This document shows positions 1 through 64,000 of a stretch of DNA of 64,000 nucleotides, in pieces. Within the stretch, counting starts at the first letter, position 1; the number at the start of each line of letters is the position of its first letter. The stretch covers positions 154,839 to 218,838 of the forward strand of contig NZ_POSN01000004.1 in the NCBI RefSeq assembly GCF_002994005.1. The letters run 5' to 3'. The stretch comes from Apilactobacillus quenuiae (GTDB taxonomy: Bacteria; Bacillota; Bacilli; Lactobacillales; Lactobacillaceae). The notes beneath the pieces are model-generated. The model had not been told where the DNA came from and searched no databases. It worked only from the letters and a program-made list of their open reading frames with translations. Both the position numbers and the translations under genes were made by a program.

Positions 1-1
1 T

Positions 2-319
2 AATAATGCTTTAGTGGTTATTAGATCATGTAAAGATAATAATATTGATCACTCTTTAGAATATGTGAAGGATGCTTATAATAAACTTCATTATGTCTTA
101 TATAAAATGCATAGATTTAAAGATGCTAAATGCATATTTAATTTAATTGAATATCGAGAAATGGCTTTTATTTCAACTTTTGAAATTATTTTAAGGGATC
201 ACAAAAAGAATAGACCTGATGATAGTCAATTTAATAATTTATGTAATTATATATGTAAATCAGGTATCAAATTACCAAACAATTTTCAAAAAATCATAAA
301 AAAACACAATTTAGAATAG
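2..319 (+). CDS. Hypothetical protein, 3' part only (cut by window edge)
   Basis: The reading frame is open from the left edge of the window to a TAG stop, so this is the C-terminal portion (about 105 residues) of a protein that starts outside. I do not recognise the family. The visible part is hydrophilic, rich in Lys, Asn, Asp and Tyr, mostly predicted helix by eye, without membrane segments or a recognisable catalytic motif. It has three Cys (in SCKDN, KCIFN and LCNYICK) but no clear zinc-finger spacing. A GTG at 14 could serve as a start, but no ribosome binding site can be seen before it. It converges on the leftward stress-protein gene and ends before a strong hairpin. Confidence 0.5.
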   Translation, partial: NNALVVIRSCKDNNIDHSLEYVKDAYNKLHYVLYKMHRFKDAKCIFNLIEYREMAFISTFEIILRDHKKNRPDDSQFNNLCNYICKSGIKLPNNFQKIIKKHNLE

Positions 320-362
320 ATAAGAACTTATCATTTAACTAATCTTGTAATTATTCATACAA

Positions 363-424
363 AAAAGTAGCCTCAAATTATACTATATTTACCAATTAGA
401 ATAGTATAATTTGAAGCTACTTTT
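363..424. terminator. Bidirectional terminator between convergent genes
   Basis: A 24-bp inverted repeat (arms 363-386 and 401-424, one mismatch, 14-nt loop) is flanked by A-run and T-run, so it can work as an intrinsic terminator in both directions, for the gene cut at the left edge and for the leftward usp gene. Confidence 0.85.
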
Positions 425-468
425 ATTATCTATAAAACATTAAAATAACCTTATTATAATGTTATTTA

Positions 469-921
469 TTATTTGTTTTGTAAATCTGTTTTAACCATTA
501 AAACATCACATTTAGCTGACCGTGTGACATATGATGCAACTGATCCAATCAAAAGTCTTTCGGTCATATTCTTACCATTTGCACCAATTATAATTAAATC
601 AGTATTAAACCTTTTTACTAAATCCTTAGCAATAATTGATTTGGGCATTCCATATTCAATAACATAATCAACATTTTTTATTCCAGCATCAGTTGCATTT
701 TTCTTATATTTATCTAATGTCTTTTTTGTATCAGAAGTTAATTCATCTAGCATTGATGTATCGAAAGCGGCTAAATCGTTAAAAACTCTTGTATCAATAA
801 CATGTGCAATGTGTAGTCCAGCATTATTTCTTTTGGCTACTTCTACTGCTTTATTGAAAGCTAACTTAGAATATTTTGATCCATCAATTGGAACTAAAAT
901 TTGTTCATAGTTTTTTAACAT
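469..921 (-). CDS. Universal stress protein, UspA family, ATP-binding type
   Basis: A 150-residue single-domain Usp protein, the usual length. It opens with the family's first strand and Asp (ILVPIDGS, residues 8-15). The nucleotide-binding signature G-x2-G-x9-G-S is complete near the C-terminus (G113, G116, G126, S127), so it belongs to the ATP-binding subgroup. Family members are cytosolic dimers induced by stress whose exact function is mostly unknown. I chose the ATG at 921, with GAGGTG just upstream; the GTG nine bases further out is part of that ribosome binding site. It is the last gene of a leftward rarA - membrane protein - usp cluster with gaps of only 12-17 bases. Confidence 0.9.
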   Translation of the reverse strand: MLKNYEQILVPIDGSKYSKLAFNKAVEVAKRNNAGLHIAHVIDTRVFNDLAAFDTSMLDELTSDTKKTLDKYKKNATDAGIKNVDYVIEYGMPKSIIAKDLVKRFNTDLIIIGANGKNMTERLLIGSVASYVTRSAKCDVLMVKTDLQNK

Positions 922-938
922 ATTATTCACCTCAACAA

Positions 939-1226
939 TTATTTTTGTGGTAAGAACTTAATTAATGTTAATTCCATCACTAAAGACATTATACAACTGA
1001 TAATTAATATAGTGATAATAAAATACATGATGTTTATTATTACTGATATTAGAGACATTATTGATAATCCAATAAAAATTATCCCATAATATTTAACCAT
1101 TGAACTTAGTAACTGATTGTTTTCAGGACGCAGTAACATGAATGGCTTATTACGGTGTTTATATAAATACAATCCTATTATTAATAGAATTATTGTAAAG
1201 ATAGTCATCAAAATTGTAATAATCAT
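939..1226 (-). CDS. Small integral membrane protein, unknown function
   Basis: A 95-residue protein with three evident hydrophobic segments: residues about 2-20, 48-66 and 67-88. Between the first two lies a basic loop (YLYKHRNKP). The ATG has a good ribosome binding site (GGAGGAA) sitting right before the rarA stop codon. The gene lies between rarA and the usp gene on the same strand with gaps of about 12 bases, so it is almost certainly co-transcribed with them. I see no catalytic or binding motif and do not recognise the family. The coding evidence is the ribosome binding site, the tight spacing and the clean membrane topology. Confidence 0.75.
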   Translation of the reverse strand: MIITILMTIFTIILLIIGLYLYKHRNKPFMLLRPENNQLLSSMVKYYGIIFIGLSIMSLISVIINIMYFIITILIISCIMSLVMELTLIKFLPQK

Positions 1227-1238
1227 CTTGTTCCTCCA

Positions 1239-2513
1239 TTACTTTTTTCTTTGTGCATTAATTAGTTTTTCGTACTGCCGTTTATAAGCTGTTTCAATTT
1301 TACCGTTACTTTTTGGTTTATAATATTCGTCTTTTTTTATTTTATCAGGTAAGTATTGCTGTTTAACCCAATCATTTGGATAATCATGTGCATACTTATA
1401 TTCAATACCATGACCTAATTCTTTTGCTCCAGCGTAATGAGAATCCTTTAAGTGATTAGGAACCTCTCCATAATTTCCATTTTTAATGCGTTCAATAGCA
1501 CTATCAATAGCATTAATCCCAGAATTAGATTTTGGTGATAATGATAATTCAATAATAGTATCTGCTATTGGAATTCTTGCTTCTGGTAAACCAACCTTAT
1601 TGGCTGCATTGATAGCTTCAACTGCTCTAGAACAAGCAGGGGGATTAGCAAGCCCAATGTCTTCATATGCAATCACCATTAATCTACGACTAATCGAGTT
1701 AATATCTCCAGATTCCAATAACCTAGCTGCATAATGCAAAGCAGCATTTACATCAGATCCGCGTATGGATTTTTGAAACGCTGAAACAACATTATAATGA
1801 GCATCACCATTTTTATCTTGATTCAAAGCCTTTTTTTGTAAACATGATTCTATATCTTTCAATTTAATTTCTATCAAATTATTGTTATTTGGATTAGTAG
1901 ACTTTGCAGCTAATTCTAAAGCATTTAATGCACTTCTTAAGTCGCCATTAGTATTATTTATTAAAAAGTTCATTGCATTCTTATCAATTTTTATATTCAT
2001 TTTACCTAAACCGTTATTTTTATCTTCTAAAGCTTTTATTATTGCATTATGAATATCATCAGGTTTTAGGGGATGGACTTCAAAAATTTGAGTTCTGCTT
2101 CTGATGGCGGGATTAATGTTTATATATGGATTTTCGGTTGTAGCACCAATTAAAATAATATTTCCACTTTCTAAAAGGGGAAGTAGAAAATCTTGTTTAG
2201 TTTTATCTAATCGATGTATTTCATCTAAAAGCAGTACTACGGTACCAGACATTTTAGCTTCTTCTGCAACTATTTGAAGATCCTTTTTAGTGTCAGTAGC
2301 AGCATTTAATTGTCGAAAAGCATATTTTGTAGAACCAGCAATTGCGCTTGCAATACTAGTCTTTCCAGTTCCAGGAGGACCATATAAAATCATTGATGAT
2401 AGTATCTTTGCTTTAACCATTCGATTGATAATTTTGCCATGGCCAACTAAATGTTGCTGTCCCACGATGTCTTCAATTTTTTTGGGCCGCATTCGATAAG
2501 CTAAAGGATGCAA
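1239..2513 (-). CDS. rarA: Replication-associated recombination protein A (RarA/MgsA AAA+ ATPase)
   Basis: A 424-residue clamp-loader-like AAA+ ATPase acting at stalled replication forks. Visible are the N-terminal MRPKKIEDIVGQQHL signature, Walker A GPPGTGKT (residues 45-52), Walker B LLLDEIHR, sensor 1 GATTENP and the arginine-finger region PAIRSRTQIFEVH. The C-terminal half carries the family motifs ARLLESGDINSISRRL and YEDIGLANP, followed by the tetramerisation domain. Length is normal. The start is a TTG at 2513, with AAGGTGGTG seven bases before it; no in-frame ATG lies closer. It heads a leftward cluster with a small membrane protein and a stress protein. Confidence 0.95.
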   Translation of the reverse strand: MHPLAYRMRPKKIEDIVGQQHLVGHGKIINRMVKAKILSSMILYGPPGTGKTSIASAIAGSTKYAFRQLNAATDTKKDLQIVAEEAKMSGTVVLLLDEIHRLDKTKQDFLLPLLESGNIILIGATTENPYININPAIRSRTQIFEVHPLKPDDIHNAIIKALEDKNNGLGKMNIKIDKNAMNFLINNTNGDLRSALNALELAAKSTNPNNNNLIEIKLKDIESCLQKKALNQDKNGDAHYNVVSAFQKSIRGSDVNAALHYAARLLESGDINSISRRLMVIAYEDIGLANPPACSRAVEAINAANKVGLPEARIPIADTIIELSLSPKSNSGINAIDSAIERIKNGNYGEVPNHLKDSHYAGAKELGHGIEYKYAHDYPNDWVKQQYLPDKIKKDEYYKPKSNGKIETAYKRQYEKLINAQRKK

Positions 2514-2529
2514 AAAATCACCACCTTAG

Positions 2530-3003
2530 TTATTTAAAAATATTTTTAATTTTATCTATAAATGAAGATTTTGAATTCTGTTCATTAGAACTATTTTCTG
2601 AAGAATTATCATCATGATTATATTTATTTTCAAAATCAATATTGTTAATATTAATAGATTGTTTATTAGCGTAAACAACACCGTAGTTTTCAGGTTCTGT
2701 TTTATAGAATGAATCTGTTTTTATAACAAATTTTATATTATTTTGTGAAGCTAATTTAATAAAAGGGGAAATTAAATCATGTGATAAATTTCCGTTTAGT
2801 ATTAATTGATAACTAGAGTTATCATCAAATTCTTTTTTTAAATCTTGAACAGCGTTAGAATTACTTAAATCTTTTATTTTAATTGCAAATGAAACTCTTT
2901 CTCTAAAAGTTCCCAAATATTTTCTTTGTTCGTCAGGATTTACTTTAGGAGTTCCTCCCATTGAAGATTGTTCTAATCTATCATTTACATTATTTTCACT
3001 CAT
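2530..3003 (-). CDS. YueI family protein (DUF1694)
   Basis: A 157-residue cytosolic protein matching the YueI family: the N-terminal block GGTPKVNPDEQRKYLGTFRERV followed by a compact alpha/beta domain with repeated short strands (YQLILNGNL, NNIKFVIKTD). The last 35 residues are a low-complexity Ser/Asn tail ending in a basic helix (KSSFIDKIKNIFK). The function of this family is unknown. The ATG has GGAG upstream. It is read leftward and ends just 16 bases before rarA, so it may be transcribed with it; its own promoter lies between it and the rpsD terminator. Confidence 0.85.
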   Translation of the reverse strand: MSENNVNDRLEQSSMGGTPKVNPDEQRKYLGTFRERVSFAIKIKDLSNSNAVQDLKKEFDDNSSYQLILNGNLSHDLISPFIKLASQNNIKFVIKTDSFYKTEPENYGVVYANKQSININNIDFENKYNHDDNSSENSSNEQNSKSSFIDKIKNIFK

Positions 3004-3037
3004 AATAAAACTCCTTTTATTACACTTAATAGTTACT

Positions 3038-3067
3038 ATTTTATCATTTATTAAATAATGGCAACAA
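3038..3067 (-). promoter_or_regulatory. Promoter of yueI-rarA cluster (candidate)
   Basis: On the minus strand a TAAAAT -10 box preceded by TGA (extended -10) has TTGTTG 18 bases upstream. It sits between the rpsD terminator and the yueI ribosome binding site. Confidence 0.5.
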
Positions 3068-3068
3068 A

Positions 3069-3098
3069 AAAAGTGCTTTGCATAAGCAAAACACTTTT
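3069..3098 (-). terminator. Terminator of rpsD
   Basis: A 13-bp stem (arms 3069-3081 and 3086-3098, one wobble) with a 4-nt loop, followed on the minus strand by a run of T. It is 19 bases after the rpsD stop. Confidence 0.88.
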
Positions 3099-3117
3099 GA
3101 TGAAAAAGAAAATTGAA

Positions 3118-3726
3118 TTATAGTTTGTTGTAGTATTCAACAATAAGTGAAGCATCAATATCAGCATTCATTTCATCACGTTGAGGTAATCTAGTGATTG
3201 AACCTTCAAGTTTATCAGCATCAAATGATACATATTGTGGACGGCCAACAACGGCGTCCACAGCATCTTTAATGATTTGTAGATCTTTTGATTTTTCACG
3301 AACTGAAACAACTTGACCAACTTTTACTTCATATGAAGGAATATCAATACGTTTACCATCTACAGTAATGTGACCGTGGTTTACTAATTGACGAGCTTGG
3401 CGACGAGTAGTTGCTAAACCTAAACGGTAAACAACATTATCTAGTCTACGTTCTAGTAATACCATGAAGTTATCACCGTGACGTCCTTCTTTAATTTTAC
3501 CTGCACGGGTAAATAATTTTGAGAATTGACGTTCAGTTAAACCATACATGTAACGTAATTTTTGTTTTTCCTTTAATTGAGTACCATATTCGGATAATTT
3601 ACCACGACGACCTTGACCATGATCACCTGGTGCGTAAGGACGACGAGCTAATTCTTTACCAGTACCTGATAATGAAATACCAAGACGACGTGAAATTCTC
3701 CAACTAGGACCTGTATATCTAGACAT
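3118..3726 (-). CDS. rpsD: 30S ribosomal protein S4
   Basis: A 202-residue S4, one of the primary 16S rRNA binding proteins that start small-subunit assembly, and a translational repressor of its own mRNA in Bacilli. The N-terminus [16 protein letters not shown] is the zinc-free form typical of lactobacilli. The S4 RNA-binding domain spans roughly residues 93-155 ([11 protein letters not shown] ... [21 protein letters not shown]). I chose the ATG at 3726, seven bases after GGAGG, rather than the TTG five codons upstream, which overlaps that site. The gene is transcribed alone, with its own promoter, a 170-base structured leader and a terminator. Confidence 0.98.
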
Positions 3727-3900
3727 AAAAATATCCTCCAATAAATTTGTTTTGGAGTAAAATAATCCTTTATATACTTAGTATTCGTGCATATTGTTTT
3801 GCGACTTTCGCTTCAGCAGCCGTGAAGTTACTAGTAGGACCAATGTTGCGGCATCAATATGTTGACGAGCTTACCGTATATTGCTGCATTATTTTACACA
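3727..3900 (-). ncRNA. rpsD leader, likely S4 autoregulatory element
   Basis: Between the promoter and the rpsD start lies about 170 bases of non-coding leader on the minus strand. It is more GC-rich than the surrounding spacers and contains several short self-complementary runs (for example GGCTGCTGAAGC). Bacilli are known to carry an S4-binding leader upstream of rpsD that represses translation when free S4 accumulates; position and length fit. I have not folded it, so the exact pseudoknot is not shown. A 68-codon plus-strand frame across it has no ribosome binding site and is not a gene. Confidence 0.65.
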
Positions 3901-3906
3901 AAAGGT

Positions 3907-3935
3907 ATTTTACTTTCATTATTATAATTTGTCAA
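3907..3935 (-). promoter_or_regulatory. Promoter of rpsD
   Basis: On the minus strand, a perfect -35 TTGACA (3930-3935) is separated by exactly 17 bases from -10 TAAAAT (3907-3912). It overlaps the last codons of the upstream GAF-domain gene, so rpsD is transcribed independently of it. Confidence 0.8.
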
Positions 3936-4392
3936 TGTTCAAATGATTGGTGAATACTTTTGTAAATTCCTTTAATATAATTTCATCTTCCATTGAAAAG
4001 CGATTTAAAATAGGAGCATCTATATCTAGTACTCCAAATTTATTACCATTTTTAGTAATGGGAATAACAATTTCGGATTTACTGTCTGAATCACAAGCAA
4101 TATGACCAGGAAAATTATTTACATTTTTGATACGTTGTACTTTTTGTTCTTTAAGAACAGTGCCGCAAACTCCATTACCATTTTTGATATGGACACATGC
4201 CACTTTTCCTTGAAATGGTCCAAGAATCAATTCATCTTTTTGCTCTTCATATAAATAGAAACCAGCCCAACTGATATTTTGAATATTTTGCATTAAAAGT
4301 GCAGATGCATTTGCCATGTTAGCAATATTATTATCTTCATTAATTAAAAGTGCATCTAATTGTTTAGCGATCATTGATTTAATTTCACTCAT
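3922..4392 (-). CDS. GAF-domain free methionine-(R)-sulfoxide reductase (YtsP type)
   Basis: A 156-residue single GAF domain protein. It reduces free methionine-(R)-sulfoxide with thioredoxin as electron donor. The three Cys characteristic of the active enzymes are present: C66 (LGPFQGKVAC), C76 (GNGVCGT) and C100 (FPGHIACDSDSKSEIVIPI). Length and motif spacing are normal for the family, so it is likely active. The ATG is preceded by AAGGTAGGT. Its 3' end carries the rpsD promoter. It is divergent from ezrA, an arrangement I know from other lactobacilli, but no functional link between them is evident. Confidence 0.9.
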   Translation of the reverse strand: MSEIKSMIAKQLDALLINEDNNIANMANASALLMQNIQNISWAGFYLYEEQKDELILGPFQGKVACVHIKNGNGVCGTVLKEQKVQRIKNVNNFPGHIACDSDSKSEIVIPITKNGNKFGVLDIDAPILNRFSMEDEIILKEFTKVFTNHLNIDKL

Positions 4393-4448
4393 ATGTGCTT
4401 ACCTACCTTATAAATTGCCTATTTGGTATTTTAATAATCTTTACATAC

Positions 4449-4457
4449 TGATATAAT
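4449..4457 (+). promoter_or_regulatory. Extended -10 promoter upstream of ezrA (candidate)
   Basis: TGATATAAT matches an extended -10 (TG-n-TATAAT); the -35 region (TTTTAA, 17 bases upstream) is weak. It would give an AT-rich untranslated leader of about 85 bases before ezrA, containing a long A-run. Confidence 0.45.
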
Positions 4458-4547
4458 TTAAACATATATGAAAATATTCTATTATTATTAAAAAAAAATT
4501 ACAAATAAAAAATATTATTAAATGAAAATAAGGGGACATATAATAAA

Positions 4548-6266
4548 ATGGTTGTGACAATGTCTGCTATATTAGTATTTGCTATAATAGTTATACTAAT
4601 ATTAGTTGTTTATCGAAAGAGTGTTTTGAAAAAAATTCAAGATGCTATTAATAAAAAGGAAACCTTAAGTAAAACGCCAATTGGTGATAATATTGAGGCT
4701 ACTTCTAAATTAAATTTGACAGGTGATTCATTTGATCAGTTTAATGATTATAAAGAAAAATATGAAAGAATCATTGATGATGAGTTACCAAGCGTCAATG
4801 TTGCATTAAATGACGCAAATAGTAATGCTAAAGTATTTAGTCTATTAAAGGCTAAATCATTATTATCTGAATCTATTATTACCCTTAATAAATTTGAAGA
4901 TTCTATGAATGAAATTGATGATGGCTTAAACAAACTTAAAGACCTAGATGATCAGCATACAAGAGCCATTGATGAATTAGATAAACAGATTAAAGACTTA
5001 AATAAAAATATTTTATCTAAGAATTATTCTTATGGTCCTAGTAGTGATAAAATTGAAGATGAGTTAAGTAACATTAAATCTGATTATCAAAAGTTTATTA
5101 AAACGGTTGAATCAGGTGATCAATATACAGCTGATGATATTTTAAATAGTTTGATCAAGCAAATTGAAACGATTTATTCATTAATGAAGGAGATACCTAA
5201 ATTATATTTATCTCTATCTAAAGATTTTCCAAAACAAATTGATGAAATTGATCGTGGACATAGAACTATGATTGAAACTGATTATAATTTTTCAGATGAT
5301 AATATTGATGAAAATATTGAAATAATAAAATCAGCAATTGATAAATCGATTGCTTTACTTTCTGAATTGAAAATTGATGATGTTAAACAAGAAAACTATA
5401 AAATTGAAAAAATTATTGATTCTATGTATGAAATGATGGAAAAAGAAGTTATCGCTAAACGTAAGGTTAGAAAAAACATTAAGCTAGTTTACGATTACAT
5501 TTATCATGCCCGTCGGCAAAATCATATGTTGATTTCAGAATTGGAGCAACTAAGTAAGAATTATACATTAGAACATGATGAGGTTAAAAAATCTAAATTA
5601 TTTGCGAAAAGAATTCATCAAATTGAAAGTGTTTATAATAATGATTACCAACTTATTATGGATAAAAAAGCTGTTTATTCTGAAGTTCAATCTCATCAAC
5701 AAGATTCTAAAAAACAATTAAGTGCAATTGAAAAAGAACAAAAAGATATTAATGATTCTGTTGCTGATTTAAACGATGAAGAAAATTCAGCACGTGAAAC
5801 CATTCAAAAATTTGATTTTCAATTGTTAAACATTCGTCGTAAGATTGATAATTTAAATTTGCCTGGTTTGCAAGAAGATTTTATTGAAAAGTATAAATAT
5901 TCATATAAGAAGGTTTCTGAACTAGGTTCTACTATTAATCAAGTGAAAATTAGTATGGATGAAATTAATAAAAAGTTATCTACTATGGATAAAGCTATGG
6001 AAGAATTAATTTCTGACACTGAAGAAATAGTAGATAATGCAATTTTAGCTGAACGATTGATGCAATATGCTAATCGCTATAGAAACAATAATGAGGAAGT
6101 AAATTCTGCTTGTGTTGAAGCTAAAGATTACTTTGATAATAATTTTGATTATGAAAAAAGTTTAAAAATTATCTCTTCAGCAATTGAAAACGTTGATTCT
6201 GGAGCGTTTAATCGCATAAAAAAGGAATACTACCAAAACAAACAAAATGATTCAAAAAAAGCTTAA
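4548..6266 (+). CDS. ezrA: Septation ring formation regulator EzrA
   Basis: A 572-residue membrane-anchored coiled-coil protein with one N-terminal transmembrane segment (residues about 6-21) followed by a basic stop and an almost wholly helical spectrin-like cytoplasmic body. EzrA negatively regulates FtsZ ring formation and links the divisome to cell-wall synthesis. The typical early motif is visible in ...YKEKYERIIDDELPSVNVALNDANS, and the C-terminal part has ...AILAERLMQYANRYR, a conserved family block. Length matches the family (about 570). The ATG at 4548 follows AAGGGGA by 12 bases; an in-frame ATG four codons later is a possible alternative. Confidence 0.95.
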   Translation: MVVTMSAILVFAIIVILILVVYRKSVLKKIQDAINKKETLSKTPIGDNIEATSKLNLTGDSFDQFNDYKEKYERIIDDELPSVNVALNDANSNAKVFSLLKAKSLLSESIITLNKFEDSMNEIDDGLNKLKDLDDQHTRAIDELDKQIKDLNKNILSKNYSYGPSSDKIEDELSNIKSDYQKFIKTVESGDQYTADDILNSLIKQIETIYSLMKEIPKLYLSLSKDFPKQIDEIDRGHRTMIETDYNFSDDNIDENIEIIKSAIDKSIALLSELKIDDVKQENYKIEKIIDSMYEMMEKEVIAKRKVRKNIKLVYDYIYHARRQNHMLISELEQLSKNYTLEHDEVKKSKLFAKRIHQIESVYNNDYQLIMDKKAVYSEVQSHQQDSKKQLSAIEKEQKDINDSVADLNDEENSARETIQKFDFQLLNIRRKIDNLNLPGLQEDFIEKYKYSYKKVSELGSTINQVKISMDEINKKLSTMDKAMEELISDTEEIVDNAILAERLMQYANRYRNNNEEVNSACVEAKDYFDNNFDYEKSLKIISSAIENVDSGAFNRIKKEYYQNKQNDSKKA

Positions 6267-6273
6267 ATTAATT

Positions 6274-6312
6274 AAGAAGTATTGTTTATAAACTAACATT
6301 ACTTCTTTTTTT
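6274..6312 (+). terminator. Terminator after ezrA
   Basis: An AAGAAGTA/TACTTCTT stem, with an inner GTTTATAAAC palindrome, is followed by a run of seven T. The stem is short, so termination may be partial and read-through into the cysteine desulfurase gene is possible. Confidence 0.6.
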
Positions 6313-6381
6313 ATGTTATGATTATGAGATTGTTTATTTTATTGCTTTGAGTAAGTATTATGAAAAGAGGTTGAAATAATA

Positions 6382-7530
6382 ATGATTTATTTTGATAATA
6401 GTGCTACAACTAAACCTGATTTGAGCGTTGTTGATACTTATTCTAAAGTCAGCAAAAATATTTGGGGGAACCCATCTAGTCTTCATCAATTTGGAGAGCA
6501 ATCTTTTAATCTTTTAGAACAATCTCGTCAACAGATTGCGAATATATTGCATGTTTTTCCAGATGAAATATATTTTACAAGTGGTGGTACTGAAGGCGAT
6601 AATTGGGCCATTAAGGGTACTGCATTTGCAAAACAAAAATATGGAAATCACATTATTACTTCTTCGATTGAGCATCCCGCAGTAATTAATTCTATGAAGC
6701 AACTAGAAAGATTGGGTTTTGAAGTTACTTATTTACCTGTAGATGAAAATGGTAAAGTTAATATTGAGGATATTAAATCATCAATAAAGAAGTCCACAAT
6801 CTTAGTATCTATTATGGCTGTTAATAATGAGGTTGGTTCAATTCAACCAGTTGATAAAATTGGAGAATTATTAAAAAATTATCCTAATATCCAGTATCAT
6901 ATTGATGCAGTTCAAGGAATAGGTAAAGGTTTGCATGACATTATATTTAATGACCGTGCTGATTTAATAACTTTTTCTGGTCATAAATTTCATGCTCCTC
7001 GTGGTGTAGGATTTATGTACAAGCGTCGTGGTAAAAAAGTTGTACCTTTACTAGCAGGTGGAGGACAAGAAAAAAACTTAAGAAGTAGCACAGAAAATCT
7101 TCCTGCGATAGCAGCAATGGCTAGAGCTTTGAGATTATTAACTGATAATGAAACAGTAAAAGTAGCAAAGCAATCAAAAATTAAGAAGTTCATTTTTGAC
7201 TATATTTCAAAATTCGACAATGTTGTTATTTTCTCTAAAGACAATAATGAATTTGCTCCTCACATATTATGTTTTGCAATTAAAGGAGTTAGAGGTGAAA
7301 CAATTGTTCATGCATTTGAAAGCTATGGAATATTTATATCTACAACCAGTGCATGTTCATCTAAAAAACATTTAGCTTCTAGTACTTTAACAGCAATGAA
7401 GGTTCCTGAGAAAGAGTCTACAAGTGCAGTTAGAATTTCATTGGATGAAAATAATACAATGGCAGAAGCTGAAAAGTTTATTAAAGCTTTTGATATGCTT
7501 TATGAAAAATTTAAGAAACTTAATTCATAG
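6382..7530 (+). CDS. Cysteine desulfurase (IscS/NifS-like, class V aminotransferase)
   Basis: A 382-residue PLP enzyme that takes sulfur from cysteine as a protein-bound persulfide. Visible are [10 protein letters not shown] at the N-terminus, [15 protein letters not shown], the PLP-binding Lys in [10 protein letters not shown] (K202), and the catalytic Cys in TSACSSK (C325). It lies 14 bases before thiI, and the pair is the standard arrangement in Bacilli lacking an ISC operon, where the dedicated desulfurase feeds ThiI for 4-thiouridine in tRNA. It is therefore most likely the ThiI partner rather than the general iron-sulfur enzyme SufS. The ATG follows AGAGG. Confidence 0.93.
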
Positions 7531-7544
7531 AAAGGAATAAATCG

Positions 7545-8762
7545 ATGCAATATACTGAGATAATGGTTCGATACGGTGAGTTATCTACTAAGGGTAAGAA
7601 TCGTAAGGACTTTATTAAACAACTTGGTAAGAACGTTAAACGGGTTTTGCATAATTTTGATAATCTCAAAATTAATGCCAGAAGAGATCGATTACATGTA
7701 ACTTTAAATGGTGAAAATTCTGATGAAGTGATTAATCGTTTAAAAGATGTTTTTGGTATAGAAACTTTTTCTCCCGCTATGAAGGTTGAAAAAAATATTG
7801 AATCTGTTAAAAAAGTAGCTTTAGAAATGGTTAAAGCACAATATAAGCCAGGTATGACATTTAAGATTGATACTAGACGTCAAGACAAGAATTTTCCATT
7901 AGACACTCACGGTATTAATGAAGCATTAGGGAGTGCTATTGTTGATAATATTGATGGAATAAAGGCTAAAATGAAAAATCCTGATATTACAATTCGTGCA
8001 GAATTTAGAATGAACGGAGTATTTTTGTCTAGCTTAACTATTCCTGGATCTGGAGGCTTACCAGTCGGAACTGGTGGACGTGCAACTATGATGCTATCTG
8101 GTGGAATTGATTCTCCGGTTGCATCTTACTTAGGGATGAAACGTGGTGTAAAACTAGATATGGTTCATTTTTATAGTCCTCCATACACTAGTGAACAAGC
8201 ATTGGCGAAAGCAAAACAATTAACTGAAAAGTTAACTCGCTTCGGTGGTAATATCCAATTCCTTCAAGTTCCGTTTACTGAGATACAAGAAGAAATTAAG
8301 GAAAAAGTTCCTGAAGGATATTTAATGACTGTTCAACGTCGAATGATGTTAAGGCTAACTGCTGCTCTAACACTTAGCAGACATTGTAAAGGTATTTTTA
8401 CTGGTGAATCATTAGGTCAAGTAGCTTCCCAAACATTAGAAAGTATGATGGCAATCAATGATATTACTAGTATGCCAGTTTTAAGACCATTAACTTCATT
8501 AGATAAAACTGAAATTATTAGAATTGCTGAAAAAATTGATACTTATGAACTATCAATTATGCCATTTGAAGATTGTTGTACAGTATTTACTCCACCGGCA
8601 CCAAGGACTAAGCCTAATTTGTATCGTACTAGAGAATGTGAAAATATGATTGATGTAAAAGAACTTATGAAGCGTGCTCTAGATAATGTTAAAATTGTTG
8701 ACATTAAACCGGGAGAAGATTTCTTAAACGCTAAAGAAGATGTTTTCTCTGAATTACTATAG
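7545..8762 (+). CDS. thiI: tRNA 4-thiouridine sulfurtransferase ThiI
   Basis: A 405-residue enzyme with an N-terminal ferredoxin-like/THUMP RNA-binding region (residues about 1-165) and a C-terminal PP-loop ATPase domain. The PP-loop SGGIDS is at residues 185-190, and the family block [18 protein letters not shown] is intact. It adenylates U8 of tRNA and inserts sulfur, giving near-UV-sensitive 4-thiouridine. There is no C-terminal rhodanese domain, which is normal in Firmicutes, where the upstream desulfurase donates sulfur directly. The ATG follows GAAAGGA and the gene lies 14 bases from that desulfurase, so the two form an operon. Confidence 0.96.
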
Positions 8763-8783
8763 TTTATGTTTTTAATTAATTAC

Positions 8784-8812
8784 TTGAAAAATATTCTAAT
8801 AAATTATATTTT
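8784..8812 (+). promoter_or_regulatory. Promoter of tpx (weak candidate)
   Basis: TTGAAA, then 17 bases, then TATTTT, in the 86-base spacer between thiI and tpx. A TATAAT five bases downstream has no matching -35. Confidence 0.35.
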
Positions 8813-8848
8813 ATAATTACTAACTATTGATATTAGGAGTTGTTAAAA

Positions 8849-9358
8849 ATGGAATTAACATTTTTAGGTAAAAAGGTAAATACAGATGGAGAACCAATGA
8901 ATGTTGGTGACCAATTACCAGATTTTAAGGTTTTAAATTCAAATAATGAAATCAAAAATAATAAAGATATCTTAGGTAAAGTTACTCTAATTAGTTCTGT
9001 TCCAGATATTACATCTGATGTTTGTAGTTTAGAAACTAAAAAGTTTAACCGTAAAGCTGATAATTTTTCAAATGTAAACTTTTTAACTATTTCTAAAAAT
9101 ACTGTTGATGAACAAAAAAATTGGTGTGCTGCAAAGGGTGTAAAGAATATAGAACTATTATCCGATAAGGATTTATCTTTTGGTAAGGGAACACATACTT
9201 ATGTTCCTGATATTGATGCTTTAGCCAGAATGGTTTTTATTCTAGATAAAGATGGTAAGGTAGTTTATCGCCAAATAGTTCCAGAAATTGGTTCACTACC
9301 AGACTTTAATGAAGTAATTAAATCTATTGAAAATTTAGTTAATGATGTTGACGACTAG
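8849..9358 (+). CDS. tpx: Thiol peroxidase (Tpx, atypical 2-Cys peroxiredoxin)
   Basis: A 169-residue peroxiredoxin that reduces peroxides using thioredoxin. The peroxidatic Cys is C59 in PDITSDVCSLETKKFN and the resolving Cys is C93 in KNWCAAKGV, so the intramolecular disulfide pair is intact. At the position three before C59, where the family nearly always has Thr, this protein has Ser (S56); a Thr sits one place further out. The start is the ATG at 8849, ten bases after AGGAG; the TTG three codons upstream abuts that site. The -35 of the valS leader promoter overlaps its last codons. Confidence 0.93.
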   Translation: MELTFLGKKVNTDGEPMNVGDQLPDFKVLNSNNEIKNNKDILGKVTLISSVPDITSDVCSLETKKFNRKADNFSNVNFLTISKNTVDEQKNWCAAKGVKNIELLSDKDLSFGKGTHTYVPDIDALARMVFILDKDGKVVYRQIVPEIGSLPDFNEVIKSIENLVNDVDD

Positions 9359-9376
9359 TCAAAAATTGTCTAATAT
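9348..9376 (+). promoter_or_regulatory. Promoter of the valS T-box leader
   Basis: TTGACG (9348-9353), 17-base spacer, TAATAT (9371-9376). The -35 lies inside the last codons of tpx. Confidence 0.65.
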
Positions 9377-9382
9377 ATAGTT

Positions 9383-9627
9383 ATTGATAAAGAAAGTGTT
9401 GAACAAGAGAGTATTTTTAAAATGATGTGAATAGAAAGAAAATTATTTGATGAAAAATTTTCCTTTGTTTTAAATTGAAAGTAACTTGGGAGCTTTCATA
9501 TTGAACTTAAAATAGATATGAACGGGACCATCGTTAAATGGATTTAAGAGAGAATATTATTACTTTAATATTCTAAATTAGGTGGTACCACGAGCACTTC
9601 GTCCTATGGGATGAGTGCTCTTTTTTT
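9383..9627 (+). promoter_or_regulatory. T-box riboswitch controlling valS
   Basis: A tRNA-sensing leader. The T-box AGGTGGTACCACG is at 9580-9592; its variable base is T, which would pair with a tRNA having A73, as tRNA-Val does. It is followed by a strong terminator hairpin (arms 9592-9604 and 9609-9620) with a seven-T tail. Upstream, an apical hairpin (AAAATT/AATTTT around 9452-9474) probably belongs to stem I, and GTA at 9481-9483 is a candidate Val specifier codon, though I place it with low certainty. Uncharged tRNA-Val should stabilise the antiterminator and turn on valS. Confidence 0.9.
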
Positions 9628-9645
9628 ATAATTTGGAGGGGAATT

Positions 9646-12306
9646 ATGTCTAAAGAAACAGATATGTCAACAAAGTATGATCATAATGCTGTTGAAAAAA
9701 ATCGTTATAAAACTTGGTTAGATGAAGACGTTTTTAAACCAAGTGGTAATAAAAAGGCAAAGCCATATTCAATTGTTTTGCCACCACCAAATGTTACTGG
9801 TAAGTTGCATTTAGGTCATGCCTGGGATACAACTTTGCAAGATATGCTGATTAGACAAAAAAGAATGTTAGGTTATGACACGGTTTGGGTACCAGGAATG
9901 GATCATGCAGGAATTGCTACTCAAGCTAAAGTTGAAGCTAAATTAAGAGAACAAGGAATTACTAGATATGATCTAGGTCGTGAAAAATTTGTTGATAAAG
10001 TTTGGGAATGGAAAGATGAATATGCTGCTACCATTAAAAAGCAATGGGCAAAAATGGGTCTTTCTTTAGATTATAGTAGAGAACGTTTTACTTTAGATGA
10101 CGGATTATCCGATGCTGTAAAAAAAGTTTTCGTAGATTTATATAACAAAGGCCTAATTTATCGTGGTCAATATATCATTAACTGGGATCCACAAGCACAA
10201 ACAGCCCTATCAGATATTGAAGTTGTTCATAAAGATGATAAGGGTGCATTTTATCATGTTAAATACCCATTTGCTGATGGTGTTACTTTCGATAGTAAAG
10301 ATTATATTGAAATTGCTACCACTCGTCCTGAAACTATGTTTGGTGATGTTGCTGTAGCTGTGCATCCTGATGATGACAGATACAAAGAATTGGTTGGTAA
10401 AAAAATTGTGGTTCCATTAGTTAATCGTGAAATTCCAATTATTGCTGATAAATATGTAGATCCTGAATTTGGAACTGGAATGGTAAAGATTACCCCTGCT
10501 CATGACCCTAATGACTTTAAGGTGGGTAATCGCCATGATTTAAAACGTATCAATACTATGAACGGTGACGCTACGATGAATGAAAATGCCGGTAAATACA
10601 ATGGTATGGATCGTTTTGAAGCTAGAAAAGCAATGGTTAAGGATCTTGAAGATCAAGGCTACATGATAAATATTGATCCTATTGTTCATGCTGTTGGTCA
10701 TTCGGAAAGAACTGGGGTACAAGTTGAATCAAGACTTTCTACTCAGTGGTTCGTAAAGATGAAACCATTGGCAGATCGTGCTATTGAAAACCAATCAACT
10801 GATGATAAAGTTAATTTCATTCCAAAACGTTTTGAACATACATTTACTCAATGGATGGATAACATCCACGACTGGGTTATTTCACGTCAATTGTGGTGGG
10901 GTCATAGGATTCCTGCTTGGTATAATAAACAAAGTGGAGAAATGTATGTTGGGATGGAAGCACCTAAAGATGCTGAAAATTGGGAACAAGATCCTGATGT
11001 TCTAGATACATGGTTCTCATCTGCATTATGGCCATTTTCAACTTTGGGCTGGCCAAATGAAAATTCAGAAGATTTCAAACGTTATTTCCCTACTAATACT
11101 TTAGTTACTGGATATGACATTATTTTCTTCTGGGTTTCACGTATGATATTCCAAAGTTTAACATTTACTAATGAACGTCCATTTAAGGATGTTTTGCTTC
11201 ACGGTTTAATGCGTGATGCACAAGGCCGTAAAATGAGTAAATCATTGGGTAATGGAATTGATCCAATGGAAGTTATTGATAAGTATGGTGTTGATGCACT
11301 TAGATGGTTCTTAGCTACTGGTAATACTGCTGGACAAGATGTTCGTTTTAGTTATGAAAAAATTGAATCAGCATGGAACTTCATTAACAAAATATGGAAT
11401 GCCAGTCGTTATGTAATTATGAACTTAGGTGATATGGACAAACCAGTTTTACCTAATAAAGACGAATGGAATTTGGCTGATCGCTGGATTTTAAGTCGTT
11501 TAAATAATGTGGTAACTCAAGTTACAGACTTATTTGAAAAGTATAATTTTGGTGAAGCTGGTCGTGCTTTATATGACTTTATTTGGAATGACTTTTGTGA
11601 TTGGTATATTGAGATGAGTAAGGAAACTCTTAATGGTGATGATGCCAAAGCTAAAGAAAATACAAGAAATATTTTAGCCTATGTATTAGACAAAATTCTA
11701 AAATTAATGCATCCAATGATGCCATTTGTTACTGAAAAAATTTGGTTAACTATGCCACATGAAGGTAAATCTATTGTGGTTGCTCCATATCCAGTTGAAC
11801 ATAAAGAATTTGATGATGCTCAAGCTGAAAAGAATATGTCTGCATTAATTGAATTAATTAAAGTAGTAAGAAATATTCGTGCTAAGGCTAATGCTCCAAT
11901 GTCATCATCTATTGATTTACTAATTAAAACTGATAATGATGATTTGAAAGATATCTTCAACACTAATAGACACTATATTGATCGTTTCTGTCATCCAAAG
12001 AAATTTAATATAGGTTCTGATGTTGATGCTCCTAAATTATCAATGACTGGAATTATTACTGATGCTGAAATTAGTATTCCTTTAGCTGAACTTGTTGATT
12101 TAGATGAAGAAATTAAACGTATTCAAAAAGATATTGATAATTATACTTTTGAAGTTCAGCGTGCAGAGAAAAAGCTTGCTAATAAACGTTTTGTTGATAA
12201 TGCACCAAAACAAGTTGTTGATGCTGAAAAAGACAAGAAATCAGATAATGAATCTAAATTAGAAGCAGCTAAACAGAGACTAGAAGATATTAAAAATCAA
12301 AAATAG
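9646..12306 (+). CDS. valS: Valine--tRNA ligase
   Basis: An 886-residue class I aminoacyl-tRNA synthetase. The HIGH motif appears as HLGH (residues 55-58, in [14 protein letters not shown]) and the KMSKS loop is KMSKS (529-533). Between them lies the CP1 editing domain ([19 protein letters not shown]), which removes mischarged threonine. The anticodon-binding domain follows, and the last 65 residues form the tRNA-binding coiled coil typical of ValRS. The ATG follows GGAGGGGAATT. Expression is controlled by the T-box leader directly upstream. A wobble hairpin with T-tail separates it from folC. Confidence 0.98.
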
Positions 12307-12316
12307 TTTAACAATA

Positions 12317-12345
12317 AAAAGTCGAGCTTGTGCTCGGCTTTTTTA
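12317..12345 (+). terminator. Terminator between valS and folC
   Basis: A GTCGAGC/GCTCGGC stem (12321-12327 and 12332-12338, one wobble), extended by A/T pairs, with a TTGT loop and six T. The folC ribosome binding site follows immediately and no separate promoter is visible, so folC probably depends on read-through. Confidence 0.75.
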
Positions 12346-12358
12346 GGAGAAATAAAAA

Positions 12359-13660
12359 ATGAATTATGAAGAAGCTTTAAATTTTATTCATGGTAGAACA
12401 AAATTTAAAAAGCATCCAAATTTAAATACTATAAAATTATTACTTAAAAAATTAAATAATCCGCAAGATAAAATTAATGGGATTCATATTGCTGGGACTA
12501 ATGGTAAAGGATCTACATTGGCATTCTTGCGTAATATTTTTCAAGCTGAAGGCTTAAAAGTAGGTTCATTCACATCACCATTTTTAATTCGCTTTAATGA
12601 AAGAATTAGTGTAAACGGTATGCCAATTAGTGATAAAGAAATAGTAGATTTAGTGTCTATAATTCAACCAATTGTAAAATGTATGGACGAAGAGCTTGAA
12701 CATGGTGGACCTACTGAATTTGAAATTGTAACGGCAATGATGTTTCTATATTTTGCCAAACATCCGGTTGATATTGTTTTAGTTGAGGTAGGTTTAGGTG
12801 GCTTACTAGATTCTACTAATGTTTTTAAACCCAAGGTATCTGTAATTACTACAATTGGATATGATCACATGAAAATATTGGGTAATACTTTAGGTGAAAT
12901 TGCTAATCAAAAAGCAGGAATTATTAAGAACAATGTAGATTGTGTTATTGGTAAATTACCTAGTGAGGCTTTAGAAGTAATTAAAAATGTTTGTTATGAA
13001 CAAAAGAGCAACTTGTTTGTCCCAGAACAAGATTATTTTATCTCAGATTGCAATGAAAAATCTTGGAAAGAAAATTTTTCATTTTCAAATAATTTAATTT
13101 CAATTGATAATTTATCTATTAACATGCTGGGACAATATCAAATTGATAATGCTGCTTGCGCTATTGAAACCTATATTAGATATAAAAAAAACAATTACCA
13201 ATCAATAAACTATAAAATTATAAGAGAAGGTCTAATCAATACATTTTGGGCAGGTAGATTTGAAAAACTAAATGATAAGCCGACAGTAGTAATAGATGGT
13301 GCTCATAATGAACCAGCTGTTTTAGAATTATCAAAGCTTTTAAAACATCATTTTTCAAATAATGAAATTTATATTGTACTTGCGATTCTGTCAGACAAAC
13401 AATATTTAAAAATGATTAATACTCTTGCTAATATTAATAATGTTCATTTAATATTAACTGAATTTTCAGGTCCTGAAAATCGTAAATCTGCAGCACTGAA
13501 TCATATTTTAGAAGCTGTAAATGCTAAACATCCAGTTAAGTTTGTGCCAAAATGGAAAATAGCGATAATGAAAAGTGTTAATGAAATGTCTAATGATGAT
13601 CTATTATTAATTACAGGATCATTATATTTTATATCAGATGTGAGAAAACTTTTTTATTAA
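12359..13660 (+). CDS. folC: Bifunctional folylpolyglutamate/dihydrofolate synthase
   Basis: A 433-residue Mur-ligase-like ATPase that adds glutamate to dihydropteroate or to folates. The ATP-binding P-loop is GTNGKGS (residues 46-52), followed by GSFTSPFLIRFNERI (the folate/omega-loop region), the VEVGLGGLLDSTNV motif and the C-terminal VVIDGAHNEPAV. Length is usual. The ATG follows AGGAGA, 14 bases after the valS terminator. The valS-folC-mreB order is common in lactobacilli; in many of them radC stands between folC and mreB, and it is not here. Confidence 0.94.
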   Translation: MNYEEALNFIHGRTKFKKHPNLNTIKLLLKKLNNPQDKINGIHIAGTNGKGSTLAFLRNIFQAEGLKVGSFTSPFLIRFNERISVNGMPISDKEIVDLVSIIQPIVKCMDEELEHGGPTEFEIVTAMMFLYFAKHPVDIVLVEVGLGGLLDSTNVFKPKVSVITTIGYDHMKILGNTLGEIANQKAGIIKNNVDCVIGKLPSEALEVIKNVCYEQKSNLFVPEQDYFISDCNEKSWKENFSFSNNLISIDNLSINMLGQYQIDNAACAIETYIRYKKNNYQSINYKIIREGLINTFWAGRFEKLNDKPTVVIDGAHNEPAVLELSKLLKHHFSNNEIYIVLAILSDKQYLKMINTLANINNVHLILTEFSGPENRKSAALNHILEAVNAKHPVKFVPKWKIAIMKSVNEMSNDDLLLITGSLYFISDVRKLFY

Positions 13661-13739
13661 ATTTTTAAAACATTAATGATAAATAAGTTAAAATCGTTTA
13701 CACTAGGGTATGTTATTATAATTTTAGAAGAGATAATTA

Positions 13740-13748
13740 TGATATAAT
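13740..13748 (+). promoter_or_regulatory. Extended -10 promoter of mreBCD-minCD (candidate)
   Basis: TGATATAAT, a perfect TG-n-TATAAT extended -10, lies 52 bases before mreB. The -35 region is poor. A second possible pair upstream (TTTACA 13697-13702, TATAAT 13717-13722) has an unfavourable 14-base spacer. Confidence 0.5.
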
Positions 13749-13800
13749 AAGGTGAAAAGATAATAAGCCAACCAAATGAATTATGAAGGGATGAAAAATT

Positions 13801-14805
13801 GTGTTTGGATTTGGAACTAAAAACATTGGAATTGATTTAGGAACTGCAAACACAATTGTTTATGTTGATGGTAAACAAATTGTGTTAAGAGAACCTTCAG
13901 TTGTTGCTAAAAATACTAAAACTGGAGAAATTGTTGCGGTAGGACAAGAAGCTAGAGATATGATTGGACGTACTCCATCTAGTATTGCTGCAATTCGTCC
14001 TATGAAAGATGGTGTAATTGCCGATTATGATACTACTGTTACTATGTTGAAATATTATATTAATAAGACTATTGGTCATTCTTCTGGTAAACCATATGTA
14101 ATGGTTTGCGTACCAAGTGGAATTACAGCTGTTGAAAAACGTGCAGTCATTGATGCTACTAGAGTAGCTGGAGCAAGAGATGCTTATGTAATTGAAGAAC
14201 CATTTGCTGCTGCTATTGGAGCTGGATTACCAATTATGGATCCTACTGGTAGTATGGTAGTTGATATTGGTGGTGGAACTACTGATGTTGCTACAATTTC
14301 ACTGGGTGGAATTGTTTCCAGTCGTTCATTGAGAGTAGCCGGAGATCGTTTAAACGATGCAATTGCTACATATATTCGTAAACATTATAATTTACTAATT
14401 GGTGAAAGAACTGCTGAAAAATTAAAATGGGATATTGGTTCTGCATCTCTTGAAGCAGCTAAAGATATTGAAAATGTTACTATTCGTGGTCGTTATCTAT
14501 TAACTGGTCTACCAAAGAGCATTGAAATTTCAGCTGAAGATGTAGCTAAATCAATTGAAGAACCAATTCAAGAAATCATTAGTACAGTAAAAGAAACCTT
14601 AGAAGAAACATCACCTGAAATTTCAGCCGATGTTATTGATCATGGAATTGTTTTAACTGGTGGTGGAGCTTTACTTAAAAACTTACCACAAGTTATTTCT
14701 GAAGCAACTAAAGTACCCGTTTCTATCGCTAAGACCCCGCTTGATTGTGTTGCAATCGGAACTGGTGAATCATTAAAGAATATTGATGTTATGAAGAGAA
14801 AATAA
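13801..14805 (+). CDS. mreB: Rod shape-determining protein MreB
   Basis: A 334-residue bacterial actin that polymerises on the inner membrane face and guides lateral wall synthesis. The actin-fold nucleotide motifs are all visible: [10 protein letters not shown] (phosphate 1), [12 protein letters not shown] (phosphate 2) and [15 protein letters not shown] (adenosine). The N-terminal MFGFG is the usual membrane-contacting peptide. The start is GTG at 13801, with AGGGATG upstream. It heads the mreB-mreC-mreD-minC-minD run and implies a rod-shaped cell. Confidence 0.97.
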
Positions 14806-14813
14806 ATTAATTT

Positions 14814-14842
14814 AAGTGGGGAGATTTCAAATCTTCCCGCTT
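14814..14842 (+). terminator. Intercistronic hairpin between mreB and mreC
   Basis: An AAGTGGGGAGATT stem with a complementary arm, including wobble pairs, and a TCAA loop. The tail (TTATTTATT) is a poor T-run, so this looks like an attenuator or mRNA-stability hairpin that lowers mreC expression relative to mreB rather than a full stop. Confidence 0.5.
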
Positions 14843-14868
14843 ATTTATTAAGTTCGGAGGAATTAAAG

Positions 14869-15720
14869 ATGCATAAGTTTTTCTCCAATCGTAAATGGGT
14901 AATTATAATTGTCTGTATTGTTTTATGTCTTGGTTTTATGACGCTATCCATTAGTACTAGAAACAATCGTTCAATGCCCCCATTTATTCAACGATTTGGG
15001 AATGATATTGTTGGTATTACAAGTACAGTTGTTTCTTATCCAGTAAATGTTGTTCGTCATGGATCAGAAAATGTTAATAATTTAATTAATACTTATAAAG
15101 AAAATCAGCAATTAAAATCTCAGGTATCAAGTGTTGTTTCAACTAAAGTTAAAGATCAAGCAATTCAACAAGAAAATGCACAATTAAAAAGACAATTAAA
15201 AATGAATGCTAGTTTAACTGATTATCAAGCAATTACTTCAACTGTTTTATCAAGGACACCATCTGCTTGGCAGAGTCAATTTATTATCAATAAAGGTAGT
15301 AGTGCTGGTGTGCAAAAAGATATGCCAGTTTTAGGTGGCAATGGACTAATTGGTAGAGTTTCAGAAGTTAATACCACTAATAGTAAAGTTGAGCTAATTT
15401 CAGATAACTCAGATTCTAGTAATAAATTTTCAGTTGCAGTTACTAATAAAGATGGTAAAACTGTTAATGGTTTAATTAATGGCTTTGATAGAAATACCGG
15501 AGAACTAATTATGGGCCATTTAAATACTGGAATTGAACTTAAGAAGGGCGATAAAGTGTCGACTAATGGTCTTGGTGGAATTACACCAAAAGGACTTTAT
15601 GTAGGAACTGTAGCTAAAAGTACTACTGATGATTACGGCACTTCATCTAAAATTTATATCAAAACTCCAGCTAGCATGAATGACTTAGAAGTTGTTACTG
15701 TAGCTGCTAAGAAACAATAA
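14869..15720 (+). CDS. mreC: Rod shape-determining protein MreC
   Basis: A 283-residue protein with an N-terminal transmembrane segment (residues about 9-27), a periplasm-facing coiled coil (residues about 70-110, rich in Gln/Lys with ENQQLKSQV) and the C-terminal beta-barrel domain with the usual blocks VLSRTPSAWQSQFIINKGSSAGV and GLIGRVSEV. It links MreB, MreD and the wall synthases. The ATG follows CGGAGGA. Length is typical. Confidence 0.95.
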   Translation: MHKFFSNRKWVIIIVCIVLCLGFMTLSISTRNNRSMPPFIQRFGNDIVGITSTVVSYPVNVVRHGSENVNNLINTYKENQQLKSQVSSVVSTKVKDQAIQQENAQLKRQLKMNASLTDYQAITSTVLSRTPSAWQSQFIINKGSSAGVQKDMPVLGGNGLIGRVSEVNTTNSKVELISDNSDSSNKFSVAVTNKDGKTVNGLINGFDRNTGELIMGHLNTGIELKKGDKVSTNGLGGITPKGLYVGTVAKSTTDDYGTSSKIYIKTPASMNDLEVVTVAAKKQ

Positions 15721-15734
15721 AGGAGGATACAAAT

Positions 15735-16253
15735 ATGCTAAGTCACTCTCCTTTAAAATATATTTTACCGATTGGAATATTAATTGCTTTATTTTTAGAT
15801 GGTTCAATTTCTTTAGTGTTTAGTCATTTATTACTTAACAATTACTATTTTATTCCTCAATTAACATTCTTATGGCTATTTTTTGCGATGTTTTTTATAC
15901 AAAGAATTAACATTAGAATTGAATGGTGGGCCGCACTATCTGGATTGATATTCGATATGTATTATACCGGTATTATAGGGGTATACTTATTTATCTTTCC
16001 GTTGGCAATATATATGGGTAAAAAATTATATAAATTACTTTCTGTCGATATTTTTAGCTCAATTTTGATTTATATTATTGATTTATCAATAATATATTTA
16101 TTATCATTTTTTGTAAATAAGTTACAAAATTTAACCAGTATGTCAGATAGTTTTTTCTTAGTTCATGTTTTGGGACCTACTTTAATAATTAATATTTTAT
16201 TTTTAGTTATTTTATATATTCCATGTCAGATCTTATTTGAACGTTTAGATTAA
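15735..16253 (+). CDS. mreD: Rod shape-determining protein MreD
   Basis: A 172-residue integral membrane protein with five hydrophobic segments and few charges. It follows mreC with a 14-base gap and an excellent ribosome binding site (AGGAGG). The sequence SGLIFDMYYTGIIGVYLF is the family's conserved block. MreD is the least conserved of the Mre proteins, so the call rests on topology, that block and position. Confidence 0.9.
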   Translation: MLSHSPLKYILPIGILIALFLDGSISLVFSHLLLNNYYFIPQLTFLWLFFAMFFIQRINIRIEWWAALSGLIFDMYYTGIIGVYLFIFPLAIYMGKKLYKLLSVDIFSSILIYIIDLSIIYLLSFFVNKLQNLTSMSDSFFLVHVLGPTLIINILFLVILYIPCQILFERLD

Positions 16254-16280
16254 AAATATTGAAAGAGGAGCAATTGATTA

Positions 16281-16952
16281 ATGCAATCAGCTGTGTTGAA
16301 AGGTACTCAATCAGGATATGAAGTGATTTTGAATGAATCATCAAGTTTGGAACAAATTAATATAGACTTAAAAAATTTGTTAAACAGGTTGAGTGAGAGC
16401 AATTTAAAAAAATCGGAAGATATTAAATTAAATATTCGTATTGGTAATCGTTTATTTTCTCAAGAACAAAAAAACACTATAATGGAGAATATAAATAGTT
16501 ATCATGGCTTATCAGTTGGACATTTTATGTCTAATGTTCTTACTAAGGAAGATGCTGAAGCTAAGTTTAAACAAAAATATATTGAACCAATGAGTAAAAC
16601 AATCAGAAATGGACAAGAAGTAAACATTGATGGTGATGTATTATTTTTTGGAAATGTTCATGAGGGTGGTAAACTATTCGCATCGGGTAACATTTATAAT
16701 ATGGGAAATATTAAAGGAATTGTTCAAGCAGGTTACCCTGATAATGAAGATAAGTTGATCATTGGCAATCTACATAATGCTCAACAGGTTAGAGTTGGTG
16801 AACAATACGATATTGTTTCAGATAATCCAATTAATAATAAAGAAAGTACTGTTGTTTATGTTAATGATTTACATTTATTAAGTTATGGTAAAATTAATGA
16901 ATTAAAAGAAATTAATCCAAAATTTTTTAATCGGATTGGAGGTATTATCTAA
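16281..16952 (+). CDS. minC: Septum site-determining protein MinC
   Basis: A 223-residue FtsZ polymerisation inhibitor. The N-terminal domain (about residues 1-100) is variable. The C-terminal part is the right-handed beta-helix dimerisation domain with the Gly-rich repeats VNIDGDVLFFGNVHEGGKLFASGNIYNMG, which also bind MinD. The ATG follows GAGGAG, and its stop codon overlaps the minD start by one base, so the two proteins are probably translationally coupled. Confidence 0.93.
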   Translation: MQSAVLKGTQSGYEVILNESSSLEQINIDLKNLLNRLSESNLKKSEDIKLNIRIGNRLFSQEQKNTIMENINSYHGLSVGHFMSNVLTKEDAEAKFKQKYIEPMSKTIRNGQEVNIDGDVLFFGNVHEGGKLFASGNIYNMGNIKGIVQAGYPDNEDKLIIGNLHNAQQVRVGEQYDIVSDNPINNKESTVVYVNDLHLLSYGKINELKEINPKFFNRIGGII

Positions 16953-17764
16953 TGGGAAAGGCCATTGTAATTACATCAGGAAAAGGTGGAGTTGGTAAAA
17001 CTACCTCTAGTGCTAATATTGGAATTGCTTTAGCAATGATGGGGAAAAGAGTTTGTTTAATTGACTTAGATATTGGTTTAAGAAATTTAGATGTTGTTCT
17101 AGGTTTAGATAATCGAGTTATGTATGACATTGTGGATGTTGCTGATGGCAGAGCTAAATTAGTTCAAGCTTTAGTTAAAGATAAAAGGTTTGATGATTTA
17201 CTATATCTTTTACCTGCAGCACAAAATACTGATAAAAATGCTGTTAACCAAGAACAAGTTAAAGACATTGTTGATGAATTGAAGCCTGATTTTGATTATG
17301 TATTTATTGATTGTCCTGCAGGAATTGAACAAGGATTTATTAATGCTGTTTCTGGAGCTGATGGGGCAATTGTTGTAACAACTCCTGAAATATCTGCGGT
17401 TAGAGATGCTGATCGTGTTATTGGATTATTAGAACAACATCCACTAAAAGAATCACCTAATTTAATTATAAATAGGATTAGAACATCTTTGATGCAAGAT
17501 GATAGTTATATGGATATTGATGAAATTACTACTCATTTAGGGATTAATTTATTAGGTGTTATTTTGGACGATGATAAAGTTATCAGTACCTCTAATATTG
17601 GTAAATCAATTGTTATGGATCCAGATAATCCAACAGCGCAAGGATACCGCAATGTTGCAAGAAGGCTAGAAGGTGAGACAGTACCTCTTATGAATATTAA
17701 TAATTCGGTTAAGAAAGAGGGCTTCTGGAATAAGCTTACCCATTTGTTCAGTCATAAAAAATAA
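16952..17764 (+). CDS. minD: Septum site-determining protein MinD
   Basis: A 270-residue ParA-type ATPase with the deviant Walker A motif GKGGVGKT (residues 10-17), DLDIGLRNLDVVLGL and the DCPAGIEQGF switch. The C-terminus (KEGFWNKLTHLFSHKK) is an amphipathic helix that lets the ATP-bound dimer sit on the membrane and recruit MinC. No minE is present here, which is usual in Bacilli, where DivIVA positions the system. The start overlaps the minC stop. Confidence 0.97.
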   Translation: MGKAIVITSGKGGVGKTTSSANIGIALAMMGKRVCLIDLDIGLRNLDVVLGLDNRVMYDIVDVADGRAKLVQALVKDKRFDDLLYLLPAAQNTDKNAVNQEQVKDIVDELKPDFDYVFIDCPAGIEQGFINAVSGADGAIVVTTPEISAVRDADRVIGLLEQHPLKESPNLIINRIRTSLMQDDSYMDIDEITTHLGINLLGVILDDDKVISTSNIGKSIVMDPDNPTAQGYRNVARRLEGETVPLMNINNSVKKEGFWNKLTHLFSHKK

Positions 17765-17770
17765 ATAAAG

Positions 17771-17799
17771 TTGATTTAATTATTAAATTAAGTTATTCT
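17771..17799 (+). promoter_or_regulatory. Promoter of the amino-acid transporter T-box leader
   Basis: TTGATT (17771-17776), 17-base spacer, TATTCT (17794-17799). It starts seven bases after the minD stop. Confidence 0.6.
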
Positions 17800-17805
17800 T
17801 ATTTT

Positions 17806-18066
17806 TATAAATTAAAAATTATGATCAGAAGCGCGTTAAATGATAATTCATAGAGAGTCTATTTTTCGGTGTAATTAGACAGTTATTATTAACGTTTCAC
17901 GTCTGTAAATTGTTATTCTGAATGTTTATTAAGAATATACCGGTTTAATCCGTTATCTTTTGAGTTTTATACTCAATAAGCTACTTTATGCGAGTAAAGT
18001 AGGAAATTAGGTGGAACCGCGTTTTAACGTCCTTTTAGTAGATTTTTACTAAAAGGGCGTTTTTTA
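17806..18066 (+). promoter_or_regulatory. T-box riboswitch controlling a polar amino-acid ABC transporter
   Basis: The T-box AGGTGGAACCGCG lies at 18009-18021. The terminator stem (ACGTCCTTTTAGTA and its complement, 18028-18060) has a T-tail. Stem I is recognisable: an AGAGAG bulge, a GTCTA/TAGAC stem and a distal loop containing CGGTG, the element that docks on the tRNA elbow. The variable T-box base is A, so the cognate tRNA should have U73, unlike the valS and alaS leaders here (T, for A73). I could not assign the specifier codon; it should lie just after the CGTTAA/TTAACG helix. Confidence 0.88.
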
Positions 18067-18087
18067 TTTAAGGAGGTTGATATCAAA

Positions 18088-18726
18088 ATGCACTATATAT
18101 TAGAAATACTACCGTCGTTGTTCTCAGGAGTAATAACCACATTAGAAATATTTGGCTTAACTCTATTAATTTCCATTCCACTTGGAATTTTAGTCTCTTT
18201 AGCTTTAACAGGAAAACATTTTATAAAAGCTATTTTTGAATTTTATGTATGGATAATGAGGGGAACGCCATTATTATTACAATTAATTTTTATTTTTTAT
18301 GGTCTACCTATTATAGGAATTGTTTTTCCACGTTTTGAAGCAGCATTAATTGCATTTTCATTAAATTATGCAGCATATTTTGCTGAAATATTTCGCGGTG
18401 GTTTTCAATCAATTCCTCAAAATCAATTTGAAAGTGCAAAAATGTTGCGCTTATCTAATTGGCAAACATTACGTAAAATTATAATTCCACAAGTTTTTAA
18501 AATTGTTTTACCATCAATTGGAAATGAAGTTATTAACTTAGTTAAAGATTCTTCTTTAGTTTATGTAATTGGAATTGGTGACCTACTTCAAGCTGGTAAT
18601 ATTGCTACTGCAAGGGATGTAACCTTATTACCGCTAATCTTAGTAGCTGTATTTTACTTAATTTTAACTGCATTGTTAACTTTAATTTTAAAAAAATTAG
18701 AAAAACGTTTTAATTACTGGAAATAG
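18088..18726 (+). CDS. Amino-acid ABC transporter permease (HisM/GlnP family)
   Basis: A 212-residue inner-membrane permease with five hydrophobic spans. The polar amino-acid family signatures are visible near the N-terminus (EFYVWIMRGTPLLLQLIFIFYGLP) and in the EAA loop (ESAKMLRLSNWQTLRKIIIPQ), which contacts the ATPase. Length is usual. The ATG follows AAGGAGG. It is the first gene after the T-box leader, so the whole importer should be induced by starvation for one amino acid. Confidence 0.93.
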   Translation: MHYILEILPSLFSGVITTLEIFGLTLLISIPLGILVSLALTGKHFIKAIFEFYVWIMRGTPLLLQLIFIFYGLPIIGIVFPRFEAALIAFSLNYAAYFAEIFRGGFQSIPQNQFESAKMLRLSNWQTLRKIIIPQVFKIVLPSIGNEVINLVKDSSLVYVIGIGDLLQAGNIATARDVTLLPLILVAVFYLILTALLTLILKKLEKRFNYWK

Positions 18727-18738
18727 GGGGCGATTTTA

Positions 18739-19365
18739 ATGTTTAAAATAGAGAATTTAAATAAAAGCTTTCAAAATAAACAAATAATTAAAAATATGAA
18801 TTTGTCGGTTAATAGTAATGAAATCTTAGGAATAGTTGGACCTTCAGGAGCTGGTAAAACCACATTACTAAGATGCATTACAGGTTTAGAACCTTTTGAC
18901 TCAGGTGATTTTTATATTGATGATAAAAAAATCGATCCTAGTGATAGTTCTGAAGCACTTATTGGGGTTGTTTTCCAAGATTATGGACTATTTCCAAATT
19001 TAACGGTTATCGATAATATAACTTTAGCTCCACAATTGGTTTTAAAAAAATCAAAAGAAGCTGCAGAAAGTGAAGCTCATAAATTAATTGATCAATTAAA
19101 TTTGGGTGGTAAAGAAACACTATATCCATATCAATTATCAGGCGGTCAAAAGCAACGTGTGGCAATTGTTAGAACTTTGGCAATGCATCCTAAAATTATT
19201 TGCTATGATGAACCAACTTCGGCCTTAGATCCTAAGTTAAGCAAGGAAGTTGGAAATATCATTTTAAGCTTGAAAAAGAAAAATATTACTCAATTAGTTG
19301 TGACTCATGATATTCAATTTGCTAATCAAATTTCTGACAAAATAAAAGAAGTAAAACCAATTTAA
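18739..19365 (+). CDS. Amino-acid ABC transporter ATP-binding protein
   Basis: A 208-residue ABC ATPase. Walker A is GPSGAGKT (residues 34-41), the Q-loop is VFQDYGLFPNLTV, the signature is LSGGQ (133-137), Walker B is CYDEPTSALDP (from residue 155) and the switch His is in VVTHD. It is about 30 residues shorter than most GlnQ/HisP proteins: the helical region after Walker A is condensed and the C-terminus ends soon after the H-loop, but every catalytic motif is intact. The gap to the permease is 12 bases. Confidence 0.94.
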   Translation: MFKIENLNKSFQNKQIIKNMNLSVNSNEILGIVGPSGAGKTTLLRCITGLEPFDSGDFYIDDKKIDPSDSSEALIGVVFQDYGLFPNLTVIDNITLAPQLVLKKSKEAAESEAHKLIDQLNLGGKETLYPYQLSGGQKQRVAIVRTLAMHPKIICYDEPTSALDPKLSKEVGNIILSLKKKNITQLVVTHDIQFANQISDKIKEVKPI

Positions 19366-19380
19366 GAGGTGAAAGCACTT

Positions 19381-20253
19381 ATGAATAAAAAGGTTTATAG
19401 CATTCTAATATTTTTTTTATCTTTTTTATGTATTATGACACTAACAGGATGTCAGTCTTTAACTCAAAGGGCAAATAATCAAGACAATTGGTCTAAAATA
19501 AAGAAAGATAAGAAAGTTACAATTGGACTTGATGTGACATTTGTTCCAATGGGTTATGAAAACAAAAGTGGTCAAATTACAGGCTTTGATGTTGACTTGG
19601 CTAAAGCGGTGTTTAAAAAATATGATATTAAGCCTATTTTTCAACAAATTGATTGGTCAATGAATGTTACTGAATTGCGCAATGGAACTATTGATTTAAT
19701 TTGGAATGGATTTTCTGAGAATCCAGAAAGAAAGAAAAACGTTGCATTTACTAAGCCATATTTATCTAATGAACAAGAATTAGTTACCTTAAAGTCTTCA
19801 CATATCAATAATTTTAATGATATGCATGGTAAAATATTAGGTGCTCAAAGTGGATCTTCAGGGTTAAACGATATAAATAACAACCCTAAGGTTTTAAAAA
19901 ATAAAATTAAAAATAAATATCCTATTTTATATAATTCCTTTACTAATGCTTTTATAGATTTAACCCATGGAAGAATTGATGGGTTGTTAATAGACAGTAA
20001 TTATGCGAATTATTACATTGCTCATCAACATGATCCTTCAATGTATAAAATATCTACTGGAAAATTTCCAGATGAAGAATTTTCTGTTGGATTACGTAAA
20101 GGTGATAAAACAATGAAAAATAAAATTAATAAGGGTCTTAGTGAACTAGCAAAAAATGGTGAATTGGAAAAAATTTGTCGTAAGTGGTTTGGCAAAAAAT
20201 ATAAATCACCATTGTTAAAATTAGAACAACAATCACGACAAAAGGAAGGTTAA
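19381..20253 (+). CDS. Amino-acid ABC transporter substrate-binding lipoprotein
   Basis: A 290-residue family 3 solute-binding protein. The signal peptide ends in the lipobox LTGC (Cys at residue 24), so it is anchored to the outer face of the membrane. The mature part shows the family blocks VTIGLDVTFVPMGYENKSGQITGFDVDLAKAV and, near the end, FSVGLRKGDKTMKNKINKGLSELAKNGELEKICRKWFG. The start is the ATG at 19381 after AGAGGTG, not the GTG within that site. Substrate cannot be read with certainty; the operon's T-box should reveal it. Confidence 0.93.
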   Translation: MNKKVYSILIFFLSFLCIMTLTGCQSLTQRANNQDNWSKIKKDKKVTIGLDVTFVPMGYENKSGQITGFDVDLAKAVFKKYDIKPIFQQIDWSMNVTELRNGTIDLIWNGFSENPERKKNVAFTKPYLSNEQELVTLKSSHINNFNDMHGKILGAQSGSSGLNDINNNPKVLKNKIKNKYPILYNSFTNAFIDLTHGRIDGLLIDSNYANYYIAHQHDPSMYKISTGKFPDEEFSVGLRKGDKTMKNKINKGLSELAKNGELEKICRKWFGKKYKSPLLKLEQQSRQKEG

Positions 20254-20256
20254 ATA

Positions 20257-21516
20257 TTGCAAAAATATATTTCAAATGGATTTAGTTTAAATACTATTCA
20301 TGAAGATAAATTTAAAACAATCACAATTACTTGTGATTTAATCGAGCCCTTGAATATCAATGATTTTGCAAAAAGGGCATTGTTAGCTGAGCTTTTTGAA
20401 ACTAACAATGCAGATTATCCAACGCAGACTAAATTGGCTCGTCAATTATCTAAAATGTATGGTGCTAGCTTTGGTACTAATCTATTAAGATATGGGAATC
20501 TATCAATTATTAGAATAAATTTGAGCATTCCTAACCCTAAATTTATTCCTGGAAATCATGCCTTATTACTAAGGGATGCAATTAATTTTTTGAATTCAAT
20601 ATTAATGCGTCCTTTAGTATCTAATAATGCTTTTGATAATGATACTTTTAATTTGCAAAAATCAAATATGCAAAAATATATTTCTTCTATTACTGACGAT
20701 AAACAATATTATTCATCAGTTAAACTTAAAGAATATTATTATCAAAATGATAATCGAGGAAAGTTTTTATTTGGTGATGTTAGTCAATACGATAAAATTA
20801 ACTCTTCCGATGAATATCAATATTATAAAAGTGTTATAAAACAAGATAATCTTAGAATTTCAGTATTAGGTGATTTTGATGATGAAACATTAATGTCTTA
20901 CATTAATCAGATTAATATATCCAATCGTGATAAGATTTACAAAATAGATTATTATAAACATGCTGAATCTGAAGTGAAATGTATTACTGAAGATACAAAT
21001 GCTACGCAAAGTAATCTTAATATGGCATATAATTTTCCAGTTTACTATGATTCTGATGATTTTTTTGCTGCATTATTATTTAATGCTATATTTGGTGGTA
21101 GTTCTCAATCTAAACTTTTTAAAAATGTTAGGGAAAAATACAGCTTAGCATATTACGCTAACAGCATGTTTAACTCTTTAAACGGTGTTATGATGATTAA
21201 TTCTGGCATTGATGCTAGTAATGCTAAAAAGGTTCAATCCATAATTAACGAACAATTAAAGGCTATTCAAAATAAAAATATTAATGTTGACATTTTAAAA
21301 AGCGTTAAAGCCGAAATGATCAGTTCTAAAAAAGCTATTTTAGATAATCCTAGACAAAGCTTAGAACAAGAATTTGCTAACTCATTGTTAAATAGAAAAC
21401 TTAGTTTTGAACAGTGGTGTGAAAATATTGATTCAGTTAGTATTGATGAAATTGCTAAGGTTGCCCAAAAAGTTGATTTACAAACTGTTTTCTTATTGAA
21501 GGGAGATAATAAATAA
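20257..21516 (+). CDS. M16-like protein YmfF, catalytically inactive half
   Basis: A 419-residue protein of the insulinase (M16) fold whose HxxEH zinc motif is absent from the expected N-terminal helix (AKRALLAELFE). It is followed two bases later by an M16 protein that has the motif, so the two likely form the heterodimer known from other paired M16 enzymes. In Bacillus subtilis the equivalents, YmfF and YmfH, are required for 5-aminopentanol modification of elongation factor P. The start is TTG at 20257, five bases after AAGGAAGG, right after the transporter stop. The conserved NAIFGGSSQSKLFKNVREKYSLAYYANS block is clear. Confidence 0.88.
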   Translation: MQKYISNGFSLNTIHEDKFKTITITCDLIEPLNINDFAKRALLAELFETNNADYPTQTKLARQLSKMYGASFGTNLLRYGNLSIIRINLSIPNPKFIPGNHALLLRDAINFLNSILMRPLVSNNAFDNDTFNLQKSNMQKYISSITDDKQYYSSVKLKEYYYQNDNRGKFLFGDVSQYDKINSSDEYQYYKSVIKQDNLRISVLGDFDDETLMSYINQINISNRDKIYKIDYYKHAESEVKCITEDTNATQSNLNMAYNFPVYYDSDDFFAALLFNAIFGGSSQSKLFKNVREKYSLAYYANSMFNSLNGVMMINSGIDASNAKKVQSIINEQLKAIQNKNINVDILKSVKAEMISSKKAILDNPRQSLEQEFANSLLNRKLSFEQWCENIDSVSIDEIAKVAQKVDLQTVFLLKGDNK

Positions 21517-21518
21517 AA

Positions 21519-22796
21519 ATGATAGAATTTAAATATCCTCAATATAATGAAAATGTTTATAAAGAACAATTAAAAAATGGCCTTACAGTCGTTATTGAAC
21601 CTAAAAAAGGTTTTCAAAAAACTTATGCTTCTTTAACTGTAAAATATGGTTCAATTGATAATACTTTTATTAGTTATGATGATGAAAAGAAAGAGATGCC
21701 AGCTGGAATTGCCCATTTTTTAGAACATAAAATGTTTGATAAAGATGGCTATGATGCGATGGATATTTTTTCTAAATATGGTGCTAGCTCTAATGCTTTC
21801 ACTAGTTTTAATCGTACTAGCTATTTGTTTTCTTGTACCAATTACATTAAGGAAAATTTGAATACATTGCTTGATTTTGTTCAAGAGCCTTATTTTAATG
21901 ATAAAAAAGTTGATAAAGAAAAAGGTATTATTGCTCAAGAAATAAAAATGTATAATAATGATCCCAATGCGTCGTTATATTTCAATACAATTCAAAATAT
22001 GTATCCTGATAGCCATTTGAATGTTGACATTGCTGGGACTGTAAAATCTATCAAAAAAATTACCTCTGATGATTTATATACTGCTCATAAGACTTTTTAT
22101 CAACCGTCTAATATGCAGTTAAATATTGTTGGTAATGTTAATCCTGAAAAAGTGTTGAAAATAGTTATGGAAAATCAGAAAAAACATAATTTTTTACCTG
22201 CACAAAAAATTAAAAGAATTCAACCTTTATCTAAAAGAATTAATTATTTTAATCAAAGAAAAATGGATGTCTTTGGTACTAAAGTTGCTGTTGGTATTAA
22301 AGGTGATTCAGAATTGGGGAAAGATATTAAGTATGAGTTATCAATTTCATTACTTTTAGAAATATTGTTTTCTGAAGATTCTGATAATTACGCTTATTTA
22401 TATAATAATGGTATTATTGATGACTCGTTTGGCTTTGACTTTGATTGTAATAAAAATTTTAATTTTGCTATTATTGCTGGAGATACTGAATATCCAAATG
22501 ATTTTATAATGAATATCAAAAAGATTTTAATAAATGCAATTAGTAACTTAGATAACTATATTGACGAATTAGAACTAATAAAACGTGAAGAAATTGGTCA
22601 ACATATTTTGATTATGAATTCTATTGAAGCAACGGCCAATAATTTAGGCGATAGTGATAATAATTTTGTGAATTTATTTGATGAAGTAAATTTGATTAAT
22701 AATATTACGATTGATAATTTAAAAGAATATGGTTCTAAATTTATATTAGATGAGAATATTATTTCTAATGTAATTTTTCCATATTCTGACAAATAA
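21519..22796 (+). CDS. M16 family metallopeptidase YmfH
   Basis: A 425-residue M16 protein with the inverted zinc motif HFLEH (residues 66-70) and the downstream Glu ligand in AQEIKMYNND (E141), 75 residues from the first His as usual. It should be the catalytic partner of the motif-less protein encoded two bases upstream. Related Bacillus genes act in EF-P modification; in that species a reductase gene, ymfI, follows, but here rodZ comes next. No secretion signal is present, so the pair is cytosolic. The ATG follows GGGAG. Confidence 0.9.
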   Translation: MIEFKYPQYNENVYKEQLKNGLTVVIEPKKGFQKTYASLTVKYGSIDNTFISYDDEKKEMPAGIAHFLEHKMFDKDGYDAMDIFSKYGASSNAFTSFNRTSYLFSCTNYIKENLNTLLDFVQEPYFNDKKVDKEKGIIAQEIKMYNNDPNASLYFNTIQNMYPDSHLNVDIAGTVKSIKKITSDDLYTAHKTFYQPSNMQLNIVGNVNPEKVLKIVMENQKKHNFLPAQKIKRIQPLSKRINYFNQRKMDVFGTKVAVGIKGDSELGKDIKYELSISLLLEILFSEDSDNYAYLYNNGIIDDSFGFDFDCNKNFNFAIIAGDTEYPNDFIMNIKKILINAISNLDNYIDELELIKREEIGQHILIMNSIEATANNLGDSDNNFVNLFDEVNLINNITIDNLKEYGSKFILDENIISNVIFPYSDK

Positions 22797-22827
22797 TTAT
22801 TTTAATGCCTAATTATTGGTTATGTTA

Positions 22828-22836
22828 TGATATACT
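22828..22836 (+). promoter_or_regulatory. Extended -10 promoter of rodZ (candidate)
   Basis: TGATATACT (TG-n-TATACT) 38 bases before rodZ; no good -35 is present. Confidence 0.45.
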
Positions 22837-22873
22837 AAAATTATGAAAAATATATTTAAGTGGAGTAATTTCT

Positions 22874-23737
22874 ATGGCAAAAGATGAAAACAAAGAAGTA
22901 GAAATCGGTAAATCACTACATGATGCACGTGTTGCAAAAGGTATGTCATTAGACGATGTGCAAAAGATTACCAAAATTCAGGCTCATTATTTAGAAGCAA
23001 TTGAAAATGAAGAATTTTCAGAATTACCAGGAGACTTTTATGTTAGAGCTTTCATTAAACAATATGCTGATACTGTAGGTATTGATGGAATGGAATTACT
23101 TAGTGAACATGATGATAGTTTACCTGATACTCAGACTGAAGAATATAGTCAGAAAGTTTCAGAGGATACTTTATCCAAACGTTCTAATCGTCAAAATAAA
23201 GAAGAAAGAATAAATTCTTTTAGAAAATTCATTCCAATCATCGGAACTATTATTATTGTATTAATTGTTGTTTTTGTTATATGGGGGATTGTTGCTAAAA
23301 CTAACAAATCTTCTGATACTAATATTAATAATAATAGTTCTGTATCAGTTAGTGGTTCTTCTGAAAACGTTAAATCATCAAATGATAACCATAATAAAAA
23401 ACACAGTAAAAAAGTTACTTCTAAAAAGGATGTTAACAATACTACTATTAAAAAATTAAACTCAACTGAATATGAAGTTAGTGGAAGTAAAAACAATACG
23501 ATTAAATTAGATGCAAGCAATCGTGCTTGGTCATCTATTTCAACTAATGGTAAGTCACTATTTTCAGGATCTCAAGAAGCTGGTAATAGAAAGGCTGTGA
23601 AATTACCTAATGGTACAAAAGATGTTTCTATGTCATTAGGGAATGTACCATCAACTAAGATTTTTATTAACAATAAGTTACTAAATCTTGATAAAAGTGT
23701 ACCTATGACTACTGTTTTAACTATAAAATTTAAATAA
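22874..23737 (+). CDS. rodZ: RodZ-type cell-shape protein (YmfM), HTH plus membrane anchor
   Basis: A 287-residue bitopic membrane protein. Residues about 8-75 form a Cro/CI-like helix-turn-helix with the RodZ signature GKSLHDARVAKGMSLDDVQKITKIQAHYLEAIENEEF. A basic stretch precedes a transmembrane helix (about 118-140), followed by a Ser/Asn/Lys-rich linker and a small extracellular C-terminal domain (DUF4115 type). In rods the helix-turn-helix binds MreB. The ATG has GTGGAG upstream. It sits between ymfH and pgsA as in other Bacilli and ends at a terminator. Confidence 0.92.
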   Translation: MAKDENKEVEIGKSLHDARVAKGMSLDDVQKITKIQAHYLEAIENEEFSELPGDFYVRAFIKQYADTVGIDGMELLSEHDDSLPDTQTEEYSQKVSEDTLSKRSNRQNKEERINSFRKFIPIIGTIIIVLIVVFVIWGIVAKTNKSSDTNINNNSSVSVSGSSENVKSSNDNHNKKHSKKVTSKKDVNNTTIKKLNSTEYEVSGSKNNTIKLDASNRAWSSISTNGKSLFSGSQEAGNRKAVKLPNGTKDVSMSLGNVPSTKIFINNKLLNLDKSVPMTTVLTIKFK

Positions 23738-23761
23738 AAAGGGCTTAATAGCCCTTTTTTT
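23737..23761 (+). terminator. Terminator after rodZ
   Basis: AAAAGGGCT/AGCCCTTTT stem with a TA-rich loop and a seven-T tail, beginning at the rodZ stop codon. Confidence 0.88.
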
Positions 23762-23792
23762 AATCTTACATATTAAAAAGGAGATTTATATT

Positions 23793-24374
23793 TTGAATTT
23801 ACCGAATAAATTAACATTGATTAGAATTATCATGATTCCTATTTTTATTTTATTATTGGCATTTCCCTTAAACTTAGGAACTACTATTTTACTTGGTACA
23901 ACAGTTCCTGTCGTTAGGATTATGGGTGCAATTATATTTGCAGTGGCATGTATTACTGACTTTTTGGATGGTCAAATTGCTCGTAAAAATCATTTAGTTA
24001 CTAATTTTGGAAAATTTGCTGATCCTCTAGCTGATAAAATGATTGTAATGTCAGCTTTTATTATTTTAGTATCATATGGTTTAGTTCCTTCATGGGTAGC
24101 TGCAATCATCGTATGTCGTGAGTTGGCAGTTACTGGATTAAGGCTAATAGCTGTTGAAAATGATGGGAAAGTAATTTCTGCAGCTTGGCCTGGTAAGATT
24201 AAAACCGCAAGTCAAATGATTTCAATTATTCTTCTATTAATGAATGACTTCATTGTATTACCATTTAATCTTGGTTTAGGAACAATCATATTGTATATCT
24301 GCTTGTTCTTCACAGTTTATTCGGGAATTGAATATTTTGTAAGAAGTAAAGACTTATTTGCTGATTCTTTTTAA
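23793..24374 (+). CDS. pgsA: CDP-diacylglycerol--glycerol-3-phosphate 3-phosphatidyltransferase
   Basis: A 193-residue integral membrane enzyme that makes phosphatidylglycerol phosphate, the committed step of anionic phospholipid synthesis. The CDP-alcohol phosphotransferase motif DG-x2-AR-x8-G-x3-D-x3-D is complete: D59, G60, A63, R64, G73, D77, D81. The rest is mostly hydrophobic helices. The start is TTG at 23793 after AAAAGGAG; no ATG is available near the expected N-terminus NLPNKLTLIRI. Confidence 0.96.
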   Translation: MNLPNKLTLIRIIMIPIFILLLAFPLNLGTTILLGTTVPVVRIMGAIIFAVACITDFLDGQIARKNHLVTNFGKFADPLADKMIVMSAFIILVSYGLVPSWVAAIIVCRELAVTGLRLIAVENDGKVISAAWPGKIKTASQMISIILLLMNDFIVLPFNLGLGTIILYICLFFTVYSGIEYFVRSKDLFADSF

Positions 24375-24424
24375 ACAAATATATTACTATATTACGTATT
24401 TTAATATTGAAAGGTCGAATAATA

Positions 24425-24895
24425 ATGAATATTGATGCTTCAATTATTAAGAACTTTATTAACGATGATATATCTATTACTGCTGCAGAGAGTTTAACTG
24501 CAGGCCTGTTTCAATCTACTTTAGGTAATATTTCAGGGGTCTCTGCAATTTTTCCTGGTGGCTTTGTAACTTATTCAAATTCTGCTAAAGAGTTACTATT
24601 AGATATTCCAGAAAATATTATCAGCGATAATGGAGTTGTTTCTGAGCAAACTGCAATTTTGATGGCTAAGCAAGCTAAGAAAAAAATGATTACTAATGTC
24701 GGAGTTTCTTTTACAGGAGTAGCAGGTCCAGACTCTTTAGAAAACAATCCGGCTGGTACGGTTTTTATAGGAATGGATTACTTAAATCGTTTACCTTATT
24801 CTAAAGAGTTTCATTTCAATGGAAATCGTAATGATGTAAGGGCTAAGTCAGTTATTGCTGCTCTTAAAATGCTTGCCGATGAGTATAATAAATAG
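24425..24895 (+). CDS. CinA C-terminal domain protein (PncC-type nicotinamide-nucleotide amidase)
   Basis: A 156-residue protein that covers only the C-terminal domain of CinA. The conserved blocks are present: TAAESLTAGLFQSTLG with the nucleophile Ser, VFPGGFVTYSNSAK-like FPGGFVTYSNSAKELLL, and VSFTGVAGPDS. Standalone versions deamidate nicotinamide mononucleotide. In most lactobacilli the gene before recA encodes the full two-domain CinA of about 415 residues; here the N-terminal domain (COG1058) is missing and nothing of it remains between pgsA and this gene (50 bases). The ATG at 24425 follows GAAAGG; a TTG six codons upstream overlaps that site. Confidence 0.9.
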   Translation: MNIDASIIKNFINDDISITAAESLTAGLFQSTLGNISGVSAIFPGGFVTYSNSAKELLLDIPENIISDNGVVSEQTAILMAKQAKKKMITNVGVSFTGVAGPDSLENNPAGTVFIGMDYLNRLPYSKEFHFNGNRNDVRAKSVIAALKMLADEYNK

Positions 24896-24897
24896 TG

Positions 24898-24910
24898 CGA
24901 ACATTTGTTC
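24898..24910 (+). promoter_or_regulatory. SOS (LexA) box of recA
   Basis: CGAACATTTGTTC is a perfect inverted repeat with the CGAAC-n4-GTTC core of the Gram-positive LexA box. It lies eight bases upstream of the recA -35 box, so LexA should repress recA here. Confidence 0.8.
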
Positions 24911-24918
24911 ATTTTTAC

Positions 24919-24947
24919 TTGCTTTTTGTATTATAGATTAGTATAGT
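24919..24947 (+). promoter_or_regulatory. Promoter of recA
   Basis: TTGCTT (24919-24924), exactly 17 bases, TATAGT (24942-24947), immediately after the LexA box. Confidence 0.7.
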
Positions 24948-24996
24948 GTAAATATTGAATATTTAGGAATAAAGTATTTTTAAAGGAGGTCATTGA

Positions 24997-26052
24997 ATGG
25001 CTGATGAACGTAAAGCCGCTCTAGATGGTGCCTTAAAGCGAATTGAAAAGGAATTCGGTAAAGGTTCTATTATGAGAATGGGAGATCGTGGTGACACTAG
25101 AATTTCAACAATTCCAACTGGTTCGCTTGCATTGGACAATGCACTTGGAGTAGGTGGATTTCCTCGTGGAAGAATTGTTGAGATTTATGGACCTGAAAGT
25201 TCTGGTAAAACAACACTTGCGTTACAAGCGGTTGCTGAAGTGCAAAAGCAAGGCGGAACTGCTGCTTATATTGATGCTGAAAACGCATTAGATCCAGTTT
25301 ATGCTACTAATTTAGGCGTTAATATTGATGAATTGTTGTTATCACAACCTGATACTGGTGAACAAGGACTTCAAATTTGTGATGCCCTAGTTTCTAGTGG
25401 TGCTGTTGATATAGTAGTAGTTGATTCTGTTGCTGCATTAGTACCACGTGCAGAAATTGAAGGTGAAATGGGTGATGCCCATGTTGGATTGCAAGCTCGT
25501 TTAATGTCACAAGCTCTTAGGAAACTATCTGGATCTATTAATAAAACTAAAACTATTGCTCTATTTATTAATCAAATTAGAGAAAAAGTTGGAGTTATGT
25601 TTGGTAATCCTGAAACAACTCCTGGTGGTCGTGCTTTGAAATTTTATTCAACGATTCGATTAGATATCAGAAGAGCAGAACAAATTAAAAATGGTACTGA
25701 TGTTATAGGTAATCGTACCAAAATTAAGGTTGCTAAAAACAAGGTAGCTCCTCCATTCAAACGTGTTGAAGTTGATATTATGTATGGGGAAGGTATTTCT
25801 CAAACTGGTGAATTAGTAGATATGGCCGTTGACCAAGATATTATTAATAAATCAGGTTCTTGGTATTCATACGGAGATGAACGTATTGGACAAGGTAGAG
25901 AAAATGCTAAGCAATACTTAGTTGATAATCCTGACAAAATGAGTGAAATTAACAAAAAAGTTCGTGTTGCTTATGGTATGGATGAAGATGACTCCAAAGA
26001 AGAATCTGATGACAATAAATCCAAAGATAGTAAGCAAACTGAAAATAAATAG
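24997..26052 (+). CDS. recA: Recombinase RecA
   Basis: A 351-residue strand-exchange ATPase. Walker A GPESSGKT is at residues 65-72; the MAW motif region, the LexA-coprotease-linked core and DNA-binding loop L2 ([25 protein letters not shown]) are intact. The last 25 residues form the usual acidic, disordered tail ([13 protein letters not shown]). The ATG follows AAAGGAGG with good spacing. It is transcribed from its own SOS-controlled promoter and ends in a strong terminator. Confidence 0.99.
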
Positions 26053-26057
26053 TTAAT

Positions 26058-26104
26058 AAAAATAGAGTTATTTAGTTATTAATGCTAAATAACTCTATTT
26101 TTTA
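26058..26104 (+). terminator. Terminator after recA
   Basis: A 17-bp perfect stem (AAAATAGAGTTATTTAG and its complement) with a short loop and a run of T. Confidence 0.9.
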
Positions 26105-26136
26105 GCTTAATATCGATGTTTATTAAAGTAGATATA

Positions 26137-26165
26137 TTGACACTTTTATCAGTAAAATTTAAAAT
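26137..26165 (+). promoter_or_regulatory. Promoter of rny
   Basis: Perfect -35 TTGACA (26137-26142), 17-base spacer, TAAAAT (26160-26165); an AT-rich leader of about 75 bases follows before the ribosome binding site GGAGGTG. Confidence 0.75.
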
Positions 26166-26247
26166 ATAGTAGTACTTAAATAATTTAATTACACTTAAAA
26201 TATAGTTTAATTCATTTTTTGATGGTTTGGAGGTGTAACTTAATTCT

Positions 26248-27813
26248 ATGAATTATATATTAATTGATATAATCCTCGTAATCATCGCTGTTGTTTTGGG
26301 TACCTTTATTGGTATGTTTTTACACAAAAACATAGTTGAGAAAAAGTTGGCTATTGCTCATAAAAGTGCTAAAGACATCTTAGATAATGCTGAAAGACAA
26401 GCAAAAACATCTTCTAAAGAAAAAATTCTTGAAGCTAAAGAAAAAAGTAATCAGTATCGTTCTAATATTGAAAAAGAAATTAAGCAAAGACGTTTAGAAG
26501 TACAAAGACAAGAAAATCGCTTAATTCAACGAGAAGATGCTTTGGATAGAAAAGATGATGCTTTCGATAAAAGGGAAGATTCTCTCAATAAAAGAGATGA
26601 AAAACTTAACGCTAATCAAAAGAAGTTGGAGCAAAGACAGCAGGAAGCCAATAACTTGGTTGAACAACGTCAAACTGAATTGGAAAAAATATCTGCACTT
26701 TCTCAAGATGAAGCCAAGGGCTTAATTATTAAAGAAACTAGCGACAAATTAGCAGATGAGAGGGCTAAGATGGTTAAAGATAGTTATAATGAAGCCCAAA
26801 AAGAAGCAACTACCAATGCTAAAAATCTTGTGATTGAAGCAATACAACAAAGTGCTGCTGATATTGTGTCTGAGACTACTGTTTCAGTAGTTACTCTACC
26901 AAGTGATGATATGAAAGGTCGTATTATTGGTAGAGAAGGTCGTAATATTCGTACTTTTGAAACCCTTACGGGGATCGATTTAGTAATTGATGATACTCCA
27001 GAAGCTGTTGTATTAAGTGGATTTGATCCAATTAGACGTGAAGTTGCTAAAATGGCATTAGAAAAATTAATTAAAGATGGTCGTATTCATCCAGCTCGTA
27101 TTGAAGAAATGGTTGATAAAAGTCGCCGTGAACTTGATGAAAAGATTCAGGAAATTGGTGAAGAAACTGTCTTTGACTTAGGAATTCATTCTATGAATCC
27201 TGAAATGATTGGAATGATTGGTAAATTGAAATTCAAGATTTACTATGGTAGAAATGTATTAAGTCATTCAATCGAAGTCGCAAAATTATCTGGTGTATTA
27301 GCATCTGAACTTGGTGAAGATGTTGTTTTAGCAAAACGTGCAGGATTATTACATGAAATTGGTCGCTCTGTTAATAATGAAACTGAAGGTTCTCATATTG
27401 ATATCGGAATTGATTTAGCTAAAAAATATCATGAAAGTCCAGCTATTATTGATTCAATCGCCAGCGATGACGAAAATAGGAAACCTAAGTATATTATTTC
27501 AGAATTAGTAAGTATTGCTAATAAAATTGCAATTTCGAGACCTGGTGCTAAAAGTAAGTCATTAGAAAGCTTTGTTCATCGTCTTGAAAGTCTTGAAAAA
27601 ATTGGAGATAGCTTTGATCAAGTTAAAAAAAGCTATGCTATTCAGGCAGGTCGAGAAATTCGCATAATTGTTAAACCAGATAAATTATCTGATACGCAAG
27701 CAATTGTTTTAGCAAGAGACATAAAAAATAAAATTGAATCTGATATGGAATATCCAGGACATATTAAGGTGACAATTATTAGAGAAGTAAGATCAATTGA
27801 ATATGCAAAATAA
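26248..27813 (+). CDS. rny: Ribonuclease Y, with degenerate HD-domain metal ligands
   Basis: A 521-residue protein with the full RNase Y layout: N-terminal transmembrane helix (about 4-24), long charged coiled coil (about 30-200), KH domain (VVTLPSDDMKGRIIGREGRNIRTFE, GxxG intact) and HD domain. RNase Y is the membrane-bound endonuclease starting mRNA decay in many Firmicutes. The HD domain keeps H340, H369 and H383 but the signature HD is HE (E370), the conserved HH of IASHHGD is DD (D407, D408), and the Asp of the AAADALSAARPG block is Asn (N425, in SIANKIAISRPG). Those residues bind the catalytic metals in related proteins, so the nuclease may be weak or inactive, although the rest of the domain and the C-terminus are well conserved. 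The frame is clean. Confidence 0.95.
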   Translation: MNYILIDIILVIIAVVLGTFIGMFLHKNIVEKKLAIAHKSAKDILDNAERQAKTSSKEKILEAKEKSNQYRSNIEKEIKQRRLEVQRQENRLIQREDALDRKDDAFDKREDSLNKRDEKLNANQKKLEQRQQEANNLVEQRQTELEKISALSQDEAKGLIIKETSDKLADERAKMVKDSYNEAQKEATTNAKNLVIEAIQQSAADIVSETTVSVVTLPSDDMKGRIIGREGRNIRTFETLTGIDLVIDDTPEAVVLSGFDPIRREVAKMALEKLIKDGRIHPARIEEMVDKSRRELDEKIQEIGEETVFDLGIHSMNPEMIGMIGKLKFKIYYGRNVLSHSIEVAKLSGVLASELGEDVVLAKRAGLLHEIGRSVNNETEGSHIDIGIDLAKKYHESPAIIDSIASDDENRKPKYIISELVSIANKIAISRPGAKSKSLESFVHRLESLEKIGDSFDQVKKSYAIQAGREIRIIVKPDKLSDTQAIVLARDIKNKIESDMEYPGHIKVTIIREVRSIEYAK

Positions 27814-27836
27814 AAAAGGCCAAATGGCCTTTTTTA
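27812..27836 (+). terminator. Terminator after rny
   Basis: AAAAAAGGCC/GGCCTTTTTT with an AAAT loop, starting at the stop codon. Confidence 0.88.
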
Positions 27837-27892
27837 TTTTTGCTAAATCGGTGTAAAATTGACATTATATAAATAATGAATTGAGGATAAAT

Positions 27893-28696
27893 ATGAAAAT
27901 TTTGTTTCTTGGTGATGTTGTTGGAAATATTGGAATGAAAATGATAAAACAATATCTGCCAATCCTAAAGAGAGATTATAAACCACAATTAACAGTTGTT
28001 AATGGGGAAAATGCGACTTCCTTTGGTCGTGGAATTAATCGAAAAGTTTATAAAGAAATTATGGATGCTGGAGCTGATGTAATTACTCTAGGTAATCATG
28101 CATGGAATAATGAAGAAATATTTGATTTTATAGATAAAACTAAGAAATTAGTTCGTCCTTTGAATTTTCCAGGAAATGATGTTCCAGGTAATGGTTATAC
28201 CATTGTCAATATAAATGGTAGAAAAGTTGCTGTTATTAATTTGCAAGGTCGAATTTTTATGGATCCAATTGACGATCCATTTAGAATGATTGATGAATTA
28301 ATAAATAAATTAAAATCACAGGTAGATAATATTTTTATTGATTTTCATGCTGAAACAACTAGTGAGAAGCAAGTTATGTCTATGTATTTGGATGGAAGGA
28401 TTAGTGCAATTGTAGGAACTCATACCCATGTTCAGACTAATGATAATCGTATTTTAAAGAATGGAACTGCTTTTATGACTGATGCAGGAATGTGTGGCCC
28501 TACTGACGGCGTTTTAGGTATGAAATATGAAAATATTATTCATCGCTTTTTAACCCAACGCCCGACTAGATTTGAAGTAGAAGAAAGTGGTGGCGGGATT
28601 GTTTCTGGTTGCATTATTGATATGGAAAATAATAGTATGAAAGCTAAATCTATAAATAAAATATTAATTAGTCCAGATCATCCTTATCAAGGATAA
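27893..28696 (+). CDS. ymdB: YmdB family metallophosphoesterase (TIGR00282)
   Basis: A 267-residue calcineurin-like phosphodiesterase. Metal ligands characteristic of YmdB are intact: D8 (FLGDVVG), E and N in VVNGENATSFGRG, N and H in LGNHAWN, and the His residues in DFHAETTSEKQ and GTHTHVQT. In Bacillus subtilis it hydrolyses 2',3'-cyclic AMP and affects biofilm formation and RNase Y-related mRNA levels, so the position right after rny is meaningful. I start at the ATG at 27893, after TTGAGG; the TTG twelve bases upstream is part of that site. Confidence 0.93.
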   Translation: MKILFLGDVVGNIGMKMIKQYLPILKRDYKPQLTVVNGENATSFGRGINRKVYKEIMDAGADVITLGNHAWNNEEIFDFIDKTKKLVRPLNFPGNDVPGNGYTIVNINGRKVAVINLQGRIFMDPIDDPFRMIDELINKLKSQVDNIFIDFHAETTSEKQVMSMYLDGRISAIVGTHTHVQTNDNRILKNGTAFMTDAGMCGPTDGVLGMKYENIIHRFLTQRPTRFEVEESGGGIVSGCIIDMENNSMKAKSINKILISPDHPYQG

Positions 28697-28720
28697 GATT
28701 TTTAGTAAGGTAGGTATCTA

Positions 28721-31336
28721 ATGGTAAAATCAGCTAAATTAACCCCAATGATGGAACAATATCAAAAAGTTAAAGATCAATATAAAGATGCTTTTTTATT
28801 TTATCGTTTAGGTGACTTTTATGAAATGTTTGATGATGATGCTATAAAAGGTGCACAAATATTGGAATTAACTTTAACTGCTAGAAATAAAAATTCTAGT
28901 AATCCAATACCAATGTGTGGAATTCCGCATAAAGCAGTTGAATCCTACATTAACACTTTGGTAGATAAAGGTTATAAAGTAGCCATTTGTGAACAAATGG
29001 AAGATCCTAGGTCTGCAAAAGGAATGGTTAAACGTGCAGTTACACAATTATTAACACCTGGAACAAGGACTGAAACGGGTGCTGCAAATGCAAAAAATAA
29101 TAACTATTTAACGGCTTTAGAATATGATAAAAATAGTGAAAAATATGGTTTTGCTTATGCTGAATTATCTACAGGTGAACTAAAAACTAGTGTTTTAAGT
29201 AATATTGATACTTTAATTAATGAAATTATGAATTTACAAACTAAAGAAATTATTGTTGGTGATAATGTATCAAAAGATGATATTAATACCTTTAAAAAAT
29301 TAGGTGTTTTAGTTTCGCATCAATCTGATATTGATGTTAACGATAGTATGAGTGACTTAACTAATAATTTGCTTAATACTTTAGAAAAAAAGACAACTGA
29401 ACTTTTGATTACTTATGTTATCAAGACTCAAAAGCGTAGTTTATCTCATATGAAAGCCGCAGATTCGTATCGCCCTGCAGAGTTTTTAAAATTAGATCAT
29501 AATTCACAATATAATTTAGAATTAACCAAGAATATTCGTACTAATAAAAAGTCTGGAAGCTTATTGTGGTTATTGGATGAAACCAAAACTGCAATGGGCG
29601 GTCGTAAACTTAAAACATGGCTGGATCGTCCATTAATAGTTAAAAATCAAATTATTAAACGTCAAAATGCGGTTCAAGAGCTACTGGATCATTATTATGA
29701 ACGTAATGAAATTAGTGATATTTTGGTTAAAGTTTATGATTTAGAAAGACTAGCCGGTAAGGTTTCTTTTGGATCTGTTAATGGCCGTGATTTGATTCAA
29801 TTGCGATCTTCTTTGGAACAAATACCTAAGCTGAGGTATGAAATAACATCAATTGATTCTGATTCTTTTAATAATATTTATGATTTATTGGATCCAGTTG
29901 ATGATGTTGCTCAAATGATTCATGAATCTATTACTGAAGAACCACCAATTTCAGTTACTGATGGTGATTTGATTAAAGATGGATATAATAAAACTTTAGA
30001 TGATTATCGTGATGCGATGAATAACGGTAAAAAATGGATTGCTGAGTTGGAGAATAAAGAACGTAAGACAACTGGCATTAACAATCTTAAAATTGGATAT
30101 AATCATGTTTTTGGCTACTATATTGAAGTTTCTAAAGCTAATTTAAATAAGTTACCGGAAGATCGTTACGAGCGAAAACAAACATTAACTAACGCTGAAA
30201 GATTTTCCACTCCAGAATTAAAAGAAAAAGAAAAACTAATTATTGAAGCACAAGAGAAATCCAAAACCTTAGAATATGACATATTTAGCAAAGTACGTGA
30301 AAATGTAAAAAAATCAATTAAAAGGTTACAAAAATTAGCAAATGCAGTTTCGACAATTGATGTTTTACAAAGTTTTGCAGTCATATCCGAGAATTATCGT
30401 TTAGTTAAACCATCTTTGAATGATAATCATGATTTAGAAATTGTCGATGGTCGTCACCCAGTAGTTGAAAAAGTGATGGGGCACCAATCTTACGTTCCTA
30501 ATAATGTTAAGATGAATCCTGATACGAACGTATTGCTAATTACTGGTCCCAATATGTCTGGTAAAAGTACTTATATGCGTCAACTAGCATTAGCAGTCAT
30601 TATGACTCAGATTGGATGCTTTGTGGCTGCTAAATCAGCTCAAATGCCAGTTTTTGATCAAATATTTACTAGAATTGGTGCTGCTGACGATTTAATTTCT
30701 GGTGAAAGTACATTTATGGTTGAAATGAAAGAATCAAATGAAGCCATTCAAAATGCCACAGATAATAGTTTAATATTATTTGATGAAATTGGTCGTGGAA
30801 CTGCTACTTATGATGGGATGGCATTAGCCCAATCAATCATTGAATATGTTCACAATAATATTCATGCTAAAACTTTGTTTTCCACTCATTATCATGAGTT
30901 AACTGATTTAGAAAATACTTTACAGCATTTAACTAATGTTCATGTTGGGGCTATTGAGAAAAATGGTGAACTTGTATTTTTGCATAAGGTTAAACAAGGA
31001 GCTGCTGATAAGTCTTATGGTATTCATGTTGCCAAACTAGCAGGTTTGCCTGATAATTTATTATCACGTGCAGATAATATCTTAGAGCAACTTGAGAATG
31101 ATAAAAATGATGATAAGGTTATGAATATTGAAGCCTCACCAATTTCCGAAGATAATATTAAAAATGATGAAGAGCAACAATTATCATTGTTCAATGATAA
31201 TAGTGCGAAGAATAAGAAATACAACACTTCAAATGTTAAAATTATTAATGACATTAAGAACATGGATTTAATGTCCAAAACACCAATGGAAATTATGAAT
31301 GCTGTTTATAAATGGAAACAAAAAATTGAAAAATAA
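28721..31336 (+). CDS. mutS: DNA mismatch repair protein MutS
   Basis: An 871-residue mismatch recognition ATPase. The N-terminal mismatch-binding motif Phe-x-Glu is in [11 protein letters not shown]; the ABC-type ATPase has Walker A GPNMSGKS (609-616), Walker [12 protein letters not shown] and the STHYHEL switch. The C-terminal 60 residues carry the linker to the dimerisation helix. The ATG follows AAGGTAGG. The stop codon is directly coupled to mutL, so mismatch repair is apparently complete in this organism. Confidence 0.98.
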
Positions 31337-31353
31337 TGAATGGAGGGGATTAT

Positions 31354-33294
31354 TTGTCAAAAATTCATGAATTAACACCGATATTAGCGGATCAGATTGC
31401 TGCTGGTGAAGTTGTCGAAAGACCTGCTTCAGTAATTAAAGAATTAGTAGAAAATTCTATCGATGCCAAAAGTACGCAGATTGATATCAATGTTGAAGAT
31501 TCTGGATTAAAAAGCATGCAAGTGGTTGATGATGGTATAGGAATTGAAAGTGATGATATTAAATTGGCTTTTAAACGTCATGCTACTAGCAAGATTAATA
31601 ATCCTCAGGATTTATTTAAAGTCCATTCATTAGGATTTCGAGGTGAAGCATTGCCTTCTATTGCATCTGTTTCTGATGTTCAATTAAAAACTTCTACTGG
31701 AGATGAAGGGACTAAAATTCATATTAGAGGAAGTAAGATTGAATCCATTATGCCTTCTGAATCCAGAAGGGGGACATCAATTACAGTTAGTGATCTATTT
31801 TATAATACACCAGCAAGATTGAAATATATGAAATCATTGCAAACTGAGTTAGCTAAGATTACTAATATTGTTGATAGATTAGCAATTGGTCATCCTGATA
31901 TTGCTTTTTCGCTTGTTCATAATAATCGAGAATTAATTCGTACTTCTGGTCGTAACAATCTCCAACAAGTGATTGGAGATATTTATGGTGCTAGAAATTT
32001 AAAACGGATTATTAAAATTGATAATCAAGATGATGATTTTAAGATTAATGGCTATATTAGTTTGCCAGAATTAACCAGGGCATCTAGAAATTACGTTACT
32101 ATTATTTTAAATGGTCGTTATGTAAAAAATTATAATATTTTTAAAGCTCTAACTGATGGATATGGTTCTAAACTAATGGTTGGACGCTATCCTATTGTTA
32201 CTTTAAATATCAATTTAGATCCTACTTTAATTGATGTTAATGTTCATCCAACTAAACAAACAGTTCGTATTAGTAAGGAAGAACAATTATGTAATTTGAT
32301 TTCTAAAACTGTTTATGATGCCATTTTTCCAAAAAACTTGATTCCTGATGTGATGAATCGAGATCGAGCGGTTAAGCCTCATTATGAAACTAGTCAAATG
32401 CAAATGGATCTAAATAAAGCATCAACTCACTATTCTACAAATAATATTGAAAAGTTAAAAGATAGCAATACACCATCCGATTTAGATAATATAATTGATA
32501 ATTCAGTTAAATCAGATGTTGAATCTAGTGACGTTGAAAATTCGATCATTGTCAAAAATAGGTCTGATTTAAGTAATCCTTCAGTAAAAAAGTTTGCAGA
32601 AAAATATGATAATGAATCTGATATTTTACCATTTGATAAAAACAAAGAGCAGTTAATGTCAGATGATGATAATCCTACTGATGAAAAAGAAGGCCGTTTT
32701 CCTAATCTACGTTATATTGGGCAATTACATGGAACTTATTTGATTACTGAGTCAGATAATGGAATGTATATATTAGATCAACATGCTGCCCAAGAAAGAA
32801 TTAATTATGAAAAGTTTAGGACTGAAATTGGGGATGTTTCAGATGATCAACAAAATTTGTTAGTTCCAATAGTTCTTGATTATCCAGCACCAGATGCAAT
32901 TATTATTAAACAAAAGATTGATGTTTTGCATAGTGTTGGGATTAACATTGAGATTTTTGGTAAAAATAGCTTTGTAGTTAAACAACATCCAACTTGGATT
33001 AAGGGTTCTGACGAAGAAGAAACAATTCGATCAATGATTGATTGGGTTATTGCAAATAAAAAGATATCAATTGCAGCTTTTCGTGCTAAAACTGCAATTA
33101 TGATGAGTTGCAAACGTGCAATAAAAGCTAATCATCATCTAGATCGAAAACAAGCAATTAATTTAATTGATAATCTATCAAGGGTTAATAATCCATTTAA
33201 TTGTCCGCATGGGAGACCAGTATTAGTTTCATTTTCTAATGCTGATATGGAGAGAATGTTTAAACGCATTCAAGATCCACATAAAAGTGAATAA
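31354..33294 (+). CDS. mutL: DNA mismatch repair protein MutL (endonuclease type)
   Basis: A 646-residue GHKL ATPase. ATP-binding motifs are ELVENSIDA, VVDDGIGI and HSLGFRGEALPSI near the N-terminus. A long acidic, low-complexity linker follows (about residues 345-450). The C-terminal domain has the complete endonuclease motif DQHA-x2-E-x4-E (D475 to E486), plus SCKRAIKANH and CPHGRP, so it should nick DNA itself, as in bacteria without MutH. The start is TTG at 31354 with GGAGGGGA nine bases upstream; the ATG overlapping the mutS stop lies before that site. Confidence 0.97.
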   Translation: MSKIHELTPILADQIAAGEVVERPASVIKELVENSIDAKSTQIDINVEDSGLKSMQVVDDGIGIESDDIKLAFKRHATSKINNPQDLFKVHSLGFRGEALPSIASVSDVQLKTSTGDEGTKIHIRGSKIESIMPSESRRGTSITVSDLFYNTPARLKYMKSLQTELAKITNIVDRLAIGHPDIAFSLVHNNRELIRTSGRNNLQQVIGDIYGARNLKRIIKIDNQDDDFKINGYISLPELTRASRNYVTIILNGRYVKNYNIFKALTDGYGSKLMVGRYPIVTLNINLDPTLIDVNVHPTKQTVRISKEEQLCNLISKTVYDAIFPKNLIPDVMNRDRAVKPHYETSQMQMDLNKASTHYSTNNIEKLKDSNTPSDLDNIIDNSVKSDVESSDVENSIIVKNRSDLSNPSVKKFAEKYDNESDILPFDKNKEQLMSDDDNPTDEKEGRFPNLRYIGQLHGTYLITESDNGMYILDQHAAQERINYEKFRTEIGDVSDDQQNLLVPIVLDYPAPDAIIIKQKIDVLHSVGINIEIFGKNSFVVKQHPTWIKGSDEEETIRSMIDWVIANKKISIAAFRAKTAIMMSCKRAIKANHHLDRKQAINLIDNLSRVNNPFNCPHGRPVLVSFSNADMERMFKRIQDPHKSE

Positions 33295-33317
33295 TTATTT
33301 AAAAGGATGTAAAAAAT

Positions 33318-33932
33318 ATGTATGAATATTTAAAAGGAATTATAGCTGATGTAAAACCTGGATACGTTGTCGTTGATGTTTCAGGAGTAGGATACTTAGT
33401 TCACACTTCTGATCCTTATCGTTTTTCTACTGATGAAAATAAAATCGTTAAAATTTTCATTTATCAAGCAGTAAGTGATTCAGCACAAACGCTATATGGT
33501 TTTTACACTAGAGAAGAAAAGAGTATTTTTGAAAAATTACTAAGCGTTTCTGGTATTGGACCTAAGAATGCATTAGCAATTTTGGCTGGAAATGATCCTA
33601 AATCTTTAGTCAAAGCAATCAATGAAGAAAATGTTACTTATTTAACTAAGTTTCCTGGTGTTGGTAAGAAAACAGCTAAACAAATTATTCTAGACTTAAA
33701 AGGTAAAATTGATGATATTGCACCATCGTTATTTGATAATGTTGATGAAATAAAATCAAATAATCTTAACGAATCTGATAGTAAAGAATTAAGCGATGCA
33801 TTACAAGCCTTGGAAGCTTTAGGATACACACATCGTGATGTAGAAAAGATTAAGAAACAATTATCTAAAACAGCGCCAATGACTACTGATGAATATCTAA
33901 GTAATGGCCTTAAATTATTAACCCAATACTAA
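33318..33932 (+). CDS. ruvA: Holliday junction branch migration protein RuvA
   Basis: A 204-residue junction-binding protein: N-terminal OB fold ([28 protein letters not shown]), central helix-hairpin-helix pair ([16 protein letters not shown] and [23 protein letters not shown]) and C-terminal RuvB-contacting domain ([18 protein letters not shown]). The ATG follows AAAAGGATG. It forms a tight operon with ruvB, 16 bases downstream. Confidence 0.98.
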
Positions 33933-33948
33933 AAGGAGGAATCTTAAT

Positions 33949-34956
33949 ATGGACGATAATCGAATTGTTTCTGGTGACAGTGCTAGTGATAATGAGGAAT
34001 CAGTTGAAAAATCTCTTCGCCCACAACATTTATCCGAATATATTGGTCAAGATGATTTAAAATCAGAACTATCGGTTTATATTAAAGCGGCTAAACAAAG
34101 AGAAGAATCATTAGATCATGTTTTGCTTTATGGTCCACCTGGATTAGGTAAAACGACGTTAGCAATGATCATTGCTAACGAAATGGATGTGGGCATTAAA
34201 ACGACCAGTGGTCCTGCGATTGAAAAATCAGGTGATTTGGTAGCTTTACTTAACGAATTACAGCCAGGTGATATTTTATTTATTGATGAAATTCATCGCT
34301 TACCTAAAATGGTTGAAGAAATGTTATATTCTGCAATGGAAGACTTTTATGTTGATATTGTGGTTGGACAAGGACCAACAGCGCATCCAGTTCATTTTCC
34401 TTTGCCACCATTTACTTTAGTTGGTGCCACAACTAGAGCTGGAATTCTTTCGGCACCATTTCGTGATCGATTTGGTATAGTTGAACATATGAAATATTAT
34501 GAAACTAAAGATTTAGAAGAAATTGTAAAACGTTCAGCTGATATTTTTAATGCTGAAATTGTTACCAAAGGAGCACATGAAATTGCTCGTCGCTCTAGAG
34601 GAACTCCTAGAATAGCTAATCGCTTATTAAAAAGAGTACGTGATTTTGCACAAGTATCTGATAAAGAAAACATCGATGCTGAAATTGTTGACCATTCCTT
34701 GAATATGTTAGGTGTTGATGATGAAGGACTAGATAACACTGATATTAAATTATTAAAAACAATGATTGTATATTATAATGGTGGGCCAGTGGGTTTAAAT
34801 ACATTGGCTGCTAATATTGGTGAAGAGACTGATACAATTGCTGAAATGTATGAACCATATTTGTTGCAGATTGGCTATTTAAAAAGGACAGCTCGTGGAA
34901 GAATGGTTACTGAAACTGCATATAAACATCTAGATTATCCAATTAATAATAATTAA
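33949..34956 (+). CDS. ruvB: Holliday junction branch migration helicase RuvB
   Basis: A 335-residue AAA+ motor. Walker A GPPGLGKT (62-69), Walker [12 protein letters not shown], sensor LVGATTRAG and the arginine-finger block [16 protein letters not shown] are intact; the C-terminal winged helix ends with [13 protein letters not shown]. The ATG follows AAAAGGAGG. In many Bacilli queA and tgt follow; here a 78-base spacer leads to yajC instead. Confidence 0.98.
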
Positions 34957-35034
34957 TTTATGGTAGACTATTATTAGTAGTTCTGATAACCTATTATATA
35001 GATATGTTATGAGTTGAAAGAGTAGGTGAAAATA

Positions 35035-35370
35035 ATGGGTAATTTCGCAGGATTTGCAATTATGATCGTCCTTTTTGCTGTTATGTATTTCTTGATTATT
35101 AGACCACAAAAGAAACAACAACAAAAACATGCCGAAACTTTAAAGCAACTACAAAAGGGTGATCACGTTGTTACAATTGGTCGCCTTCATGGTGTAGTTG
35201 ATGATATCGATACTGAAAATAAGACTATTACATTAGATTGTGACGGGATTTATTTAGTATTTGATATGAACGCAGTTGCTAAGGTAACTGAACGTGTTGG
35301 TGAAGCAACTTCAAATGATGATAAAAGTTCAGAAAATGAAACTGAAGAAAAATCAGAAAAAGAAGACTAG
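35035..35370 (+). CDS. yajC: Preprotein translocase subunit YajC
   Basis: A 111-residue single-span membrane protein: hydrophobic helix (residues about 5-21) followed by the family block YFLIIRPQKKQQQKHAETLKQLQKGDHVVTIGRLHG and an acidic tail. It is an accessory of the SecYEG/SecDF translocase. The ATG at 35035 follows GTAGGTG; a GTG three codons upstream is inside that site. A hairpin terminator follows. Confidence 0.94.
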   Translation: MGNFAGFAIMIVLFAVMYFLIIRPQKKQQQKHAETLKQLQKGDHVVTIGRLHGVVDDIDTENKTITLDCDGIYLVFDMNAVAKVTERVGEATSNDDKSSENETEEKSEKED

Positions 35371-35371
35371 T

Positions 35372-35411
35372 TAAAAAAGCGATTTTCAATACAATGAAAG
35401 TTGCTTTTTTT
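35372..35411 (+). terminator. Terminator after yajC
   Basis: A 16-bp stem with wobble pairs (AAAAAAGCGATTTTCA and TGAAAGTTGCTTTTTT) around a short loop, ending in a T-run. Confidence 0.8.
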
Positions 35412-35446
35412 ATTTCTAATAATTTTATTTAAACGTTATAGGCGTG

Positions 35447-35455
35447 TGATATAAT
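35447..35455 (+). promoter_or_regulatory. Extended -10 promoter of nrnA-helicase operon (candidate)
   Basis: TGATATAAT, a perfect extended -10, 51 bases before nrnA; the -35 region is weak. Confidence 0.5.
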
Positions 35456-35505
35456 TGTTAGATATATTAAGATAAGAAATAGATTGAAGGTCATTAATTA
35501 TAATT

Positions 35506-36486
35506 ATGCAAAATATTTTAAACACGTTTAATTTATCAACTGAAAAGAAAATTATTAAAGCCATTTGTGATTTTGATACGATTATCATTCATCGTCATCA
35601 ACGACCAGACCCAGATGCTTATGGATCTCAAATGGGCTTAGCAAATATTATTAAAACATCTTTTCCCAATAAAAATGTTTACTGTGTAGGTAAACAATAT
35701 CATGGGTTTGATTGGTTGGGTAAAACCGATAATATTGATGATGATGTTTACAAAAATGCATTGGTAATTGTTTGTGATACTGCTAATCAGCCTCGTGTTG
35801 ATGATTCTCGTTATACTAAAGGTAAAATGATGATTAAGATTGACCATCATCCTAATGATGATCAATTTGGAGATATTATGTGGGTTAAACCAGAAGCATC
35901 AAGTACATCTGAACTTATTTATGATTTATATAATGCTTCTAAAAAACTAAAAATTAATGATGAGGCTGGTAGACTTTTGTATGCAGGAATTGTTGGAGAT
36001 ACTGGTCGATTTAAATATCCATCAACATCTGCAAATACTTTTAGAGTTGCTTCCGAATTAGCTAAATTAAATTTTTCTACTACTGAAGTTAATAACATTG
36101 AGTCTGAAATTGATGTTCCATTAGCACGTTTATCAGCTTATGTATATGAACATCTAAATATTAAAGAAAGCGGAGCAGCTTATCTAGTTTTAAGTGATAA
36201 AGTTCTAGAACCATTTAATTTAGGTGATGAAAGTACTTCTGCTGTTGTTCCATTGCCAGGGAATATTAAACAGGTTAGTTCATGGGCTATTTTTGTTCAA
36301 CAAAAAGATGGTAGCTATCGCATTAGACTACGTTCTAAGGGACCATCAATTAATGAACTAGCTAAGAAATTTGGCGGCGGTGGTCATCCACTAGCAAGTG
36401 GTGCAGTTGCTAATGATGATGAAGAAATTAAGCAAGTCATTGAACAATTAGATACACTAGTTGCTGATTATAAAGGAGATAAATAA
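35506..36486 (+). CDS. nrnA: DHH-family bifunctional oligoribonuclease / pAp phosphatase (NrnA type)
   Basis: A 326-residue DHH/DHHA1 phosphoesterase. Motif I is HRHQRPDPDAYGS, motif III is DHHP (from D113), and the DHHA1 domain ends with the substrate-binding GGGGHPLASG. NrnA degrades very short RNAs and 3',5'-bisphosphate nucleotides. Its length fits. The ATG at 35506 has GAAGG about 15 bases upstream, a rather long spacing. Its stop overlaps the start of the helicase gene by one base, suggesting translational coupling of two RNA-metabolism proteins. Confidence 0.93.
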   Translation: MQNILNTFNLSTEKKIIKAICDFDTIIIHRHQRPDPDAYGSQMGLANIIKTSFPNKNVYCVGKQYHGFDWLGKTDNIDDDVYKNALVIVCDTANQPRVDDSRYTKGKMMIKIDHHPNDDQFGDIMWVKPEASSTSELIYDLYNASKKLKINDEAGRLLYAGIVGDTGRFKYPSTSANTFRVASELAKLNFSTTEVNNIESEIDVPLARLSAYVYEHLNIKESGAAYLVLSDKVLEPFNLGDESTSAVVPLPGNIKQVSSWAIFVQQKDGSYRIRLRSKGPSINELAKKFGGGGHPLASGAVANDDEEIKQVIEQLDTLVADYKGDK

Positions 36487-37847
36487 TGACAACTACTTTT
36501 AAGCAATATAATTTTAAACCGTTCATTATGAATGCTTTAGATGAATTAAAATTTAAAGAACCAACAAAAATACAAGAAAATATAATTCCCGAAATTATGA
36601 AAGGGAGAAGTGTAGTTGGTCAATCTGCTACTGGTAGTGGTAAGACCCATGCCTTTTTATTACCTATTTTTGAAAAAGTTAATCCTGATGAAAACAGTGT
36701 TCAAGCAGTAATTACTACGCCAAGTCGTGAATTGGCTTATCAAATTTATGAAAATGCTAAGCAATTAGCTAAACATGGTGATAAAGTAATTCACTTAGCC
36801 AATTATGTTGGTGGTACTGATAAAAAACGTCAAATTGAAAAATTAAAAAATGAACAACCACAAATTGTAATTGGTACTCCTGGAAGAGTTGCTGATTTAA
36901 TTAAAGGTCAACATTTAGATGTTCATACTGCTAAAAAATTAGTAATTGATGAAGCTGATATGACAATGGATTTAGGCTTTTTAAATGAAGTTGATACTAT
37001 TGCTGCTAGTTTTGGTAAAGATGTTCAAATGATGGTATTTTCAGCCACAATTCCACAAAAATTACGTACATTTTTGAAGAAATACATGACCAATCCATAT
37101 ATTGAAAATATTCCCAATGCTTCTGTAATCAATCCTAATATTGATAATTTATTGATATCAACCAAGGGTGAAAATCGCAATGATTTAATTTACAAGCTAA
37201 TTACTATGGGTGAACCATACTTAGTATTGATTTTTGCTAATACTAAGAAAAGAGTTGAAGAACTGTATGAATACTTACGTAATCAGGGACTAAAAGTTGG
37301 AATGGTCTCTGGTGCTCTAACACCTCGCGAACGAAAACGTATGATGAAACAAATTCAAAATCTTGATTTCCAATTTGTAGTGGCTACGGATTTAGCTGCT
37401 CGTGGTATTGATATTGAAGGGGTATCTGATGTTATCAATGATGATATTCCAGAAGACTTAGAATACTTTATTCATCGTGTTGGTAGAACAGGTAGAAATA
37501 ACATGTCTGGAACTGCTATTACTTTGTATGATCCGGATGAAGAAGATGAAATTGATGCCTTAGAAAAAATGGGTATCTCATTTAAACCCAAGGCTATCAA
37601 AGGCGGTCGTATTGTAGATACTTATGATCGTAATCGTCGTAAAGCTCATCGTCGTGGCCATGATAAGCTTCAACCTAATATGATTGGTATGATTAAGAAG
37701 AAAAAACGTAATATTAAACCTGGTTATAAACGCAAAATTAAAAATGAATTAAGACGTAATGATGAAATTAATCGTCGAGTCGAACAACGAGAAGAAGGAC
37801 GTCGTAAGCGTAAATCCAGAAAGAATAGTTCTCAACGCTATAGATAA
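36486..37847 (+). CDS. DEAD-box RNA helicase (CshB-like)
   Basis: A 453-residue helicase with both RecA-like domains: Q-motif region FKPFIMNALDELKFKEPTKIQ, Walker A ATGSGKT (48-54), TPGR, DEAD (155-158), SAT, and motif VI HRVGRTGR. The C-terminal tail of about 70 residues is very basic (RRKAHRRGHDK ... RRKRKSRKN), a likely RNA-binding extension. In Bacilli this clade (CshB) unwinds structured mRNA, especially in the cold, and aids ribosome assembly. It starts inside the nrnA stop codon. Confidence 0.92.
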   Translation: MTTTFKQYNFKPFIMNALDELKFKEPTKIQENIIPEIMKGRSVVGQSATGSGKTHAFLLPIFEKVNPDENSVQAVITTPSRELAYQIYENAKQLAKHGDKVIHLANYVGGTDKKRQIEKLKNEQPQIVIGTPGRVADLIKGQHLDVHTAKKLVIDEADMTMDLGFLNEVDTIAASFGKDVQMMVFSATIPQKLRTFLKKYMTNPYIENIPNASVINPNIDNLLISTKGENRNDLIYKLITMGEPYLVLIFANTKKRVEELYEYLRNQGLKVGMVSGALTPRERKRMMKQIQNLDFQFVVATDLAARGIDIEGVSDVINDDIPEDLEYFIHRVGRTGRNNMSGTAITLYDPDEEDEIDALEKMGISFKPKAIKGGRIVDTYDRNRRKAHRRGHDKLQPNMIGMIKKKKRNIKPGYKRKIKNELRRNDEINRRVEQREEGRRKRKSRKNSSQRYR

Positions 37848-37850
37848 TTA

Positions 37851-37879
37851 TTGACACCATTTTTAACAAATTCTATAAT
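37851..37879 (+). promoter_or_regulatory. Promoter of the alaS T-box leader
   Basis: TTGACA (37851-37856), 17-base spacer, TATAAT (37874-37879): both consensus boxes are perfect. This is among the strongest-looking promoters in the window. Confidence 0.88.
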
Positions 37880-37885
37880 CATATA

Positions 37886-38093
37886 TGAGAGTAACAAAGA
37901 GAATATATTTATATTAAATAACTGTTTAAGAGACATCTTGGTTGGTGCAAAAGATGAGTTTTTGGTATAAATGCTGTCTTTTTATGATGAATTAAATCGC
38001 TACTCGGCGTTATTGAGAATAAAGAGGTAAACGAAAACATCGTTGCAAGTAAAGTGGTACCGCGTGTAAGCGTCTTTACTGCAACGGTGTTTT
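37886..38093 (+). promoter_or_regulatory. T-box riboswitch controlling alaS
   Basis: The T-box AAGTGGTACCGCG is at 38052-38064, with T at the variable position, fitting tRNA-Ala (A73). Stem I is clear: AGAGA bulge, CATCTT/AAGATG apical stem with GGTTGGTG loop, then an ATTTATA/TATAAAT helix followed directly by GCT (37973-37975), an alanine codon in the specifier position. The terminator arms CGTTGCAAGTAAAG (38041-38054) and CTTTACTGCAACG (38074-38086) enclose the T-box in the loop, so the two structures exclude each other. Confidence 0.93.
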
Positions 38094-38114
38094 TGTGCTT
38101 TTTGGAGGAAAATT

Positions 38115-40757
38115 ATGAAAAACTTAAGTAGTAGTCAAATTAGAGCTATGTATTTAGACTTTTTTAAGCAACATGGTCATACTATTGAGCCTAGTGCTTC
38201 ATTAGTACCTAAGGATGATCCATCATTATTGTGGATTAATTCTGGAGTTGCTACTATGAAAAAATATTTTGATGGAAGTGTAGTTCCTAAAAATCATCGT
38301 TTAACTAGTTCACAAAAGAGTATCAGAACTAACGATATTGAAAACGTAGGTAAAACTGCTCGTCATCATACTTTATTTGAAATGTTAGGGAATTTTTCAG
38401 TCGGTGATTATTTTAAAAAAGAAGCCATTATCTGGGCTTTTGAATTATTAACTTCACCAGACTGGTTTGGATGGGATAAAGAAAAATTATATATGACTGT
38501 TTATCCTAAAGATACGGATGCTAAAAAATATTGGGAAGCTGCTGGTGTTGCTCCAGATCATTTAATTGATATGGATGATAACTTTTGGGATATTGGTCAA
38601 GGTCCTTCAGGTCCTGATACTGAAGTTTTTTATGATCGAGGGCCTGAACATGATGATTTGAAACCAGATGATCCTGAAAATTATCCTGGTGGAGAAAATG
38701 AACGTTATTTGGAAGTTTGGAATATCGTATTTTCACAATTTAATCACAAACCAGATGACACTTATGAACCACTACCAAGAAAAAACATTGATACTGGAAT
38801 GGGATTAGAACGTGTAACTTCTATTTTCCAAAATGCACCAACTAACTTTGAAACTGATTTATTTTTACCAATTATTCATAAAACTGAAGAATTTAGTAAT
38901 AATAAGAAATATGGTGTCAATGATCAAGATGACGTTGACTTCAAAATTATTGCTGATCATGCTCGTGCAATTACGTTTGCTATTGGTGATGGTGCACTTC
39001 CATCTAACGTTGGTCGTGGCTACGTTATTAGAAGATTAATCAGAAGAGCAATTGTTTCAGGTCATCGTTTAGGAATTGAAAAAGATTTCTTATACAAATT
39101 AGTTCCAGTCGTTGGTGAAATAATGAAATCCTATTATCCAGAAGTGTTAGAACAAAAGGATTACTTAGCAAAAGTTATTCATTCTGAAGAAAAACGTTTT
39201 AATGAAACATTATCCGATGGTTTAGATCTATTAAACAATCTTTTAGACGCTTTAAAGGAATCCGACGATAAAGTCATTAGTGGTAAAGATGCATTTAAGT
39301 TATATGATACTTATGGTTTCCCATTAGAAATGACTAGAGAATATCTAAATGACGAGGGTTACTCTGTTGATGAAGATGGCTTTAAAGCTGAAATGAAAAA
39401 GCAAAAAGACCGTGCTCGTAATGCGCGTGGAGATAAAAAATCAATGGGAGTTCAACGAGACTTATTACTTGAAATTAAAACTCCAAGTAAATATGTTGGT
39501 TATAATCAATTAAGTGTTGACCATGCTAAATTATTAGATATCATTGTTAATGAAAAATTAGTTGATTCAGTGGATAAGGGTATTGCTGAATTTATATTTG
39601 ACAAAACTCCATTTTATGCTGAAATGGGTGGTCAAGTTGCTGATCAGGGTATAATCAAAAATTCTAATGGTGATATTTGTGCTAAGATTACTGATGTACA
39701 AAATGCACCTAATGGTCAAAATTTGCACACTGTTGAAGTTATAAAGCCTATGAATAAAAATGATAATTATTCATTAGATGTTGATCGTCATTTCCATAGT
39801 AAAGTTGAAAAGAATCATACTGCTACTCACTTGTTAGATCAATCATTAAGAAATGTGTTAGGTGAACATACTCAACAAGCTGGTTCTTTAGTTGAACCTA
39901 ATTATTTAAGATTTGATTTTACTCATTTTGGTTCGGTTACTGAAGATGATTTAAATAAAGTTGAAAAATTAGTTAATGAACAAATCTTTAAAGAACTACC
40001 TGTTAATACCGTAGAAACTGATCAAGAAACTGGTAAAAAAATGGGAGCCATTGCTTTATTTGATAATAAATATGGTGATAAAGTAAGGGTTGTTAGTGCT
40101 GGTGATTTTTCTGTAGAATTTTGCGGTGGTAATCATGTTAAAAATACTAACGAGCTAGGTCTATTTAAGATTACTTCTGAATCAGGAGTTGGCGCTGGAG
40201 TAAGAAGAATTGAAGCTGTAACTTCTGGTGATGCATTTGAATATTTAAATAATGAAGAAAGTATTTTGAAGCAAATCGCTATTAAAACTAAAACCAATAA
40301 GTTAGAAGAAGTACCAAACAGAATAAGTCAATTACAAGATGAAATTAAAGAATTACACCAAAAACAAGAAAGCTTGGAAACCAAAGTTGCTAACCAACAA
40401 GCAGATTCTGTATTTGAAAATATTCAAAAAGTTGGTAACCTAAAAGCTATTACAGGTGTATTAAAAGTTTCTGGAATAGGACAATTAAGACAATTAGCGG
40501 ATACTTGGCGTAATAAAAATCTTTCAGATGTGTTAGTATTAGGTACAAGCATTAAAGGAAAAGCTAATTTAATTGTTGCCGTTAGTGATGATCAAGTTAA
40601 AGCTGGTGTTAAAGCTGGCGATTTAATTAAAGCTATTTCTAAAGAAATTAATGGTGGCGGTGGAGGTCGCCCTAACATGGCACAAGCTGGTGGATCTAAT
40701 CCAGATGGTTTGCCTAAAGCTATGGATGCTGCCATTGAATGGTTACAAAAATTATAA
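38115..40757 (+). CDS. alaS: Alanine--tRNA ligase
   Basis: An 880-residue class II synthetase of standard length. The N-terminal aminoacylation domain starts with SSSQIRAMYLDFFKQHGH and has RRAIVSGHRLG; the editing domain shows the zinc motifs HTATH and CGGNH, which remove Ser and Gly from tRNA-Ala; the C-terminal part has a coiled coil and the C-Ala domain ending in GGGGGRPNMAQAGG. The ATG follows TTGGAGG. Expression depends on the upstream T-box. Confidence 0.98.
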   Translation: MKNLSSSQIRAMYLDFFKQHGHTIEPSASLVPKDDPSLLWINSGVATMKKYFDGSVVPKNHRLTSSQKSIRTNDIENVGKTARHHTLFEMLGNFSVGDYFKKEAIIWAFELLTSPDWFGWDKEKLYMTVYPKDTDAKKYWEAAGVAPDHLIDMDDNFWDIGQGPSGPDTEVFYDRGPEHDDLKPDDPENYPGGENERYLEVWNIVFSQFNHKPDDTYEPLPRKNIDTGMGLERVTSIFQNAPTNFETDLFLPIIHKTEEFSNNKKYGVNDQDDVDFKIIADHARAITFAIGDGALPSNVGRGYVIRRLIRRAIVSGHRLGIEKDFLYKLVPVVGEIMKSYYPEVLEQKDYLAKVIHSEEKRFNETLSDGLDLLNNLLDALKESDDKVISGKDAFKLYDTYGFPLEMTREYLNDEGYSVDEDGFKAEMKKQKDRARNARGDKKSMGVQRDLLLEIKTPSKYVGYNQLSVDHAKLLDIIVNEKLVDSVDKGIAEFIFDKTPFYAEMGGQVADQGIIKNSNGDICAKITDVQNAPNGQNLHTVEVIKPMNKNDNYSLDVDRHFHSKVEKNHTATHLLDQSLRNVLGEHTQQAGSLVEPNYLRFDFTHFGSVTEDDLNKVEKLVNEQIFKELPVNTVETDQETGKKMGAIALFDNKYGDKVRVVSAGDFSVEFCGGNHVKNTNELGLFKITSESGVGAGVRRIEAVTSGDAFEYLNNEESILKQIAIKTKTNKLEEVPNRISQLQDEIKELHQKQESLETKVANQQADSVFENIQKVGNLKAITGVLKVSGIGQLRQLADTWRNKNLSDVLVLGTSIKGKANLIVAVSDDQVKAGVKAGDLIKAISKEINGGGGGRPNMAQAGGSNPDGLPKAMDAAIEWLQKL

Positions 40758-40823
40758 TTTTTTATAGTTAGTGCTTTATTAAAATTATGTTATCTTACAT
40801 CATAGATATAGAGGTGTTTTGGA

Positions 40824-41093
40824 ATGAGTGCTTCAGATAAAACAATGTATTTTGATTTAAATAATAATGCTCCTAAAGATGTCCATGATACTTTATTGTT
40901 AGTATATAAATCTTTGGAAGAAAAGGGGTATGATCCATATAATCAAATTGTAGGATATCTTATTTCAGGAGATCCTGCATATATTCCTCGTTTTAATGAT
41001 GCAAGGAATCTAATTCGTCGTTATGAAAGAGACGAAATTATTGAAGAATTAGTTCGTTTCTACTTGGTTAAGAATAACAGTGAGGATAAATAA
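40824..41093 (+). CDS. ireB: IreB/ReoM family regulatory phosphoprotein (DUF965)
   Basis: An 89-residue protein. The N-terminal DKTMYFDL block has Thr at residue 7, the site phosphorylated by the PASTA kinase in Enterococcus and Listeria homologues. In Listeria the unphosphorylated form promotes ClpCP degradation of MurA, thereby tuning peptidoglycan synthesis. The rest ([43 protein letters not shown]) is highly conserved. The ATG follows GAGGTG. It is the first gene of the ireB-ruvX-yrzB unit. Confidence 0.95.
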
Positions 41094-41096
41094 TTT

Positions 41097-41531
41097 ATGA
41101 GATTAATGGGGATGGACGTTGGTTCTAGAACCGTTGGAATTTCTGTTAGTGATTTATTGGGATGGACCGCTCAAGGCGTTGAAATTATTCCAATTAAAGA
41201 AGAAGAAGAGAAATTTGGTTTAGATCGCGTTAGTCAATTAGTTGAAAAATATGGAGTTCAAGGATTTGTGCTTGGACTACCGAAAAATATGAATAATACT
41301 TCTGGACCTAGAGTTGATGCATCAAAGCATTATGGTGAACTTTTAAAAGAAAAATTTGGTTTACCAGTGGATTTTGAAGATGAAAGATTAACTACCGTTG
41401 AAGCGGAACGTATGTTGATTGAAAAGGCAGATACATCTAGAAGAGGTCGTAAAAAGGTAATTGATAAGATTGCTTCTGAACTAATTTTGCAAACTTATTT
41501 AGATCGTAAAGGAAAATTAACAAATATATAG
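41097..41531 (+). CDS. ruvX: Holliday junction resolvase-like protein RuvX/YqgF
   Basis: A 144-residue RNase H-fold protein with the motifs [16 protein letters not shown] and [17 protein letters not shown], containing the acidic residues of the putative active site. YqgF proteins are needed for 16S rRNA 5'-end processing in E. coli and were also proposed as junction resolvases. It begins three bases after ireB. Confidence 0.95.
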
Positions 41532-41546
41532 AAAGAAGGCTTATTA

Positions 41547-41849
41547 ATGAGTAACGAAGAACAAACACAACAAATTACAATGGTCGATGAAAATGGAAAT
41601 GAAGAATTATATGATGTTTTATTTACTTTCCAATCAGAGGATTATGGCAAATCATACATTTTACTTTACCCAGTTGGTAAATCAGATGATGATGAAGTGA
41701 ATATTGAAGCTTATGTATTACCAGATGATGATGATCCTACTGATCCTCAAGGTGGAAATTTGAAGAATATTGATTCTGATGAAGAATGGGATATGGTTGA
41801 GTCTGTTTTGAATACATTTTTAGATAAAAATGACGATAAAAAAGACTAA
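41547..41849 (+). CDS. DUF1292 family protein (YrzB)
   Basis: A 100-residue very acidic cytosolic protein. The family core is visible: ITMVDENGNEELYDVLFTFQSEDYGKSYILLYPV. Function is unknown, but it almost always lies next to ruvX in Bacilli, as here (15-base gap). The ATG follows AAGAAGG. A terminator follows. Confidence 0.9.
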   Translation: MSNEEQTQQITMVDENGNEELYDVLFTFQSEDYGKSYILLYPVGKSDDDEVNIEAYVLPDDDDPTDPQGGNLKNIDSDEEWDMVESVLNTFLDKNDDKKD

Positions 41850-41866
41850 TTATTAATTATTAAGTG

Positions 41867-41893
41867 GAGTGTCTTATAAGACGCTCTTTTTTT
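41867..41893 (+). terminator. Terminator after the ireB-ruvX-yrzB unit
   Basis: A GAGTGTCTT/AAGACGCTC stem with one wobble pair and a seven-T tail. Confidence 0.88.
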
Positions 41894-41921
41894 GTGCATA
41901 ACTGTTTTAAATCTATTTTTA

Positions 41922-41930
41922 TGCTAAAAT
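41922..41930 (+). promoter_or_regulatory. Extended -10 promoter of zapA (candidate)
   Basis: TGCTAAAAT (TG-n-TAAAAT), 31 bases before zapA; CTGTTT 17 bases upstream is a weak -35. Confidence 0.5.
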
Positions 41931-41961
41931 AGTGATTGAATAATCAGGAGGTTTGTGTAAC

Positions 41962-42213
41962 ATGACTAGTGCAAATCAGCGCTTTAAAGCAAAAATAGGA
42001 AACAAAACATATACATTTGTAGGAAAAAGTTCGGTCGAACATATGAAAACAGTTACTGAATTAATGAATGAACAATTAAATCAATTAAAAGAATTATCAC
42101 CTGATATAGAGAAATCTGATGCTTCAATATTATTGGCATTCAATGCTTTTTCAGAACAGGTAAAACTACAAAATAAAATTAATCAATTAGAAAAAAAGGA
42201 CTATAAAGAATAA
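41962..42213 (+). CDS. zapA: Cell division protein ZapA
   Basis: An 83-residue FtsZ-associated protein that bundles protofilaments. It has the N-terminal beta-hairpin (RFKAKIGNKTYTFVGKSSVEHMKTV) and the C-terminal coiled coil (NAFSEQVKLQNKINQLEKK). The ATG at 41962 follows CAGGAGG; a TTG three codons before it is too close to that site. Its stop overlaps the cvpA start by one base. Confidence 0.92.
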   Translation: MTSANQRFKAKIGNKTYTFVGKSSVEHMKTVTELMNEQLNQLKELSPDIEKSDASILLAFNAFSEQVKLQNKINQLEKKDYKE

Positions 42214-42698
42214 TGTTATTTACAGTTATTATATCTTTAATACTTTTAATTAGTATTTATAGTGGATATAAAAAAGGATTAGCGCAAGAAATAATGCGCA
42301 TTATTGGTTTTTTAGCGACTTTGTTATTGTCATTACTTTATTCGAGAAATTTGAGTGATATTTTATTTTCTCACACTAATATTATTAGTAATCATCTCTT
42401 GTGTAATAGTATTAGTTTTTTAATTATATTTATTATTCTTTCTATAATAGTTAGATTTATTATGAGAATTATAAATAGTGCGACTTCTATTCCCGTTATT
42501 CATGAACTAAATTCTTTTGGTGGAGCGCTTATTAGTTTTATAATTTCATACTTTATGATTTTTTTAATTCTGAATATTATTTTGGTTCTTCCTAATAATA
42601 ATATAAAAAAACAATATTATGACTCTAAGGTAGCTACTTTCATTGTTAATAAAACGCCGTTATTATCACATGATTTATATAAAAAATGGTTAAGATAA
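42213..42698 (+). CDS. CvpA family membrane protein
   Basis: A 161-residue integral membrane protein with four hydrophobic segments. The family start (LILLISIYSGYKKGLAQEIMRIIGFLATLLLS) is clear, with the Gly-Tyr-Lys-Lys-Gly motif after the first span. CvpA proteins affect envelope processes, but their molecular role is unknown. It is coupled to zapA by a one-base overlap; the mutS2 ribosome binding site follows its stop. Confidence 0.88.
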   Translation: MLFTVIISLILLISIYSGYKKGLAQEIMRIIGFLATLLLSLLYSRNLSDILFSHTNIISNHLLCNSISFLIIFIILSIIVRFIMRIINSATSIPVIHELNSFGGALISFIISYFMIFLILNIILVLPNNNIKKQYYDSKVATFIVNKTPLLSHDLYKKWLR

Positions 42699-42715
42699 GG
42701 AGGGATTGTTTTAAT

Positions 42716-45070
42716 ATGGATACTAAAGTTTTGGATACTTTAGAATATAATAAAATAAAGAATACAATTTATAAGTATTTAACTACTAACAATGGTAAAA
42801 ATGAATTGTCCTCATTAGTTCCAACTAACAATGGTAAGTCTATTAATCTTTGGCTAGATGAAACTGATGATGGAATGCATGTTTTACGTTTAGATAAAGA
42901 AATATCAATTCCTAAATTAGATGATATAACTCCATATATAAAGCGACTAAAAATTGATGCAACTTTAAATGGTAGTGAACTTTCCAAGATTAATAAAGTT
43001 TTAAAATCTGCTAACGCTTTGGTAAAATTTTTTGACAAAATGCATGAAGAACACATTTCATTTAAAAGACTTTATAAAATTGTTGATGAATTTCAAACCA
43101 TTCCCACTATTTCAAAACAATTATCTTTTTCAATTGATGATGAAGGTAACATATTAAATTCAGCTTCAAAAGAATTAAGTAGTATTCGTAAACGTATTGA
43201 TAAAGTAAAAACAGATATTCGTAATATTATGAATGGTTATACCCAAAAACAATCTAAATATTTAACCGAACCAATAGTAACTATTCGTGAAGATCGAATG
43301 GTTATTCCAGTTAAAGCGGAGTATAAGAATAAATTTGGTGGAATTGTTCATGATCGTAGTTCTTCTGGTCAAACTTTATATGTAGAACCTAGTTCTGTAA
43401 TTGGTTTAAATAACGAACTTAGACAGAATCAAATTGCTGAAAGACAAGAAGAAAGACGTATTCTAATTGATTTATCGGACCTAATTAGACCATATCAATG
43501 GGAAATTATTAATAATTCTAAAATTTTGGGGCATCTAGATTTAATTAACGCTAAAGCTAAGTATGCTCGTAAAATGAAAGCAACTAAACCTTTAGTTTCT
43601 GTTGACAATAAAGTTAATTTAAAACAAGCTAGACATCCATTAATTGATCAAGCTAAAGTTGTTGCGAATGATTTAGAAATTGGTAAAGATAACCGTGCAG
43701 TTGTTATCACTGGTCCTAATACTGGTGGTAAGACTATTACTATCAAAACTTTAGGATTATTACAATTAATGGGACAATCAGGATTATTCATTACTGCTAA
43801 TGAGGAATCAACAATTGGTATTTTTGATAATGTTTTTGCCGATATTGGTGATGAACAATCTATTGAACAAAACTTAAGTACTTTCTCATCACATATGGAT
43901 AATATTGTCGATATTTTAAAGAATATTACTAGTAAAAGTCTAGTTTTACTCGATGAGTTAGGTGCGGGTACTGATCCTAAAGAAGGTGCGGCGCTTGCTA
44001 TGTCTATTCTAGATAAAATTGGTGAAACTAATTCTGAAGTTGTTGCAACTACTCATTATCCTGAATTAAAGGTTTATGCTTATAATCGTATAAAAACTAC
44101 TAATGCTTCAATGGAATTTGATGTGGAAACTCTAAAACCAACTTATCATCTATTAATGGGCATTCCTGGTCAAAGTAATGGTCTTAACATTGCAGAACGT
44201 TTGGGACTATCAGACCAAATTATTAATGAAGCCCGCTCGTTAGACGATCAAGATAGTCAAGATTTGAATAATATGATTGTTGAACTAACTAATCAAACGA
44301 AACAAGCTCGTGAAAATGCTGAATATTTAAAAGCACAGCTAGAAGATGCTACTAAATTGCATGCAGAGTTGAGCGATAAATTTAATAAATATCAAAATCA
44401 GAGAGAACGTCTTGTTACTGAAGCTAAAGAACAAGCTAATGAAATTGCCAAAAAAGCTAAAAATAAAGCAGATCGGATTATTTCAGAATTACACAAGAAG
44501 CAGGATCAAATTGGCAAAGTTTCAGTTAAAGAAAATGAATTAATTAATGCTAAGGGTGAATTAAATTCATTGAGACAAGACATTAGTTTGTCTAACAATA
44601 AAGTATTAAAGAAAGAAAAGGCTAAACATGATTTTCATAAGGGAGATGATGTACTAGTTAAATCTTATGGTCAACGGGGTGTATTAATGAGCAAGATGGG
44701 TAATCATAGTTGGGAAGTGCAACTTGGAATCCTAAAGATGAAAATTGATGAAACCGATTTAGAAAAGGTTAAACCAGAAAAAGAAAATAATTTTACAACT
44801 CGTGTAAAGAGGTCTGGTTCATCTGGATTATCAACTACTTTGGACTTAAGAGGACATCGTTATGAAAATGCAATGCATGAAGTAGACCAATATCTGGATT
44901 CAGCTGTATTAGCTGGTTATCCTTCGATTACTATTATTCATGGAAAAGGAACTGGTGCATTGCGTAAGGGAGTTACTAACTTACTAAAACGTGATCGTAG
45001 GGTTTCTGATTTTGGATATTCTGCTCCTAATGCTGGGGGAGACGGATCTACAGTGGTAAAATTAAGATAA
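42716..45070 (+). CDS. mutS2: Endonuclease MutS2
   Basis: A 784-residue MutS paralogue without the mismatch-recognition domain. Walker A GPNTGGKT is at 333-340, Walker B LLDELGAGTDP and STHYPEL-like TTHYPEL follow, then a long coiled coil and the C-terminal Smr nuclease domain with LDLRGHRYENA and IIHGKGTGALRKGV. In Bacilli it rescues collided ribosomes and suppresses recombination. I chose the ATG at 42716 after AGGAGGG; an ATG ten codons upstream overlaps cvpA and lacks a site. Confidence 0.97.
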   Translation: MDTKVLDTLEYNKIKNTIYKYLTTNNGKNELSSLVPTNNGKSINLWLDETDDGMHVLRLDKEISIPKLDDITPYIKRLKIDATLNGSELSKINKVLKSANALVKFFDKMHEEHISFKRLYKIVDEFQTIPTISKQLSFSIDDEGNILNSASKELSSIRKRIDKVKTDIRNIMNGYTQKQSKYLTEPIVTIREDRMVIPVKAEYKNKFGGIVHDRSSSGQTLYVEPSSVIGLNNELRQNQIAERQEERRILIDLSDLIRPYQWEIINNSKILGHLDLINAKAKYARKMKATKPLVSVDNKVNLKQARHPLIDQAKVVANDLEIGKDNRAVVITGPNTGGKTITIKTLGLLQLMGQSGLFITANEESTIGIFDNVFADIGDEQSIEQNLSTFSSHMDNIVDILKNITSKSLVLLDELGAGTDPKEGAALAMSILDKIGETNSEVVATTHYPELKVYAYNRIKTTNASMEFDVETLKPTYHLLMGIPGQSNGLNIAERLGLSDQIINEARSLDDQDSQDLNNMIVELTNQTKQARENAEYLKAQLEDATKLHAELSDKFNKYQNQRERLVTEAKEQANEIAKKAKNKADRIISELHKKQDQIGKVSVKENELINAKGELNSLRQDISLSNNKVLKKEKAKHDFHKGDDVLVKSYGQRGVLMSKMGNHSWEVQLGILKMKIDETDLEKVKPEKENNFTTRVKRSGSSGLSTTLDLRGHRYENAMHEVDQYLDSAVLAGYPSITIIHGKGTGALRKGVTNLLKRDRRVSDFGYSAPNAGGDGSTVVKLR

Positions 45071-45152
45071 TATATCGTATAAGACATATTATTTGCAATC
45101 CTATTTTAAAATGCTAAACTTACTTTTAGTAAATACTAAGGAGGTTATTAAG

Positions 45153-45464
45153 ATGGTTTCTGAAACTACAGATAAGACTTTTGAAAAAGATACTTCTGCT
45201 GGTGTAACTTTGACTGACTTTTGGGCAACTTGGTGTGGACCTTGTCGCATGCAATCACCTGTTGTCGAACAATTATCAGAAGATATGGGAGATAAAGTTA
45301 CTTTTAATAAGATGGATGTTGATCAAAATCCTGAAACTCCTCAAAAGTTTGGTATTATGAGTATTCCTACTTTATTAGTTAAAAAAGATGGTAAAGTTGT
45401 TGATAACATTGTTGGCTATCACAGTAAAGAACAGTTAGCTAAAGTTTTAAATCAATATCTATAA
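45153..45464 (+). CDS. trxA: Thioredoxin
   Basis: A 103-residue thioredoxin with the catalytic WCGPC (in DFWATWCGPCRM), the FNKMDVDQNPETPQKFGI strand and the cis-Pro SIPTLLV. It supplies electrons to ribonucleotide reductase, Tpx and methionine sulfoxide reductases. The ATG at 45153 follows AAGGAGG; a longer frame upstream contains no binding site and is not translated. The gene follows mutS2 by 82 bases. Confidence 0.97.
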   Translation: MVSETTDKTFEKDTSAGVTLTDFWATWCGPCRMQSPVVEQLSEDMGDKVTFNKMDVDQNPETPQKFGIMSIPTLLVKKDGKVVDNIVGYHSKEQLAKVLNQYL

Positions 45465-45471
45465 AAATAAT

Positions 45472-45508
45472 AAAAAGACAACTTGTTTAAATACAAGTTG
45501 TCTTTTTT
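45472..45508. terminator. Bidirectional terminator between trxA and yslB
   Basis: A 15-bp perfect stem (AAAAAGACAACTTGT and its complement) with a six-base loop; A-run on one side, T-run on the other, overlapping the stop of the convergent gene. Confidence 0.9.
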
Positions 45509-45995
45509 AATTTGAATATAAATCAAAATTTTGAATATCATCAGAATCATTTGTAGGACTTTTTGGATCCATATGTACTCTTATTGTTACTTTATTATTT
45601 TTTTCTTCTTTAGGATTCATTTCAGCTTCTGCAATGACACCCATTTGTTGTTGTGCTATTTGAGCTAAAATACCAGCTTCAAACATAAAATCAGCATTAG
45701 CTGAAGATTCAAGTCTAGCTTTAACTATTTCTCCACTTAAAATCCATTTTATTTCATACTTGTTCTCTGAAATAATTGATAGTTCACCTAAACCAGATTG
45801 CTTGAAAAATAAGCTAACATCTAAAGCATCTCTAAGTGGAAATCTTCTCGCAATTTTTTTACCAGCCCAATAAAGGATGCTATGATCATCAGTACCTAAT
45901 AAATCTTTTATCAATATATCTCTTAATAATTCTTGTCCCCAATATTGACTAGTAGATTTATTGCCCATGATTTTTTTATAAAGATTATTATTCAT
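45507..45995 (-). CDS. YslB family protein (DUF2507)
   Basis: A 162-residue cytosolic protein of the DUF2507 family. Recognisable are YWGQELLRDILIKDLLGTDDHSILYWAGKKIARRFPL near the start and LEAGILAQIAQQ-like FEAGILAQIAQQQMGVIAEAE near the end. It resembles the V4R-type small-molecule-binding fold, but the function is unknown. The ATG at 45995 follows GAGG; the TTG upstream lies within that site. It is read against its neighbours between trxA and murI. Confidence 0.85.
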   Translation of the reverse strand: MNNNLYKKIMGNKSTSQYWGQELLRDILIKDLLGTDDHSILYWAGKKIARRFPLRDALDVSLFFKQSGLGELSIISENKYEIKWILSGEIVKARLESSANADFMFEAGILAQIAQQQMGVIAEAEMNPKEEKNNKVTIRVHMDPKSPTNDSDDIQNFDLYSN

Positions 45996-46106
45996 ACTTA
46001 CTAACCTCAATTCCTTTTGTCATTTTTCATTATATTATAATTTCTAATTGATTTGTATATTTTATCAAATAAAATTTGATTATATTACTAAAATGTCATT
46101 GCTAGG

Positions 46107-46135
46107 TTGCTGAAAATTAGAAAAAGGAAGATAAT
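46107..46135 (+). promoter_or_regulatory. Promoter of murI-xtp (candidate)
   Basis: TTGCTG, 17-base spacer, GATAAT, in the 176-base divergent spacer between yslB and murI. The remainder of that spacer is AT-rich with no other signal that I can identify. Confidence 0.5.
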
Positions 46136-46171
46136 ATATACTTAAACACTTTTTGAAAGAAGGTTAAGTAA

Positions 46172-46981
46172 TTGGATAAACGTGCAATTGGTTTTATGGA
46201 CTCAGGTGTTGGGGGACTCACTGTTGCTAAAGAAGCTATTAAACAATTTCCCAATGAAAATATTATTTACTTTGGGGATGAGGCTAGGTTGCCATATGGT
46301 GAAAAAAGTCCTGAAGAAATAAAAAAATTTGCTCAACAAATTTCTGATTTCTTGATTGATAAGGGAATTAAAATTTTAGTTATTGCATGTAATACTGCTA
46401 CTGCTCATGCACTATCTTTATTAAAAAAGACTTTGGATATTCCAGTTATAGGTGTCATATATCCTGGTAGTTTAGCGGCAGTTAATATTTCTAAAGAACA
46501 TCGTGTCGGTGTAATTGCAACTAATGGAACTATAAAAAGCAAAGCTTATGAAAAAACCATCAATGCAATCAATAGTGATATTCACATTTTTAGCCTCGGT
46601 TGTCCTAGATTCATTCCGATGGTTGAAGATGGACATTATAATAGCAAAGAAGATCAAAAATTAGTAACCAAAGATTTAAATCCTATTATAAGGGATAATG
46701 TTGATACTTTAGTAATGGGATGCACACATTATCCAATTATGCGTAAATTGATTCAAAATGCTATGGGAAAGAATGTTAAATTAGTAGATCCAGGCATTGC
46801 TGTAATTAAGGATATAAAGAAAACCATTGATGAATTAAACTTAAACAATAATTTGTCACATACTAGAAAACTTTGTTTTTACACAACAGGTTCTGTTAAA
46901 AAATTTCGTTTTGTTGCAGAAGAATGGTTAAATAGAGATATTGATATTAAAAAAGTACCTTTAAAGATGTTGGAGGAATAG
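46172..46981 (+). CDS. murI: Glutamate racemase
   Basis: A 269-residue cofactor-independent racemase supplying D-glutamate for peptidoglycan. The two catalytic Cys are C73 (ACNTATA) and C184 (GCTHYP); the N-terminal DSGVGGLTV motif is intact. The start is TTG at 46172 following AGAAGG. It is followed two bases later by the xtp gene, a common pair in Firmicutes. Confidence 0.97.
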   Translation: MDKRAIGFMDSGVGGLTVAKEAIKQFPNENIIYFGDEARLPYGEKSPEEIKKFAQQISDFLIDKGIKILVIACNTATAHALSLLKKTLDIPVIGVIYPGSLAAVNISKEHRVGVIATNGTIKSKAYEKTINAINSDIHIFSLGCPRFIPMVEDGHYNSKEDQKLVTKDLNPIIRDNVDTLVMGCTHYPIMRKLIQNAMGKNVKLVDPGIAVIKDIKKTIDELNLNNNLSHTRKLCFYTTGSVKKFRFVAEEWLNRDIDIKKVPLKMLEE

Positions 46982-46983
46982 TA

Positions 46984-47577
46984 ATGTTAAATACAATTGT
47001 AATTGCTACTAATAATGAAAATAAGGCTATTGAATTTAGAAATATGTTTTCGTCCAAAAATATTCACTTTAAAACTTTAAAAGATTTTCCAAAAATAGGT
47101 AATATTAAAGAAGATGGTAATTCTTTTGAAGAAAATGCGACCATTAAAGCAACAGCCGTCCATAAAATGACTAACCTAGCAGTGCTCGCTGATGATTCAG
47201 GATTACAAGTGCATTCAATTAATAATGAACCTGGTATTTATTCCGCTAGGTATGCCGGTGATCATGATGATTCCGCTAATAATAAAAAACTATTAAAAAA
47301 ATTATCTGATAAAAATGATCGAAGTGCTACATTCTTTACATGTCTTGTATTAATTAAACATGATGGTAAAAAATTAGTTGTTAACGGTGAGCTAAATGGT
47401 AATATTTTAGAAGAATATAGAGGAGACAATGGATTTGGATATGATCCTTTGTTTTATGTACCTAGCATGAAAAAAACTTTGGCACAAATGACAAATACAG
47501 AAAAAAATAAGATTAGCCATCGTGGAAAAGCAATAAAAAAATTATTTGATGAATTTGATAATTGGTGGATTAACTAA
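46984..47577 (+). CDS. XTP/dITP diphosphatase (RdgB/Ham1)
   Basis: A 197-residue house-cleaning pyrophosphatase that removes deaminated purine nucleotides. Motifs: IATNNENKAIEF at the N-terminus, LADDSGLQV with the catalytic Asp, GFGYDPLFYVP and the C-terminal SHRGKA. The ATG follows TTGGAGG. It is co-transcribed with murI. Confidence 0.96.
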   Translation: MLNTIVIATNNENKAIEFRNMFSSKNIHFKTLKDFPKIGNIKEDGNSFEENATIKATAVHKMTNLAVLADDSGLQVHSINNEPGIYSARYAGDHDDSANNKKLLKKLSDKNDRSATFFTCLVLIKHDGKKLVVNGELNGNILEEYRGDNGFGYDPLFYVPSMKKTLAQMTNTEKNKISHRGKAIKKLFDEFDNWWIN

Positions 47578-47588
47578 ATGTTAACTAA

Positions 47589-47617
47589 TTGTAAATTTTT
47601 TACGAAAATGCTATTCT
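47589..47617 (+). promoter_or_regulatory. Promoter of the DUF948-ytxH pair
   Basis: TTGTAA, 17-base spacer, TATTCT, 12 bases after the xtp stop. Confidence 0.55.
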
Positions 47618-47650
47618 AAAAGCATAGTATAAATAAGGGGGAGGAGTTGT

Positions 47651-48028
47651 ATGACAATAGGAGCTTTAGCTGGTTTAATTGCTGCAATTGCATTTCTAAT
47701 ATTAGCTGTAAGTGCTGCGTTTGTTTTAATTAAACTTTCAAAAACCGTTGACGAGGTTAATAAGAATATTAGCTCAATTTCTCAAGATGTTAATGTTTTG
47801 TCTAAGCAAACAGAAGAAATTATGATTAGCTCTAATTCTATGATTAAAGATTTAAACGAAAAAGTTAATACATTAGATCCTGTATATCAAGCCGCTGCTG
47901 ATGTTGGTCAAAGTGTTTCTGATTTGAATAATGCTACTCAAAGCTTAACAAAGAAATTTCAAGAAAGAAATAAACCTTCTTTTCTTGAAAAAATAGCAGG
48001 TATAGGCTTTAAATTATTTAGAAAATAA
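47651..48028 (+). CDS. DUF948 domain protein (YtxG-like)
   Basis: A 125-residue protein with one N-terminal transmembrane helix (residues about 5-27) and a heptad-rich region (KLSKTVDEVNKNISSISQDVNVLSKQTEEI) like methyl-accepting/laminin-type coiled coils, typical of DUF948. The role is general envelope stress, not well defined. The binding site is GGGGGAGG. It is paired with the ytxH-type gene, 14 bases downstream, as in other Bacilli. Confidence 0.88.
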   Translation: MTIGALAGLIAAIAFLILAVSAAFVLIKLSKTVDEVNKNISSISQDVNVLSKQTEEIMISSNSMIKDLNEKVNTLDPVYQAAADVGQSVSDLNNATQSLTKKFQERNKPSFLEKIAGIGFKLFRK

Positions 48029-48042
48029 GGAGAGTGTTTTTT

Positions 48043-48471
48043 ATGAAAAAAGCAGGATTATTTTTTATGGGACTAACTGCAGGAGCTGCAACTGCAGCTT
48101 ATGTTGCTTATCGTAAATTAGATGACGATAAAGCCAAAAAATTGGTAGATACTACTAAGAATGCTGCTAATAGTTTTAAAGACCGTGCATTAGATTATGC
48201 ATTCTATGCAATGGATTCTGTAGATGATGCTAAGCAATCATTACAATCTAAAACTTCTGATGCAACTTCTAAAATTAAAGATGCAGCATGCAAAGCTAAT
48301 GATAATGTTATGAACAAAGCTCAATATTATTATGATGAAGGAAGCACTCAATTTCATAAAGCTGCTAACAATTTAAGAGAAAAATCTAAGGATGTTGATA
48401 ATAAAAATGACGATGATAATGAAGATGTTGTCGTAGATCCTGATTTTTTAAAAAAAGACAGTGAAAAATAA
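48043..48471 (+). CDS. YtxH domain protein
   Basis: A 142-residue protein: short hydrophobic N-terminal segment with Gly/Ala motif (LFFMGLTAGAATAAYVAYRK), then a charged Ala/Lys/Asp-rich helix resembling late-embryogenesis-type repeats (DKAKKLVDTTKNAANSFKDRA). It fits the general stress, membrane-anchored YtxH family. The ATG at 48043 follows AAGGAGAG; an upstream start would overlap that site. A very strong terminator follows. Confidence 0.87.
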   Translation: MKKAGLFFMGLTAGAATAAYVAYRKLDDDKAKKLVDTTKNAANSFKDRALDYAFYAMDSVDDAKQSLQSKTSDATSKIKDAACKANDNVMNKAQYYYDEGSTQFHKAANNLREKSKDVDNKNDDDNEDVVVDPDFLKKDSEK

Positions 48472-48474
48472 TTG

Positions 48475-48527
48475 AACAAGAAAGACTTGGAATTAATTAA
48501 AACGATTAGTTCCAAGTCTTTCTTGTT
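48475..48527 (+). terminator. Terminator after the ytxH gene
   Basis: An 18-bp perfect stem (AACAAGAAAGACTTGGAA and its complement) whose loop can pair further (AATTA/TAGTT region). It directly precedes the ccpA promoter. Confidence 0.88.
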
Positions 48528-48530
48528 TAC

Positions 48531-48559
48531 TTGTTATTTTTATTTTAATCTGCTATATT
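48531..48559 (+). promoter_or_regulatory. Promoter of ccpA
   Basis: TTGTTA (48531-48536), 17-base spacer ending in TGC (extended -10), TATATT (48554-48559). Confidence 0.65.
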
Positions 48560-48570
48560 TATACAATAAA

Positions 48571-48584
48571 TGAAAGCGCTATAA
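48571..48584 (+). promoter_or_regulatory. cre site, CcpA operator in the ccpA promoter
   Basis: TGAAAGCGCTATAA matches the catabolite-responsive element TGWAANCGNTNWCA with one mismatch (A for C). It covers about +5 to +18 of the proposed transcript, a repressing position, so CcpA probably controls its own gene. Confidence 0.75.
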
Positions 48585-48618
48585 AACTTTCTATTATTTA
48601 CTTAGAAAGGGTTAAAAT

Positions 48619-49620
48619 ATGAATAAGCAAAATATAACTATTTATGATGTTGCTAGAGAATCTAATGTTTCGATGGCAACAGTTTCCAGAGTTTTAAATG
48701 GCAATTCCAATGTTAGGCCTGCTACTAAAAGTAAAGTAATGAATGTAATTAATAAAATGGAATATCGTCCCAATGCTGTTGCTAGAGGCCTAGCTAGCAA
48801 AAAAACTACTACTGTTGGAGTTATTATTCCGGATGTTACTGATGAATATTTTGCATCTTTAGCAAGAGGTATAGATGATATCGCTTCTATGTACAAGTAT
48901 AATATTATCTTAGCTAATTCTGATGACGATTCATCAAAGCAAATTAATGTTTTAAATAATCTATTAAGTAAACAAGTTGACGGTATTATTTTTATGGGAA
49001 ATGAAATTAATGATAAGTTACGTCAAGAATTTAAAAATTCAAATGTACCAATCGTCTTAGCTGGATCTGTAGACGAAAGTAATTCAGTTCCTAGTGTTAA
49101 TATTGATTATATCTCCGCTGTTAAAACTGAAACTAATATATTGATTAAAAATGGTAATAAACGAATAGCTTTTATTTCTGGATCCTTAAATCAACCTATA
49201 AATTTAGACTATCGATTGGTTGGATATAAAAGGGCTTTGCAAGAAAATAAATATACATTTGATGACTCGTTGGTATTTTCTACTAATGGTAATTATCGAG
49301 CAAGTTATAATTTAGTCGACAGTATCCTATCTAAAAAGATAACAGCAGCGGTTGTTACTAATGATGAATTAGCGGCAGGTTTGCTAAATGGTTTAACTGA
49401 TTTTAATATTAAAGTTCCAGATGACTTCGAAATTTTTACCAGTAATGATACTAAAATATCAAAGCTTGTAAGACCTCAATTATCATCAATAACTCATCCA
49501 CTATATGATGTTGGTGCTGTTGCAATGAGACTACTTACTAAAATAATGAATAATGAAGATATTGATAATAAACATGTTTTGTTGAATTATGATATTGTTG
49601 AAAGACAATCAACAAAATAG
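48619..49620 (+). CDS. ccpA: Catabolite control protein A (LacI family)
   Basis: A 333-residue regulator: N-terminal LacI helix-turn-helix (TIYDVARESNVSMATVSRVLNGNSNVRPATKSKV) with the hinge helix YRPNAVARGLASKKT, then the periplasmic-binding-protein-like core. With HPr-Ser-P it represses or activates carbon genes through cre sites; ackA in this same window is a classical target. The ATG follows AGAAAGGG. Call as CcpA rather than another LacI regulator rests on the whole-length similarity and the cre in its own promoter. Confidence 0.93.
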   Translation: MNKQNITIYDVARESNVSMATVSRVLNGNSNVRPATKSKVMNVINKMEYRPNAVARGLASKKTTTVGVIIPDVTDEYFASLARGIDDIASMYKYNIILANSDDDSSKQINVLNNLLSKQVDGIIFMGNEINDKLRQEFKNSNVPIVLAGSVDESNSVPSVNIDYISAVKTETNILIKNGNKRIAFISGSLNQPINLDYRLVGYKRALQENKYTFDDSLVFSTNGNYRASYNLVDSILSKKITAAVVTNDELAAGLLNGLTDFNIKVPDDFEIFTSNDTKISKLVRPQLSSITHPLYDVGAVAMRLLTKIMNNEDIDNKHVLLNYDIVERQSTK

Positions 49621-49628
49621 TAATGTAC

Positions 49629-49657
49629 TTGATTAATGGTATTTGCATTGATATAAT
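49629..49657 (+). promoter_or_regulatory. Promoter of yebC
   Basis: TTGATT, 17-base spacer, TATAAT (perfect -10). Confidence 0.7.
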
Positions 49658-49710
49658 TAATATGTTTGTAAATTGAAGAATTTGAATTAAACGAGAGGAG
49701 TGCTGAGATC

Positions 49711-50445
49711 ATGTCAGGACATTCAAAATGGCATAATATACAAGGTCGTAAAGGTGCCCAAGATAAAAAACGTGGTAAAATTTTCCAAAAAATTTCACGT
49801 GATTTATACCAAGCAGCTAAAGCAGGGGGTGCAGAAATAGATGGTAACCCTCAATTACGTTTAGTTATTGATAAAGCTCATGCTGCTAATATGCCTAAGG
49901 ATAATATCCAACGTGCACTAGATAAAGCTACTGGTGTTGGTGGAGCTAATTATGAAGAAATAACTTATGAAGGTTACGGACCAGCTGGTACAGCTGTTAT
50001 GGTTTCTTGCTTAACAGATAATAAAAACCGTACTGCTGCAGCAATTCGTTCTGCATTTACTCATCATGGTGGTTCTTTAGGATCTAATGGTTCTGTTTCA
50101 TATATGTTTGACCGTAAAGGATACATTGTCATTTTACGTGATGGTTTAGATGTCGACGAAGATGATATGTTAATGGATGCATTGGATGCTGGAGCTGATG
50201 ATATGAAGGCTAGTGATGAAAAATTTGAAATTTTTGTTACACCTTCAGATTTGAATGATGTTCGTGATGAATTACAAAAGAAATATACATTAGATACTGC
50301 TGAAGTAACAATGTTCCCACAAACTGTTACTGAAGTTCCTAGTGATAAGGCATCACAATATACTGGATTAATTGATGAATTGGACGAAAATGATGATGTC
50401 CAAGATGTTTATGAAGCTGCTAAATTACCAGAAGATGCTGAATAA
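49711..50445 (+). CDS. YebC/PmpR family protein
   Basis: A 244-residue protein with the highly conserved N-terminus [31 protein letters not shown] and the [18 protein letters not shown] block. The family has been described as transcriptional regulators; recent work links YebC to relief of ribosome stalling at proline-rich stretches. The ATG follows GAGAGGAG. It is monocistronic with its own promoter and terminator and lies before the comG operon. Confidence 0.95.
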
Positions 50446-50464
50446 AATAATTTAATATTTTTTT

Positions 50465-50499
50465 AAGATGTGTAGTTTATTCTACACATCTTTTTTTAT
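50465..50499 (+). terminator. Terminator after yebC
   Basis: An 11-bp perfect stem AAGATGTGTAG/CTACACATCTT with a six-base loop and seven T. Confidence 0.92.
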
Positions 50500-50520
50500 A
50501 AAAAAATACATATACCTTTT

Positions 50521-50528
50521 TGCGAATA
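50521..50528 (+). promoter_or_regulatory. com-box-like competence promoter element before comGA
   Basis: TGCGAATA, preceded by a CTTTT run, differs at one position from the TACGAATA com-box recognised by the competence sigma factor ComX/SigH in streptococci and lactococci. It is 21 bases before the comGA start and no sigma-A boxes are evident in the spacer after the yebC terminator. The resulting 5' leader would be very short. Confidence 0.65.
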
Positions 50529-50548
50529 TATTACTGGAGGATATTTAT

Positions 50549-51409
50549 ATGAAAATGAGAAATTACTTTAATAATTTAATTAATGATGCCATTAATATTC
50601 ATGCTAGCGATATTTATATATTTCCTGAAGGTGATAATTTTAATATTAAAATGCATACGAATTTAAAAATATTAAAATATTCAGTAATAGATAGTTCTTT
50701 TTCTAAAGCTTTACTTAACTATTTTAAGTATATTTCTAATATGTCTATTAGTGAAAACAGGAGGCCACAAATAGGTTCATTCGTCTATAGACTAGATAAT
50801 CAAAATTATTATTTAAGATTTTCTTCGGTTAGTAACTTTGATAATAAGGAATCTATGGTAGTCAGAATTATTTATGGTATAGAAGATAAGAATTTGAATT
50901 ATATTGATTATAATAAGCTAATATCTTTAAAGAAAAGGTTTTGTAGGGGAGGGATGATTTTATTTGCTGGTCCCACTGGTTCTGGAAAAACTACATCAGC
51001 TTATAAACTAGCCAAAAGTATTAGTTCCCAAAAAATTATAATGACTATCGAAGATCCAGTAGAAATAATTGAGGATAATTTTTTACAACTGCAAGTAAAT
51101 GATTCAGCTGATATGGGATATGATGAATTAATCAAAGTTGGACTACGTCATCGACCTGATGTATTTATTATTGGTGAAATCAGAGATTCTAGAACAGCTA
51201 ATGCTGCAATTCGTGCTTCACTTTCGGGACATTTAGTTATAAGTACAATTCATGCTAATAGTGCTAAGGGTGTAATTAATAGGTTAAAACAATTAAATGT
51301 TGATTCATCAGATATAAATCATGCTATTAATACAGTTGTCTATCAAAAATTAGTTAATGATGAAAATGAAAATATGTCTGTATATATGGATATAAATGAG
51401 GAGCAATGA
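50549..51409 (+). CDS. comGA: Competence pilus assembly ATPase ComGA
   Basis: A 286-residue secretion/traffic ATPase of the GspE/PilB type. Walker A GPTGSGKT (141-148), the Asp box IMTIEDPVEI, Walker B/His boxes GLRHRPDVFIIGEIRDSRTA and STIHANSAKGVINRL are intact. It powers assembly of the transformation pseudopilus from the cytosolic side. The ATG at 50549 follows TGGAGG; a longer frame reading back into the yebC terminator has no binding site. It is somewhat shorter than B. subtilis ComGA at both ends, normal for lactobacilli. Confidence 0.95.
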   Translation: MKMRNYFNNLINDAINIHASDIYIFPEGDNFNIKMHTNLKILKYSVIDSSFSKALLNYFKYISNMSISENRRPQIGSFVYRLDNQNYYLRFSSVSNFDNKESMVVRIIYGIEDKNLNYIDYNKLISLKKRFCRGGMILFAGPTGSGKTTSAYKLAKSISSQKIIMTIEDPVEIIEDNFLQLQVNDSADMGYDELIKVGLRHRPDVFIIGEIRDSRTANAAIRASLSGHLVISTIHANSAKGVINRLKQLNVDSSDINHAINTVVYQKLVNDENENMSVYMDINEEQ

Positions 51410-51413
51410 AATT

Positions 51414-52391
51414 TTGTTTAATATAAAACTAAAAAGTTCAGAACAACAGATACTATTTAAAACTTTAAGTGAGTTATTGGAATCAGGATTTAATCTAAAA
51501 GAATCATTAATCTTTATAAAACAAACAATAATTAAAGAAAGTATTATTGATGATATCTTAACCAAATTAGAACAAGGGTATCATCTTAGCTATAGCATTA
51601 GAAAATATATAGATGGTGAGTTTTATAATCAAATATATATTAGTGAAAAGAATGGTAATTTAATTAATTGCTTAAAAGAAATTAATAAATATATTTCTAT
51701 CAAAAATAGACAGAATAAAAAAATTCAAGAAGTTTTAATTTATCCGATATTTTTAATCATAATGCTTTCAATGGCGTTGATAGGAATAAATAAAGTAATT
51801 GTTCCTCAGATGAGCTCAATTGGTACAGTTGAAAATTACAATTTAAGCTATTTCTATCTTTGTATTTTCTCTATTCTTATATTGATATCATTGATATTTG
51901 TTTATTATAAAAATTTATCATTCTTAAAAAGAAAGGAATTTTTAATTAAAGTACCTTTCATAGGAAAAATATACCAATACTATATGGGATATTATTTGTC
52001 TTACAATTTATACTTAATGTTAAATAACGGTATTGATATCAAAAACATCTTATTCATTATGAATAGTTTTGAAAAATCAACAATAATTTATTCATTAAGC
52101 AACGAAATAAAATCTGATTTAGAAAAAGGTATGGATTATACAAGGCTAATACAAAAATATAATTTTATACCTAAAGAATTTGTTTTATTTTTATCACAAG
52201 GCAATTCTAAAGAAAAAATAATGAATAATTTGTTTATATTTTCAAGACTTCAATTTGAAGAAATGATTAATAAAAGTAATCGTTTAATTAACTTAGTGCA
52301 ACCAATTTTATTTTTACTAATAGGTATTGGAATTATATTAGGATATTTATCAATTCTAATGCCTATCTATAATTCATTAAGGGGAATATAA
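51414..52391 (+). CDS. comGB: Competence pilus membrane platform protein ComGB
   Basis: A 325-residue inner-membrane protein of the GspF/PilC family, with cytoplasmic helical domains and three hydrophobic spans (about residues 110-130, 150-170 and the C-terminal 300-320, LFLLIGIGIILGYLSILMPIYNSLRGI). I prefer the TTG at 51414, ten bases after GAGGAG, to the ATG at 51396, which overlaps comGA and has no binding site. It anchors the ATPase and pilins. Confidence 0.9.
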   Translation: MFNIKLKSSEQQILFKTLSELLESGFNLKESLIFIKQTIIKESIIDDILTKLEQGYHLSYSIRKYIDGEFYNQIYISEKNGNLINCLKEINKYISIKNRQNKKIQEVLIYPIFLIIMLSMALIGINKVIVPQMSSIGTVENYNLSYFYLCIFSILILISLIFVYYKNLSFLKRKEFLIKVPFIGKIYQYYMGYYLSYNLYLMLNNGIDIKNILFIMNSFEKSTIIYSLSNEIKSDLEKGMDYTRLIQKYNFIPKEFVLFLSQGNSKEKIMNNLFIFSRLQFEEMINKSNRLINLVQPILFLLIGIGIILGYLSILMPIYNSLRGI

Positions 52392-52393
52392 AA

Positions 52394-52705
52394 ATGAAAA
52401 AACACAAAAGAAGAGCAGGATTTACTTTAATTGAAATGACAATCGTATTATTTATTATCTCGTTATTAATTTTGATAATTGTACCTAATTTAAACGGACA
52501 AAGGAAAAAAGCAGAATCTGTTCATAGTAATGCAATGATATCTTTAGTACAAAGTCAAATTGATGCTTATTTAATCGATAAGGGTGATTCTAATGTTACG
52601 TATCAATCTTTGAAAGAAAATGATTATTTGAATTCAACACAAATAGCTAGGGCGGAAAAACAAGGGATTAGTATTGATAATAATAAGGCAATTAAAAAAG
52701 AATAA
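52394..52705 (+). CDS. comGC: Major competence pseudopilin ComGC
   Basis: A 103-residue type IV prepilin-like protein. The prepilin peptidase site is AG-FTLIEM, with the invariant Glu at +5, followed by the hydrophobic helix IVLFIISLLILIIVPNL. A short basic leader (MKKHKRRAG) precedes it. It forms the main fibre of the DNA-uptake pilus. The ATG follows AAGGGGA. Its end overlaps comGD by 32 bases. Confidence 0.93.
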   Translation: MKKHKRRAGFTLIEMTIVLFIISLLILIIVPNLNGQRKKAESVHSNAMISLVQSQIDAYLIDKGDSNVTYQSLKENDYLNSTQIARAEKQGISIDNNKAIKKE

Positions 52706-53132
52706 GTTTGGTTTTACTAATATTGAAATGATCATTGTATTAATAATTGCATCTTTATTTATAGGTATTACCATTTTTATTTATCCTAATATTAAAAATT
52801 ATCAGCGTAATGATGAACAAAAATTTTGGAATTCGTTTAAGTATCAATGGGATAGTATTATTATGTCTACTAAAACTAATAAAAACGATAAATTAAAAAT
52901 TTCAAGTACAATTATTGTAAATAAAAACAACGTTAAGTTTATTTATTGGAATGGAGTAACTAAAAATATTAAAGTTCCTAGTACTATAAGCATATATGGT
53001 AATTCATATATAATTGATATTAAAAATGGTGGCTATGTTGCTCCTGCAACTTATCGTTGGTATTCAAATACTTTAAAAAGAGATTATGTACAAACATTTC
53101 AGCTTGGGTGGGGTGTGTATCATATTGAATAA
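52674..53132 (+). CDS. comGD: Competence minor pseudopilin ComGD
   Basis: A 152-residue prepilin: basic leader (RQLKKNKFG), cleavage at G-FTNIEM with Glu at +5 and hydrophobic helix IIVLIIASLFIGITIFIYP. The C-terminal globular domain ends in an aromatic-rich strand. The start is TTG at 52674, seven bases after AGGGAT inside comGC; translation is probably coupled. Confidence 0.88.
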   Translation: MIIIRQLKKNKFGFTNIEMIIVLIIASLFIGITIFIYPNIKNYQRNDEQKFWNSFKYQWDSIIMSTKTNKNDKLKISSTIIVNKNNVKFIYWNGVTKNIKVPSTISIYGNSYIIDIKNGGYVAPATYRWYSNTLKRDYVQTFQLGWGVYHIE

Positions 53133-53298
53133 AAAATTAGATGGATTTGTTATTATTGATAGTTTAATATCAATAATTTTAATTACTGTAGGTATATTAT
53201 TTTATATAGAATGTGATCAAGCTATTAATAATAGTATAAAAAATGCTGAAAATAATTTGATTGAAAGTAGAAACAAATATGAAACCACCTTTAAGTAG
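53125..53298 (+). CDS. comGE: Competence minor pseudopilin ComGE (short)
   Basis: A 57-residue prepilin-like protein. Leader MNKKLDG is followed by FVIIDSLISIILITVGILFY; the +5 residue is Asp rather than the usual Glu. Only about 30 residues follow the helix, shorter than ComGE of most relatives. The start TTG at 53125 lies nine bases after GGGGTG and overlaps the comGD stop by eight bases. Identification rests on position and on the prepilin-like N-terminus. Confidence 0.75.
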   Translation: MNKKLDGFVIIDSLISIILITVGILFYIECDQAINNSIKNAENNLIESRNKYETTFK

Positions 53299-53710
53299 AA
53301 ACGGTTTCACAATTATAGAAAGTATTATCGGTTTATTAATATTAAGTTTATTGGCTATTTTAATTAATACTTCATTTTTTTATATTAATGATGATGATAG
53401 ACATCAAAAAAGTGAAACCGTTAATTATCATGTCTTTCTAAGTACAATTGAATCCAAAAAATTAAATTTAAAAGTTGTTAGGCTTGGCGATAATAATATC
53501 ACTTTAACTAATCCATTAATTAATAAAGAGTATCGAATTCAGGTTTATAAAAATATGTTGAGACTTTCTGGAAATAAAAATGGACATGTGCCAATATTAG
53601 AACATGTTGAGTCAACTAAATTTAGTATTCATAAAAATCATCTATTTATTAAAATAATGTTTACTAATCAACAAAAATTTGAAAGTGAGACTTCTATTGA
53701 AAAAAACTAA
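53279..53710 (+). CDS. comGF: Competence minor pseudopilin ComGF
   Basis: A 143-residue protein. The N-terminus (MKPPLSRNG-FTIIESIIGLLILSLLAILINTSFF) is a canonical prepilin signal with Glu at +5. The rest fits the ComGF pattern of a small beta domain with YRIQVYKNMLRLSGN. The ATG at 53279 overlaps comGE by 20 bases and has no evident binding site, so it may depend on coupling with comGE; a TTG six codons upstream is an alternative. Confidence 0.85.
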   Translation: MKPPLSRNGFTIIESIIGLLILSLLAILINTSFFYINDDDRHQKSETVNYHVFLSTIESKKLNLKVVRLGDNNITLTNPLINKEYRIQVYKNMLRLSGNKNGHVPILEHVESTKFSIHKNHLFIKIMFTNQQKFESETSIEKN

Positions 53711-53837
53711 TCATAATGGTTCTGCTACAATGATTGCACTAATATTCTTAACAGTTTTATCTATTATTTTATCAATTAAATTTTTAAATTATAATGCTGA
53801 GATCACTACAATTAATGAATTAATTAAAAATTATTAA
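53697..53837 (+). CDS. Candidate competence protein ComGG (46 residues)
   Basis: A short frame directly after and overlapping comGF by 14 bases, read from TTG at 53697. The 46-residue product begins MKKTNHNG, followed by a hydrophobic helix (SATMIALIFLTVLSIILSIKFL) and a polar tail (NAEITTINELIKNY). The basic leader ending in Gly, the helix and the last place in the comG operon fit ComGG, which also lacks the +5 Glu in other species. It is shorter than the typical 90-120 residues, and GTGAGA is only a fair binding site. Confidence 0.6.
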   Translation: MKKTNHNGSATMIALIFLTVLSIILSIKFLNYNAEITTINELIKNY

Positions 53838-53861
53838 TACTAAGTATTTCTTGGGTTTATC

Positions 53862-53891
53862 TTGAATTAATTAATACTAATCTGGTAATAT
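53862..53891 (+). promoter_or_regulatory. Promoter of ytxK-ackA (candidate)
   Basis: TTGAAT, 18-base spacer, TAATAT, in the short spacer after comGG. Confidence 0.5.
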
Positions 53892-53927
53892 TGAACTTGT
53901 ATTAAATCTTTTAAGGGAGTGAGAATA

Positions 53928-54947
53928 CTGGCTGAGAAAGATACAGAAACTTTGTTTAATGTATTAGATAAATCTACTGAAATATTGAAAAAAGAATTAG
54001 ATGTTTCATATTTAGATGCCTTTATTGAAAACGGTGATAATATGATTAACAATAATACTGTTCATGTTGAAGATAGTAAGCCTAATGATGATATAGTTTC
54101 TAAGTTAGAAAAGCTGTATAATGAAGTAGATTATAATTCTATGAATGCTGAGTCAATTAGAAGGTCTATTCAAATGGCTATGATTAAAGCAACTAAAGAA
54201 GATGCTGTTCAAGCAAATCATCAAATAACTCCTGATACAATTGCTTCAATTATGGGATATTTAATTATTAGACTATATAAAAACAAGTCTAATTTAAGCG
54301 TTCTTGACTTGGCAGTGGGTACTGGTAACTTATTAAGTACTGTTATGAATCAGCTATCAGATGCACTTAAAACAAATATACATGGTGTCGGTGTAGATAA
54401 TGATGATTCTATGTTAGCAATCGCTAGTTTAAACTTTCAGATGCAAAATAAAATTGACGATGTTGAATTAATTCATCAAGATGCGGTTGATAACTTATTG
54501 GTTGATGATTCAGATTTAGTTATTTCTGATTTACCTGTTGGTTATTATCCAATTGATGAAAATACCAAGAATTATAAGACTAGATCTATTGATGGTCATT
54601 CATATGCTCATCATTTGTTAATTGAGCAAGGGATGAATCATGTTAAGCCAGGTGGCTTTGGTGTATTTTTAGTGCCAAGTAATATTTTTAATACTCCTGC
54701 AGCTAAGGAATTATTAAAATGGAATCAAGATAATGCATATATGCAAGGTTTATTAAACTTACCTAAAGAATTATTTACTAATGTTAAAGCTCAAAAGGCT
54801 ATTTTAATTTTACAAAAGCATGGTAATAATGCTAAACAAGTTGATAAAATAATGTTAGGGGAATTTCCTTCTTTCAAAAATCCATCAGCTTTCCAAAAAT
54901 ACTTAGCTGAAATTGTTGAATGGGAAGAAAATAACTTACTAAAATAA
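53928..54947 (+). CDS. Class I SAM-dependent methyltransferase (YtxK family)
   Basis: A 339-residue protein with an N-terminal helical domain and an N6-adenine-methylase-like fold. SAM-binding motif I is LDLAVGTGNLLSTV; the catalytic motif resembling NPPY is SDLPVGYYP, in which the first residues differ from true DNA N6-adenine methylases. Its substrate is unknown. It stands between comG and ackA as in many lactobacilli. The N-terminus expected from relatives (a short peptide before ETLFNVLDKSTEIL) starts at CTG 53928, four bases after AAGGGAGTGAG; the in-frame GTG at 53919 lies inside this binding site, so CTG is the better choice. Confidence 0.85.
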   Translation: MAEKDTETLFNVLDKSTEILKKELDVSYLDAFIENGDNMINNNTVHVEDSKPNDDIVSKLEKLYNEVDYNSMNAESIRRSIQMAMIKATKEDAVQANHQITPDTIASIMGYLIIRLYKNKSNLSVLDLAVGTGNLLSTVMNQLSDALKTNIHGVGVDNDDSMLAIASLNFQMQNKIDDVELIHQDAVDNLLVDDSDLVISDLPVGYYPIDENTKNYKTRSIDGHSYAHHLLIEQGMNHVKPGGFGVFLVPSNIFNTPAAKELLKWNQDNAYMQGLLNLPKELFTNVKAQKAILILQKHGNNAKQVDKIMLGEFPSFKNPSAFQKYLAEIVEWEENNLLK

Positions 54948-54968
54948 AACAAATTAAGGAGAACTATT

Positions 54969-56159
54969 ATGGGAAAGTCTATTGCTATTAATGCTGGAAG
55001 CTCCACATTAAAATTCAAATTATTTGAAATGCCTTCTGAAAAACTAATTTCAAGCGGGGCTATTGATCGTATTGGTTTAACTAAATCTGATGTTGCCATT
55101 AAATATGGTGATGGTAAAAAATTCCATAAGACTATGGACATTGAAAATCATGAAGAAGCTATTAAATTAGTTTTGGATAAACTACTAAGCTTAGACATTA
55201 TTGATGACTATAATGAAATTACAGGTGTTGGTCATCGTGTTGTTGCTGGTGGTGAATTTTTTACTGATTCTGTTGTTATCACTGATGATGTTTTGAAAAA
55301 GCTTGAAGAATTATCAGAACTAGCTCCATTGCATGAACCTGCAAATATTCTGGGAATTAAAGCATTTAAGAAAATTTTGCCTAACGTAATTAGTGTGGCC
55401 GTTTTTGATACTTCATTCCACACTTCAATGCCAGAAGAAAATTATATGTATGCTTTACCATATAAATATTATCGTGAACATAAAGCGCGTAAATATGGAG
55501 CACATGGTACTAGTTATCGTTATGTTTCAGGCCGTGCTGCTGACATGCTTGGTAAACCATTAAAAGATTTAAAATTAGTTGTAATGCATTTAGGTGCAGG
55601 AGCATCTATTTGTGCTATTGATCATGGCAAATCACTTGATACATCAATGGGCTTTACTCCAGTAACTGGTGTCATGATGGCTACTCGTTCAGGAGACGTT
55701 GATCCTTCATTACTTGCATATATTATGGAAAAAGAAGGTATCACTGATGTTAATGAAATGATTAATGTTCTAAACAAAAAATCTGGATTATTAGGTGTAT
55801 CTGAAGTTTCAGCTGATATGCGTGACTTGGAAGCTGTAAAAGCTGATAATCATCAAGCTGAATTAGCTCGTAATATGTACATGAATCGTATTATTAGATA
55901 TGTTGGTCAATATGTTGCTGAAATGAATGGTGTGGATGCAATTGTATTTACTGCTGGTGTTGGTGAAAATGATATTGGTATTAGACAAGAAGTAGCTGAT
56001 AAATTAAGTTACTTTGGTGTCGGTGTCGATCCAGAAAAGAATCATATTCGTGCTGTAGAAAGAGATATCAGTTCAGATGATTCATCAATCAAGACTTTAT
56101 TAATTCCAACTAATGAAGAATTAATGATTGTTAAAGATATTGAAAGACTACGTAAATAG
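54969..56159 (+). CDS. ackA: Acetate kinase
   Basis: A 396-residue ASKHA-fold kinase. Visible are MGKSIAINAGSSTLKFKLFE (signature 1), GHRVVAGGE, MHLGAGAS, the signature GVMMATRSGDVDP and FTAGVGEN. It makes ATP from acetyl phosphate, central to overflow and heterolactic metabolism. The ATG follows AAGGAG. It follows ytxK by 21 bases, the conserved Bacilli arrangement. A terminator follows. No clear cre site lies directly before it. Confidence 0.97.
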   Translation: MGKSIAINAGSSTLKFKLFEMPSEKLISSGAIDRIGLTKSDVAIKYGDGKKFHKTMDIENHEEAIKLVLDKLLSLDIIDDYNEITGVGHRVVAGGEFFTDSVVITDDVLKKLEELSELAPLHEPANILGIKAFKKILPNVISVAVFDTSFHTSMPEENYMYALPYKYYREHKARKYGAHGTSYRYVSGRAADMLGKPLKDLKLVVMHLGAGASICAIDHGKSLDTSMGFTPVTGVMMATRSGDVDPSLLAYIMEKEGITDVNEMINVLNKKSGLLGVSEVSADMRDLEAVKADNHQAELARNMYMNRIIRYVGQYVAEMNGVDAIVFTAGVGENDIGIRQEVADKLSYFGVGVDPEKNHIRAVERDISSDDSSIKTLLIPTNEELMIVKDIERLRK

Positions 56160-56164
56160 TTAAC

Positions 56165-56193
56165 AAAAAAGAACTCTTTTGAGTTCTTTTTTT
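56165..56193 (+). terminator. Terminator after ackA
   Basis: A perfect 12-bp stem AAAAAAGAACTC/GAGTTCTTTTTT with TTTT loop and T-tail. Confidence 0.92.
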
Positions 56194-56357
56194 GTTTCAT
56201 TTATAGATGAAACAAATTCATTTAAAATTTTTAATCATGAATAAATATTGATAAAGCAATGTTTATAAAGTAAGATCATCCTTAAAATAATTATAATACA
56301 ATATCTTATAATAAATTATTATGTATAATTAAAATAGTAAAGGGAGTGCATAAGATT

Positions 56358-57740
56358 ATGAAAAATACGCCCAATGAAGATAATGGACAATTATCTAAGG
56401 GATTAAAGAATCGCCATGTTCAATTAATAGCTCTTGGAGGAACAATCGGAACAGGTTTATTTTTAGGTGCTGGAGAATCTATCCAGTTTGCCGGCCCATC
56501 GATTATTTTTGCTTATTTGATAGCCGGAATAGCTGGATTCTTCATTATGAGATCTCTTGGTGAACTATTATTATCTGATGTTAATTGTCATTCATATATT
56601 GAATTTGTCGATAAATATTTAGGTAACAGAATAGGTTTTGTTGCAGGATGGACTTACTGGGCATGTTGGATTTCAATTGCAATGGCTGAAATTACTGCTG
56701 CAGGTTTATATATTCATTTTTGGTTTCCAGGGATACCGCAATGGGTAACAGGACTATTTTTACTTATTGTATTATTCTTAGCTAATTCAATTAATGTTTC
56801 TGCTTTTGGTGAAACTGAATTTTGGTTTGCTTTAATTAAAGTTGTAGCTATCTTAGCTTTAATAGCTACAGGTGTAGTATTAGTTGTAATTAACTATAAA
56901 ACTCCAGTCGGGCATGCTAGTTTAAGCAATTTATTTGGGAATTCAATGTTTTCTCATGGATTTAGTGGATTCCTTTTAAGCTTTCAAATGGTAATATTCA
57001 GTTTTGCAGGAATTGAGATGATTGGAATGACTGCTTCTGAAACTAATGATCCAGAAAAAGTTATTCCTAAAGCAATTAATGAGGTACCTTCTAGAATACT
57101 TATATTCTATATTGGATCATTAGTAGCTTTAATGTGTATCTATCCATGGAATCATATTAATGCTAGCTCTAGTCCTTTTGTACAGGTTTTTCAAAATATA
57201 GGAGTAAATTCTGCTGCTGCAATTATTAATTTTGTTGTATTGACTGCTGCAGTTTCTGCTTGTAATTCTGCTATTTTTACAACTGGAAGAATGATTTACT
57301 CATTAACCTATGGATCAAAAAAGCCATTTGGTAAGCAATTAGGGTCCTTAAATAAGCATAAAATTCCTTCTAAGGGAATTCTATTTTCTATTTTAATAAT
57401 TACATTATCATTAATTTTGAATGCTTATATGCCTGATGGTGTATTCCAACTAGTTTCTAGTATTGCTACTACATGTTTCTTATTTATTTGGGGATTGATT
57501 GTTTTAGCGCATTTAAAATATCGTAAGTTAGTTGCAAGTAAAAATGAAAATAATAAACTAACATTTAAAATGCCATTTTTTCCTTATTCTAACTATTTTG
57601 TTTTAGTATTTTTGATTTTTGTAGCAATTGTAATGTTGTTTAGGATGAATACATTATTTGCACTTATTGGATCAATAATTTGGATCATAGCATTATATAT
57701 TATAAAATTATTAGCGGACGAAGTTCATGAAAAGAGATAA
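56358..57740 (+). CDS. Amino-acid permease (APC superfamily, AAT family)
   Basis: A 460-residue secondary transporter with about 12 membrane spans. The family signature starts at the first span: GLKNRHVQLIALGGTIGTGLFLGAG; FSFAGIEMIGMTASETNDPEKVIPKAIN between spans 6 and 7 is also typical of proline/GABA/aromatic or D-Ser/Ala permeases. Substrate cannot be told from sequence. I use the ATG at 56358, after AAAGGGAG; the GTG four codons upstream overlaps it. It is alone, with a hairpin on either side. Confidence 0.92.
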   Translation: MKNTPNEDNGQLSKGLKNRHVQLIALGGTIGTGLFLGAGESIQFAGPSIIFAYLIAGIAGFFIMRSLGELLLSDVNCHSYIEFVDKYLGNRIGFVAGWTYWACWISIAMAEITAAGLYIHFWFPGIPQWVTGLFLLIVLFLANSINVSAFGETEFWFALIKVVAILALIATGVVLVVINYKTPVGHASLSNLFGNSMFSHGFSGFLLSFQMVIFSFAGIEMIGMTASETNDPEKVIPKAINEVPSRILIFYIGSLVALMCIYPWNHINASSSPFVQVFQNIGVNSAAAIINFVVLTAAVSACNSAIFTTGRMIYSLTYGSKKPFGKQLGSLNKHKIPSKGILFSILIITLSLILNAYMPDGVFQLVSSIATTCFLFIWGLIVLAHLKYRKLVASKNENNKLTFKMPFFPYSNYFVLVFLIFVAIVMLFRMNTLFALIGSIIWIIALYIIKLLADEVHEKR

Positions 57741-57765
57741 TTCCAATTTTGGAGTTATCTTTTTA
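57736..57765 (+). terminator. Terminator after the amino-acid permease
   Basis: A GATAATTCCA/TGGAGTTATC stem (one wobble), short T loop and T-rich tail, starting in the last codon. Confidence 0.78.
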
Positions 57766-57835
57766 TTTTGTAATTTATATTTTTGCGTTTATTGTTGTAA
57801 TATATAGTTAGTTAATATGGAAAGGGAGTAATTGT

Positions 57836-58444
57836 ATTCAGTACTTTATTTCTGATACGCATTTTTTCGATAAACATATGTTAGGTATTGATGACTTTGC
57901 TCCACGACCTTTTTTCTTTGTTGATGATATGAATAATAAAATTATCGATAACTGGAATAACAAAGTTAAAAGTAGTGATACGGTATATCATTTAGGCGAT
58001 ATTGCTGTATATCATATTAAACCAGCAAAAAAATCATATGAGGCAGTTTTTAATATTTTAAAGAAATTAAATGGACATTTAGTTTTAATTAAAGGAAATC
58101 ATGACAGCCGTGATCTATTTAAATTTTTGAGTAATCATAATTATTATATTAATAGTAAACCTAAGTTTGAATTTCATGATGTAGGTGTATTAATAAAAAT
58201 GAATCATTGTCAGTATTACATGACCCATTATCCAATGATGATGGGAAAAGTTGAAAAAATTATTAATCTTCATGGGCATATTCATCATTACTCTGTTCCA
58301 ATAAAAGATAATTTAAACGTAGGTGTGGATTCTCCTGAACTAGATTATTTAAAAATAAAACCATCCTTTGGATCTCCATTGTCTGAATCTGAAGTGCAAA
58401 ACATGGTTTCAGGTAAAAATATTGATTTCGCTAAGAGACATTAA
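57836..58444 (+). CDS. Metallophosphoesterase, likely initiated at ATT
   Basis: A 202-residue calcineurin-like phosphoesterase. Motif I is D-T-H (residues 7-9, in QYFISDTHFF), motif III is GNHD (87-90), and later His residues are in THYP and LHGHIHH. The ATG at 57878 would cut off motif I. The frame is open upstream to a TAG at 57809 and contains no ATG, GTG or TTG there; an ATT at 57836 lies seven bases after AAAGGGAG and gives the expected N-terminus. The substrate is unknown. It begins the 57.8-61.8 kb rightward cluster. Confidence 0.85.
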   Translation: MQYFISDTHFFDKHMLGIDDFAPRPFFFVDDMNNKIIDNWNNKVKSSDTVYHLGDIAVYHIKPAKKSYEAVFNILKKLNGHLVLIKGNHDSRDLFKFLSNHNYYINSKPKFEFHDVGVLIKMNHCQYYMTHYPMMMGKVEKIINLHGHIHHYSVPIKDNLNVGVDSPELDYLKIKPSFGSPLSESEVQNMVSGKNIDFAKRH

Positions 58445-58460
58445 TTAGGGGGTAAGTTAA

Positions 58461-59852
58461 TTGTTAGATAAAATTGCTATTTTGCATACAAATGATTTAC
58501 ATTCTCATTTTGAAAATTGGCCTAAAATTGTTAGATATTTGGCCTCAGAAAAACATAAACTTGAAAATCAAGGCTATTTCGTAATAACTGTTGATTTAGG
58601 TGATGCAATTGATCGTGCTCATCCATTAACTGAAGCAACCAATGGTAAAGCAAATGTAGAGTTATTAAATCAGGTTCATTATGATGCAGTTACTATTGGT
58701 AATAATGAAGGACTAACTAATAGTAAAGATGAATTAAATCATTTGTATGACGATGCCAATTTTGATGTTATTTTAGATAATTTATTTGATTTAAAAACTG
58801 GAAAACAACCAGCTTGGGCAAAACGAAAAAAGATTATTAAAAGTACAAATGGTACTAAAATAAAATTATTGGGATTAACAGCGCCTTATCATTCTACTTA
58901 TGAGTTGGAGGGATGGAATCCTATTAATGACCAAAAAATGATTCCTGAGCTTATAAAAAATGATAATGATGATTATAATGTAATGGTTTTATTATCACAT
59001 TTAGGGGTTACTCAAGACCGTTTAATTGCTAGTAAGTTCCCTCAGTTTAATATAATTATTGGGAGCCATACACACCATTTATTTAAAAATGGTGAATATG
59101 ACAATAATTCATTATTAGCTGCAGCCGGTAAATATGGACATTATATTGGAGAAATAAAAATATCTTTAGAAGATGGTAAAATTACAGATAAATCTGCTTC
59201 AGTAGTTAAGACTTCAGACTTACCAGAACAAATTGATGACAAAGAATATATAGATGGGCTAGAGGAACATGGAGAGCACATATTATCTAAGTCTAAAGTT
59301 GCTGATATTCCTTATACTATGAATACATCATTGAGAGGAGAACCTTCTATCGTGAAAGAAGGGCTTGAAGCCATGAAAGAAAAGGCTAAAACTGATGTTG
59401 CAATTATAAATGATGGGCTGTTCTTAGATGATTTACCTAAAGGGATAGTTGATAAGAATCAATTGCATAAAATATTGCCTCATTCTATGCATGTAATGAA
59501 AACCACTTTAAGGGGTTATGATTTATGGCGTATGATTATGGAGATGGAAAAAAATCGTAAGTTTTTAATTCAATTTGAACAAAAGGGAATGGGATTTCGT
59601 GGTAAATATTTTGGTGAATTAAATTATTCTGGCATTGATGTTGACATGAAGAATCGTAATGTTTTATATAATGGTAAAGTTATTAAGGATAATGATAGTT
59701 ATGATATTGCTTTATTGGATCATTATCTATTTATTCCATTTTTCCCAACTATCGCGATTGTTGGCGATAATCATATTTTGTATAATCAAACATTGCGAGA
59801 TGTATTCGCCAGTTATTTATCGAAAAAATATCCTTTAAATAAAAAAGATTAG
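58461..59852 (+). CDS. Bifunctional UDP-sugar hydrolase/5'-nucleotidase-like phosphoesterase (YunD)
   Basis: A 463-residue cytosolic enzyme: N-terminal metallophosphoesterase domain with HTNDLHSH (D12, H14), VDLGDAIDR, GNNEG and GSHTHH; C-terminal 5'-nucleotidase domain with DVAIINDG and the substrate block TTLRGYDLWRM. No signal peptide, unlike secreted nucleotidases, so it fits the intracellular YunD type. The start is TTG at 58461, about nine bases after AGGGGG. Confidence 0.92.
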   Translation: MLDKIAILHTNDLHSHFENWPKIVRYLASEKHKLENQGYFVITVDLGDAIDRAHPLTEATNGKANVELLNQVHYDAVTIGNNEGLTNSKDELNHLYDDANFDVILDNLFDLKTGKQPAWAKRKKIIKSTNGTKIKLLGLTAPYHSTYELEGWNPINDQKMIPELIKNDNDDYNVMVLLSHLGVTQDRLIASKFPQFNIIIGSHTHHLFKNGEYDNNSLLAAAGKYGHYIGEIKISLEDGKITDKSASVVKTSDLPEQIDDKEYIDGLEEHGEHILSKSKVADIPYTMNTSLRGEPSIVKEGLEAMKEKAKTDVAIINDGLFLDDLPKGIVDKNQLHKILPHSMHVMKTTLRGYDLWRMIMEMEKNRKFLIQFEQKGMGFRGKYFGELNYSGIDVDMKNRNVLYNGKVIKDNDSYDIALLDHYLFIPFFPTIAIVGDNHILYNQTLRDVFASYLSKKYPLNKKD

Positions 59853-59863
59853 GAGAGTTTTAT

Positions 59864-60412
59864 TTGGATCGTAAAACTATTGAAGAAACAGTAGAAGAAA
59901 ATAGAGCTTCTAAAAGACCATTAGCCAAAATATCTCAGGAAAGTAATAATAAATTACTTATTAATGGACATGATTATGAGATAATTAAGAATGTTGAAGA
60001 TTGTTTTGATCTTGAAATTTTTAAGCAACAATATAATCCTATTTTTAGTAAATATAATTATATTGTAGGTGATTATGGGTATGGTGTTTTAAGACTAAAG
60101 GGATTTCTTAAGGATGATGATAAAGTACCTCCTCAGTATCAATTTAGTTCAATTGAAGATTATATTTATGAATATGCTAATGTAGGCGCTAAATATTTTG
60201 TTATTAATAATATAGAAGCTAAAAACAGTTTTAGAAATAATTATTTTAGTAAAAATCATCGTAATAATCATAAAAAGCATAAAAATAGACGCCATAACTT
60301 TGAGGAAAAAGTAACAAAACATAAACGGCCTATTAATAAACGTAAAAACATGCATATTACTAAAAGCGATGGTAAAGGTAAGCGCCATTTTACGATTAAA
60401 CAGGGAGAATAG
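59864..60412 (+). CDS. YutD family protein (DUF1027)
   Basis: A 182-residue protein. The family core is at residues about 30-115 (INGHDYEIIKNVEDCFDLEIFKQQYNPIFSKYNYIVGDYGYGVLRLKGF, then CYEY-like EDYIYEYANVGAKYFVINN). The C-terminal 60 residues are strongly basic, His/Lys/Arg/Asn-rich and probably disordered, suggesting nucleic-acid contact, though this is inference. Function is unknown. The start is TTG after AGGAG. The order yunD-yutD-nagD is usual in lactobacilli. Confidence 0.88.
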   Translation: MDRKTIEETVEENRASKRPLAKISQESNNKLLINGHDYEIIKNVEDCFDLEIFKQQYNPIFSKYNYIVGDYGYGVLRLKGFLKDDDKVPPQYQFSSIEDYIYEYANVGAKYFVINNIEAKNSFRNNYFSKNHRNNHKKHKNRRHNFEEKVTKHKRPINKRKNMHITKSDGKGKRHFTIKQGE

Positions 60413-60414
60413 TT

Positions 60415-61188
60415 ATGAAAAAATATAACGGATATTTCATTGATTTAGATGGAACAATTTATGCTGGTAGTAAGAGAATTCCAGCCGCTAAAAGGTTTAT
60501 TGAAAGATTGCAAAAGAAAAATGTTTCTTTTATGTTCGTTACCAATAACACTACTAAAATGCCTATTGACGTTGTTAATAATTTATCTAAAAATCATGAT
60601 ATCCATGTAAATGAAGATAATGTTTATACTGCTGGCTTAGCAACTGCTGACTATATGGACAAAGTTGCTGGAACTAAACGTAAAGTCTATGTAGTTGGTG
60701 AAAAAGGTCTAGTAACTGCTTTAGAAAACAAAGAATTTAAAGTTGTATATAATGAAAAGCCTGACTATGTGGTTGTGGGGTTAGATTCTCATACTGATTA
60801 CGATAAATTAAGTAAAGCTGTTTTATATATTAGATCTGGTGCAAAATTTATTGGTACCAATCCTGATAGTAATATTCCAAATGAAAAAGGGATGCTTCCA
60901 GGTGCCGGTTCTTTAGTTGAATTGGTTAGATATGCAACACAGGTTAATCCAATATTTATTGGAAAACCTAAAAGTATTATCTTGGAAAATGCACTAGAAA
61001 AAATTAAACTAAATAAGAATGAGGTTGTAATGGTTGGCGATAATTATATGACAGATATTTCTGCAGGAATTAATTTTGGAATTGATACTTTATTAGTTTA
61101 TTCAGGACTATCCACTAGAAATCAAGTATCTAAGATGAATATAAAACCAACTAATGAAATTGATTCATTGGATGATTGGACAATTTAG
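60415..61188 (+). CDS. HAD-IIA family phosphatase (NagD/YutF-like)
   Basis: A 257-residue HAD hydrolase of the TIGR01457 type. The nucleophile motif DLDGT is at residues 10-14, motif II is VTNNTT, and the C-terminal acidic motif is VMVGDNYMTDI. The C2-type cap domain lies between. Substrate in cells is uncertain: family members dephosphorylate nucleoside monophosphates or sugar phosphates. It is two bases after yutD and followed, one base later, by a membrane protein gene. Confidence 0.92.
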   Translation: MKKYNGYFIDLDGTIYAGSKRIPAAKRFIERLQKKNVSFMFVTNNTTKMPIDVVNNLSKNHDIHVNEDNVYTAGLATADYMDKVAGTKRKVYVVGEKGLVTALENKEFKVVYNEKPDYVVVGLDSHTDYDKLSKAVLYIRSGAKFIGTNPDSNIPNEKGMLPGAGSLVELVRYATQVNPIFIGKPKSIILENALEKIKLNKNEVVMVGDNYMTDISAGINFGIDTLLVYSGLSTRNQVSKMNIKPTNEIDSLDDWTI

Positions 61189-61189
61189 A

Positions 61190-61813
61190 ATGCTTAAATT
61201 TAAACTGCTTAATATATTGGGTATTATAATAATACTTTTATCTGTGATAAGTTTAGGTATATTTATAATTATAAATATACCTTTTTTATATTATCTATCT
61301 ATATTGATATTTCACATTGATATTAATTCTCACAAGACGATAAGTGAATTAATGAATAATTATTATAATATTGTGACTTATTTACAGTCCCCATTTATTA
61401 ACCATTTTAGCTCTAGCTTTATTATAGATAGAAAGGGATTTCATCATTTTTTTAATGTAAAACAATTAATTATTTTTAATAATCTCTTTATGTTTTTTTC
61501 TTTACCTATTGCTTTAAAGGTTTATTATAATTATGTATCTAGGAAATTTATTATTTTATGGATGAATTTTCTGAAATTAACTATTTATACGTTTATTTTT
61601 ATGTTAATTTTACTTGCTATTGATTTTAATGGAGTTTTTATAAAGTTTCATCAAATATTTTTTAAAAATAATGATTGGATATTTAACGTTAAGCAAAATT
61701 CTGTTATTTTGGCTTTTCCTGATGGATATTTCTTCTTATGTTCTTTGACTTTATTTTGTTTATTTATATTTTTGTGTATTTTTCTTTTGAGAAAAGGGAA
61801 AAAAGAAATCTAA
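61190..61813 (+). CDS. TIGR01906 family integral membrane protein
   Basis: A 207-residue membrane protein with four hydrophobic spans: about residues 5-30, 105-125, 130-150 and 180-203. The extracytoplasmic loop between spans 1 and 2 has the family pattern FHIDINSHKTISELMNNYYNIVTYLQSPF. Its function is not known. The start is the ATG one base after the phosphatase stop; the binding site is poor, so coupling with that gene is likely. It ends the rightward cluster. Confidence 0.83.
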   Translation: MLKFKLLNILGIIIILLSVISLGIFIIINIPFLYYLSILIFHIDINSHKTISELMNNYYNIVTYLQSPFINHFSSSFIIDRKGFHHFFNVKQLIIFNNLFMFFSLPIALKVYYNYVSRKFIILWMNFLKLTIYTFIFMLILLAIDFNGVFIKFHQIFFKNNDWIFNVKQNSVILAFPDGYFFLCSLTLFCLFIFLCIFLLRKGKKEI

Positions 61814-61814
61814 T

Positions 61815-61850
61815 AAAAAGAGTGGAATCATAAATATTCCACTCTTTTTT
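61815..61850. terminator. Bidirectional terminator between the TIGR01906 gene and dedA
   Basis: A perfect 14-bp stem AAAAAGAGTGGAAT/ATTCCACTCTTTTT, seven-base loop, A-run before and T-run after. Confidence 0.92.
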
Positions 61851-62487
61851 ATTTTTGCCTCTTTTCCTTAATAAAAGCTATTATTCCGGGAATTAAAGTG
61901 ATTAATATGATGCTAATTATTACAACTGAGAAATGCTCTTGAACAAATGGAATGTTACCAAAGAAGTGACCAGCACCGCAACATAGTAATACCCAAACTA
62001 CACATGCTGATAAATTATACTTTATAAATTTATCGTATTTATATCCACTTGTAGCAGCAATGAAAGGAGCTATTGTTCTAATTATTGGCATAAATCTTGC
62101 GATGAATATTGCTAATATTCCATATTTATCAAAAAAAGATCTAGCCTTATCTAATTGTTCAGGTTTGATAACTTTTGCGACCCATTTTTGTTTTGTAATT
62201 TTGTAACCTATTTTGTCTCCTAAATAAAAGTTCAAAGTATCACCTAAAAAAGATGCCAAGAGGAACACAACTATAAATACCCAAGTATTTAAATGATACT
62301 GTGGATTTGCTGAAATTGCGGATGCTGCGAATAATAAAGAGTCACCTGGTAGAAACGGCATAATTACTACTCCCGTTTCTACAAAGATAACAGCAAAAAG
62401 CATAATATATGTCCAATTTCCAAAATAAGTAACTAAATTAATAATGTGATTATCTATATGAAGTATAAAGTCTATTAAAGTATTCAT
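61849..62487 (-). CDS. DedA family membrane protein
   Basis: A 212-residue polytopic membrane protein with the DedA core: FVETGVVIMPFLPGDSLLF, GDTLNFYLGDKIG and FIARFMPIIRTIAPFIAATS, containing the conserved Glu, Asp and Arg. DedA/VTT proteins flip phospholipids or undecaprenyl phosphate across the membrane. The ATG follows AAGGAG. It is read leftward between two rightward units. Confidence 0.92.
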   Translation of the reverse strand: MNTLIDFILHIDNHIINLVTYFGNWTYIMLFAVIFVETGVVIMPFLPGDSLLFAASAISANPQYHLNTWVFIVVFLLASFLGDTLNFYLGDKIGYKITKQKWVAKVIKPEQLDKARSFFDKYGILAIFIARFMPIIRTIAPFIAATSGYKYDKFIKYNLSACVVWVLLCCGAGHFFGNIPFVQEHFSVVIISIILITLIPGIIAFIKEKRQK

Positions 62488-62575
62488 ATTTTTCTCCTTA
62501 ATTAAATATATATCGTAATTTTACCAAATTTAGAATAATAAGTGCATAATAATAAAATAAATTATGAAAAAACAC

Positions 62576-62604
62576 TTATCATTTCTCCAATTTTATTTTA
62601 TTAT
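62576..62604 (+). promoter_or_regulatory. Promoter of the cyclophilin gene (candidate)
   Basis: TTATCA, 17-base spacer, TATTAT, 40 bases before the proposed ATT start. Confidence 0.5.
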
Positions 62605-62643
62605 ATTATATGTTTACTAAATAATTATTTGGAGGAATTTATT

Positions 62644-63231
62644 ATTAATTATCCGCAGTTAAATTTAGATGAAGAAAATGGCCCACTAGCTATTATAAAG
62701 ACTAATTATGGTGATATTGAAATTAGATTATTTCCTGAACAAGCACCAATGGCAGTAGAAAACTTTACTAAACTTGCTGAAGTAGGTTATTATGATCAAA
62801 TTAATTTTCATAGAGTTATTAAGGACTTTATGATTCAATCTGGTGATCCTACAGATACAGGTGCAGGTGGTGAAAGTATTTGGAATCAACCATTTGATGA
62901 TGAATTTTCTGATGATTTATATAACTTTAGAGGTGCATTGTCTATGGCAAATGCAGGCCCTAATACTAATGGCAGTCAATTTTTTATTGTTCAAAATAAA
63001 AATTTAGCAGATAATTTAATAGAACCTATGAAGAGATCTAAATTTTCTAATGAAGTTATTGACGCATATAAGAAAAATGGAGGAGCCCCATGGTTAGATT
63101 TTAGACATACGGTTTTTGGTCAAACAATTAAGGGAATTGATGTGGTTGATAAAATAGCTAATGTTGATGTTGATAACAATGATCGACCTGTTTCAGATGT
63201 ACTGATAAATAAAATAGAAATTTTCAAATAA
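62644..63231 (+). CDS. Peptidyl-prolyl isomerase, cyclophilin type, likely ATT start
   Basis: A 195-residue cytosolic cyclophilin that speeds proline isomerisation. Active-site blocks: INFHRVIKDFMIQSGDP, GALSMANAGPNTNGSQFFIVQ and FRHTVFGQ. By comparison with lactobacillus relatives, the protein should begin one residue before the sequence NYPQL. In that place are two ATT codons, the second seven bases after GGAGGA. The nearest canonical start (TTG at 62629) is part of the binding site, and one farther upstream gives an implausible hydrophobic extension. ATT at 62644 is therefore chosen. Confidence 0.88.
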   Translation: MNYPQLNLDEENGPLAIIKTNYGDIEIRLFPEQAPMAVENFTKLAEVGYYDQINFHRVIKDFMIQSGDPTDTGAGGESIWNQPFDDEFSDDLYNFRGALSMANAGPNTNGSQFFIVQNKNLADNLIEPMKRSKFSNEVIDAYKKNGGAPWLDFRHTVFGQTIKGIDVVDKIANVDVDNNDRPVSDVLINKIEIFK

Positions 63232-63319
63232 TTATTGACTATAATGTATATTGTTGTTATTATTATTTTCGTTGTCATTTTTTGAATTTAAATTTTTATA
63301 ATTTTGTTTAAAAATTTTA

Positions 63320-63348
63320 TTGACTTGTATTCAAAAATTTGATAGTAT
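63320..63348 (+). promoter_or_regulatory. rRNA operon promoter P1
   Basis: TTGACT, 17-base spacer, TAGTAT. First of three tandem boxes upstream of 16S rRNA. Confidence 0.6.
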
Positions 63349-63402
63349 TTTTATTGTTGATTTGTGAGGCTAAAGCGATATATGTTTTTTATGAAAAAGA
63401 TA

Positions 63403-63431
63403 TTGACTTTCACTTCTCAAAATGGCATAAT
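63403..63431 (+). promoter_or_regulatory. rRNA operon promoter P2
   Basis: TTGACT, 17-base spacer, CATAAT. An inverted repeat TTGATAT (63448-63454)/ATATCAA (63468-63474) lies in its early transcribed region. Confidence 0.65.
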
Positions 63432-63501
63432 AATTAATGTTGCGTTGTTGATATAGCAAATAGCAACATATCAATTAAAAATTTAATTATAAAAAAAGTT
63501 G

Positions 63502-63530
63502 TTGACGTTGAATTGTTAATATGATATAAT
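63502..63530 (+). promoter_or_regulatory. rRNA operon promoter P3
   Basis: TTGACG, 17-base spacer, perfect TATAAT: the best of the three and closest to the rRNA. Confidence 0.82.
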
Positions 63531-63568
63531 TAAAAAGCTGCTTGTTTTAAGTGGCTAACTGATAAGTA

Positions 63569-63700
63569 GATCTTTGAAAACTGAACAAGATTGATAATCA
63601 ATGATGTGTAAGGAACTTACGATTTTAGATCGTAAGTAATTAAACACAGCGAAGTCAATTCGCTTTTAAAAACAATTAATTTGATGAGCTAGTTAAAAGC
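63569..63700 (+). promoter_or_regulatory. rRNA leader with boxA-like antitermination site and processing hairpins
   Basis: GATCTTTGAAAACTG at 63569-63583 is the boxA-like sequence found before lactobacillus 16S genes. It is followed by a nine-bp hairpin ACTTACGAT/ATCGTAAGT (63615-63637) and by GCTTTTAA/TTAAAAGC (63662-63669, 63693-63700) just ahead of the mature 16S end. These probably serve antitermination and RNase III-type processing. No gene lies in the spacer between the cyclophilin gene and 16S. Confidence 0.7.
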
Positions 63701-63710
63701 TTTTTATCTA

Positions 63711-64000
63711 TAAGATGAGAGTTTGATCCTGGCTCAGGACGAACGCTGGCGGCGTGCCTAATACATGCAAGTCGAACGAGTCCTCCCAATTTGATTTTAT
63801 GCTTGCATAAATGATTTTTGGATTCGGGACGAGTGGCGAACTGGTGAGTAACACGTGGGTAACCTGCCCTAAAGCAGGGGATAACATTTGGAAACAAGTG
63901 CTAATACCGTATAATTAGTTGGAACCACATGGTTCCAACTTGAAAGATGGCTCTGCTATCACTTTAGGATGGACCCGCGGCGTATTAGCTAGTTGGTGAG
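63711..64000 (+). rRNA. 16S ribosomal RNA, 5' part (cut by window edge)
   Basis: The universal 5' sequence AGAGTTTGATCCTGGCTCAG starts at 63718, so the mature end is about seven bases upstream. GACGAACGCTGGCGGCGTGC, GTGGCGAACTGGTGAGTAAC and ATGGACCCGCGGCGTATTAG follow, as in Lactobacillaceae. About 290 bases are present; the rest of the operon is outside the window. The V1 region is long and AT-rich, which should allow genus assignment. Confidence 0.98.

Follow-up and report, generated by a model that had tools for sequence, protein, structure and literature searches.

Complementary degeneration of two RNase Y paralogues, one in the HD metal site and the other in the KH loop, in a clade of Lactobacillaceae

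In Firmicutes, mRNA decay is initiated to a large part by RNase Y, and an RNase Y gene with an altered catalytic site raises the question of what its product is kept for and which enzyme cuts in its place. Such a gene, termed rnyA here, lies in the window, i.e., the whole stretch of 64,000 nucleotides of Apilactobacillus quenuiae DNA analyzed in this study. The initial annotation described the gene as intact (521 residues, no frameshift), with the anchor, the coiled coil and the KH domain in place and the HD metal center eroded between positions 27265 and 27522. Our ORF reading and the Pfam matches agree with that description: the gene is an intact, frameshift-free ORF, the C-terminal region is present too, and the codons of residues 340 and 425 mark the two limits given, 27265 and 27522. 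The features of the locus are as follows.

24997..26052, plus strand: recA, the upstream neighbor of rnyA
26248..27813, plus strand: rnyA, RNase Y paralogue of the recA-rny-ymdB-mutS locus, 521 aa (TIGR03319; PF12072, PF00013 and PF01966)
26248..26862, plus strand: membrane anchor and coiled coil, RNase_Y_N match at residues 8-205 (PF12072, 207.8 bits)
26884..27075, plus strand: KH domain, delimited in this study as residues 213-276 (PF00013, 30.3 bits), conserved like that of single-copy enzymes
26929..26946, plus strand: GxxG loop of the KH domain, GREGRN, residues 228-233
27208..27552, plus strand: HD domain, delimited in this study as residues 321-435, with an eroded metal site (PF01966, 43.7 bits)
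27265..27267, plus strand: H340, the first His ligand, retained (residue reading, as for the next four)
27352..27357, plus strand: H369-E370, an altered HD motif with Asp changed to Glu
27394..27396, plus strand: H383, retained
27466..27477, plus strand: D407-D408-E409-N410, replacing HHGD
27520..27522, plus strand: N425, replacing the last Asp ligand
27553..27810, plus strand: C-terminal region, residues 436-521, conserved in RnyA and its paralogue RnyB (identity 0.70 in RnyA, 0.64 in RnyB and 0.72 in single-copy enzymes)
27881..28696, plus strand: ymdB, metallophosphoesterase gene downstream of rnyA (PF13277, 351 bits)
28721..31336: mutS-like ORF following ymdB, named from sequence alone

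The metal site of the HD domain, H...HD...H...HHGD...D, comprises eight positions, five of which are changed in the window RnyA: H340, H369, E370, H383, D407, D408, N410 and N425 stand against the consensus H, H, D, H, H, H, D and D. The four changes noticed at first (E370, D407, D408 and N425) were read correctly, as was the retention of H340, H369 and H383, and a fifth change, N410 at the Asp of HHGD, was added by our residue reading. Losses fall on the core residues (H-HD-D) and the second-site residues alike. The consensus was found at all eight positions in 67 of 67 comparison enzymes, except for H407 (66/67). These enzymes are 51 from single-copy Lactobacillaceae genomes (21 plus a further 30 from 22 genera) and 16 named ones. 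Of the named enzymes, 13 belong to organisms outside Lactobacillaceae, and L160 shares its source organism with L234 from the set of 51. PF01966 scored 43.7 bits for the window RnyA, 66.0 for RnyB and 70.5 for one single-copy lactobacillar enzyme. For judging the likely ligand residues of RNase Y, and for this alone, we used the HD domain of PgpH (4s1b), for which a review describes a two-metal mechanism (PMC12072042). In a profile alignment, H340, the HD pair, H383 and HHG of RNase Y fell on like residues, with the second stretch aligned very weakly (-1.0 bits). We regard the window RnyA as an RNase Y homologue by sequence and claim no nuclease role for it.

The initial annotation left room for a second rny in the genome, and one was found outside the window (G000:C2:296624-298204, minus strand, 527 aa). 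Its product, RnyB, shares 35% identity with RnyA in a local alignment. Both proteins matched TIGR03319 over the full length above the curated cut-off of 454.35 (704.2 bits for RnyA and 496.5 bits for RnyB), and PF12072 gave 87.7 bits for RnyB against 207.8 for RnyA (cut-off 32). RnyB keeps all eight HD positions (LLHDIGKA, AHHGD, ATADSMSGARPG and an intact last Asp). On the other hand, its KH loop reads GRDEQH as opposed to GREGRN in RnyA, and PF00013 (KH_1), which matches RnyA, gave no match in RnyB at E 0.01. Among solved structures, phmmer with RnyB found no match at E 0.01, and the matches of a profile search, to HD, KH and coiled-coil structures, were all distant. The two proteins carry opposite defects: the KH loop is kept and the HD site eroded in RnyA, and the HD site is kept and the KH loop degenerate in RnyB. 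With this opposite defect of RnyB, the eroded enzyme becomes one half of a complementary pair, and the finding is larger than first reported. Of the two genes in this genome that pass the RNase Y model, one probably does not encode a nuclease, judging from its residues.

The genus to which the window belongs is represented by 16 genomes, each with both paralogues. Throughout, the KH loop is present in RnyA and the HD site altered, whereas RnyB combines HHGD and LLHDIGK, or a motif close to the latter, with a KH loop that has changed (one residue near HHGD reads X in L005). Because the erosion is seen in 16/16 genomes, we rule out a sequencing error or a frameshift as the source of the eroded HD site. 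The initial annotation raised the question of whether the substitutions are shared by a clade; they are common to the genus and recur in other genera. We surveyed 397 Lactobacillaceae genomes, scoring the best three or fewer candidates per genome. In nine genera (g1, g5, g14, g16, g21, g26, g32, g34 and g36), at least two RNase Y matches were seen in every genome sampled, 105 by hand count. A tenth genus, g29, had none in seven genomes, and the genomes of the remaining 30 genera had one match each among those best candidates, except for G044. Re-searching 52 genome handles with RnyA gave matches of both kinds, RnyA-like and RnyB-like, in 51; the exception was again G044, in which the second match was not upheld. 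Two of the 51 are fragmented assemblies, one with RnyA in two overlapping pieces (G371) and the other with both RnyA and RnyB in pieces (G309), and these were excluded from the pair count below. No second copy was detected elsewhere in the order, as 172/172 genomes outside the family gave one match (E 1e-30, best seven or fewer candidates per genome) and five two-copy genomes of the family, searched alongside, gave two. As for the identity of the genera, g26 is Fructilactobacillus, with a stretch of 5557 bases identical to F. fructivorans DSM 20203, and g16 is close to Levilactobacillus hammesii (81-85%); among the single-copy genera, g3 is Paucilactobacillus and g25 is Latilactobacillus.

We read 45 RnyA/RnyB pairs residue by residue, namely those of 38 of the 52 re-searched handles and of 7 of the 16 genomes of the genus. 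The full KH loop was found in 45/45 RnyA and 0/45 RnyB, with GxxG kept in 15 of the latter. Conversely, all eight HD positions were complete in 3/45 RnyA and 37/45 RnyB, and the other eight RnyB differ only by Ser407, at the first His of HHGD. The single-copy enzymes of Lactobacillaceae have the full KH loop in 51/51 and all eight HD positions in 50/51, the exception being Ser407, and the 16 named enzymes keep the KH loop and the HD site. None of the single-copy enzymes read has an eroded HD site of the RnyA kind; among the genomes read, HD loss is confined to those with two copies. Altogether, the two RNase Y copies have undergone complementary degeneration across the clade. The pattern is incomplete on either side. 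In 13 of the 45 pairs, an eroded RnyA is accompanied by an RnyB that retains GxxG; KH loss in RnyB has thus gone only part of the way in g5, in g16 and in some members of g21. Among the 45 RnyA, 34 have a change in the core H-HD-D, and 8 of the 42 eroded RnyA keep this core, all without H408; residual metal binding is possible in these eight, and residual activity is possible in the RnyA of g16, in which the core survives. Ser at the first His of HHGD was seen in one otherwise complete single-copy enzyme (L239 of g9) as well as in the eight RnyB mentioned above, which suggests that H407 is not essential.

If RnyA were still catalytic, it would work with a changed metal center, such as one with a single metal or with Glu/Asn ligands, or on a new substrate. 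The core H-HD-D retained in 11/45 RnyA (three of them fully intact), H369 retained in 44/45 and the purifying selection on the HD domain (see below) would fit such an enzyme. However, the RnyA sequences have no common new ligand set: the substitutions at 407, 408, 410 and 425 vary by lineage, and H340 is replaced by Arg in 11/45. Moreover, positions 408, 410 and 425 are invariant in the 67 comparison enzymes and the 45 RnyB, and 407 is nearly so in the 67. We consider a catalytic RnyA of this kind improbable.

The two paralogues differ in which part is conserved. Mean pairwise identity of the KH domain is 0.89 in RnyA, 0.49 in RnyB and 0.92 in single-copy enzymes; the corresponding values are 0.63, 0.69 and 0.83 for the HD domain and 0.55, 0.28 and 0.52 for the coiled coil. 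RnyB is more divergent than RnyA in every part save the HD domain. Purifying selection acts on both proteins. In six groups of related species, the median dN/dS of the RnyA HD domain was 0.019-0.078, as estimated by simple counting, dS being close to 1 or greater in four of these groups, and the median was at most about 0.09 in all RnyA domains and groups measured. Because dN/dS is low, the HD domain of RnyA is best described from its sequence as a kept, folded, non-consensus domain rather than debris. These values contradict the idea of RnyA as a decaying remnant that was replaced by RnyB and is retained by chance. The broken RnyA in the two fragmented assemblies would suit a remnant, but the reading frame is intact in the 16 genomes of the genus and 38 other pairs, and the identity of the KH domain is close to that in single-copy enzymes. 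A decaying remnant is thus the least credible account, and we give it very little weight. The proposal of the initial annotation, that catalysis was lost and a scaffold function retained, is well supported at the level of sequence by the clade-wide, recurrent substitutions together with the purifying selection on the HD domain, and RnyA has likely lost catalysis.

The initial annotation further suggested that another nuclease may have taken over, and named RNase E/G and RNase J genes as ones to look for. This holds in outline, with a different candidate: it is likely RnyB, a second RNase Y with an intact HD site, that explains the eroded HD site of RnyA. RNase E/G was rejected, as no match was detected in 19 of 19 genomes. 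RNase J was rejected as a special replacement, as two RNase J-type genes exceeded the cut-off in 19/19 genomes; of these, 11 have two copies of RNase Y, 3 have one and 5 have none, and all three classes were alike. We also considered the Y-complex of B. subtilis. The family of its subunit YaaT (PF04468, PSP1) had no match in 30 of 31 Lactobacillaceae, the one match being in a single-copy genome (G027). As this lack of a match is shared by one- and two-copy genomes, YaaT does not track the second copy, and a link between the Y-complex and the second copy was dropped. Neither RNase E/G (0/19) nor YaaT (no match in 30/31) explains the RnyA/RnyB pattern. Apart from the two-copy genera, g29 appeared to have no RNase Y in seven genomes by protein search (two of them about two thirds complete; G043, G078, G107, G132 and G155, and also G177 and G197), and PF12072 and RNase E/G each had no match in five genomes; two RNase J-type genes were found above the cut-off in 5/5.

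The genes flanking the two paralogues are of distinct kinds. In tblastn searches, recA was found within about 2 kb of 30/38 RnyA loci as compared with 17/21 single-copy loci, and ymdB near 31/38 as compared with 6/21 (L088 and L130-L149; flanks of 2 kb, with the YmdB of the window genome as the query). At the other single-copy loci, ymdB may be located elsewhere or be more diverged. In the window genome, RnyB adjoins a metallophosphoesterase gene resembling 2',3'-cyclic-nucleotide phosphodiesterases (L089 5030..6586, on G000:C2), whose best NCBIfam matches are below the cut-offs. A phosphodiesterase-like gene lies near 32 of 40 RnyB loci (tblastn; flanks of about 4 kb, or of 6 kb at two loci), and the company of RnyB mostly includes the same HTH gene (29 loci) and an alpha/beta-hydrolase gene (25 loci); four of the five RnyB loci of g5 lack these neighbors. 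RnyB is found beside a metallophosphoesterase-like gene, as RnyA is beside the metallophosphoesterase YmdB.

In an unrooted tree of 111 sequences, the RnyA sequences lay on one side of a branch with a support of 93, and the RnyB sequences likewise with 99. The intact or lost state of the HD site changed at least three times on the tree of RnyA and single-copy enzymes (three losses if a complete site was never regained), and H408, D410 and D425 each changed at least seven times. In three genomes (G035, G071 and G089), an RnyA with an intact HD site stands beside an RnyB with an already altered KH loop; thus, the KH domain of RnyB probably changed first. In a quick rooted tree, RnyB was nested inside Lactobacillaceae beside g3/g6 (support 93), and an AU test against a clade of RnyA and RnyB gave a p of 0.034, with long branches in play. 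RnyB may have descended otherwise than by duplication of RnyA, and either a duplication or a transfer may lie behind it.

We propose, with moderate confidence, a split RNase Y in which a KH-bearing, catalytically dead RnyA and a catalytic RnyB act jointly in a heteromer. With both proteins held at the membrane by their anchors, pairing would involve the C-terminal region and the parallel coiled coil, as in the homodimers of B. subtilis RNase Y. The KH domain of RnyA would present single-stranded mRNA, the HD site of RnyB would cut it, and with mixed dimers the initiation of decay would need both genes. In the literature consulted, the KH domain is described as the RNA-binding module and the HD domain as the cutting module (PMC5289998, PMC11313650 and PMC11321564), and cooperation between them within an RNase Y dimer is still treated as a hypothesis. 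Another study presents a model of the B. subtilis dimer with a long parallel coiled coil, a second C-terminal contact and the KH domains near a central hole, and proposes a role of the C-terminal region in dimerization (PMC9775385). Both paralogues keep the anchor, a coiled coil of similar length and the C-terminal region, and the estimated coiled-coil lengths of RnyA and RnyB differ by at most seven residues in 45/45 pairs. A test of g-e' charges gave means of 1.7 for RnyA homodimers, 1.6 for RnyB homodimers, 2.3 for the RnyA/RnyB pairing, 1.9 for RnyA with RnyB of another genus and 4.9 for homodimers of single-copy enzymes. The mixed pairing exceeded the mean of the two homodimers in 25/45 pairs and both of them in 9/45. 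We infer all three parts of the proposal, namely the loss of catalysis in RnyA, which is likely, little or no RNA binding by the KH domain of RnyB, and the formation of a heteromer, which is moderately probable. The wider claim, that RNase Y of this clade is an obligate hetero-oligomer with recognition and catalysis on separate gene products, and that RnyA lost its HD site repeatedly and in parallel after the KH decay of RnyB had begun, could equally well prove right or wrong in our judgment.

The main alternative is a division of labor, with RnyA as a homodimeric, non-catalytic KH scaffold for a membrane degradosome and RnyB as an independent RNase Y binding RNA by other surfaces. The different neighborhoods of rnyA and rnyB and the GxxG kept by a third of RnyB (15/45) accord with two separate proteins. 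Nevertheless, a nuclease working alone would be expected to keep its KH loop, which is full in 51/51 single-copy enzymes and in 0/45 RnyB, and the HD loss in RnyA was seen only where RnyB exists, among the genomes read. A division of labor is accordingly a possible but rather doubtful reading. If, instead, the obligate hetero-oligomer is real, the pair is a natural separation-of-function set, and the KH and HD domains act in trans within an RNase Y dimer. A lineage with the intact KH loop on one protein and the intact HD site on another offers a clean test of domains working in trans, and a knockout of the recA-adjacent rny alone could be misread.

In open papers, we found no mention of paired RNase Y paralogues, subscription papers being mostly outside the scope of the search; papers on an Acetilactobacillus 'rny' and on a Fructilactobacillus match proved not to be about paralogues. 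RnyA and RnyB have the same order of anchor, coiled coil, KH domain, HD domain and C-terminal region as RNase Y (TIGR03319), which is single-copy in B. subtilis and S. aureus. In the usual RNase Y, KH loop and HD site are both intact in a single chain, which forms dimers; here the two intact parts are on different chains. PgpH is comparable to RNase Y in its HD residues but differs in substrate and architecture. The nearest known arrangement is RNase J1/J2 of Firmicutes, likewise two paralogous ribonucleases, which are not known to split binding and catalysis as RnyA and RnyB would. Unlike RnyA and RnyB, RNase J1/J2 are metallo-beta-lactamase enzymes of an unrelated fold, and RNase J-type genes are present here in addition to the pair. 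RNase J1/J2 are reported to occur as a hetero-oligomer, J2 being an inefficient 5' exonuclease (PMC3997798). As in a J1/J2-like arrangement, both paralogues are kept together in the lineage, i.e., in 16/16 genomes of the genus and in 51 of the 52 re-searched handles.
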